Shown here piece by piece: positions 1 through 34,240 of a stretch of DNA of 34,240 nt (the stretch's first letter is position 1; every line of letters begins with the position of its first letter). This stretch comes from a virus: the IMG/VR virus record IMGVR_UViG_3300028569_001399, positions 1 to 34,240 of that record; one strand, 5' to 3'. The position numbers were made by a program, and so were the translations under genes. The notes under the pieces are model-generated. The model did no database searches. It saw nothing but the letters and a program-made list of their open reading frames with translations, and was not told where the DNA came from.

Positions 1-1277
1 TGTTGGGTGACTCGGGTGGATTCCAGATTGCCAAGGGTCTGTGGGAAGGTGACTGGAAGGCCAACTCAGGTTGTAAAAAAGCTGAAACCAAACGCAAGGC
101 AGTGCTAACTTGGTTAGATAGTGTCAGTGATTATTGTATGACCTTGGATATTCCAACCTGGGTAATCCATGATCAAAAAGCATCCGATGCTTGTCAAATC
201 AAAACCCTGCAACAGGCAATTGACGCCACCAAGTACAACAACGAATACTTCATGGCCAATCGCAAAGGCAAAGCCAATGGCGGTACCAAAATACTGAACG
301 TATTACAAGGCGACAATCACAAGAATGCCGACGACTGGTACGAGATCATGAAAGAGTATTGTGATCCTGTCAAGTATCCGGACACACACTTTGATGGATG
401 GGCCATGGGCGGTCAGAACATGTGTGACGTACACTTGATCTTGCATAGACTTGTGGCCCTGCGGCATGATGGCTTTCTCAAAGAAGGCATCCACGATTGG
501 ATGCACTTCTTGGGTACCAGCAAACTAGAGTGGGCAGTATTGCTTACCGATATCCAACGTGCCGTAAGAAAATATGTTAATCCAACATTTACCATCAGCT
601 TTGACTGTGCAAGCCCTTTCTTGGCCACAGCCAACGGACAGGTATATCACCATATTGATCTTCCACACGAGGGCAAGTGGTGTTACCGTATGAGTCCCAT
701 CGTGGACGACAAAAAATATGCCACAGACACACGTCAATTTGGACCAGCTGTGGTGGCTGACGGCTTGATTGATCACTTTGATGAAAGCCCAATCAGTAAA
801 CAGTTGCAAATGAAAGACATTTGTATCTACAAACCCGGCGACCTCAACAAGATTGGCAAAGAAGGCAAAACATCGTGGGATAGTTTCAGTTACGCATTAT
901 TAATGGGCCATAATGTGTGGATGCACATTGAAGCAGTACAAAGGGCCAATAGAGAATATGATTCTGGCAAATATCCCTACATGATGCGCAACGAAAATGG
1001 CGATCACAAGTATTTCCGTGACATCGTGGATGCAATATTTGCCACGCCAGACCGTGCGACCGCAGAAGCCATCATTGAAAGTTATGACCGGTATTGGATG
1101 GATATCATTGGCACCCGAGGTTTCAAGGGCAAAAAGGCCAAGAGTGGACGACCAATGTTCGATGCCCTGTTCGAAACAGTTGACGAAACAGATGAGGACA
1201 GTGTACAATTAGTTGAAGACTTCAGCCCGGACCAACAGGCCCGATTAGATCAACTCCAACATGAACAAGCACTATGA
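1..1277 (+). CDS. dpdA: DpdA-like 7-deazaguanine DNA/tRNA transglycosylase, 5'-truncated
   Basis: The reading frame is open at the left window edge. The DSGGFQ motif, which lies near residue 100 in tRNA-guanine transglycosylases (TGT), is already at visible residue 3, so roughly 100 N-terminal residues are missing. Other TGT landmarks are GWAMGGQ (132-138), matching the substrate-binding glycine loop, and FDCASP (200-205), whose Asp201 aligns with the catalytic nucleophile before 'DC..P'. The C-terminal CxCxxC zinc site of bacterial TGT is absent. With folE, queD and queE downstream, the likely role is exchange of guanine for a 7-deazaguanine base in phage DNA, as for DpdA; a tRNA substrate cannot be excluded. 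The stop codon overlaps the next start (ATGA). Confidence 0.8.
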
Positions 1278-1462
1278 ACACATTCACTCTTGGCGACACA
1301 GTGAAAAAAGTCTCCGGAAGCCAATGGCACGGAACCGTGGTAGGCACCTACAGTACCAAACTCACACCCGAAGGATATGCCGTTGAAAGCTGGACCGAAT
1401 CAGGATCAGTTCAAATTTATCCAGCCCGGGCTCTCGAACCTTGGTCTCCACCAAACAACTAA
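1274..1462 (+). CDS. dfrB: Type II (R67/DfrB-like) dihydrofolate reductase homologue
   Basis: This 62-residue protein matches the SH3-like R67 plasmid DHFR almost throughout its core: GD.V.K.SG..W.G..VG.Y.T (7-28), [10 protein letters not shown] (30-39) and GSVQIYP (44-50). The active-pore residues of R67 (Lys32, Val66, Gln67, Ile68, Tyr69) align with Lys12, Val46, Gln47, Ile48 and Tyr49, and Trp38 with Trp18. Only the disordered N-terminal tail of R67 is missing. R67 works as a homotetramer with one central pore that reduces dihydrofolate with NADPH and is insensitive to trimethoprim. The gene is coupled to the DpdA-like gene by ATGA and lies in a pterin-rich region. Activity is inferred from the conserved residues; a non-enzymatic SH3-like role is the alternative. 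Confidence 0.82.
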
Positions 1463-1471
1463 GATCATATC

Positions 1472-1987
1472 ATGAATCGCGACGGGCACGAAACAGTTAG
1501 CATGTTTGTAGGAACTGAAGTAGAACACTCACCTGCATTCGGACAGCGAACCTTGTTCGTGATAGGTGTTCAAGATTCAACAGACATTATTGCAGAAGCA
1601 CGGCGCCATGCCTGCACACACATATACTTTGGTGCCAATCAGAGCTTTCCTAAGTTGGATGTCAATGATGGCAATGGTTGGCAACCATGGGAGACCATGA
1701 TCACCGACTGCCTTGACGCAGGATTTTGGTGTACCTTGGATCTGGATGTGACCTGTGCCGAGGGCTTGTTGGAAAGCAGTCTAGTCGAACTGGATCGCTT
1801 TATACCCATGCTCAGTGTCAAACTGCCTTACATACGCCAGCTTGGCTACAATGCCACACTCAAATTGGATGATCGAGATTTTGCAGCAACCAATCCCGGA
1901 GTGTGGTGTCACAGCCTACATGCCTTACAAAGGAGGTCGGTATTCACTGACTGGTCTAAATACACCCAAGATGAGGTAATCAAATGA
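1472..1987 (+). CDS. Conserved phage protein of unknown function
   Basis: The protein has 171 residues with no signal peptide or membrane segment. Alternating hydrophobic strands such as THIYFGANQSF and FWCTLDLDV suggest an alpha/beta fold, possibly part of a TIM barrel, and several acidic, Cys and Trp residues fall in otherwise hydrophobic strands. From memory it resembles a protein of T4-like cyanophages; I cannot confirm this here. It sits between the DfrB-like gene and a small coupled gene, next to the DpdA-like gene, so a link to modified-base metabolism is possible but only inferred from position. The ATG at 1472 has little Shine-Dalgarno sequence. Its stop overlaps the next start (ATGA at 1984). 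Confidence 0.7.
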   Translation: MNRDGHETVSMFVGTEVEHSPAFGQRTLFVIGVQDSTDIIAEARRHACTHIYFGANQSFPKLDVNDGNGWQPWETMITDCLDAGFWCTLDLDVTCAEGLLESSLVELDRFIPMLSVKLPYIRQLGYNATLKLDDRDFAATNPGVWCHSLHALQRRSVFTDWSKYTQDEVIK

Positions 1988-2208
1988 ACGTGAAAGAACT
2001 AGCAGAACAAGTGATCTACCGTGCGCAGAACTTGCAAGAGTTTGAAGTGCTACGTGATGAAAACGACATGATCCTGGATGGGGTCATACGCTATGACATC
2101 CGTCACCGACCCGGTACACCCTACCGTATCACTGTGCCGGCCATGACACAGGAGGAAGCCGAAGTTCGTGTGGATGAGTGGATTGAAGAAATGAGGTCGG
2201 CAGGATGA
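1984..2208 (+). CDS. Small acidic protein, unknown function
   Basis: This 74-residue protein is rich in Glu and Asp and is predicted to be helix-strand-strand-helix, ending in an acidic helix with the segment VDEWIEEM. No catalytic motif, cysteine pair or membrane segment is visible. Both ends overlap neighbours by ATGA (1984 and 2205), which implies translational coupling inside one operon and supports it being real. I do not recognise the family. Confidence 0.65.
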   Translation: MNVKELAEQVIYRAQNLQEFEVLRDENDMILDGVIRYDIRHRPGTPYRITVPAMTQEEAEVRVDEWIEEMRSAG

Positions 2209-2654
2209 TACAAAGCGAAAGAGAAACCATAGAACGTATCCGAGAAAAAGCAGAACGTAAAATCTGGATCACGTTCAGACGTGAAGGTATCCACTGTTAC
2301 CCAGCAGCGGCCACCGATCCTAAGTTAAATACAGCAGGAGAGTATGATGTCGCGTTTCTTGCTAGTCCTCATAGGCACATTTTTCATTTCCGGGTGTGGA
2401 TCGATGTGTGGCACAATGACCGGGATATCGAGTTCATCCAATTCAAGCGATGGCTCGAGTCGTTGTATTCGGGTAACAATACCGTTCTAGCCTTGGACTG
2501 GAAAAGTTGCGAGATGATCGCAGATGACCTATATACACAGATATCTGCACGTTATCCAGAACGTGCTGTATGGATTGAGGTGGCCGAGGATGGTGAGAAC
2601 GGTTGCCTTATCAAGTATGAACTTTCTCGCCCCAACCTATCAATCAAATATTAA
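2205..2654 (+). CDS. Predicted T-fold (QueD/PTPS-like) protein, divergent
   Basis: The 149-residue protein can be laid over QueD by eye. REGIHCYP (26-33) matches the first zinc-His segment (FEAAHRLP in E. coli QueD). PHRHIFHFRVWIDV matches the HGH segment and the following strand. IEFIQFKRWLE matches the DF..LK helix. KSCE followed by EDGENGC matches the TSE helix and the C-terminal E....GC element that anchors the pterin. HRH replaces HGH, and the catalytic CxxxHGH cysteine is absent, so it is probably not a standard QueD. The context (DpdA-like and DfrB-like genes, FolE, a separate QueD at 11294) favours pterin or 7-deazaguanine chemistry. The fold call is inference from pattern matching. 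Confidence 0.6.
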   Translation: MIQSERETIERIREKAERKIWITFRREGIHCYPAAATDPKLNTAGEYDVAFLASPHRHIFHFRVWIDVWHNDRDIEFIQFKRWLESLYSGNNTVLALDWKSCEMIADDLYTQISARYPERAVWIEVAEDGENGCLIKYELSRPNLSIKY

Positions 2655-2665
2655 AAGGAAACAAC

Positions 2666-2887
2666 ATGGGCAAGCGTGAATATCGAGCCAATCCCAGAGC
2701 CATACAGATCATGGATGAACTAGATCGCTTTAGAGAATTCTGTGCAGACTATGGCTACAGATTCCGTGAAGAAGATCTATTCAACTTCAAGGCCTATGCC
2801 TGGCAACAGTACAACAAGTTCAGCCAAGGCAAGAATGCCAAGAACATGTGGGTTGAAGATGCTAGAAGACTGGGTCGCAACATATGA
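2666..2887 (+). CDS. Small basic phage protein, unknown function
   Basis: The protein has 73 residues, is rich in Arg, Lys and aromatics, and looks all-helical; no motif was recognised. An AAAGGA-like Shine-Dalgarno lies about 7 bases before the ATG, which sets the start. Its stop overlaps the next start by ATGA at 2884. Basic charge and helical content are compatible with nucleic-acid binding, but nothing specific supports that. Confidence 0.65.
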   Translation: MGKREYRANPRAIQIMDELDRFREFCADYGYRFREEDLFNFKAYAWQQYNKFSQGKNAKNMWVEDARRLGRNI

Positions 2888-4089
2888 GAAAGTTATTCTA
2901 CATGGGGTTAGAGAGTTATGAAGCTCGCTATACTCTACAACTTACAGAATGGAATCGACGTGTGTTTGATCGACGAGGCCTTGATGTAGTTTATGTGCCT
3001 GGGTCAACCATTGACAACACACAAAGTATCAGTGTTGGGCAAGTGTTGGATGCACACGGCCGCAGTTATTTTTCAATGAGCCAGATGATGAATCTGGTGC
3101 AGTTAATGAGGAACGGAGAAGTCACCAGTGAAGATGTCGTCTACTTTGAAGACATGTTTCAGCCCGGTATCGAGAGCTTACCTTACATCATGGACCAAAT
3201 ACCTAGTGACCAGCGGCCTCGTGTGTTTGTTCGTTGCCTTGCACAGGCCATTGACCCTGACGATTTTGTCCATGTGTGGGGCATGGCGGAGTGGATGTCA
3301 ACGTATGAAAAGATGGTTAACCAATTTGTAACAGGTGTATTGGCCACCAACGAAGAGATGGTTGCCCACATGCGCATCGCAGGCTGGACTGCTCCCATCT
3401 ACAACATCTCAGGCCTGGCATTTGGCAAACAGGAAGTTCTAGAGCGCATAGGCGGTGCACAGAATATAAAACCCTTTGACCAAAGAAAAATGCGTGTGGG
3501 CTTCGCCGCCCGCTTTGACCAAGAAAAACAACCAGACTTTTACATGGACTTGATTGAAATGTATCTGGCTCAAGGTCGTCACAAAGACATTGAGTTCGCT
3601 GTGTTCCAAGGCGGTCCTCTGCGCAGCAACAATGTGCGTTATATCTTGCGAGCCCGAGAATTGGAACAACAAGGTAAACTGAAAATCTATGAGGACCTGA
3701 AGAAAAATGATTACTACGCTCTTGTCAACGATACTCGTGTGTTGTTTAATTGTGCTTTACAAGACTGGGTATCTAACACAGTATCAGAAGCTGACACTCT
3801 TGGTTGTAATGTGTTATATCCTGCTTATCGCAGTTTCCCTGAAACCTTTGCTGACGATCCTAATCGCCTGTATGTGCCTTGGAGCATTGATGATGCCTTC
3901 CACAAGTTAGAGAACTTGCTGGAGCAACCACATCACAATCTGGGTCTGATCTCAGATTGGACCGACGGCACTGTAGATCGTATCGTAGACATACTCGAAG
4001 GCTCGGGCGAGTCTTGGAATCGTGCAGGCAACCGTTACAGAGATCATGTGAGCCAGGCCAAATATCACGTAAGGAAAATTACGAAATGA
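2884..4089 (+). CDS. GT-B-type glycosyltransferase
   Basis: This 401-residue protein has two Rossmann-like halves. The second begins near MRVGFAARFDQEKQPDF, the usual opening of the donor-binding half of GT4-like enzymes, followed by FAVFQGG and a helix-strand region. VSNTVSEADTLGCNVLYP matches the acidic element that binds the nucleotide sugar in GT-B enzymes (E....G). It probably transfers a sugar from a nucleotide-sugar donor. It leads directly into galE (ATGA overlap), which could supply UDP-galactose or a related donor. The acceptor is unknown: modified DNA base, host polysaccharide or virion protein are all possible. T4 alpha- and beta-glucosyltransferases also have GT-B folds, but I see no close similarity to them. 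Confidence 0.72.
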   Translation: MRKLFYMGLESYEARYTLQLTEWNRRVFDRRGLDVVYVPGSTIDNTQSISVGQVLDAHGRSYFSMSQMMNLVQLMRNGEVTSEDVVYFEDMFQPGIESLPYIMDQIPSDQRPRVFVRCLAQAIDPDDFVHVWGMAEWMSTYEKMVNQFVTGVLATNEEMVAHMRIAGWTAPIYNISGLAFGKQEVLERIGGAQNIKPFDQRKMRVGFAARFDQEKQPDFYMDLIEMYLAQGRHKDIEFAVFQGGPLRSNNVRYILRARELEQQGKLKIYEDLKKNDYYALVNDTRVLFNCALQDWVSNTVSEADTLGCNVLYPAYRSFPETFADDPNRLYVPWSIDDAFHKLENLLEQPHHNLGLISDWTDGTVDRIVDILEGSGESWNRAGNRYRDHVSQAKYHVRKITK

Positions 4090-5036
4090 GAGTTGTAGTC
4101 ACCGGTGGAGGCGGATACATTGGAGGACAAACTGTATTAAAGTTACTGGATTCCGGTCACAGCGTGGTGGCCATTGATCGTGTGTGGCAACCAGATCACC
4201 TGGAACATTCGGGTGCCAAATGGTTGATAGGAGACTTTGCCGGCGAAGTGGCACTTGGGGCTATCCAAACTTTCCAACCCGAAGCCATCATACATTGTGC
4301 CGGCACCAGCTTGGTAGGACCCAGCATGCGGAATCCTGAGGAATACTACAACAACAACTTTGTAAAAACCAAAAGGCTGTGTGATTTCCTGGTGCAAGAA
4401 AATATTAAGGCACGATTGATTTTCAGCAGCAGTGCGGCCACATATGGCAATCCCATCATGACTCCGTGTCAGGAAGTAGATCCTTGCGAACCAATCAGTC
4501 CCTATGGCGAAAGCAAGCTCATGACCGAGTGGATGTTGCGTGGCTATCAACGTGCCTACGGACTGGACTATGTGGCATTCCGTTATTTTAATGCCTGTGG
4601 TGCTGACAGCCAAGGTCGTCACGGACAGGTTCCAGGAGCGACACATATCATCGCTAGGGTGCTGGAGTCCATACTTAACGCATCCAACCGTTTTACTCTC
4701 AACGGCACAGACTTTGCCACCGCCGACGGTACCTGTGTGAGAGATTATGTGCATGTGGAAGACATAGCCGCAGCACATGTCTTGGCTCTGTCAGACAGCG
4801 TCAGTGCCGGGGTTTACAATCTGGGCACCAAAAACGGTCACAGCAACTTGGAGGTCTTGCAAACAGCACAACAAGTCACCGGTCACAAGTTGGACTATGC
4901 CACTGGACCACAACGAGCCGGAGATCCTGCCCAGCTCACGGCCGATGCAGACAAGTTTTCGAGGATCAGCGGATGGCAACCCCGGTGGGGATTAGAGGAC
5001 ACAATACGTCATGTCTGGTCCTGGTATAACCGATGA
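4086..5036 (+). CDS. galE: UDP-glucose 4-epimerase-like NAD-dependent epimerase
   Basis: A 316-residue extended SDR with the NAD-binding loop GGGGYIG (7-13), SSSAATYG (114-121) carrying the catalytic Ser, and the YxxxK pair at Tyr140/Lys144. The downstream FRYFNACGAD and RDYVHVEDIA segments are typical of GalE, which interconverts UDP-glucose and UDP-galactose by transient oxidation at C4. It is a little shorter than E. coli GalE (338). I start it at the ATG at 4086, which overlaps the glycosyltransferase stop (ATGA), instead of the longer open frame from 3957. It is coupled on both sides and so belongs to the glycan operon. Exact substrate among UDP-hexoses is not decided by the sequence. 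Confidence 0.85.
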   Translation: MRVVVTGGGGYIGGQTVLKLLDSGHSVVAIDRVWQPDHLEHSGAKWLIGDFAGEVALGAIQTFQPEAIIHCAGTSLVGPSMRNPEEYYNNNFVKTKRLCDFLVQENIKARLIFSSSAATYGNPIMTPCQEVDPCEPISPYGESKLMTEWMLRGYQRAYGLDYVAFRYFNACGADSQGRHGQVPGATHIIARVLESILNASNRFTLNGTDFATADGTCVRDYVHVEDIAAAHVLALSDSVSAGVYNLGTKNGHSNLEVLQTAQQVTGHKLDYATGPQRAGDPAQLTADADKFSRISGWQPRWGLEDTIRHVWSWYNR

Positions 5037-5620
5037 GCTTCCGGGCCTTGTTTGACTTCGAGGCCGCCTTGGCGGACTATACCGGTGCACCGTATGTGGT
5101 AGTAACCGATGGTTGCACTCATGCTTTGGAACTGTGTTTTAGATACGATGCCATCCAACAAACTAGTTTTACAGCATACACTTATCTGAGTGTGCCCATG
5201 ATGCTGACACATTTAGGAGTGGACCACACGTTTACCGATCAGACCTGGCACGGTGAATATCAATTTAATAATACTCGTATCTGGGATTCGGCTCGTAGAC
5301 TGGAACCTGGCATGTATCGACCTGGTCAGTTACAATGCCTGAGTTTTGGATGGACCAAACCTTTGCAGCTGGGCCGAGTAGGAGCCATATTAACTGATGA
5401 TGTCAAGGCATATAGACTTTTTAGTCGTCAACGAGCCGATGGTCGAGATCTAAATATCCCCTGGCAAAGCGAGACTGAACTGATACTAGGTTGGCACTAC
5501 TGTCCAACCTTGGAAAGCTGTGAACGTGGTTTAGAGTTGTTGCCCACAGTGGTAGCAAAATCTCAACCTGGACTATATCCAGATTTAAGAAAAATACCAT
5601 TTAGTATTGCAAAAATCTAA
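5033..5620 (+). CDS. Miniature DegT/DnrJ/EryC1-like PLP protein
   Basis: At 195 residues it is about half the usual DegT sugar aminotransferase length (about 370). The N-terminus FEAALADYTGAPYVVVTDG (9-27) matches the family opening (FE..fa.y.g....v.sGt.AL). WDSARRL places an Asp (85) where the pyridine-nitrogen Asp belongs, and SFGWTKPLQLGRVGA places Lys109 at the PLP-lysine position (normally K.l..geGG). The small C-terminal domain is missing. It may be a minimal aminotransferase or dehydratase-like enzyme, or a degenerate one; the retained Lys and Asp argue for function. It is coupled to galE by ATGA at 5033. Its stop precedes the folE promoter region. Confidence 0.62.
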   Translation: MSFRALFDFEAALADYTGAPYVVVTDGCTHALELCFRYDAIQQTSFTAYTYLSVPMMLTHLGVDHTFTDQTWHGEYQFNNTRIWDSARRLEPGMYRPGQLQCLSFGWTKPLQLGRVGAILTDDVKAYRLFSRQRADGRDLNIPWQSETELILGWHYCPTLESCERGLELLPTVVAKSQPGLYPDLRKIPFSIAKI

Positions 5621-5634
5621 ATAACCTGTATAAT
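5607..5634 (+). promoter_or_regulatory. Sigma70-like extended -10 promoter before folE, with overlapping TAAATA box
   Basis: TTGCAA at 5607-5612, a 16-base spacer and TGTATAAT with the hexamer TATAAT at 5629-5634. Predicted +1 is near 5641. A CTAAATA box (5617-5623), like cyanophage late promoters, lies inside the spacer. It sits in the 25-base gap between the PLP-protein stop and the folE start. Confidence 0.6.
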
Positions 5635-5645
5635 GAAAGAACGCC

Positions 5646-6479
5646 GTGACAACATTTACAACAGAAGATCGATCAAACGCAATGGAAAAACTGACTCCAG
5701 CAACAGAAGTAGCAGATCATGCACAACTAGTGCGTGAAGCACCATATCATCCTGGCTATGAAGATGCTGTGGTAGATCCCGAATATGGACGACCGCTGAG
5801 TGTAGTAATCCGTGACAGCATGCGAGCAAGTGGCAAAAGATTCTGGGCCGGTGACAACATCAGCGAGTTCATTGAATCAGATCAAGAACGTGAACAGTTG
5901 ATCGACGAAGCCACCAGGGCATTTGAGACTGTACTGGATGCCTTGTTGATTGATAGAGAAACAGATCCCAACAGTCGAGGCACGGCCAGGCGCTTGGCCA
6001 AGATGTATTTCAACGAAATCATGGCGGGCAGATATGAGCCTGCCCCAGATTGCACAGCTTTTCCAAATGATTCAGAGGATAGATATGAAGGCATGCTTGT
6101 GGTTCGCAGTGAGCTTCGTAGTATGTGCAGCCATCATCATCAGCCTGTGGCTGGTGTTGCTTATATTGGCATTATTGCTGCCCAAAAATTGATTGGTCTC
6201 AGCAAGTACACTAGAATTGCTCAGTGGTGTGCTCGTCGTGGCACCTTGCAGGAAGAACTGGCCAACGACATTGCCCGAGAGATTGCCCGTGCCACTGATA
6301 GTGAAAACATTGGTGTGTACATACAGGCCACGCATGGTTGCTGTGAAAATCGTGGCATCATGGCACATTCAAGTCTGACACAGACCACGGTGCTACGAGG
6401 TGCGTTTAAAACTGATCCTGGCACCAAGAAAGAGTTCATGGACAATATCAAACTGCAACAGGAGTTTGCACCAAGATGA
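5646..6479 (+). CDS. folE: GTP cyclohydrolase I
   Basis: FolE converts GTP to 7,8-dihydroneopterin triphosphate, the first step to both folate and 7-deazaguanines. The signature region is intact: MCSHHHQPVAGVAYIG (160-175) with zinc ligands Cys161 and His164, LIGLSKYTRI (182-191), and HGCCENRG (230-237) with the second zinc Cys. At 277 residues it is longer than E. coli FolE (222), mainly through an N-terminal extension. I keep the GTG at 5646 because the following residues look like a normal N-terminus. An in-frame ATG at 5682 is an alternative that would give a longer 5' leader from the promoter at 5607-5634. Coupled to the next gene by ATGA. Together with QueD and QueE it feeds the deazaguanine pathway. 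Confidence 0.9.
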   Translation: MTTFTTEDRSNAMEKLTPATEVADHAQLVREAPYHPGYEDAVVDPEYGRPLSVVIRDSMRASGKRFWAGDNISEFIESDQEREQLIDEATRAFETVLDALLIDRETDPNSRGTARRLAKMYFNEIMAGRYEPAPDCTAFPNDSEDRYEGMLVVRSELRSMCSHHHQPVAGVAYIGIIAAQKLIGLSKYTRIAQWCARRGTLQEELANDIAREIARATDSENIGVYIQATHGCCENRGIMAHSSLTQTTVLRGAFKTDPGTKKEFMDNIKLQQEFAPR

Positions 6480-6832
6480 TCCAAGATTTACATCGAGCAC
6501 ATGTTTGGTATCAACAGTTGCCCAAATGGCAACAGTGGCTGACTGTTATCGGCTTAGTAACATGGATCTTGGCCATGGCATTGTGGGTTACTCACGAACC
6601 CAGAGAGCGTACCAACAAACCACCTTACATATTAAAAAACTGCGACACCTGTGGAGTTGATCCGGCCAGACAGATCAGTGCCCAAGAATACAACGCTACA
6701 AAAAAACAGGCCTGGCGTGCCAGTTATGAGCAAGAACGGCAACGCCTGCAACAAGCGGAATGGGACCGTCGAGGTCGTGAACGCTGGTGTCGCAATCATC
6801 CTCGAGACCCCAACTGCAAAAACATCAAATGA
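6476..6832 (+). CDS. Single-pass membrane protein, unknown function
   Basis: A 118-residue protein with a short N-terminal part, one hydrophobic segment (about 20-39) and a soluble tail rich in Arg, Glu and Gln that is probably helical. It carries CDTC (56-59) just after the membrane and two more cysteines near the C-terminus. The many Arg residues in the tail suggest that it stays in the cytoplasm. It overlaps folE (ATGA) and the glycosylase gene. No family recognised; a phage inner-membrane accessory protein is the most that can be said. Confidence 0.6.
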   Translation: MIQDLHRAHVWYQQLPKWQQWLTVIGLVTWILAMALWVTHEPRERTNKPPYILKNCDTCGVDPARQISAQEYNATKKQAWRASYEQERQRLQQAEWDRRGRERWCRNHPRDPNCKNIK

Positions 6833-7257
6833 TCCAACCTCTTCGCGATGACCTCATGGTGCAACAGCAGTTGCCTGCAGGCCTAGAAGGCCGGGTAGCG
6901 GCTTGGCAACACATGGTGGCAGTGATCATGCTGAATCAGACTGGTCGCAAACCTGTAAAAACAGTATTCCCCATCTTCATAGATCATTGGCCTAGTTCCT
7001 ATAGCATTCTATGGGCCACCGAAAAGGAAGTCAAAGACGTGATCTGGAGCCTGGGCATGGTCAATGTGCGATACGAACGGCTCCGACGAATGTGCATGGA
7101 CTTTGCCACCTGGGATGGTGACGACGCCACCAAGCTATACGGCATTGGCAAATACGGTTCGGATTCATATGAGATCTTCTTCAAGAACAATTACACAGTA
7201 GAACCCACAGACAAAGAGCTGATTCGTTACTTAGAACAAGAAGTTAGTGTTTACTAA
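6829..7257 (+). CDS. MBD4-like HhH-GPD DNA glycosylase
   Basis: A 142-residue protein matching the catalytic domain of the MBD4/MutY/EndoIII superfamily. MVAVIMLNQTGRKPV (29-43) matches the 'la.ifLN.Ts.k' helix. LYGIGKYGSDSYEIF (103-117) is nearly the same as the MBD4 hairpin (lhGIGKYGnDSYrIF). PTDKEL puts Asp128 at the catalytic aspartate. There is no hairpin lysine as in EndoIII, so a monofunctional base-removing enzyme is expected, and no iron-sulphur cysteines. MBD4 removes T or U opposite G; which base this one removes, in a phage with probable modified guanines, is unknown. The start at 6829 overlaps the previous stop (ATGA); the open frame extends upstream to 6787. Confidence 0.75.
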   Translation: MIQPLRDDLMVQQQLPAGLEGRVAAWQHMVAVIMLNQTGRKPVKTVFPIFIDHWPSSYSILWATEKEVKDVIWSLGMVNVRYERLRRMCMDFATWDGDDATKLYGIGKYGSDSYEIFFKNNYTVEPTDKELIRYLEQEVSVY

Positions 7258-7263
7258 CCTAGT

Positions 7264-7292
7264 TTGACACAAAATACCCTTTTTGCTATAAT
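7264..7292 (+). promoter_or_regulatory. Consensus sigma70 promoter for the lipoprotein gene
   Basis: TTGACA at 7264-7269, a 17-base spacer and TATAAT at 7287-7292 preceded by TGC (extended -10). Predicted +1 is near 7299, giving a leader of about 24 bases before the ATG at 7323. Both hexamers are perfect matches. Confidence 0.85.
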
Positions 7293-7322
7293 AGTAATAT
7301 TGTAAACTCTTATGGGTGCTGT

Positions 7323-9830
7323 ATGCAACGTAAACTGCTTTGGGCTTGTCTTTTTGGCACAGTTATTGTTATCACTGGCTGTGGAGGTGGCGGTGGTGGA
7401 GGTGGTGGTGGTGGAGGTGGCAGTCCATACAACTCGCCTAATCCTTATCTGAGAACTGAAGTTCCTTATGCTACTCCAGTACGAATTGCCACAGTAGATC
7501 CGCTGGCCAATGTGGACTCAAGCACTGGATACAAATACGCAGTCACAGATACCTTTGCAGCCGACATACAAGGCACCGGTGGACAAGATGTGATCATAGC
7601 TGGCCGTATGACACAACACACGACCAATGCGGAATGGGGCAACAACAAAATACACATGATGGGTTGGGAAAATGGCCTCTTGGTGGACAAAACAGCACAG
7701 TGGTTTCCGAATGGTATCAATGAAATCAAGGGCACCGAACCCAGTGTAAAATTTGCAGACTTTTTCAAAACAGGCCGACAAGACATGTTTGTGGCTCCCA
7801 GCACAGACAGTACCAATCTTGGACCTGGGTACTTGTTTACCAATCAAGGCAACAGATTTTTACGCCAGAGTTTTGACCTAAACATATGGTCACACGATTC
7901 GGCTATCGCAGATCTTGATGGCGATAGCTTTAAAGATGTGTTGCTTACAGATTATGGCCCCAATACCACCATGTTGATCAATAACCGCGTGAACAGTTTT
8001 TCAGCACTCACAGACAGTCGTGGTGCAACAGGCGATCTACGTTGGGGCGGCAGTGCAGTGGCAGTGGCCGACTTCTTGGGCAACGGACAAAATCAGTTGA
8101 TCATTACCGACAACACCTGTAACACTGCCAATGCTGGCTGTAACGGGGCAAGCTCAACCAAGATGTACACCTGGACAGTAGACCCAGCGGCCAACAACTT
8201 GCAGTTCAATTTCCACAGCGAGCTCCCAAAACCCAGATTTGACCTGCCCAAGTGGGCTGGCTACGGCTTTGCAGGCAGTCACACTGTACGTGCTGCGGCA
8301 CACGACTTCAACGATGACGGCAGACCCGATGCCATATTGTTCAGCATGCCCAAGAGTGCCAATCCCACACAAGATACCAAATATAGCGAAATACAGTTCC
8401 TGGCCAATCAGGGTGCTGGTACTTTCAACGATGTAACCGACGCCACCTTGATTGGTTATAACAATCGAACCTATGTGACCTACAATCCCAAATTCATAGA
8501 TCTCAACGGTGACGGAAAAATAGACATCTTGGTGTCAGGCACAGACTTCACAGGAAAAAATGACAGCACACAGTTCTTGCTCAAAAGCAACGATGGCAAA
8601 TATGTGGTTGCCTATCAAAACATTCTGACCGATTTTGCCACACAGGTCAACACCATACAAAATAGCACCAACACAGGTAATACTGTCAATCTATTACGAG
8701 GACCCGACGGTAAACTGTATTTGCTGAGTGCAGTTAGCTTTATGAATGGCAACGACCGACAATTGGCCATTTACACAAGCCCATTGGGCAGTCAAAGCAC
8801 TACTACGGCACAGACGGCCGTTGATCTTGTGAGACAAAAATGGCCTTACATGACTGTGGCCCAGGCCAACGACGCCTTGGCTCGAACTGCAACCACATAC
8901 TTTGGTGGCAGGATGATTGATCTGGATGCCTTAATGAACCCGATTGGCAGTTTGAAATTGCCAACCATGCGTGGATTACAATCTTTACAGGGTTTTATTG
9001 CAGGTGTGAATCTTGACAGTGGACAGGTGGTAGGAGTCGATGACCTAAACCGCGGTTTTAATTTAAACATCAAAGGCATGAATATGTCAAGAATGAACAT
9101 GTTTACCATGAACATGGAACACAACGATTCATATGAGATCACTTCACATGCTGAATACTTAGTGGCTGGTCCCAAATACACCGCAGAAGCAGTGAGAATA
9201 GGCACCGAAGACCGCAACAACTACAACGGGCACGGCGGCGGTGGAGATCCTACCATGGTTGGTCGACAATTCACCAACTACACCGTGGGAGTGCCCAATA
9301 TTTGGCGACGTGGGGGTCTCAGCGTTGGCACGCAGTACACTGCACTGAATCAAAATCCTTGGATCAGCATGGGTGGTGCCTGGGGCAGTGTAACCAATTC
9401 ACAGATCATGGACAATGTGGTCACTTATCGCAACAGTGGATTCAGTGTGCAGGGCAGTTTGATGTATGTGACCACCAGCATACAACCTGGCTTGATCACT
9501 GCTGTCAGACCTGCCACAGGAGGCTGGGCCGAAACGGGTTATCGATATACCAACTGGGTGCAACGTCACGGAGACATGGGCATGTATTTTGGTGTCAAAC
9601 CAGTGGTATTTTCTGGCAGTGTTGAGGCTAATTTGCCTACTTCCGTTGACAATGCTGGCAACACAGTTTATACTCGTAAGAACATGAACATACAAAATCA
9701 AACCACTACCTACGTACGAGCTTTGTACACCAATCGTATCAACAAACAATCACAGTATAGAATCAGTGGTATGTTGCTGGACAACGGACAGTATCGGATA
9801 ATGAACGAAATAAAATGGTGGTTGCAATGA
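7323..9830 (+). CDS. FG-GAP/VCBS-repeat outer-membrane lipoprotein
   Basis: An 835-residue exported protein. Its N-terminus is a lipoprotein signal ending in VITGC (lipid-modified Cys20), followed by 13 glycines (21-33), a linker style common in Burkholderiales surface lipoproteins. Calcium-binding repeats of the FG-GAP type follow: DLDGDSFKD (197-205), DFNDDGRPD (328-336) and DLNGDGKID (393-401), pointing to a beta-propeller. The last third has alternating polar/hydrophobic strands with many aromatics, which could be an outer-membrane beta-barrel; this is inference. It has its own consensus promoter and no coupling to the gene before it. A role at the infected-cell surface (adhesion, receptor masking, superinfection exclusion) is plausible. 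A tail adhesin is unlikely because of the lipobox. Confidence 0.78.
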   Translation: MQRKLLWACLFGTVIVITGCGGGGGGGGGGGGGSPYNSPNPYLRTEVPYATPVRIATVDPLANVDSSTGYKYAVTDTFAADIQGTGGQDVIIAGRMTQHTTNAEWGNNKIHMMGWENGLLVDKTAQWFPNGINEIKGTEPSVKFADFFKTGRQDMFVAPSTDSTNLGPGYLFTNQGNRFLRQSFDLNIWSHDSAIADLDGDSFKDVLLTDYGPNTTMLINNRVNSFSALTDSRGATGDLRWGGSAVAVADFLGNGQNQLIITDNTCNTANAGCNGASSTKMYTWTVDPAANNLQFNFHSELPKPRFDLPKWAGYGFAGSHTVRAAAHDFNDDGRPDAILFSMPKSANPTQDTKYSEIQFLANQGAGTFNDVTDATLIGYNNRTYVTYNPKFIDLNGDGKIDILVSGTDFTGKNDSTQFLLKSNDGKYVVAYQNILTDFATQVNTIQNSTNTGNTVNLLRGPDGKLYLLSAVSFMNGNDRQLAIYTSPLGSQSTTTAQTAVDLVRQKWPYMTVAQANDALARTATTYFGGRMIDLDALMNPIGSLKLPTMRGLQSLQGFIAGVNLDSGQVVGVDDLNRGFNLNIKGMNMSRMNMFTMNMEHNDSYEITSHAEYLVAGPKYTAEAVRIGTEDRNNYNGHGGGGDPTMVGRQFTNYTVGVPNIWRRGGLSVGTQYTALNQNPWISMGGAWGSVTNSQIMDNVVTYRNSGFSVQGSLMYVTTSIQPGLITAVRPATGGWAETGYRYTNWVQRHGDMGMYFGVKPVVFSGSVEANLPTSVDNAGNTVYTRKNMNIQNQTTTYVRALYTNRINKQSQYRISGMLLDNGQYRIMNEIKWWLQ
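7383..7421 (+). repeat. GGN tract coding 13 glycines
   Basis: Thirteen consecutive glycine codons (mostly GGT, some GGA and GGC) directly after the lipobox cysteine. The unit is three bases, so slippage would change linker length without shifting frame. Confidence 0.9.
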
Positions 9831-10195
9831 AATTGCTCGAAGCTCAAGCTCAAGGCACAGCACCTTGGGATCAACAGATCGATGAAAAGATCACAACCAT
9901 GGTATATCTTGATCGCTATCCGGTCACACCCGGACACAGATTGTATGTGCCCAAGGACGATCATCCTAACAACATAGCACGTGCCATGGAAGATGCTCTA
10001 GCCGACGGTATGCACATGGTTGCCCAAGGCGCATGTGATGCGTTCAACATTGGGTATAATGGCGGAGAAGCCGCAGGACAGACCGTGATGTATCCACACA
10101 TACATCTTATACCACGCAAGAAGGGCGATGTCGAAGATCCCGTGGGCGGTGTTCGCAACACAATCCCCGGCAAGGGTAACTATAAAAAATGGTAA
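9827..10195 (+). CDS. HIT (histidine triad) family hydrolase
   Basis: A 122-residue protein with the HIT signature QTVMYPHIHLIPR (85-97). The family motif is HxHxHxx; here the first His is Tyr89, while the catalytic middle His (91) and the third His (93) are kept. VYLDRYPVTPGHRLYVPK (26-43) is the usual HIT strand that opens the nucleotide pocket. HIT enzymes hydrolyse nucleoside phosphoramidates, dinucleoside polyphosphates or nucleotidyl sugars; GalT-type uridylyl transfer is a related activity that would fit the sugar genes. The start at 9827 overlaps the lipoprotein stop (ATGA); the open frame also allows 9815. Confidence 0.82.
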   Translation: MKLLEAQAQGTAPWDQQIDEKITTMVYLDRYPVTPGHRLYVPKDDHPNNIARAMEDALADGMHMVAQGACDAFNIGYNGGEAAGQTVMYPHIHLIPRKKGDVEDPVGGVRNTIPGKGNYKKW

Positions 10196-10380
10196 AGTAC
10201 GTCAGCGAGTTCGATCAGTGGTTAAAGAACTACAAACAACAAAATCCTGAAACCGAACAACAACAACGTGAAGGACGTGCCTTGCTGTGGGAAAAGCGAT
10301 CAGACCAGATCAAAGCAACAGTCACAAACAAACAACAGGGTTATGTTTACTATCCTGTAGACGATTACACAAATAAGTAA
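10189..10380 (+). CDS. DUF3460-like small protein
   Basis: A 63-residue protein with YVSEFDQWL near the start, REGRALLWEK (27-36) in the middle and QGYVYYP near the end. This pattern matches my memory of DUF3460, a betaproteobacterial family of about 60-70 residues with a GRALLWDK motif and a C-terminal YVY. Function unknown. It overlaps the HIT gene by 7 bases. If the family assignment is right, it was taken from the host lineage. Confidence 0.65.
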   Translation: MVKYVSEFDQWLKNYKQQNPETEQQQREGRALLWEKRSDQIKATVTNKQQGYVYYPVDDYTNK

Positions 10381-10388
10381 CTGCCACA

Positions 10389-11216
10389 ATGAGCACGGTA
10401 GAAATCCATAAGAATGTCGTTGACGCAGATACTGTGCAACAACTAGTGGACTTTTTCTACACAGACAAGTCTGGGTTAGATGTACGGCCTGACAACATCA
10501 GTAAAAACATCGACTGGAGCCAGGACAGTTGGGACAAACGCACTGTCAAACGCATACTGGATCTGGTGTTGGAACCCGGCTACGAAGTAGAATACTGGAT
10601 GGGCATGTATCGTGCCGACTATCGCAAAGGTGAAACCTATTTTCCCGTACATGCCGATACCGGACTTGGTGTGGGCCTTCAAGACATCTATAAGAATGTG
10701 CTGATACCGCTTGAGTTGCCTCAGGAACCTGGACTGGTAGGTACTGTATTTTTTGAAAACTACTGGCATGGCCCCATGAGCAAATTCACACAGGCACCTT
10801 ATTACAAATTTGGTTATGCCTTGCCTGACAAACACGGCGGTAAAACTTTTGTGGAAGACATCAGGGAATTGCGTAAACAGATTGTTACCGACCCAGGGTC
10901 CGTAAAAGAGTTTGAAGTCAATGATGAGTTCGTCAACACCTTGGATTATCTCATACCCATACGGGCTACCAGACAAAACGCACCGGTCAATGACTACACC
11001 AATGTTATCAACGCACACGATCGACCCTTGCCCGAACATCTCCGGCAGAAATATTTCAACCATATGACGCCGGCGGATGTGCATGGATTCACATTTGATC
11101 AGTGTTACCAATGGACCCTTGGTGATGTGATAACTTGGGATCGCACACAGCTACACTGCACAGCCAGTGGACCCACTGGTAAACTGTTCTTGACCATTTT
11201 CACTTTGCGTAAATAA
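10389..11216 (+). CDS. 2-oxoglutarate/Fe(II)-dependent oxygenase-like protein
   Basis: A 275-residue protein with a double-stranded beta-helix pattern. YFPVHADTG (84-92) supplies the HxD iron motif (His88, Asp90). Near the C-terminus GDVITWDRTQLHCTASG gives the distal His, and the following GKLFLTIF supplies a basic residue suited to binding the 2-oxoglutarate carboxylate. Such oxygenases are common in large phages and hydroxylate proteins, sugars or bases; the substrate here is unknown. It follows the DUF3460-like gene by 8 bases and is followed by a promoter region for queD. Confidence 0.72.
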   Translation: MSTVEIHKNVVDADTVQQLVDFFYTDKSGLDVRPDNISKNIDWSQDSWDKRTVKRILDLVLEPGYEVEYWMGMYRADYRKGETYFPVHADTGLGVGLQDIYKNVLIPLELPQEPGLVGTVFFENYWHGPMSKFTQAPYYKFGYALPDKHGGKTFVEDIRELRKQIVTDPGSVKEFEVNDEFVNTLDYLIPIRATRQNAPVNDYTNVINAHDRPLPEHLRQKYFNHMTPADVHGFTFDQCYQWTLGDVITWDRTQLHCTASGPTGKLFLTIFTLRK

Positions 11217-11246
11217 GTATCACAGCGGTCTTTGGTGTCACCCCGC

Positions 11247-11275
11247 TTTACAAACTCTGCCGCCTATGCTATAAT
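11247..11275 (+). promoter_or_regulatory. Sigma70 promoter for queD
   Basis: TTTACA at 11247-11252, a 17-base spacer and TATAAT at 11270-11275 with TGC upstream (extended -10). Predicted +1 is about 11282, directly before the AGGAG Shine-Dalgarno (11283-11287), so the leader is only about 12 bases. Confidence 0.8.
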
Positions 11276-11293
11276 CTAACATAGGAGAAATTC

Positions 11294-11743
11294 ATGGCAA
11301 AGTATTATTCAACAAAACATTACGGACACAACATTGGCTTGAGTGCTGTATTTAGACAGCCCAATGCAGATCACAGCCACTGTCACTTGCTACATGGTTA
11401 CAGTCTAGCGTTCACATTCACATTTGGTTGTGATCAGTTGGACAATAAAAACTGGGCCGTGGACTTTGGCAGTCTCAAAGAACTCAAAGCCTGGTTGGAA
11501 GATCACTTTGATCACAAACTGGCCCTGGATCGTGCAGATCCGCACTTGGCCAAGTTCGAAGAGCTACAAGCATTGGATCTTGTAGAAATCCGAATTTTTG
11601 ATGGTGTGGGTGCAGAAAAATTTGCCGAACATGCATTTCGATTTGCAGACACCCTGATCCGGCAGAAGACCGACAATCGTTGCTATTGTGTTAGAGCGGA
11701 ATGTGCCGAACATGGTGCCAACAGTGCCATCTACGAAGCATAA
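11294..11743 (+). CDS. queD: 6-carboxy-tetrahydropterin synthase
   Basis: QueD converts dihydroneopterin triphosphate to 6-carboxy-tetrahydropterin, the second step towards preQ0. In this 149-residue protein the core is HSHCHLLHGYSLAF (27-40), with Cys30 as the catalytic cysteine and a CxxxHGY motif where most QueD have CxxxHGH. It is followed by WAVDFGSLKELK (54-65), the acidic helix FDHKLALDRADP and the C-terminal pterin-anchoring Glu in AECAEHGANSAIYE. This matches the QueD branch with the spaced HGY motif. It has its own promoter and a strong Shine-Dalgarno, so it is a separate transcription unit start. Partners are FolE (5646) and QueE (19289). Confidence 0.88.
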   Translation: MAKYYSTKHYGHNIGLSAVFRQPNADHSHCHLLHGYSLAFTFTFGCDQLDNKNWAVDFGSLKELKAWLEDHFDHKLALDRADPHLAKFEELQALDLVEIRIFDGVGAEKFAEHAFRFADTLIRQKTDNRCYCVRAECAEHGANSAIYEA

Positions 11744-11769
11744 GATTCGTTTGCACCGTAAACGGCGTA

Positions 11770-11777
11770 TATAAATA
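11770..11777 (+). promoter_or_regulatory. T4-late-type TATAAATA box before the methyltransferase/glycosyltransferase fusion
   Basis: Perfect TATAAATA. By T4 late-promoter spacing, transcription would begin at 11783, the first base of the GTG start codon. The short gap between queD and the next gene contains no Shine-Dalgarno. Confidence 0.6.
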
Positions 11778-11782
11778 TTAAC

Positions 11783-13357
11783 GTGAAAATACAATTACCC
11801 AATGAACTGATATGTTGTTTACCCAAAGTCATTGCTGATCCTGTACGCATAGGTTGTGCCAGCGATGGCGGTTACGTCATACCCCGTGTGCTGTTGGACC
11901 ACTGCGATGACCTACTCAGTTGTGGACTAGGCGAAAACTGGAGTTTTGATCAAGGCTGGCAAAAGCTCAAGCCCGAGGCCAAAATACACATGTATGATGG
12001 TACTGTGAACATCAACAACATGAAAGATTACTTGCGGACACCTTACCAAGATTTTTTTTCAAACAAGGCCACACACTACGTAGAAAACATAGGTCCAGGA
12101 TATACTGCATTCTCCACGGCCATCCAACGTTTAAACAGCAAACGAGTCTTGCTCAAGATGGACATCGAAGGTGGTGAATTCCCTCTCATCGATGAGATTT
12201 TGGCCAATCGAGAGATTTTTCCTGGCATAGTTATCGAAATCCATTTTGCCAATTATCGCAGACAACAATTTGTCGACACAGTAAAAAAACTACAGACCGA
12301 ATATGTGCTGGTACATCTACACGGAAACAACCATACTCCATTGAGCGCCGACAACAGTTGTGATTGTTATGAATTTACTTTTTTACGCCATGACCTCTGC
12401 ACAGACTTTACTGACCGGCCAGAATTTTATCTGCCGGGCATAGATCTCAGCAATGTGCCGGGCATTGATGACTATGAATTTTATTTTGAAAAACCCAGCA
12501 GTGATTTTTCAATCGCGGTGTTGTTGCCCAGTCGAGGTCGCACCCATGAACTCACGGCCAGCGTGACCAGCATCATAGAACATGCTTCTGATCCTGGTGC
12601 CTTGCAACTGATTTTTGGTTTTGACAACGACGATCAAACTGGCCTAGATCATTTTGCGTCTGAGATCCAGCCCTGGCTGGATGAGCATGACGTGTGCTAC
12701 GAAGCTCGGGCCTTTGATCGCATGGGTTATCAAGGTCTCAATCATTACTATAACTTCTTGGCACAGGAGGCGTCGGCTGACTGGTTGTTCATCTGGAACG
12801 ACGATGCTGTGATGGAAACAACGGGATGGGACCAGGTTGTCAAAGCCCGCACTGGCCAATTCAAAGTGCTCAAAGTGCATACCCACAACGAACATCCCTA
12901 CAGCATATTTCCCATAATGCCCCGAGCCTGGTTTGACCAGTTGGGACAATTGAGTAGGCATCACATGATAGATGCCGAAATCAGTCAGATGGCCTACATG
13001 TTAGATATTATGGAGATAGTGGACATCGATGTAACACACAATCAGGTGGAACTGACACAATCCGCCACAGACACATCACAACCCAAGCACAGATTCGAAG
13101 GTAACCCCACTGATCCCAGAGACTTCCACAACCCTATCATAGAACGACAGCGTCGTCAAAACTGTTCAACCTTGGCTGCATATCTACAAGGTCAAGGCGT
13201 GTCAATAGATTTCTGGCAAGCAGTATTGCAGGGCACACAGGATCCCTGGCAACGTCTCAAAGCCAATGACATCAACAATCAGCAATATCAGTTCGATGTG
13301 GTAGCAGACGCTCGGGGCCAGGTGCAGGCCGTACTGCTTACTCAACCGGATCAGTGA
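11783..13357 (+). CDS. FkbM-like methyltransferase fused to GT2-like glycosyltransferase
   Basis: A 524-residue two-domain protein. Residues 1-235 resemble FkbM-type methyltransferases: GCASDGGYVIP (24-34), an SCGLGENWSFD loop and LKMDIEGGEF (124-133), the usual acidic SAM-site segment. Residues 241-430 are a GT2-like domain: FSIAVLLPSRGR (242-253), DNDD (281-284), FIWNDDA (336-342, the metal/nucleotide-sugar acidic motif) and a VHTHNEHPYSIFP segment (365-377). The second domain is paralogous to the free-standing protein at 13979. The start codon is GTG, preceded by a TATAAATA box and no Shine-Dalgarno. It likely transfers a sugar and O-methylates it or the acceptor. The fusion suggests the two steps act on the same product. 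Confidence 0.75.
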   Translation: MKIQLPNELICCLPKVIADPVRIGCASDGGYVIPRVLLDHCDDLLSCGLGENWSFDQGWQKLKPEAKIHMYDGTVNINNMKDYLRTPYQDFFSNKATHYVENIGPGYTAFSTAIQRLNSKRVLLKMDIEGGEFPLIDEILANREIFPGIVIEIHFANYRRQQFVDTVKKLQTEYVLVHLHGNNHTPLSADNSCDCYEFTFLRHDLCTDFTDRPEFYLPGIDLSNVPGIDDYEFYFEKPSSDFSIAVLLPSRGRTHELTASVTSIIEHASDPGALQLIFGFDNDDQTGLDHFASEIQPWLDEHDVCYEARAFDRMGYQGLNHYYNFLAQEASADWLFIWNDDAVMETTGWDQVVKARTGQFKVLKVHTHNEHPYSIFPIMPRAWFDQLGQLSRHHMIDAEISQMAYMLDIMEIVDIDVTHNQVELTQSATDTSQPKHRFEGNPTDPRDFHNPIIERQRRQNCSTLAAYLQGQGVSIDFWQAVLQGTQDPWQRLKANDINNQQYQFDVVADARGQVQAVLLTQPDQ

Positions 13358-13358
13358 C

Positions 13359-13982
13359 ATGAACATTTTCATTACCGGTGGCAACAGCGGCATAGGACTT
13401 GCAACCAAACACATGCTTGAAAAACAACATCGAGTCACCGCTCCGCCACGACAAGATTTTGACCTAACAGATTTAGCACAGATAGATGGCCTGGATCTCA
13501 CAGGATATGATGCCGTGATCAACTGTGCGGGTGATAATCAAGGCGCCTACCTGGGCTGGCACAACAATTCCTGGCAAAATCAACAACGTCATGTGGCTGT
13601 GAACTTCACTGGTCCGTTGTTGCTGGCCAAACAGTATACTCGTCAAAGAGCCTCGGGACAATTTATTTACATTACCAGCGCCAGTGCCGATGATCCCATC
13701 AGCTACACCATATTCATGGTGGGTTCCAAACTAGCTCTGCGACACAGCCTGAACGCTGTAAAACGAGACTATCCAGGAATATTGTTTACAGAGATCGCAC
13801 CTGGAAAAACACAGACCAACATGTTGCAACAGAACTACCAAGGCACACGCACCGATACTGAAATAGCCCAGGAATATGCCAACACTGCACGGCTGGATGC
13901 CGAGCAAGTGGCTCAGACCATTGTGTTATCTCTGGAACTGGGTCTTGATCGCGTGGCTATCAGTGCAAGGCCAGCCAAGTGA
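13359..13982 (+). CDS. Short-chain dehydrogenase-like protein lacking the catalytic Tyr
   Basis: A 207-residue protein with the NAD(P)-binding loop TGGNSGIG (6-13) and INCAG (54-58, the NNAG-like motif). YITSAS (104-109) keeps the catalytic Ser. In the YxxxK position the sequence is MVGSK (120-124), so the proton-donating Tyr is Met120; a Tyr is present four residues earlier (116). Enzymes of this family oxidise or reduce hydroxyl/keto groups; here activity is doubtful or uses another donor. It follows the fusion gene immediately and ends in a GTGA overlap with the next gene. The intact paralog is at 16478. Confidence 0.75.
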   Translation: MNIFITGGNSGIGLATKHMLEKQHRVTAPPRQDFDLTDLAQIDGLDLTGYDAVINCAGDNQGAYLGWHNNSWQNQQRHVAVNFTGPLLLAKQYTRQRASGQFIYITSASADDPISYTIFMVGSKLALRHSLNAVKRDYPGILFTEIAPGKTQTNMLQQNYQGTRTDTEIAQEYANTARLDAEQVAQTIVLSLELGLDRVAISARPAK

Positions 13983-14851
13983 CCAGCCGAGACTACAACA
14001 TTGCCGTGCTCCTGCCCACACACCGGCGCACAGACGCCTTGCGCCGCAGTCTGTTCAGCCTGATTGATCTAGCACACGATCTTGAATCAGTGCAGTTTAG
14101 ATTGGGCATTGACAACAATGACGAAATAGGATTGAATTATTTCATCGACAACATACAACCTGAATTGGATGCCCGAAACATAAACTATGAAGCCTTGGAA
14201 TTCGAACCCTTGGGCTATGCCGGACTCAATCAGTATTTCAATACCCTGGCACGAGATGCCTCGGCCGACTGGTTGTTTGTATGGTGTGATGATGCCATCA
14301 TGCAAACCCAGGATTGGGATCAGCGCATACGCGAGTGCACCGGAGAGTTCAAACTATTAAAAGTGCATACTCACAACGAACATCCCTACAGCATATTCCC
14401 CATCTACCCTGCGGAATGGATTGAAACTCTGGGCTACATCAGCCGGCACCAGATGGGAGATGCAGAAAGCAGCCAGATAGCCTATCTGTTGGATTTGATG
14501 AAGATCATTGAAGTGGATGTCACGCACGATCGTGCCGACCTTACTGGCAACAACCAGGATGAAGCCTACAAAAAACGAGAACTCTTGGAGGGCAATCCCA
14601 ACAATCCTCGAGACCTGCACCATGAATTTTTCATACGCCATCGACATATTGATGCTGAACGCTTGGCAGCATACATGAAATCCAGGAATCTCAGCACTGC
14701 TTGGTACGAAGAAGCAAAGGCCGGCAAAGTGTATGCTTACCAAAAACTAGTGGACAATGATCCCAATGGCCAGTGTGTGCAAATGAAGACCGTAAAAGAT
14801 TCTTCGGGGCAAGTCAGGTTCACAAAAGTTTCCAGGAATAATCAATCATGA
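13979..14851 (+). CDS. GT2-like glycosyltransferase (paralog of the fused domain)
   Basis: A 290-residue protein with YNIAVLLPTHRR (6-17) at the N-terminus, DNND (45-48), DWLFVWCDDA (97-106) and VHTHNEHPYSIFPIYP (129-144). These correspond one by one to the C-terminal half of the protein at 11783, including the long downstream helical part with EGNP.NPRD. It starts with GTG overlapping the preceding stop (GTGA). The two copies probably arose by duplication and could add successive sugars. GT2 family by fold; donor and acceptor unknown. Confidence 0.75.
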   Translation: MTSRDYNIAVLLPTHRRTDALRRSLFSLIDLAHDLESVQFRLGIDNNDEIGLNYFIDNIQPELDARNINYEALEFEPLGYAGLNQYFNTLARDASADWLFVWCDDAIMQTQDWDQRIRECTGEFKLLKVHTHNEHPYSIFPIYPAEWIETLGYISRHQMGDAESSQIAYLLDLMKIIEVDVTHDRADLTGNNQDEAYKKRELLEGNPNNPRDLHHEFFIRHRHIDAERLAAYMKSRNLSTAWYEEAKAGKVYAYQKLVDNDPNGQCVQMKTVKDSSGQVRFTKVSRNNQS

Positions 14852-16080
14852 ACAAGAAACTATACCATAGTGATCGGGTGCCGGCTTGTCTAATCACTGG
14901 TCAAGCCACGGTGCCTGTGTTGCAACTGGGACAACATGCCTACGCCGACACATTCATAGCTGAAGATCAACTCAATCTCAGTGAACCAGTGTTTCCATTG
15001 CAGGTTTGCTTGTGTGAAGAATCAGGCAGTCTACAGTTGGGCTATGTGAGCTCGGCCGAGGATCGCTACGGTCTCTACGACTACAGTTACACGTCCAGCA
15101 ACAGTGCCACAGCTCGAGCACACTGGGATGAATATGCAATCACGGTAAAAAGCCGGCATCCTTCAATCAAATTTGCAGTAGAGATTGGCAGCAACGATGG
15201 CTACCTGATCGACCAGTTCCAGGGCAACGGAGTAAAAGTCATGGGAATTGATCCCAGCACAGAAATGTGTAGTATTGCACGAGAACGTGGTGTGCAAGTC
15301 ATGCCGGCCATGTTCTGTGAACCAGTGGCCAAGGATCTGGCCACACGTTCTGGCCAAGCCGATCTGATCATGGCCAACAATGTGTTCAACCATGCCAACG
15401 ATCCTGTGGCATTTGCTAGAGGCGTGGCCGCTTTGTTGAGCGATGATGGTGTATTTGTGTTTGAAGTGCCATACTGGCAGAGCATGATCGAATCGGGTCG
15501 TTTTACTGACATGGTATATCATGAACATCCTACCTACTTCACTGTGAAAATGGCCTGGAACATGCTCAAGACAGCTGGCTTGGAAATCACAGATTTTGAT
15601 GTGGTCAACTATCACGGCGGCAGCCTTAGAGTGTTTGCCCGACGAGACACAGGCATGACCATGCCCGTGGCTGTAGAAGATGCCATAGCACGTGAAACAC
15701 AGATTGGCTTGTTTGACGCCAGATTTTATCAAGTGTTACAACGCAGATTTGAACAGCAACGCGACACCTGGTTGCAGGACTTTTACAAATTACGCCAGGC
15801 CGAGCCTGGCGCTGTGTTCATAGGCGTGGGTGCAGCTGCCAAGGCCAACACTTGGCTGACCTGGCATGGTCTCAATCGGACACATTTAAAGTATATGACC
15901 GATGCCAGTGCTTTCAAACAAGGCAAATACACTCCCTTGACCAGGATACCCATCGCAGATGATTCGGTGTTTGCGCAATACGAGCGTCCTTATGCCGTTA
16001 TACTGAGCTGGAACATTGGTGAAGGGCTACGGCAGGCCATATTAAATATCAATCCTCGCACAAGGTTCCTCAGTCAATGA
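14848..16080 (+). CDS. Sugar C-methyltransferase-like SAM enzyme
   Basis: A 410-residue protein with the three-part layout of nucleotide-sugar C-methyltransferases (TcaB9/CloU/TylC3 type). The N-terminal part has incomplete cysteine pairs (Cys14; Cys54 and Cys56), so the usual zinc site looks degenerate. The SAM domain has VEIGSNDGYLIDQF (111-124) and GIDPS (133-137). The YHEH motif (224-227) supplies the catalytic Tyr/His set. The C-terminal domain contains the FIGVGAAAKANT loop. It would methylate a carbon of a 4-keto deoxysugar nucleotide, which fits the neighbouring cupin epimerase and dehydrogenases. Coupled by ATGA on both sides. Confidence 0.8.
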   Translation: MNKKLYHSDRVPACLITGQATVPVLQLGQHAYADTFIAEDQLNLSEPVFPLQVCLCEESGSLQLGYVSSAEDRYGLYDYSYTSSNSATARAHWDEYAITVKSRHPSIKFAVEIGSNDGYLIDQFQGNGVKVMGIDPSTEMCSIARERGVQVMPAMFCEPVAKDLATRSGQADLIMANNVFNHANDPVAFARGVAALLSDDGVFVFEVPYWQSMIESGRFTDMVYHEHPTYFTVKMAWNMLKTAGLEITDFDVVNYHGGSLRVFARRDTGMTMPVAVEDAIARETQIGLFDARFYQVLQRRFEQQRDTWLQDFYKLRQAEPGAVFIGVGAAAKANTWLTWHGLNRTHLKYMTDASAFKQGKYTPLTRIPIADDSVFAQYERPYAVILSWNIGEGLRQAILNINPRTRFLSQ

Positions 16081-16481
16081 AATACTACAACATCAACAAA
16101 AACATCGAAAAAGGTCTGGGTCAATTCACCGACCATCGTGGCACTATCACTGACATGTTTTATGCCCGCAACATGAACCATGGTTGTATAATCACCAATC
16201 AACCAGGTGCTGTGCGAGGCAATCACTATCACAAGCTGACCACACAATATACCTTGGTGCTGTCAGGTACCTTGACCTACTACAGTCGAACAGTAGGCAG
16301 TGATGACCCTGTGCAGACATTTGTTGCAGGACACGGTGACATGATCATCAGTGAGCCTGGAGAGATACATGCCATGCGCACAGGTGAGCATGGTTGCACA
16401 TTCTTGGCCTTTGCCGAAGGTCCGCGTGGCGGCGAAGACTATGAATCAGACACCTACCGAGTGGACAGCATCATTCTATGA
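16077..16481 (+). CDS. Cupin sugar epimerase/isomerase-like protein (WxcM/FdtA type)
   Basis: A single 134-residue cupin with FTDHRG (17-22), GNHYHK (49-54) and PGEIHAMR (94-101), i.e. the two cupin motifs with His50, His52 and His98. Small cupins in sugar operons are dTDP-4-keto-6-deoxyhexose isomerases or 3,5-epimerases. The N-terminal LGQFTDHRGTITD resembles the RmlC/WxcM opening. It lies between the C-methyltransferase and an SDR, with ATGA overlaps on both sides. The exact reaction is not determined. Confidence 0.75.
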   Translation: MKYYNINKNIEKGLGQFTDHRGTITDMFYARNMNHGCIITNQPGAVRGNHYHKLTTQYTLVLSGTLTYYSRTVGSDDPVQTFVAGHGDMIISEPGEIHAMRTGEHGCTFLAFAEGPRGGEDYESDTYRVDSIIL

Positions 16482-17095
16482 AAAAACCAGTGGCCTTGAT
16501 ATTTGGTCATCGTGGCGGCATAGGTCTAGCCACTGCCAAAGCTCTCATAGCGCAAGGTCACAGGATCATACCTGTGGATCGTAGCATCATAGATTTTGAC
16601 AAGGCCAATGCAGATTCGCAGATATCCAGTGTGCTGATCAACGGCCAACCTGATGTCATAGTCAATTGTGCTGGTGTGTTTGAAAATGGTTACAACGTCA
16701 CTCACAGTCGCACCATGAACGTGAACTTTGGCAGCAACTGGAGCATAGTTAGGCATTATTTAGATCCAGTGAATCAGATCAGACCATGTCGCGTGATCAT
16801 GGTGGGCAGCAGTTGCTATGATCAGGGTCGTCAACTTTATCCCCTGTACAGTGCCAGCAAGGCTGCCTTGTACAATCTATGGGAAAGTGCCCGAGATGCC
16901 TTCGAGGACACAAACATCTGTATTGATCTGATCAATCCTGTGCGCACTCTAACCAAGATGGCAACAGCCAACAAGGCCATTGACCCCAGCTTGCGGTATC
17001 TCCGGCCCGAGCAAGTGGCTGATGCCATCACAAACTTGGTCACAAACAATGTGACCAGTAGCTGTATCAACATGACTTTTGAGGATGTGAAATGA
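16478..17095 (+). CDS. Short-chain dehydrogenase/reductase
   Basis: A 205-residue SDR with GHRGGIG (10-16), VNCAG (62-66), the Ser of MVGSS (108-112) and the catalytic YSASK (Tyr124, Lys128). All catalytic positions are present, in contrast with the paralog at 13359. It probably reduces a keto-sugar or oxidises a sugar hydroxyl in the same glycan pathway. ATGA overlaps link it to the cupin upstream and the short UDP-sugar dehydrogenase downstream. Confidence 0.8.
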   Translation: MKKPVALIFGHRGGIGLATAKALIAQGHRIIPVDRSIIDFDKANADSQISSVLINGQPDVIVNCAGVFENGYNVTHSRTMNVNFGSNWSIVRHYLDPVNQIRPCRVIMVGSSCYDQGRQLYPLYSASKAALYNLWESARDAFEDTNICIDLINPVRTLTKMATANKAIDPSLRYLRPEQVADAITNLVTNNVTSSCINMTFEDVK

Positions 17096-17865
17096 AAATA
17101 GGAATCGTAGGACGAGGCACTGTGGGCAGTGCTGTATTTGAAGGCCTGGAATATCTTGGACATGCCATGACATTCTTTGATCCCCGGCATGAGGGATCCA
17201 CCATGGCCGATGTGCTAGACACCGATGTAGTATTCGTCAGCGTGCCCACAGATCAAGCCGCCAACGGCGACTGTGATACCAGCATAGTAGACAATGTGGT
17301 GGCTGAACTAGCCATCAACAACTATGCGGGCTTGGTCGCAATCAAGAGCACAGTGATTCCTGGCACCACAGATCGACTACACAAGCAGTATCCTGGCCTG
17401 CGCCTGTGCATGGTACCCGAGTTCCTGAGAGCCAAAAGTGCCCTGGCTGACTTTGTTTACAATCATGACCTGTTGGTGGCGGGCACTTACAACCGTGAAG
17501 ATGCTGACCTAATCATCGAGCTACATGGCAGTTTTCCACAGCACGTGGCCCGAGTCACACCCACCGAAGCCGAAATAATCAAGTATTTCAACAATGTTCA
17601 TCATGCCATGAGTGTTACCTTTGCCAACATTGCTTATGACGTGTGTGGCAAGCTGGGGGCTAACTACATGAATGTATACAAGGCCATTGTCAAACGTGAA
17701 TGTTTCAATCCGGCCTACTTGATGGCCAATCCTAACATGCGTGGCTATGGTGGCCATTGCCTGCCCAAGGATACTGCAGCCTGGAACAACCTCATACAAA
17801 ATCTTGGTCTGCCATACACCATGATTGACAGCATCATACAAGACAACGAGAAAGTCAAACAATGA
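17092..17865 (+). CDS. UDP-glucose/GDP-mannose dehydrogenase family, lacking the C-terminal domain
   Basis: A 257-residue protein with the N-terminal NAD domain GRGTVG (7-12), the STVIPGTT segment (86-93) and the central domain ending in GYGGHCLPKD (218-227), which contains the catalytic Cys223 and Lys226. Full-length enzymes have about 400-450 residues; the C-terminal Rossmann domain that completes the UDP-sugar site is missing. The gene end is not random: it overlaps the next start by ATGA. It could pair with the full-length homologue at 20158, act on a smaller substrate, or be inactive. Normal reaction: NAD-dependent oxidation of the sugar C6 to a uronic acid. Confidence 0.8.
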   Translation: MKIGIVGRGTVGSAVFEGLEYLGHAMTFFDPRHEGSTMADVLDTDVVFVSVPTDQAANGDCDTSIVDNVVAELAINNYAGLVAIKSTVIPGTTDRLHKQYPGLRLCMVPEFLRAKSALADFVYNHDLLVAGTYNREDADLIIELHGSFPQHVARVTPTEAEIIKYFNNVHHAMSVTFANIAYDVCGKLGANYMNVYKAIVKRECFNPAYLMANPNMRGYGGHCLPKDTAAWNNLIQNLGLPYTMIDSIIQDNEKVKQ

Positions 17866-18770
17866 AAATTTTAGTCACAGGTGCCAGCGGTTTACTGGGC
17901 ACAGAAATCTGCCGCCAACTCAAACTAGACAAACGCAATATCGTCTGGGCCATGGACAATCACAGTCGCAGTGACAGTGTGCCGCCGTGCGATCGATTCC
18001 TGAGCACAGATCTCACTGCCGGCGACGAGGCCTATGCAGACCTACCAGTAGACTTTGACATGATCTATCACTATGGCGCCATCAACGGGACCCGTAACTT
18101 TTACGAGCGACCCAACGAGGTGTTGTGGAACAACATGGTAGGCGATTTCAACATATTTGAGTTTGCGGGCATGAACAAACGTCTCAAGAAACTGGTGTAT
18201 GCTTCCAGCAGTGAAGTGGTCAGTGATGACCCTACCAGTCCGGTGCCGGAGCAAGTTGATGTCAAGATTGCCAACATACACAATGCCCGTTGGAGTTATC
18301 GCCTGCCCAAAATCTGTGCAGAGAACTACTTGGTCAACAGTGACCTGCCCTATGTGATCCTGCGCTATTTCAACATCTATGGTGCCAACAGCAAGTCCGG
18401 ACATTTTTTGGCCGACCAGATTGCCAAGATCCAAAAGGAAGTGTTTGAAATCATTGGTGCCGAAGAAACTCGCAGTTTCTGTCATGTTGAAGATGCTGTC
18501 AGGGCCACCCTGTTCTGTGCTAGTAAAGTCAACCGACAAGTGGTCAACATTGGCAATGATCAGGAAATTACCATACGTGAGGCTGCTGAGGTCATAGCTC
18601 GTGCGCTGGGCAAAATCAAGCCCAAATGGAAGATCCTGCCCAGCAAGGCCGGAAGCACTGCTACTCGTCGACCCAATGTGGCCAAACTACAAGGCCTGAT
18701 GAAAGATTATCGACCCATGTCATTTGAACAGGGCATAACCAGGATACTCAAGCAAGTTGACAAGTCGTGA
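17862..18770 (+). CDS. NAD-dependent sugar epimerase/dehydratase
   Basis: A 302-residue extended SDR with GASGLLG (7-13), YHYGAINGT (69-77), ASSSE (114-118) and the YRLPK catalytic pair (Tyr146, Lys150), then LRYFNIYG, as in nucleotide-sugar epimerases. The family includes UDP-glucuronate decarboxylases and epimerases. A role downstream of the UDP-sugar dehydrogenase next door is likely but not proven. It is the last member of the coupled run from 13359; the promoter for the next unit overlaps its final codons. Confidence 0.82.
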   Translation: MKILVTGASGLLGTEICRQLKLDKRNIVWAMDNHSRSDSVPPCDRFLSTDLTAGDEAYADLPVDFDMIYHYGAINGTRNFYERPNEVLWNNMVGDFNIFEFAGMNKRLKKLVYASSSEVVSDDPTSPVPEQVDVKIANIHNARWSYRLPKICAENYLVNSDLPYVILRYFNIYGANSKSGHFLADQIAKIQKEVFEIIGAEETRSFCHVEDAVRATLFCASKVNRQVVNIGNDQEITIREAAEVIARALGKIKPKWKILPSKAGSTATRRPNVAKLQGLMKDYRPMSFEQGITRILKQVDKS

Positions 18771-18786
18771 CCCGTCAGTGTATAAT
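18757..18786 (+). promoter_or_regulatory. Consensus sigma70 promoter for the phosphoribosyltransferase
   Basis: TTGACA at 18757-18762, an 18-base spacer and TATAAT at 18781-18786. Predicted +1 is 18792-18793, on the ATG itself, and no Shine-Dalgarno is present. The -35 element lies inside the end of the preceding gene. Confidence 0.75.
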
Positions 18787-18791
18787 AACAC

Positions 18792-19304
18792 ATGAACAAA
18801 ATATACTATACATGGCGTGATGTTGAAAATCACACACAAGAAATCCTGCGCCAGATCCACGCAGATGCCTGGCGACCCGATTATGTGGTAGGACTCACCC
18901 GTGGAGGTTTGGTTCCAGCCAACTTGATCAGCCAGTATCTTGGTTGTAGGATGGAAACACTGAAAGTCAGCTTGCGAGATGACACAGAATGTGAAAGCAA
19001 CTTGTGGATGGCCGAAGATGCATTTGGACACGAAATGGATCAGCCAAAACGTATTCTCATCGTGGACGACATCAACGATACCGGTGCCACACTGAACTAC
19101 ATTCGTGAGGATTGGCCCAGTGGCTGTTTTCCCGACAATCCACGTTGGACAGAGGTTTGGGGATCAAATGTGCGTGTGGCTGTGCTGGTCGACAACGAAT
19201 CAAGCAAGTCGGAAATTCCTGTGAGTTACAGTGCAGTTGATATAAACAAAGCTGAACAAGATTCATGGATCGTATTTCCTTGGGAGGAATGGTGGCAAAG
19301 ATAA
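18792..19304 (+). CDS. Phosphoribosyltransferase (type I PRTase fold)
   Basis: A 170-residue protein with YVVGLTRGGLVPA (31-43), the usual PRTase strand-loop, and the PRPP-binding motif ILIVDDINDTGAT (88-100). The pattern is closest to xanthine/hypoxanthine-guanine phosphoribosyltransferases. It could salvage a purine or act on a deazapurine base or its analogue; lying directly upstream of queE makes a role in deazaguanine nucleotide formation possible. Its start seems to be leaderless (+1 at the ATG). Its end overlaps queE by 16 bases. Confidence 0.82.
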   Translation: MNKIYYTWRDVENHTQEILRQIHADAWRPDYVVGLTRGGLVPANLISQYLGCRMETLKVSLRDDTECESNLWMAEDAFGHEMDQPKRILIVDDINDTGATLNYIREDWPSGCFPDNPRWTEVWGSNVRVAVLVDNESSKSEIPVSYSAVDINKAEQDSWIVFPWEEWWQR

Positions 19305-20170
19305 AAGTTTCGGAAGTGTTTTACAGTCTACAAGGCGAAGGTCGCTTTGTGGGTGTTCCTAGTGTGTTTTTAAGGACCTATGGTTGCAACTTTACCTGTG
19401 CGGGATTTGGTTGTAAGCCAGGCGAAAAGAGCACAGGTGCCGACGATGTGGCCGAAGTAGTACACTTGTACAACAAGTTTGAAGAACTGCCTTTGGTAGA
19501 AACCGGCTGTGATTCGTATGCAAGTTGGCATCCAGCATTCAAACATCTAAGCCCCACACAGACCACAGAAGAACTGGTAGAACGCATGTTGGGCTTGACC
19601 CCCAACAACATGTGGCAACAGAACAATGGCAACGACGTGCATCTTGTGATCACCGGTGGTGAACCATTGTTGGGCTGGCAACGTGCCTACAGCGAGTTAT
19701 TGAGCCATCCCCGCATGGCCGATCTAAAGAACATAACATTTGAGACCAATGGCACCCAAGAACTACATGCGGATTTCCGTCACTTCCTGCTGGACTGGAC
19801 CTTGAATCCACGCTTGGGCAAGAAAGGTCCTGGAGCATTGACATTCAGTGTCAGTGCCAAGCTCAGTGCTTCAGGTGAATCCTGGGAAGATGCTATCTGT
19901 CCGGACATTGTGATGAGCTATGCTGACATTGGGCACACTTATTTGAAGTTTGTGGTTGAGACCGATGATCACATCGACGAAGCCATACGTGCCACTGACG
20001 CATATCGCCGTGCAGGATTTACGGGTCCTGTGTACTTGATGCCACAGGGCGGAGTAGTACAACCCTATGACAAAAATAAAAAACGCATAGCAGACATCTG
20101 CTGTGCGCAGGGCTGGAACTACAGTCCCAGATTGCACGTTGACCTATGGGGCAATGGATGGGGCAAATAA
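19289..20170 (+). CDS. queE: 7-carboxy-7-deazaguanine synthase-like radical SAM enzyme
   Basis: QueE rearranges 6-carboxy-tetrahydropterin to 7-carboxy-7-deazaguanine. In this 293-residue protein FYSLQGEGRFVGVPSVFLR (11-29) is a hallmark opening. The cluster cysteines are unusual: GCNFTCAGFGC gives Cys33, Cys37 and Cys42 (CX3CX4C) instead of the common CX3CX2C. Another conserved-looking Cys is at 74 in TGCDSYASW. VITGGEPLLGWQ is the SAM-contacting GGEP motif, and FETNGTQ follows. I start it at ATG 19289; a GGGAGG lies just upstream, so GTG 19292 is also possible, and 19265 would be longer. It overlaps the PRTase and the next gene. Confidence 0.85.
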   Translation: MVAKIKVSEVFYSLQGEGRFVGVPSVFLRTYGCNFTCAGFGCKPGEKSTGADDVAEVVHLYNKFEELPLVETGCDSYASWHPAFKHLSPTQTTEELVERMLGLTPNNMWQQNNGNDVHLVITGGEPLLGWQRAYSELLSHPRMADLKNITFETNGTQELHADFRHFLLDWTLNPRLGKKGPGALTFSVSAKLSASGESWEDAICPDIVMSYADIGHTYLKFVVETDDHIDEAIRATDAYRRAGFTGPVYLMPQGGVVQPYDKNKKRIADICCAQGWNYSPRLHVDLWGNGWGK

Positions 20171-21408
20171 TCAACATAGGTTTCATAGGACTGGGCAAAC
20201 TGGGCATGGATGCCGCAGAAGTGTTTGCTGAACACTACACAGTTCGAGGTTATGACCTTGTGCCAAGAACATCTGACACAGTGCAGATCTGTGACATACA
20301 ACAAGTCATACAGGCCAGTGACTGGGTATTTGTTGCAGTTCCTACACCACACTTGCAAGGCTATGATGGCAGTGTACCCAGCAGCCACATGCCTCCCAGA
20401 GATTTCATACATGAAGCAGTGGCGGACAGCCTGATAAAGATCAATCATTACGCTACCACTGCCAAAAAGGTAGTGTTGATCAGTACAGTGTTGCCTGGTA
20501 CCACCCGACGCAGTTTTGCTGGCTTGCTGAACAAACAACATCAATTCCTGTACAATCCATATTTGATTGCCATGGGCAGTGTAAAATGGGACATGGTCAA
20601 TCCCGAAATGATCATGATTGGCACAGAACATGGTGACCGCACAGAACTAGCAGAAGAGTTAGTAGAACTTTATCAGCCCATGGTGCAAAACAACCCCAGA
20701 TACGAGATCGGCACCTGGGAAGAGTGCGAAGCAATTAAAATATTTTACAACACATTTATTTCAGCCAAGGTTGGCTTGGCCAACATGATACAGGACTTTG
20801 CCCAGCGCATAGGCAACATCAATGTAGATGTGGTTACCAACGCTCTGGCACGTAGCACTCAACGTATAATGGGACCCAAGTACATGACCGCAGGCATGGG
20901 CGATGCCGGAGCTTGCCATCCCAGAGACAACATAGCCCTGCGTTGGTTGGCTGCAGAATATGACCTAGGCTATGACATGTTTGACACCATCATGCAGGCT
21001 CGAGAACAACAGGCACGCAATCTGGCTGAGTTTTTGATCGCCCAGGCAACTAAGCACGATCTACCCATAGTCATACACGGCAAGGCCTACAAGCCCGACG
21101 TGCCTTATTGCATCGGCAGTTACAGTACCTTGATTGGACACTACATCACGCAAGCAGGTCATCCGGTTCGATATGTTGATCCCTTGGCCGACGACCCTGC
21201 GGATGTGGTCGTTGACTTTGATAAATCCGCTGTGGTATTGATGGCACACAATCGTTCAGTGACCTATGACTATGTTGCCGGAGATCATGCCGACCGTTTT
21301 TATTACAACATCCAACCAGGCAGCGTGATCGTGGATCCCTGGCGCAGATTGCCGGTCGACATGCCGGGCATGACTGTGCTACACTATGGAAACACCAGAA
21401 GATCATGA
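20158..21408 (+). CDS. UDP-glucose/GDP-mannose dehydrogenase family protein, full length
   Basis: A 416-residue protein with an NAD-binding GLGKLG (11-16), VAVPTP (59-64), STVLPGTT (109-116) and a catalytic region GDAGACHPRDN (248-258) containing Cys253; the usual Lys two residues further is Arg256. The C-terminal domain (GKAYKPDVPY onwards) is present. It oxidises a nucleotide sugar to the uronic acid form. It overlaps the end of queE by 13 bases at the chosen start (20158; 20146 is possible). It is a diverged paralog of the short protein at 17092. Confidence 0.8.
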   Translation: MGQIINIGFIGLGKLGMDAAEVFAEHYTVRGYDLVPRTSDTVQICDIQQVIQASDWVFVAVPTPHLQGYDGSVPSSHMPPRDFIHEAVADSLIKINHYATTAKKVVLISTVLPGTTRRSFAGLLNKQHQFLYNPYLIAMGSVKWDMVNPEMIMIGTEHGDRTELAEELVELYQPMVQNNPRYEIGTWEECEAIKIFYNTFISAKVGLANMIQDFAQRIGNINVDVVTNALARSTQRIMGPKYMTAGMGDAGACHPRDNIALRWLAAEYDLGYDMFDTIMQAREQQARNLAEFLIAQATKHDLPIVIHGKAYKPDVPYCIGSYSTLIGHYITQAGHPVRYVDPLADDPADVVVDFDKSAVVLMAHNRSVTYDYVAGDHADRFYYNIQPGSVIVDPWRRLPVDMPGMTVLHYGNTRRS

Positions 21409-21623
21409 GTCCCATACCCGGCATGGATGATGGCATTTTTTACATACATGCTGAATGGCAGTTGTGCAGGATCATGTGGCCACGTCGCTGTGAAATCTCT
21501 GGCCGTAGATTATGGCCGGGCACCCTGGTGTATAGAGGTCGTGCAGCGCAATATGGAACATCAGTGGTCGAATATCGGTGGCATGACCAAAAAGAGCACT
21601 TGTTGTGGCAACTAAAGGAGTAA
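21405..21623 (+). CDS. Small hypothetical protein
   Basis: 72 residues, rich in Trp, Arg and Tyr, with two Cys; no motif recognised. The start is supported by the ATGA overlap with the dehydrogenase stop, and the stop comes 2 bases before the next ATG. Another frame over the same stretch is open (21427-21615) but lacks coupling. The Trp/Arg richness could fit a small DNA- or membrane-associated protein; this is not evidence. Confidence 0.5.
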   Translation: MSPIPGMDDGIFYIHAEWQLCRIMWPRRCEISGRRLWPGTLVYRGRAAQYGTSVVEYRWHDQKEHLLWQLKE

Positions 21624-21625
21624 CT

Positions 21626-22018
21626 ATGAAATTTTTTGACCAAATAAAAAAACAGTTTACAAAGAAAAAACCAAAAGAGGCGGTCTTGCCTCGTGCGCCC
21701 CGGATAGAGAAATCTGCCAAGGACCTGGCCACCGAACGTGGTGAACCCTATGTGGCCATGCTCAGCATGGAAGTGGATCCAGAAAATCTGCACCAAGGCA
21801 GTTTTGAACTGGACTGGAATGAAAAGTTTGTGGCCAATCTTGTCAGAGCCGGCTACCAGATGCGACCCGATGATACCGACAACGACATTGTGGATCGTTG
21901 GTTCCAGGCCGTGTGCCGCAACGTTGTGCTAGAAACCTGGGAACAGGAGCAGGCCATGAATCCCAATCGTGTGGTCAAGACACGTGACATCGGAGATGGT
22001 CGTAGCGAAGTGTCATGA
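21626..22018 (+). CDS. Conserved T4-like phage protein, unknown function
   Basis: A 130-residue protein: a Lys-rich N-terminus (about 1-35) followed by an acidic globular part with VAMLSMEVDPENLHQGSF, FELDWNEKFVANL and DIVDRWFQAVCRNVVLE. From memory a similar protein with the FELDWN/IVD.WF pattern is conserved in T4-like cyanophages. A strong Shine-Dalgarno (AAAGGAG) 6 bases before the ATG at 21626 rules out the longer open frame from 21605. Ends in ATGA overlap with the SGNH gene. Confidence 0.72.
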   Translation: MKFFDQIKKQFTKKKPKEAVLPRAPRIEKSAKDLATERGEPYVAMLSMEVDPENLHQGSFELDWNEKFVANLVRAGYQMRPDDTDNDIVDRWFQAVCRNVVLETWEQEQAMNPNRVVKTRDIGDGRSEVS

Positions 22019-22644
22019 TCCTGTATGTCAACGGTGATAGCCATAGCCAGGGTGTGGGAGTACAGATTGACGAAAGTTATCCGGTAATTATAGCAAAAGA
22101 ATTTGGACTAGACATCGTCAATGAAGCACAGTCCGGGGCCAGCAATGCCAGAATCTTGCGTATCAGCAAAGAGTATCTGGTATCTCAACAAACTCCAGAT
22201 TTGATTGTTATTGGCTGGAGCACCTGGGAACGTGAAGAATGGCAATATGAAAATACCTACTACAATGTTAACAGTTCTGGACACGACCCATTGCCAAAAA
22301 TTCTCGAGCATTCTTATAAAAAATGGGTGATAGAACAAACACCCGAAATATTAAATAAAAAATCGTTACACTGGCACAAAGAAATTTTTCAATTTCACAA
22401 AGAACTGCTACAAAAAAACATCAAACATATTTTTTTTAACTGCATGTACAACTTTTTCCAAATTGAAGATAAGTTAGATTGGGACATGAATTTTATTGGG
22501 CCGTATGACAACGATTCCAGTTATTACTGGTGGTTGACTCAGCAAGGTTATGAAAGTGACAAATGGTATCATTTTAGGGCCAGCGGTCATCAAGCCTGGG
22601 GCGATAGATTAATAAGTTATATAAAAGAACACAAACTGTTATGA
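22015..22644 (+). CDS. SGNH/GDSL-like hydrolase, copy 1
   Basis: A 209-residue protein with block I NGDSHSQG (6-13), block III GASN (41-44), and a C-terminal HFRASGHQAW carrying the catalytic His of block V. The GDSH opening puts a Ser in the nucleophile position. SGNH proteins are esterases or acyltransferases and, in glycan clusters, add or remove O-acetyl groups. It shares the segments WSTWEREEW, IKHIFFN and IGPYD with the next gene (22641), so the two are tandem duplicates. Base composition is more A+T-rich than its neighbours in the middle of the gene. Confidence 0.72.
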   Translation: MILYVNGDSHSQGVGVQIDESYPVIIAKEFGLDIVNEAQSGASNARILRISKEYLVSQQTPDLIVIGWSTWEREEWQYENTYYNVNSSGHDPLPKILEHSYKKWVIEQTPEILNKKSLHWHKEIFQFHKELLQKNIKHIFFNCMYNFFQIEDKLDWDMNFIGPYDNDSSYYWWLTQQGYESDKWYHFRASGHQAWGDRLISYIKEHKLL

Positions 22645-23342
22645 TACTATTTGTCAACGGCGACAGCCACACCGCGGCTGCAGAAGCGGTGAATCCGCAT
22701 GCCTTTGCTGAAGACGATGCAGACTTGGCTTATCTGGGTAGGACGCCACATCCGGCCAACTTGGCCGTCAGCTGGGGACGCAGACTCAGTGAAACACTCA
22801 AGACCGGATTCCATTGTGCGGCCGAAAGTGCCAGCTCCAATACACGCATCCTGCGCACCACACGTGACTGGTTGGGTCAACAAGTGACCTACAACGATCT
22901 GCTTTTGATCATACAATGGAGCACCTGGGAGCGTGAAGAATGGTTGCACAATGGCGTGTATTATCAAGTGGGTTCAAGTGGCATCGACGACGTTCCGCAG
23001 GCACTGCAAGAAAAATACCGCGATTTTGTCATTGGCACAGATTGGATACAAAAAACCGAACAAGCCCACAAGGAGATTTGGAAATTCCACCAAGAACTAG
23101 TCGATCAAGATATCAAGCATATTTTCTTCAATGGCAACAATGATTTTTCACAGATAACCGATCAACACAATTGGAGCAACAGTTATATTGGACCCTATGA
23201 TCCCGGATCAACCTATGATGCCATAATACGTGCTCGGGGTATCGACACTGTTGCACCCAATAGTTGGCATTTTGGACGCGATGGACATGCGGTTTTTCAT
23301 AGATTTTTATTGAATCATATCATGAGCAATGGGTTTATCTGA
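22641..23342 (+). CDS. SGNH/GDSL-like hydrolase, copy 2
   Basis: A 233-residue tandem paralog of 22015, with NGDSHTAAAEAV (6-17) at the start, ASSNTRIL as block III, WSTWEREEW, IKHIFFN, YIGPYD, and HFGRDGHAVFHRF near the C-terminus. It has an insertion after block I (an NPHAFAEDD region) that the first copy lacks. Likely a sugar O-acetyl esterase or transferase, by family and context. ATGA links it to copy 1. The promoter for rnh begins immediately after its stop. Confidence 0.72.
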   Translation: MILFVNGDSHTAAAEAVNPHAFAEDDADLAYLGRTPHPANLAVSWGRRLSETLKTGFHCAAESASSNTRILRTTRDWLGQQVTYNDLLLIIQWSTWEREEWLHNGVYYQVGSSGIDDVPQALQEKYRDFVIGTDWIQKTEQAHKEIWKFHQELVDQDIKHIFFNGNNDFSQITDQHNWSNSYIGPYDPGSTYDAIIRARGIDTVAPNSWHFGRDGHAVFHRFLLNHIMSNGFI

Positions 23343-23371
23343 TTGACTTCTGTCCAGCATCATGTTATAAT
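23343..23371 (+). promoter_or_regulatory. Sigma70 promoter for RNase H
   Basis: TTGACT at 23343-23348, a 17-base spacer and TATAAT at 23366-23371 with TGT before it. The predicted +1 is 23378, the A of the rnh ATG. No Shine-Dalgarno precedes the ATG. Confidence 0.8.
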
Positions 23372-23377
23372 TGCTGT

Positions 23378-24388
23378 ATGAAATATGTTCTCGTAGATAC
23401 TGCCAATCTTTTCTTCCGTGCCCGACACGGAGCATTCCGTGCCAGTGATACCTGGGAAAAAGTGGGTTTTGCCCTGCACGTCACGCTGATGGCTGCAAAC
23501 AAAATGGCCCGGCGTTTTGAAGCTGATCACATGGTGTTTGCCTTGGAAGGCCGTAGCTGGCGCAAGGACATGTACAAACCCTACAAAAACAACCGTGCAG
23601 TGGCACGTCAAGCACTGACCGAAGCGGAACTAGAAGAAGACAAAATGTTCTGGGAAACTTATGATAGTCTGACTAAATACTTGAGTGAAAAAACTAACTG
23701 TAGTGTGATACGCTGTGCTACAGCCGAAGGCGACGACATCATAGCTCGCTGGATCGCACTACATCCTCATGATGAACATGTTGTAGTCAGCAGTGATACC
23801 GATTTTGTTCAGCTGGTAGCTGCCAATGTCAAACAGTACAACGGAATCACCGACGAACTAATCACAGTAGAAGGAATATTCGATGCCAAAGGAAAAGCTG
23901 TCATCGATAAGAAGTCTAAAGAACCTAAGCAAGTACCCGATCCAGAATGGCTTCTGTTTGAAAAGTGCATGCGTGGAGACTCATCGGACAATGTGTTCTC
24001 TGCTTACCCCGGTGTCAGAACTAAGGGCACTAAGAACAAGGTTGGCCTACAGGAAGCATTTGAGGACCGCGCCAAACAAGGCTATGCCTGGAACAACTTG
24101 ATGTTGCAACGCTGGATGGATCCCGATGGTGTGGAACACCGTGTGCTGGATGACTATGAACGCAACAGGACCTTGATTGATCTCACCGCACAGCCAACGT
24201 CAGTACGTGACGAAGTAGATCGTTGCATCAGAGAACAAATCAGTCACAAGGATGTGGGCCAAGTGGGTGTGCGATTCATGCAGTTCTGTGGCAAGTATGA
24301 ACTGAACAAGTGTTCTGAATCAGCTGACAGTTTTGGTCGATGGATGAATGAAACATACAAAGGAGTACTCGATGACGTTAGTAGCTAA
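23378..24388 (+). CDS. rnh: T4-type RNase H / 5'-3' exonuclease
   Basis: A 336-residue protein (T4 RNase H has 305). VDTANLFFRARHG (6-18) has the first metal Asp7; EGDD (117-120) and SSDTDF (138-143) are the acidic clusters of the FEN-1/RNase H family; GDSSDNVFSAYPGV (200-213) is the helix-3-turn-helix DNA-binding element. In T4 this enzyme removes RNA primers during lagging-strand synthesis. No downstream Met could serve as start without losing the first motif, so the ATG at 23378 is firm even though the promoter predicts a leaderless message. The 3' end overlaps the next gene by 17 bases. Confidence 0.88.
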   Translation: MKYVLVDTANLFFRARHGAFRASDTWEKVGFALHVTLMAANKMARRFEADHMVFALEGRSWRKDMYKPYKNNRAVARQALTEAELEEDKMFWETYDSLTKYLSEKTNCSVIRCATAEGDDIIARWIALHPHDEHVVVSSDTDFVQLVAANVKQYNGITDELITVEGIFDAKGKAVIDKKSKEPKQVPDPEWLLFEKCMRGDSSDNVFSAYPGVRTKGTKNKVGLQEAFEDRAKQGYAWNNLMLQRWMDPDGVEHRVLDDYERNRTLIDLTAQPTSVRDEVDRCIREQISHKDVGQVGVRFMQFCGKYELNKCSESADSFGRWMNETYKGVLDDVSS

Positions 24389-24836
24389 ACCCGTGATAGA
24401 CAATGAATTTTGGATCTTGCAAGAAAACGATCGCAAGGTAGGCAATGTGCAGGCCTGTGCCGGCGGATACCAGGTACGCATACGCAACGAAACCTCACAG
24501 TTCCCTACCATACGTATGGCCGCACAAAAAGTCAACATCAAGTTTGAATCAAGACCCCATGTCACTGCCGTGGTCCCCAACAACCAGGTGCATGGCTATC
24601 CCATACAGGGACGTGTGTACAATGCCATGTGGTCGGTCACACAACACCTGCCGGTGTACACTCGCACTGCCAAGAGCAAATCATGGTTTGCCGCAGGGTG
24701 GTATCGTGTCAGGCGAGGCCGTAGCTGGCAGACCATACTGGCACCCAAGCTCATAGTGTTACAACGCTATGCACATGCAGGACCATTCCATTCAGAAAGT
24801 GATGCCAATGACCATACACCTACAGAAATTCGTTGA
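24372..24836 (+). CDS. Conserved T4-like phage protein, unknown function
   Basis: A 154-residue basic protein. The strand-rich first half (VIDNEFWILQEN, RKVGNVQA, GGYQVRI) is followed by IKFESRP and then YPIQGRVYN, AKSKSWFAAGWYRVRR and LIVLQRYAHAGPFH. The order of these blocks is like a conserved cyanophage protein that I remember without a function. The start at 24372 follows AAAGGAG; the open frame extends back to 24348. Directly downstream of rnh, so a replication or recombination role is possible. Confidence 0.7.
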   Translation: MTLVAKPVIDNEFWILQENDRKVGNVQACAGGYQVRIRNETSQFPTIRMAAQKVNIKFESRPHVTAVVPNNQVHGYPIQGRVYNAMWSVTQHLPVYTRTAKSKSWFAAGWYRVRRGRSWQTILAPKLIVLQRYAHAGPFHSESDANDHTPTEIR

Positions 24837-25017
24837 CCGTGTGCGCGGTCAAGAAGCCCGCGGTGCCCGTGATCTAGTGATGACTATCAACGAAGCCCGT
24901 GATCTGCATGCCGACATCACTCGCTTGTTGCTGGCCCTGCAGAGTCTGCAAGAACAACAAATCAAAACCGCCAACACAGACGTCTTAAAAGTGGAAATAC
25001 AAGGCGGTTCATTCTAA
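24808..25017 (+). CDS. Small helical phage protein
   Basis: 69 residues, with IHLQKFVDRVRGQEARGARD (3-22), then INEARDLHADITRLLLALQSLQEQQ, which is likely a coiled coil. The IHLQKFVDRVRG segment resembles conserved small proteins of T4-like cyanophages (memory). Overlaps the preceding gene by 29 bases. Starts at 24802 or 24769 are possible. Confidence 0.65.
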   Translation: MTIHLQKFVDRVRGQEARGARDLVMTINEARDLHADITRLLLALQSLQEQQIKTANTDVLKVEIQGGSF

Positions 25018-25035
25018 AATATACCTATATTTTGG

Positions 25036-25043
25036 CATAAATA
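25036..25043 (+). promoter_or_regulatory. CATAAATA late-promoter-like box
   Basis: CATAAATA in the 45-base gap between two genes, with predicted +1 near 25049 and a GTAGGAG Shine-Dalgarno at 25048-25054 before the ATG at 25063. A single box like this could occur by chance in A+T-rich DNA. Confidence 0.45.
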
Positions 25044-25062
25044 AATGTAGGAGTATTATGCC

Positions 25063-25350
25063 ATGAGTCGACCCAAACCTCGTGTGTTGATCGAACACAC
25101 CAACAAAGTTACCTACAAGACCGAACAGGTCCTAGCATCAGAGGGAGTGTGGGCCGTGTTCTATGAAAATCAACCCATCAATCTCAAGACCAGCAATCTC
25201 CTGGTGCAGTATCCGGGACCCAAATACAAAAAGGTCAGTTTTAGTAATCCTGGACATGCCAGGAATCTGGCACGCAAGCTGAACACGCAATTCAAGACCG
25301 ATCGGTTCACCGTGGTTTTGCTGACCGCGGGCGATCGGATCTATCCTTGA
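25063..25350 (+). CDS. Conserved T4-like phage protein, unknown function
   Basis: A basic 95-residue protein with the segments SRPKPRVLIEHTNK, AVFYENQPINL, YPGPKYKKVSFSNPGHA and LARKLNTQFKTDRF. The block order agrees with a small cyanophage protein of unknown role that I recall. Downstream of a TAAATA box. Lies 1 base from the next start. Confidence 0.7.
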   Translation: MSRPKPRVLIEHTNKVTYKTEQVLASEGVWAVFYENQPINLKTSNLLVQYPGPKYKKVSFSNPGHARNLARKLNTQFKTDRFTVVLLTAGDRIYP

Positions 25351-25351
25351 A

Positions 25352-25723
25352 GTGCGAGACAAAAGAAAACTCACCAAAGAGTTAGTAAAGGAACTTAACG
25401 CTGACTCCGACATCACATTCAAACAAGCCATGAGCACCTGGTGGTTCAACATAAGAAAAAACGGCGGCATGCGCCTGACCGGACCGGGATATTCAGTATT
25501 TGTACAACATTTGGATCTTGTGGCTTACGAGTTTGATGTAGCCAATCCGCATGACCTCAATCAACGCCGACTGCTGGACCTGGATCGAAAACTCCAGATG
25601 CCTTACTACATTCAGTCTGCGAAAGGCATTCCAAAAAAGATCATCATGTTTGGCAGCCACGAAGCAGTCTGGGTCAACCTGTACGGCAACCTTGAGCAAT
25701 TTCTTGACAACTATCGACCCTGA
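25352..25723 (+). CDS. Conserved phage protein, unknown function
   Basis: 123 residues; starts with GTG one base after the previous stop. Lys-rich N-terminus (about 1-22), then TWWFNIRKNGGMRLTGPGY (29-47), which is also present in T4-like phage proteins as far as I recall, and a C-terminal part FGSHEAVWVNLYG. The tRNA promoter lies inside its last codons. Confidence 0.68.
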   Translation: MRDKRKLTKELVKELNADSDITFKQAMSTWWFNIRKNGGMRLTGPGYSVFVQHLDLVAYEFDVANPHDLNQRRLLDLDRKLQMPYYIQSAKGIPKKIIMFGSHEAVWVNLYGNLEQFLDNYRP

Positions 25724-25732
25724 TGTTATACT
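25704..25732 (+). promoter_or_regulatory. Sigma70 promoter for the CAT-anticodon tRNA
   Basis: TTGACA at 25704-25709, a 17-base spacer and TATACT at 25727-25732 with TGT upstream. Predicted +1 is about 25739, two bases before the tRNA. It is embedded in the 3' end of the preceding gene. Confidence 0.8.
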
Positions 25733-25740
25733 GTAAATCA

Positions 25741-25815
25741 GGGCCTTTAGCTTAATGGTAAAGCAAACGACTCATAATCGTTGGAGTCTAAGTTCAATTC
25801 TTAGAAGGCCCACCA
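25741..25815 (+). tRNA. tRNA with CAT anticodon (Ile2-like, or elongator Met)
   Basis: A 75-base cloverleaf: a 7-bp acceptor of GGGCCTT with AAGGCCC, a D arm, the anticodon stem AACGA/TCGTT with loop CTCATAA (anticodon 25773-25775), a T arm CTAAG/CTTAG and encoded CCA. C4-G69 and C5-G68 and the stem bases CGA/TCG around the loop resemble isoleucine tRNA2, whose C34 is changed to lysidine so that it reads AUA. Methionine elongator tRNA is the alternative. G1-C72 rules out initiator tRNA. Confidence 0.9.
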
Positions 25816-25816
25816 A

Positions 25817-25823
25817 CTAAATA
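25817..25823 (+). promoter_or_regulatory. CTAAATA late-promoter-like box
   Basis: CTAAATA directly after the tRNA CCA and about 8 bases before the ATG at 25832. Predicted +1 is near 25829. Weak call by itself. Confidence 0.35.
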
Positions 25824-25831
25824 TCTACACC

Positions 25832-26002
25832 ATGCAACAGGCCAAACTACCCTTAGAGCACTATTATTATTCTGAAGACGAATGGAACCGGTTGGGGTGT
25901 AGTCCACTACCGTCCGAACGTGACCGAGCCCAGCAACGTAAAAATGTCATGGCACGAGGCAATCCTAGCACAGACGGCAAAAACATTAAAGGATACAACT
26001 AG
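25832..26002 (+). CDS. Small hydrophilic hypothetical protein
   Basis: An open frame of 56 codons, with HYYYSEDEWNRLG (10-22), a Pro/Arg middle and GNPSTDGKN near the end. It follows a TAAATA box and has no clear Shine-Dalgarno. The segment PLPSERDRAQQRKNV suggests a compact helix; no family recognised. It ends one base before the next ATG, which favours a real, coupled gene. Confidence 0.5.
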   Translation: MQQAKLPLEHYYYSEDEWNRLGCSPLPSERDRAQQRKNVMARGNPSTDGKNIKGYN

Positions 26003-26003
26003 C

Positions 26004-26087
26004 ATGGGCATGGTAGCTGTAATTTTCCTAGTTGGTATTTTCTTGTATGTGATGATCTTGTTGAAAGAATGGACCGACAATGAGTAA
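26004..26087 (+). CDS. 27-residue single-span membrane peptide
   Basis: A small open frame coding a hydrophobic helix (VAVIFLVGIFLYVMILL, residues 4-20) followed by a charged tail KEWTDNE. It begins one base after the preceding stop. Such mini-proteins occur in phages as membrane effectors; at this length chance cannot be excluded. Confidence 0.4.
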   Translation: MGMVAVIFLVGIFLYVMILLKEWTDNE

Positions 26088-26127
26088 GATTTCGCTGTTA
26101 GATCAAACAGCGTGGTAGGACGGGTCT

Positions 26128-26235
26128 ATGAATAAAATACAAGTTTTCACACTGGGCACAGGACTTGTAATCATGTGGCTTCTGTATCGATTTAGTTTAG
26201 AAGTATGGTGCTGGGCCTTCGGCTTGATATACTAG
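26128..26235 (+). CDS. 35-residue membrane peptide
   Basis: ATG at 26128, stop TAG at 26233. The sequence has a hydrophobic segment (LGTGLVIMWLLY, 9-20) and a second aromatic one (VWCWAFGLIY, 26-35). A GGACGGG lies upstream at usable spacing. No homology recognised. It stops just before the tmRNA promoter. Confidence 0.38.
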   Translation: MNKIQVFTLGTGLVIMWLLYRFSLEVWCWAFGLIY

Positions 26236-26236
26236 G

Positions 26237-26265
26237 TTGACCAATAAATAGGTGTGTCGTATAAT
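26237..26265 (+). promoter_or_regulatory. Sigma70 promoter for the permuted tmRNA
   Basis: TTGACC at 26237-26242, a 17-base spacer and TATAAT at 26260-26265. Predicted +1 is about 26272. An ATAAATA box (26244-26250) lies within the spacer. Confidence 0.8.
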
Positions 26266-26330
26266 AACGATATTGTTGTAATTCCTTCTAAACGAAGGCG
26301 CTGTGGACCCGGGTGCAACTCCCGGCATCT

Positions 26331-26400
26331 CCACCGGAGCATATTGTATTAAGGCACGCTGGACCCTAAGATTAAACTTCCAGTCAGTGTGCTCCGGTGG
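26331..26400 (+). repeat. 11-bp perfect inverted repeat bounding the tmRNA spacer
   Basis: CCACCGGAGCA (26331-26341) and TGCTCCGGTGG (26390-26400) are exact reverse complements. The arms include the 3' end of the acceptor piece and the first bases of the coding piece, so the precursor can form either this long hairpin or the mature acceptor stem. It is probably a processing element. Confidence 0.9.
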
Positions 26401-26483
26401 GGATGAATTAGGATCGACATGGTGAGCTAGTGCGGACGGCAACACAGTAGGCGATGACTGTAAATCAAGCAACTCGATTAAAT

Positions 26484-26525
26484 GCAAACGCATCTAATGA
26501 CGAGACCTTTGCCTTAGCGGCATGA
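26484..26525 (+). other. tmRNA tag-peptide reading frame
   Basis: GCA resume codon followed by codons giving ANASNDETFALAA and a TGA stop. The end LAA is the degradation signal recognised by ClpXP-type proteases. There is no start codon, as expected for a tmRNA. Confidence 0.93.
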
Positions 26526-26563
26526 TCTCCGGGGCAACTATGCCTTGTTACCCAAACTAGTCT

Positions 26564-26590
26564 AAAAAGCCTGAGAAATCAGGCTTTTTT
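26564..26590 (+). terminator. Intrinsic terminator of the tmRNA
   Basis: An 11-bp stem AAAAAGCCTGA/TCAGGCTTTTT closed by a GAAA tetraloop and followed by a run of T. It lies after the pseudoknot-like region of the coding piece. Confidence 0.92.
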
Positions 26591-26611
26591 GTGACCACTT
26601 AGTAAAAATCA

Positions 26612-26638
26612 CTAAATAAAAAGTTGGACGGTCGTCCA
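26612..26638 (+). promoter_or_regulatory. CTAAATA box and small hairpin in the porin leader
   Basis: CTAAATA (26612-26618) could be a late promoter with +1 near 26624, or the -10 (TAAATA) of a weak sigma70 promoter with TTGTGA at 26589. Then TGGACG-GT-CGTCCA (26625-26638) is a 6-bp inverted repeat at the predicted 5' end of the message, a candidate stabilising hairpin or operator. The porin Shine-Dalgarno (AAAGGA) follows. Confidence 0.5.
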
Positions 26639-26665
26639 GCATTCTTTTAAAGGAAAATCTCAAGC

Positions 26666-27835
26666 ATGAAAAAATTATTATTAGCATTGGCCTTGTCCGC
26701 TGCCTTTACAGGAGCAACACAAGCGCAATCTAGCGTCAGCGTGTATGGCGTTATGGATGGATCATACACACAGGCCGAAAACTCAAGCAAAACCACAGCC
26801 AGTGGATCTGTCACAGATACAAAATCTCGCAACACTGTCAACGGTGATGGCGCTCTCAGTACCAGCCGCCTTGGTTTCAGAGGCAATGAGGATTTGGGCG
26901 GTGGCAAGAGTGCTCAATTCGTCCTGGAATATGACTTGATCAACATCGGCAATGGTGGCAATGGTACGGATACCGGCCTAGCGCAGTCTTCCAACACCAA
27001 TGCCAGAACTGAAGGTTTGGGTGCTCGCTATTCTTGGATTGGCATCACAGACAAGAACTTGGGAGCATTGCGCATTGGTCGTCAAGAGTCACCCATGCAC
27101 GGTGCCTTTATAAACGGCTTGGCTGGACGAGGAAACAACATACCGGGTTCAATTTTTTCCGGTGGTTCATCTAATGCCAACGTGATTTCAGCAGGCGTTC
27201 GTGCCTATGAAGTTTTTGTGGATCAAGCCATCACATATGTGGCACCATCCATATCAGGATTTGGTGCTCAAGTTCAGTATTCACAAAATGCCTACTCCGC
27301 TAACCAGTCAACATCACGTTCTGGCTTTCAACAAGCTGGAGCAAGCGTAAGTTATACAGGTATCAAGAACTTGTCAGTGGCACTTGGCTTTCAGCAAGAT
27401 AATGCCGTGGTTGCAAATACATCAAATGCCAAACGTGTGGTAAACACTTTGTCAGCCAACTACAACTTTGGTCCAGTCACAGCATTTGGTATATATTCTA
27501 CTCATAAAAATACCAATCTGGCCACGGCGGCAGTGACACGTGATCAAAAAGCCACTGAACTTGGCCTGCGTGCACCAGTCAACAAGGCTGTGGAAGTTTG
27601 GGCCAGTACATTCATAGGCACCAAGACAGAAAGCACAAACAGTGCTACGCTGGCAGCAACCACCACTGGAAATGCAGACTTGAAAGGTTACCAAGTAGGC
27701 ACACAGTACAACTTTAGCAACCGCACCACTGCGTATGCAATTTATGGTACTCAAGAGATCACAGGTAAAGCTGCTGCTACCAATACCCAGATCAGTTCCA
27801 CTGGTTACGCACTTGGCTTGCGCCACATGTTTTAA
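26666..27835 (+). CDS. Outer-membrane trimeric porin (Burkholderiales type)
   Basis: A 389-residue porin. A signal peptide of about 21 residues (MKKLLLALALSAAFTG, ending TQA) is followed by the first strand SVSVYGVMDGSY. SRLGFRGNEDLGGGKSAQF (67-85) is the family hallmark segment, LGALRIGRQ leads to the constriction loop region, and the C-terminus is GLRHMF with the terminal Phe used for BAM-mediated assembly. Length and motifs are those of Gram-negative porins of betaproteobacteria. A phage copy may replace the host porin after infection, change nutrient uptake or hide the receptor from competing phages; the lambdoid phage PA-2 lc porin is a precedent. Strong Shine-Dalgarno, own terminator. 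No frameshift or truncation. Confidence 0.92.
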   Translation: MKKLLLALALSAAFTGATQAQSSVSVYGVMDGSYTQAENSSKTTASGSVTDTKSRNTVNGDGALSTSRLGFRGNEDLGGGKSAQFVLEYDLINIGNGGNGTDTGLAQSSNTNARTEGLGARYSWIGITDKNLGALRIGRQESPMHGAFINGLAGRGNNIPGSIFSGGSSNANVISAGVRAYEVFVDQAITYVAPSISGFGAQVQYSQNAYSANQSTSRSGFQQAGASVSYTGIKNLSVALGFQQDNAVVANTSNAKRVVNTLSANYNFGPVTAFGIYSTHKNTNLATAAVTRDQKATELGLRAPVNKAVEVWASTFIGTKTESTNSATLAATTTGNADLKGYQVGTQYNFSNRTTAYAIYGTQEITGKAAATNTQISSTGYALGLRHMF

Positions 27836-27853
27836 TAGTTTTTGTTAGAATCG

Positions 27854-27878
27854 AAAAAGCTCCTCAGGGGGCTTTTTT
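27854..27878 (+). terminator. Intrinsic terminator after the porin
   Basis: A stem AAAAAGCTCC/GGGGGCTTTTT (one T-G pair) with loop TCAG, followed by T residues, 18 bases after the porin stop. Confidence 0.9.
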
Positions 27879-27895
27879 GTTGACTAAGTACTCCT

Positions 27896-28690
27896 ATGAT
27901 TGATATTGTCACTGTGGTGTTTGAATCAGAATTACAAGTTCTACGACAACAGGCACGCAGTTTGGCGCTTTTTGTAAAACGCATTGACAGCATTGTGGTG
28001 GTTGTAAATCAAGACCAGGCTTGCCGCATAGACACCAGGTGGTGGGGCATGCATCAACAAAAAGTCACTGTGATGCATCGCAATCTTTTTGGCTCAAGTT
28101 GGTCACCAAATGGATGGGTGAGTCAACAAGCTCTGAAATTATTGGCCGTCAGCCAATGTGCCAGTGAATGGGCAGTGATCCTGGATGCCAAAACCATATG
28201 TGTCCAAGATTTTGACTTGCATGAAATCCGACCCGCGGTAGGGGCGTTGGACATTAATCCTGTGTTTCAACCCAGCTGTGACATAGCCAATGCCTTGTTT
28301 GGTATTAATCTACAACAACAATTAGGGCCCGGGGGTGTGCCTTTTGTAATGAATACTCAGCAAGCACGTGACATGATTGCCTGGATTGAACGTCATACGG
28401 GTCAATCTTTCGCGGAATGGTTTCAACAACAGGGTCGACTGACTGAGTTTATCTTGTATTCGGCTTGGATACAGTATCGCACTGGATCATTGAATACCAT
28501 ATACAACACAGAAACCACCAAAATAATTCCTGTGAATGTTTGTCACAGCGACGTGGCCCAATTTGAACAAAAACTATCTCACATGCCTGCAGCCTCCACG
28601 GTCAGCATACACAGAAACGCTTGGACACAACTCACTGAAGATCAGCAAAAAAAATACCGAGATTTTTTAGCAATCCGAGGTCTGACTTGA
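27896..28690 (+). CDS. DUF6492-like putative glycosyltransferase
   Basis: A 264-residue protein whose start (DIVTVVFESELQVLRQQARS, 3-22) and the WVSQQALKLLAV and WAVILDAKTI segments match my memory of DUF6492, a GT-A-like family. The LDAKT segment is where a DxD-type motif would be. The minus-strand protein at 31737 has a similar arrangement ([13 protein letters not shown] followed by LMHDPDTF), so the window has two related members. Function inferred: sugar transfer in glycan synthesis. Shine-Dalgarno weak; overlaps the next gene at a TTGA. Confidence 0.6.
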   Translation: MIDIVTVVFESELQVLRQQARSLALFVKRIDSIVVVVNQDQACRIDTRWWGMHQQKVTVMHRNLFGSSWSPNGWVSQQALKLLAVSQCASEWAVILDAKTICVQDFDLHEIRPAVGALDINPVFQPSCDIANALFGINLQQQLGPGGVPFVMNTQQARDMIAWIERHTGQSFAEWFQQQGRLTEFILYSAWIQYRTGSLNTIYNTETTKIIPVNVCHSDVAQFEQKLSHMPAASTVSIHRNAWTQLTEDQQKKYRDFLAIRGLT

Positions 28691-29193
28691 AAGCCTTGAC
28701 CATGGTGGCACACCCCGACGACTGTGTGATATTTGCCTACAGTTTTATACACAATCATCCTGAATATGACTGGACCATATGTTATCTTACCTATGCAGAA
28801 TGGGAACCACGAGCACAAGAATTCCGACAGTTTTGGAGTCGCAGAAACATACCAACAATATTTTTGGGCTATCGAGATGATTACAGAGACATTGAAAATA
28901 AAAAAATCAGCTTTGATCAAGAACAGGCTCGTAAAGAAATTAGCGGTATCATTTCAAATTACGATTTAATACTTACTCACAATGAGCAAGGCGACTACGG
29001 ACACTTGCATCATGTGTTTGTCAATGAGACCACGGCAGGACACCAACGTCGTGTGACTTTTGCAGGACCCGGACAAGGCACTGTTAAATACTCTATAGAA
29101 CCTGGTTGTTACAGCTTAGAAGAACTGCCGTTGCATAGAGATGTAATTGCTGAATTTCATTCAAACACACATACCAACGAATACACAGTATGA
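28687..29193 (+). CDS. PIG-L family deacetylase
   Basis: A 168-residue protein with AHPDD (8-12) at the N-terminus, THNEQGDYGHLHH (97-109) supplying the second half of the zinc site (His106/His109 with His9 and Asp12), and a Rossmann-like core. The PIG-L/LmbE family removes N-acetyl groups from GlcNAc-containing glycans or small molecules. It is a natural partner of the glycosyltransferases and sugar genes here. Start codon is TTG overlapping the previous stop (TTGA). Confidence 0.78.
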   Translation: MKALTMVAHPDDCVIFAYSFIHNHPEYDWTICYLTYAEWEPRAQEFRQFWSRRNIPTIFLGYRDDYRDIENKKISFDQEQARKEISGIISNYDLILTHNEQGDYGHLHHVFVNETTAGHQRRVTFAGPGQGTVKYSIEPGCYSLEELPLHRDVIAEFHSNTHTNEYTV

Positions 29194-30005
29194 AAAAGAA
29201 ACTAATGGTAGCCGGGTGCAGTTTCAGTGCACCAGCCAAACAACCCGATGGAACAAGTTGGAGCGAACGCTTGGCCGATCGCTTAGGTTGGGGGCTGGTT
29301 AATCTAGCACGTCAAGGATGCTCCAATGGCGGCATCCGAATACAAATGGAGGAAATTCGCCGACAGCGCCCAGACTTTGCTGTCATTACTCCTACATTCT
29401 GGGACCGCATGGAAATTCCGGCCACGGCTGCTCCTTATGATTGGACCATAACTCCAGGTGGATGGAATCCACCCTTGGAACAACACTTGCAGGATCGTAC
29501 ACGCAAGAATGGTTATCGTAGAGAAGATGGCATCAACAATGTCAACTACGGCAACAACAACTACAACATGATCTGCGAAACAATTTTTACCTTGGCTGAA
29601 AATTATGATCATCCTTATCGCTCTGGCCTGATATCCAAAGACGCACAGACAGCAGTGAGACACTACATAGATGCCATCTACGACAATCACTGGAAGAAAC
29701 AACAGGATGAATGGATCATCACCCAAGGTGTGTTTGAATTGTTTCACGATGGAATACCTTTCCTGTTGCAACCTGTGTTGTTATGGCCATTTGATCAGAA
29801 CAACCAAACTCTATGGAGAGACTCATTCCACGCGGTGATTCCAGATCATTATATCATGCAAGACTCTATGGAAAGCGTGTTGGCCATGTGCGGCAACAAT
29901 CCGTTTATAGGTCAGGATCCAGGGTATCATAGCAACCCAGCAGGGCAACAAGCCATAGCAGACAATTGGTATCGTCGTATCACTCAAGATCATGGCATCA
30001 GTTGA
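29190..30005 (+). CDS. SGNH-like hydrolase, copy 3
   Basis: A 271-residue protein. AGCSFSAP (8-15) puts a Ser after the small-residue turn, as in block I of SGNH enzymes; GCSNGGI (about 43-49) provides block III with its Asn. The C-terminal region GYHSNPAGQQAIADNWY carries the block V His. It is more distant from copies 1 and 2 than they are from each other, and it pairs with the following gene. Probably adds or removes an acyl group on a glycan; no signal peptide, so cytoplasmic. Confidence 0.65.
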   Translation: MKKKLMVAGCSFSAPAKQPDGTSWSERLADRLGWGLVNLARQGCSNGGIRIQMEEIRRQRPDFAVITPTFWDRMEIPATAAPYDWTITPGGWNPPLEQHLQDRTRKNGYRREDGINNVNYGNNNYNMICETIFTLAENYDHPYRSGLISKDAQTAVRHYIDAIYDNHWKKQQDEWIITQGVFELFHDGIPFLLQPVLLWPFDQNNQTLWRDSFHAVIPDHYIMQDSMESVLAMCGNNPFIGQDPGYHSNPAGQQAIADNWYRRITQDHGIS

Positions 30006-30711
30006 CCATCTAGTGGTCAACGGGTGCAGCTACATGGAAGTCTATGCACAGGGCAATGGCCAGGCGGATTTAGCACAACGTTTGGGCATAGCTACTTCAG
30101 AAAGTTTGGCCATCGGCGGCAGTGCCAACACCAGAATAATCCGCACCACACTCAAGCACAGTTATCAAACAACGCAACCGACCTTGTATGTGCTTGGCAT
30201 GACTTTTTTAAGCCGGCTAGAACTTCCTATCTTGGAAAATCAAAATGACTTCGAAGGACGTTGGACAAATCCGCAGAATCAACAGTTTGTAAAGGATTGG
30301 CAGTATGCATGGGGGCAAGCCGAAACTGATCAATTTGTAGATATCAAATTAAAAAGTGAAATCCACAGCATATTGGATCGTACCGAAGATTTGATGTACA
30401 AAATATTAACAATGATTTCGGATTTACATGCTCGAGGGCATCGTGTGTTGGTGTATCAACAAGCAGATAACCTATATCAAGAATATTTGGACCACCCAAG
30501 ATTACAACTTTTCAAAAATGCTACGTCAATCATCAATGGATATAGATGGCAAGCTGTGCCTTGGCAACTAGATAACGGAGTCACCGCAGTAAATTACGGC
30601 AGCAACCCTAAACATATTGTGCCAAAGGATATATGTCATCCTGCGCCCGGGCAACATCAAAAATTAAACGAATTTTTAGTTGAATATATTGCCAGGAATT
30701 CGCTCCTGTAA
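29992..30711 (+). CDS. SGNH-like hydrolase, copy 4
   Basis: A 239-residue protein with VNGCSYMEVY (9-18) as block I, GGSANTRII as block III and ICHPAPGQHQKLNEFL as block V near the C-terminus. It overlaps copy 3 by 14 bases. Its 3' end runs 36 bases into the convergent minus-strand gene at 30676. Function as for the other copies: predicted acyl esterase or transferase. Confidence 0.65.
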   Translation: MASVDHLVVNGCSYMEVYAQGNGQADLAQRLGIATSESLAIGGSANTRIIRTTLKHSYQTTQPTLYVLGMTFLSRLELPILENQNDFEGRWTNPQNQQFVKDWQYAWGQAETDQFVDIKLKSEIHSILDRTEDLMYKILTMISDLHARGHRVLVYQQADNLYQEYLDHPRLQLFKNATSIINGYRWQAVPWQLDNGVTAVNYGSNPKHIVPKDICHPAPGQHQKLNEFLVEYIARNSLL

Positions 30712-31740
30712 TAATTGTTGCATACGACCACGGGTTTGTGTTTGTAATTCAAAAAGTCTATTGTGATTGTGATCTAGCACATGGTAGATTTTTTTCATGA
30801 CCGCATCAGCATTCTGATTATGCAAAGTGCGAATTTGTTTAAAAGCCATTTGATATCTTTTGATGTAATTTGTTTCGGTGTCATAACTTTCATCAATAAC
30901 ATCACCAAACGTTTTGAAACCCAGTTGTCTTAGATTTTCTAGATACAAACAAGGAGCAAAGGCCACAAACAACCGCTTACCAAAAAAAACTTTAGCGGCT
31001 TTTTCACTCATAAAAAATGTTTCGCCCATGCCCAAGGTTTCACACAACACAGAATATTTGGTCCTACGATATATTTCCCATGGTATGTACGGGCTGATTT
31101 GAAAGTTTAAATTTGTGCTGGTTTCCCAGGCAGGATCTAAATTAGGACTCACATACGGATATTGCAAGGTCAAAGGAGCAAATATACTGGCGATGTTTTC
31201 AGAACAACGGTCTATATAGTGCCCTTGAAATATGTCTCGGTAGGTCACAATGCTAGACTCCAACAGACCAGACCGTTGAAAACTCAGCATGGCAAAATCT
31301 CTATGCGGTCTTCTAGCACCCAGCAACATCTCAAACTGGAATGGTTTATCAGTGGCATCTGTGGGTTGAAATGTATTGAAACGTAAACAGTTGTAAACCC
31401 ACCACGGTCTGTAAACTGTGTTTTTTACATTGATGTCTTCATTATTCTTTTGACCGCCAATGGCCAACAGGTAGTTTTTAATTTCTTGAGATTTAATCCA
31501 GGTCGCTATTTCGGCCTGACTGTAATATTCTATGTCGCTGATCAGTACCAAATCAAACCATTGCAAATTTAGATCTGGCGGCATGTCTCGAAAACAATAC
31601 ATGTGAGGTTGATTGCAGATGGCAGGCACTGCTGCTATTCTACAATGCTGAGATTCGATCACTTTCAAATCAGTTGTAATTTGATCATTGCTGAAGCCCC
31701 AATCTAATGCGGCAGCAGTTACAGGAGCATATATTTTCAT
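30676..31740 (-). CDS. Putative glycosyltransferase (GT10-like C-terminal half)
   Basis: A 354-residue minus-strand protein. The N-terminal half has short strands and an Asp/Tyr-rich region. The C-terminal half, FFMSEKAAKVFFGKRLFVAF followed by LYLENLRQLGFKTFGDVIDE, resembles the fucosyltransferase-like 'SEK...' element and a conserved phage protein family that I recall. No signal peptide. Third gene of a coupled minus-strand operon (ATGA with 31737), converging on the SGNH gene with 36 bases overlap and no terminator between. Activity is a prediction. Confidence 0.55.
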   Translation of the reverse strand: MKIYAPVTAAALDWGFSNDQITTDLKVIESQHCRIAAVPAICNQPHMYCFRDMPPDLNLQWFDLVLISDIEYYSQAEIATWIKSQEIKNYLLAIGGQKNNEDINVKNTVYRPWWVYNCLRFNTFQPTDATDKPFQFEMLLGARRPHRDFAMLSFQRSGLLESSIVTYRDIFQGHYIDRCSENIASIFAPLTLQYPYVSPNLDPAWETSTNLNFQISPYIPWEIYRRTKYSVLCETLGMGETFFMSEKAAKVFFGKRLFVAFAPCLYLENLRQLGFKTFGDVIDESYDTETNYIKRYQMAFKQIRTLHNQNADAVMKKIYHVLDHNHNRLFELQTQTRGRMQQLLQERIPGNIFN

Positions 31741-32603
31741 GTGCTTATTTTTTGTTTGATAATGCTGAGATAATAATCAAAGTTTACCACTTGACCAGTG
31801 TCTTGATTGATTTGCAAGCTCAGACTGAGGTCAGGAACTGCGTCAGCAAAACAGTTGTAATTGCACGTGTAGTTGGCCAGTTTGTGTAAGCTATCGTATT
31901 CAAATCTTTTTTGCTCTTGAAAACTCACTGATCGTTGTGTCAAGGCCCAATTACCCAATAGTTCGTATTCACTGAACCACTTGATCAAATTCCCAGTTCC
32001 CCAGGGTGGCACCGTAGGCATGCCAGGCACATGTTCAATGATGGCATCTAAGAAATGCCGACCATGTCTCTGTTCTAGTGCGTGTTTGAGATTGATCCAA
32101 TCTTGTTTGACCACCGGTACCAACTCTGTTACAAAACAATGAGGTGTTTGTCGTGACATGCCCAGCACATTTTCCAACACTCCTCGATAACTGTCATGGG
32201 TGGTGTTGGGCAAGATCAACATGTTGAGTTGCCCGTTGTCCCAACAACTATATGGTTCAACCATGAAAGTGTCCGGATCATGCATGAGTGCCACATCATA
32301 GTCCAGGTAGTCTAAATAAGCCAATTTGATGGCCTGCTGTCGCAACCACCAGCCACGATAATCATCATCAAATACCCAATTGTTTACTTCTGGATAAAGG
32401 TCAAAAATTATTTTGTCATTGACATACTCAAAATTTGCGGTATCTATACCGTGGTGTTGGAATATAGGCCACAGCTCTTCCTTGGGCACCGGAGAGGCCA
32501 TGATGGTGCGATCTATGCCTTTGAGGTAGTGATCAAATTGCATGGTCAGGCATGCGTGTGGCACACGATAACGTGCAAGAAACATAATTCTAACGGCAGT
32601 CAT
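31737..32603 (-). CDS. DUF6492-like putative glycosyltransferase
   Basis: A 288-residue minus-strand protein. [20 protein letters not shown] leads to [12 protein letters not shown] (a DPD acidic motif as in GT-A folds). I start it at the ATG at 32603, which overlaps the stop of the radical SAM gene (ATGA); a longer frame to 32627 is open but lacks coupling. It shares its layout with the protein at 27896. Likely a sugar transferase acting with the radical SAM enzyme upstream. Confidence 0.58.
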
Positions 32604-33607
32604 CGCCCGCCACACGAATTCACACAACCATAAAGACGTCCCTGGGCTATGCTGTCACGGCCCCAGGTCTCCTCCACACGGTCAAACCAGGCCATGCAGT
32701 GTGCCAGATCATATTCCAAAGCATTGTTTTCTGCGACCAAGGGTGCCAATTGGCTGTTGCCTGGATGACTCATTGTGGTAGGATAAAATCCCAAAAAGCA
32801 ACAAGGATACACTGTGCCATCTGCGGCAATGTAAATTTCTTTGAGTCGCTTGTGCTGACAAACTAAATTCAGCGGCTGGGTATCTTTGTCTGATTTAACT
32901 GTGCCTGGGGCAAACCAGGTGATATGACTCTCTAGGAGATCTTTGACCAGTGGAGGATTTTGTCGATCATGCTCGGTGTAAGGTTGTCCTAGCCAATGGC
33001 TGAATTCTCCGTTGCGAGCGTAAACTGGTCCACGGTCACGTCCTTCGTCAATGTTTTCAAATCTGGCAAATCCCAAGTCCAAAGACAATTTCCTACAAGC
33101 CGCTTCCTGATGGCGATTGTGATCCAAGGGAATAAATCTCCAAATGGCCTGGCCTCCGGTTGCTATAAAAGCCTGAGCATTTGCAATCACTGTGTGCCAA
33201 TTGGTGTCTTGTCTGTACCGGTGATGTGTATCAGCTAGGCCGTCCAAAGCAAATCCAATTTGAACACCAGGTCTGGCCAGGCTGGCCCACCATTCCGGTG
33301 TGCGCATGCTACCATTGGTATTGATATATACCAGCACACCCAAGTCGCAGAGATAGTGTACAATTTCAATAGCATCCTGTGCCAGACCAAAATCTCCCAA
33401 ATTGCCATTAAAGCTGATGCCTTTACTGAGCTGTTGTAAAAAATCTGGTTTTAATATGTGCTTGATGTTGTCTAAGGTCAACTCGGTCACAGGATACCCA
33501 CCATTGTAATCCAGGCCACGATAGTTTCTCATGCACATGGGACAACGGGCATTACAACGAGTGGTCAATTCGATTTGAACCTGACGAACGTCAGCTAGAT
33601 CAAGCAT
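32600..33607 (-). CDS. Radical SAM/SPASM-type enzyme
   Basis: A 335-residue protein with the cluster motif CNARCPMC (18-25, CX3CX2C) near the start and additional cysteines at the C-terminus: [20 protein letters not shown] and CVNSCGG, the pattern of a SPASM domain with auxiliary iron-sulphur clusters. SPASM enzymes modify peptides or sugars (e.g. dehydrogenation, epimerisation, crosslinking). First gene of the minus-strand operon. Its ATG lies 5 bases from a TATAAATA box, with no Shine-Dalgarno. Substrate unknown: a nucleotide sugar (context) or a peptide. Confidence 0.82.
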
Positions 33608-33612
33608 AGAGA

Positions 33613-33620
33613 TATTTATA
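33613..33620 (-). promoter_or_regulatory. T4-late-type TATAAATA box for the minus-strand operon
   Basis: Perfect TATAAATA on the minus strand. At T4 spacing, +1 falls on 33607, the A of the radical SAM ATG. The 59-base divergent region (33608-33666) also holds a plus-strand promoter. Confidence 0.62.
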
Positions 33621-33631
33621 GATAGCCCCGG

Positions 33632-33660
33632 TTGACAAGGTATAAATACTACTATATAAT
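33632..33660 (+). promoter_or_regulatory. Perfect consensus sigma70 promoter
   Basis: TTGACA (33632-33637), 17 bases, TATAAT (33655-33660). Predicted +1 is 33667. A TATAAATA box (33641-33648) lies in the spacer. It drives the short transcript up to the terminator at 33791. Confidence 0.88.
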
Positions 33661-33666
33661 ACTACT

Positions 33667-33768
33667 ATGTTGAATCGCACTGTGACCCATTTAATGCCAC
33701 AACCCAATTTTGCAGGGGTGGTCAGTCTATGGCTTATTTGCGAGGATGAAAATCAGGGCATTGAATAG
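33667..33768 (+). CDS. Candidate leaderless 33-residue ORF, or a small RNA
   Basis: The predicted +1 coincides with an ATG opening a frame of 33 codons that ends at TAG. The peptide is partly hydrophobic (FAGVVSLWLIC, 15-25) with an acidic tail. The whole transcript to the terminator is about 159 bases, a size typical of small RNAs, so the ORF could be incidental. A strong promoter and a strong terminator show that the unit itself is real. Confidence 0.4.
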   Translation: MLNRTVTHLMPQPNFAGVVSLWLICEDENQGIE

Positions 33769-33790
33769 TACGAAATATCATACCACATTC

Positions 33791-33825
33791 AAAACCCTGG
33801 AACTAGACACTCCGGGGTTTTTTAT
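33791..33825 (+). terminator. Intrinsic terminator of the short transcript
   Basis: A 10-bp stem, AAACCCTGGA with TCCGGGGTTT (one T-G pair), a 9-base loop, then six T. Confidence 0.92.
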
Positions 33826-33843
33826 TTTAAGGAAAGGAAAAAG

Positions 33844-34017
33844 ATGTCGATTGATTATGAAAAATTAAACGATCAAATTGTTAAGCAGGCTTGGGACCAC
33901 ACTTCGGTATTTTTGAACGAGGAACAGGTCCAGCGACTGTTTCAAAACAAGATTGATCGTGCGGCCGCAATGATCCGGGCGCAGGAACAGTTTGGTAGAA
34001 TGCAACAAGAACAGTGA
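33844..34017 (+). CDS. Small helical hypothetical protein
   Basis: 57 residues: MSIDYEKLNDQIVKQAWDH at the start, then VFLNEEQVQRLFQNKIDRAA and an Arg/Gln-rich end. Predicted all-helical and soluble. It has a strong Shine-Dalgarno (AAGGAAAGGA), lies after the terminator and 6 bases before the initiator tRNA. Not recognised. The Shine-Dalgarno and helical composition support it as a gene; its promoter is not evident, so read-through or a weak site is assumed. Confidence 0.62.
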   Translation: MSIDYEKLNDQIVKQAWDHTSVFLNEEQVQRLFQNKIDRAAAMIRAQEQFGRMQQEQ

Positions 34018-34023
34018 AACAAT

Positions 34024-34099
34024 CGCGGGGTGGAAAAGTTGGCATTTCGTCAGTCTCATAAGCTGAAGGTCGTCGGTTCGAATCCGACCCCCGCAACCA
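34024..34099 (+). tRNA. Initiator tRNA-fMet (CAT)
   Basis: A 76-base cloverleaf. The 5' strand CGCGGGG pairs with CCCCGCA except for C1·A72, the initiator hallmark recognised by the formyltransferase. A11-U24 in the D stem is also typical. Loop CTCATAA, anticodon at 34057-34059, T arm GTCGG/CCGAC, encoded CCA. The anticodon stem is TCAGT/GCTGA, so two of the three G-C pairs that place initiator tRNA in the ribosomal P site are replaced (A29-U41, U31·G39). Confidence 0.92.
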
Positions 34100-34105
34100 T
34101 GCAAC

Positions 34106-34183
34106 AGTGAGGTGGCCGAGTGGTCCAAGGCAAGTGCCTGCAAAGCATTCAAGTCGTGAGTTCGAATCTCACCCTCACTTCCA
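34106..34183 (+). tRNA. tRNA-Cys (GCA)
   Basis: AGTGAGG pairs with CCTCACT. The D stem is GCC/GGC. Anticodon stem AGTGC/GCATT closes the loop CTGCAAA (anticodon 34140-34142). T arm GTGAG/CTCAC; discriminator U73, an identity base for tRNA-Cys; encoded CCA. Confidence 0.88.
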
Positions 34184-34187
34184 GTAT

Positions 34188-34240
34188 TTCGGGCAAGTGT
34201 TACGGTAGCACAGCAGCCTCCAAATCTGCTAGACGGGGTT
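34188..34240 (+). tRNA. tRNA-Trp (CCA), cut by the window end
   Basis: D stem GTG/CAC and anticodon stem GCAGC/TCTGC (closing pair C·T mismatched) with loop CTCCAAA (anticodon 34220-34222). The acceptor 5' strand would be TTCGGGC (34188-34194); its partner lies beyond the window, so the acceptor stem cannot be checked. Confidence 0.6.

Follow-up and report, generated by a model that had tools for sequence, protein, structure and literature searches.

In bacteria, tmRNA releases stuck ribosomes and marks their unfinished proteins with a tag for destruction. Two-piece forms have already been described in phages, for example in Melnitz, with 53 reported from 18,146 phage genomes (PMC9004378), and a tmRNA database of 2025 holds 79 phage sequences (PMC11915505). 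The type of gene described here, located in a 34,240-nucleotide IMG/VR viral record (the window), is therefore already known. In Melnitz and other aquatic phages (PMC9004378), as in the window, the permuted tmRNA gene of a T4-like myophage is complete, with an intact tag frame and an early-type promoter. However, the Melnitz tmRNA is of the alphaproteobacterial type and under a glutamine riboswitch, whereas that of the window is of the betaproteobacterial type, with its own promoter, its own terminator and a porin gene behind it; at the gathering threshold Rfam gives five matches in the window, none of them a riboswitch. The tmRNAs of mycobacteriophages Bxz1 and Wildcat are phage-carried like that of the window and are not described as permuted, while mycobacteriophage DS6A, unlike the window, is reported there with a tRNA-like domain only, lacking a tag (PMC4131195). 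A tmRNA and Clp genes occur in one genome in the Sinorhizobium jumbo phage AP-J-162 (PMC11242549), as in some relatives of the window, and Bacillus phage G combines a tmRNA (PMC4131195) with a clpX gene matched here. Both belong to different phage groups, and the accessible portions of the two papers do not link these genes into one pathway (PMC11242549, PMC4131195).

Among bacteria, the betaproteobacterial permuted tmRNAs (RF01850; L353 and L358-L365) share with the window the gene order, the pairing scheme, the pseudoknot and a full-length match to the model. However, they score 161 to 331 bits against 123 bits for the window, and their tags follow ANDE.(F/Y)A(L/I/M)AA without the ANAS extension of the window. 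Other Burkholderiales tmRNAs in the sample are mostly one-piece; for this comparison the order-level sample was informative, and sampling by class and phylum yielded few of the permuted form. One Burkholderiales genome (G986, locus L366) carries a permuted tmRNA of 104 bits for which ARAGORN predicts the tag GNQPSNLQVMQQFDVPTPANGDQYLNVA, perhaps borne by a prophage or resulting from a mis-called frame.

A complete circularly permuted tmRNA gene of the betaproteobacterial type occupies positions 26,237-26,590 of the window, with the following layout:

26237..26265, + strand: sigma-70-type promoter, TTGACC-17 nt-TATAAT (11 of 12 consensus matches)
26274..26335, + strand: 3' half of the tRNA-like domain, the upstream piece (ARAGORN, Rfam models)
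26275-26278, + strand: P2 strand GTTG, within the upstream piece
26309-26313 / 26321-26325, + strand: T arm CCGGG / CCCGG
26326-26332, + strand: acceptor 3' strand CATCTCC
26333-26335, + strand: A73-C74-C75; the final A of CCA is not encoded
26336..26398, + strand: intervening segment, predicted to be removed; with its flanks a long hairpin (GGAGCA...TGCTCC, ACC:GGT)
26399..26483, + strand: 5' half of the tRNA-like domain, with the P2 partner and a hairpin (Rfam models)
26399-26405, + strand: acceptor 5' strand GGGGATG
26414-26418, + strand: TCGAC, within the 5' half of the tRNA-like domain
26440-26443, + strand: P2 partner CAAC, followed by the hairpin ACAGT/ACTGT
26484..26525, + strand: tag frame ANASNDETFALAA (26484-26522), then TGA (26523-26525) (ARAGORN, Rfam)
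26530..26561, + strand: pseudoknot, read from the sequence and aligning with the beta_tmRNA model
26531-26536 / 26541-26546, + strand: pseudoknot stem 1, GGGGCA / TGCCTT
26537-26540 / 26558-26561, + strand: pseudoknot stem 2, ACTA / TAGT
26564..26590, + strand: intrinsic terminator, 11-bp stem and T run (fold -14.6 kcal/mol, z -4.8)

An earlier note, made from the letters alone, had read this region as a phage-encoded permuted tmRNA and proposed a covariance-model search including permuted forms. In the Rfam search both relevant models are matched over their full length, RF04321 (tmRNA_permuted) at 26274-26525 with 124 bits (E 4.8e-24, model 1-213 of 213; curated cut-off 47 bits) and RF01850 (beta_tmRNA) at 26223-26590 with 123.4 bits (E 2.2e-37, model 1-331 of 331; cut-off 84 bits), and ARAGORN independently calls a tmRNA* with the same tag. 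Together with the collinearity described below, these matches support the reading. The 3' acceptor half lies upstream of the 5' half with 66 nt between them, and the pairing that the note had proposed between CATCTCC and GGGGATG holds at 7 of 7 positions. The tag frame ending in TGA is likewise present as described; it opens with the resume codon GCA (Ala, 26484-26486), and the tag ends in a degron-like FALAA. The promoter and terminator said to bracket the gene were both recovered, with a start site predicted 6-8 nt past the promoter (around 26272), just ahead of the first tmRNA helix, and with the last RF01850 helix coinciding with the terminator. The terminator scan missed the latter, an omission probably due to the overlap of its stem with the T tract; the hairpin at 26564-26590 is revealed by folding.

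The stretch 26330-26408, comprising the intervening segment and its flanks, folds at -35.1 kcal/mol (z -5.2), a value reached by none of 200 shuffled sequences, and the intervening hairpin extends the acceptor helix. The tmRNA is under structural selection. Across 44 unique phage relatives, pairing is kept at acceptor positions 4, 5 and 6 although each occurs as three or four pair types, and the G3·U70 pair, the alanine identity element, varies neither in the window nor in any of the 44. These relatives were extracted on condition of an intact 7-bp acceptor stem, so the acceptor counts are selected; the T stem, which pairs in all 44 and has two-sided changes at four of its five pairs, provides a fairer count, and neither it nor the hairpin counts carry this selection. 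The messenger-half hairpin ACAGT/ACTGT covaries as well (ACGGT/ACCGT, AGGAT/ATCCT, AGAGT/ACTCT and ACGAG/CTCGT in relatives), except in L129 and L222, where the same search gives only 3 of 6 pairs, suggesting a rearranged hairpin. Stems equivalent to the pseudoknot are readable in relatives with long tags (see below). The D loop of the window is AGGATCGAC instead of the usual GGTTTCGAC and its T loop TGCAA instead of TTCGA, deviations that are common to the window and its near relatives L211 and L222.

The virus infects freshwater bacteria, and the analysis is a sequence comparison on metagenomic records whose completeness is not established. Gene by gene and from end to end, the window is collinear with positions 166,662-202,748 of a 337,119-bp viral record (G001), mostly at 60-95% amino-acid identity; this record is a relative of the window and not its own genome, and it carries an identical tag at the same place (L222). 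This collinearity and the conserved position show that the window is not a host chimera, a possibility that the earlier note had named as a ground for rejecting its reading. Its label 'T4-like' is right at the capsid level for the relatives, as the Gp23 family is matched at 325-469 bits in seven of 12 long records. The tmRNA gene has these neighbours:

23378..24388, + strand: phage 5'-3' exonuclease/RNase H-type gene, the synteny anchor
25741..25815, + strand: tRNA with a CAT anticodon, upstream of the tmRNA as in many relatives
26610..26618, + strand: late-promoter-like CACTAAATA, behind the tmRNA terminator and upstream of the porin gene
26666..27835, + strand: porin gene, 389 aa with a signal peptide (PF13609 Porin_4, 124.7 bits)

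Of the exonuclease loci, 34 extend 4 kb or more downstream, and ARAGORN finds a tmRNA at the same position in 10 of them; this is a lower bound, as the program undercounts (it missed L135, for example). The exonuclease is 51.6% identical to that of the Pseudomonas jumbo phage PA5oct. A blastn search with window positions 26000-27900 retrieved no relative among cultured phages.

Relatives present three kinds of tag at the same locus: tags like that of the window (ANASNDE[TV][FY]ALAA), ANDEQFALAA, and long tags of 28, 29 or 31 residues. The pattern of the window was found in 26 viral stretches, 18 of which are called as tmRNA by ARAGORN with a tag of this form. The long tags have the form A(N/K/T)(A/T)S(K/T)GEVTV...KFSAR...LAV or FAV, with N for S in L126; they lack the NDE motif and end in AV, not AA. 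They occur at 74 loci and represent 39 different DNA versions, some loci being overlapping fetches of one contig, and comprise L072, L126, L128, L132, L135, L152, L164, L167 and most of L228-L312, across which the consensus is A..S.GEVTVSGK..KFSAR....LAV/FAV. They differ in length by complete codons, with the frame closed in every case. When the part that served as search pattern is left aside, pN/pS of the 29-residue tags is 0.65 in the tag frame versus 0.86 and 1.30 in the two others, and among the eight 31-residue versions the frames are indistinguishable by this measure; conservation thus supports the long frame, with moderate further support from the substitution pattern.

In the collections searched, both the ANASNDE tags and the long tags were found only in viral contigs. 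In 84,980 bacterial and archaeal species (one genome each), an exact but degenerate pattern covering ANASNDE and nearly all long starts, the long tags being sought by a DNA pattern, gave ten hits, none of them a tmRNA according to ARAGORN. Cultured phages yielded no long-tag match, only 41 nt in Stenotrophomonas phages and 80 nt in one Pseudomonas phage. Phylogenetic comparison shows that tags and tmRNA bodies have different histories, the tag having been swapped repeatedly in this lineage. A tree that unites all long tags in one clade is rejected (AU p 0.026), at least five switches between AV and AA endings are needed on the tmRNA tree, and near-identical flanks surround a long tag in L141 but ANDEQFALAA in L143. 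The simplest cause of this switching would be recombination of the messenger half. As the first tmRNA tree was midpoint-rooted, no ancestral tag is claimed; a grouping of all phage members apart from the others is compatible with the data (p 0.31), yet not demonstrated.

Tags of a similar length are also predicted elsewhere. ARAGORN assigns tags of about 20-31 residues to one-piece tmRNAs on seven viral contigs (L006, L007, L030, L063, L067, L108 and L117), so long tags are perhaps more general in phages. In addition, a 159,514-bp contig (L008) carries a permuted tmRNA with the tag VAANDDSYTVRIAA, and the Stenotrophomonas phage records related to it mostly have no annotation at the place of the tmRNA.

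Some partners of tmRNA are encoded by the relatives themselves. In the 12 long related viral records, no match was found to SmpB (PF01668) and SspB is absent, so SmpB would presumably be supplied by the host. ClpX and ClpP occur together in the same three of these records (468-490 and 217-270 bits, respectively), the only ones to pass the NCBI equivalog cut-off of 370.75 bits for ClpX: G001 (337 kb, with the tag of the window; L380, L385), G002 (344 kb, long tag; L379, L384) and G007 (158 kb, long tag; L381, L383). Both records above 300 kb thus encode the pair. The other nine are shorter or fragments, one of them (G012) having no tmRNA in the stretch available, and the absence of ClpXP there means little; the window fragment itself has neither clpX nor clpP. 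The G001 ClpX retains Walker A, the GYVG pore loop and an N-domain that binds zinc, and its ClpP retains the Ser/His/Asp motifs (GQACSMG, MIHQP, ERDFFM), while the tag-reading RKH loop of ClpX is altered to RKN in G001 and RKQ in G002. clpX is common in jumbo phages, among them PA5oct, phage G and Atu_ph07, and the last is listed without a tmRNA (PMC11242549); the co-occurrence of tmRNA and ClpXP is therefore suggestive, not diagnostic. The earlier note had supposed that the phage rescues stalled ribosomes itself, which is correct only in part: SmpB was not found in the 12 relatives, whereas ClpX and ClpP are phage-encoded in the largest of them.

These data are very probably best explained by a functional, phage-owned two-piece tmRNA that would tag nonstop proteins for ClpXP by way of host SmpB and alanyl-tRNA synthetase. 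The sigma-70-type promoter would give one precursor with the 3' tRNA half ahead of the messenger half, from which host RNase P and 3' nucleases would excise the intervening hairpin, leaving two mature RNAs held by the acceptor and P2 helices. Because the gene encodes ACC and then G at its 3' end, the terminal A of CCA has to be added, presumably by a host enzyme, and alanyl-tRNA synthetase would charge the RNA through G3-U70. During infection, host SmpB would then deliver it to ribosomes halted on broken mRNAs, where ANASNDETFALAA would be appended to the stalled protein. By comparison with known tags, the NDE...FALAA end corresponds to a normal ClpX degron, so tagged fragments should reach ClpXP, either that of the host or, in relatives such as G001, that of the phage. 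A bolder proposal, which we advance only tentatively and consider more doubtful than probable, is that these large phages run their own tag-and-destroy pathway, in which a phage tmRNA with exchangeable phage tags, either short with FALAA ends or long with LAV/FAV ends, feeds phage ClpXP; the host would lend only SmpB and the enzymes for charging and processing, and the phage would decide the fate of proteins from ribosomes that stall during infection.

Since ssrA is a frequent integration site and fragments of it occur in prophages (PMC9004378), the gene might alternatively be a functionless host tmRNA, acquired by imprecise prophage excision or by recombination at the ssrA site. This is highly improbable and largely refuted, as the relatives have a T4-like capsid, the gene occupies the same place in many contigs with its own promoter and terminator, its stems covary while the tag frame is kept, and the tags were not found in bacterial tmRNAs. 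The phage RNA could instead titrate host SmpB or displace the host tmRNA and so block trans-translation, a decoy role proposed for the tRNA-like-domain-only tmRNA of DS6A; an inhibitory effect of such a molecule on tmRNA is cited in PMC4131195. As no SmpB was found in the long relatives, the phage RNA would have to compete for that of the host. However, a pure decoy needs no tag, whereas the frame in the window is complete and ends in a degron-like LAA, tags in relatives vary in length by whole codons only, and the pseudoknot and messenger hairpin are kept, which makes this role very unlikely.

A further reading refines, more than it contradicts, the functional tmRNA favored here: the phage would choose a tag leading to a different fate, such as slower, SspB-independent or phage-ClpX-specific degradation. 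It is clearest for the long LAV/FAV tags, whose conservation without NDE, rejection as a single clade and repeated changes of ending all point in this direction, as does the altered RKH loop of ClpX in the two largest phages. In E. coli reporters, AAV-ending tags are degraded more slowly than LAA- or LVA-ending ones, and the LAV/FAV tags may accordingly be weaker degrons. On the other hand, selection on the long frame is moderate in the 29-residue tags and not discernible in the 31-residue ones, and the tag of the window itself is ordinary at its C end and canonical-looking, so that we regard this reading as possible, although rather less than evenly probable. The lineage constitutes a natural experiment on the purpose of phage tmRNAs, which may be ribosome rescue, recycling of host proteins or re-routing of tagged proteins to a phage protease: the same tmRNA body comes with a canonical degron or with a long, differently ending tag, and the largest phages add ClpX and ClpP. 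In the open-access literature, which includes few subscription journals and preprints, we found neither a beta-type phage lineage, tag switching or long AV-ended tags, nor a proposal of phage tmRNA and phage ClpXP acting together. As far as searched, the viral-only tags, the switching between short LAA and long LAV/FAV tags, and the presence of ClpX and ClpP in three of 12 long records, none of which was found to encode SmpB, therefore appear to be new.

The slot behind the tmRNA is variable. In dozens of relatives it encodes differing mature outer-membrane proteins behind similar signal peptides: porin-type in the window, L209, L222, L240 and L247, a TorF-family barrel in L129 (PF09694, 155.6 bits) with the same protein type in L202 and L218, and small barrel-like proteins of no confident family in L139 and L251 (weakly in L208). 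Some phages with 31-residue tags have an AAA ATPase there (L260). One might guess that such a swappable outer-membrane protein alters the adsorption of competing phages. The porin of the window has no match in cultured phages, and a pattern derived from it gave no hit in viral contigs, although tblastn on the fetched loci did find divergent copies. It has only distant plasmid matches, and among those listed all genera are betaproteobacterial (Burkholderia, Paraburkholderia, Caballeronia, Cupriavidus, Variovorax, Hydrogenophaga and others), suggesting that the host is probably a betaproteobacterium of the Burkholderiales, although a borrowed porin need not stem from the present host.

CTAAATA lies upstream of ORFs in G001 15 times versus 1.2 expected, and ATAAATA-type octamers are likewise enriched. 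These motifs (G001, L391-L407; 26610-26618 and 25817-25823 in the window) resemble T4 late promoters. Genes for GTP cyclohydrolase I, a QueD-like and a QueE-like protein were identified at 5646-6479, 11294-11743 and 19265-20170, respectively, and a GDSGGFQ-motif protein at 3-1277 is reminiscent of tRNA-guanine transglycosylase, with no family match; this set could possibly serve 7-deazaguanine DNA modification. An 835-aa FG-GAP-repeat protein (7323-9830), with a lipoprotein-like signal followed by a glycine run, is 47% identical in G001, where its neighbors are far closer. Finally, two neighboring ORFs of the window (11783-13357 and 13979-14851) are both about 50% identical to a single G001 gene (178,663-179,469), suggesting a local duplication in the window.
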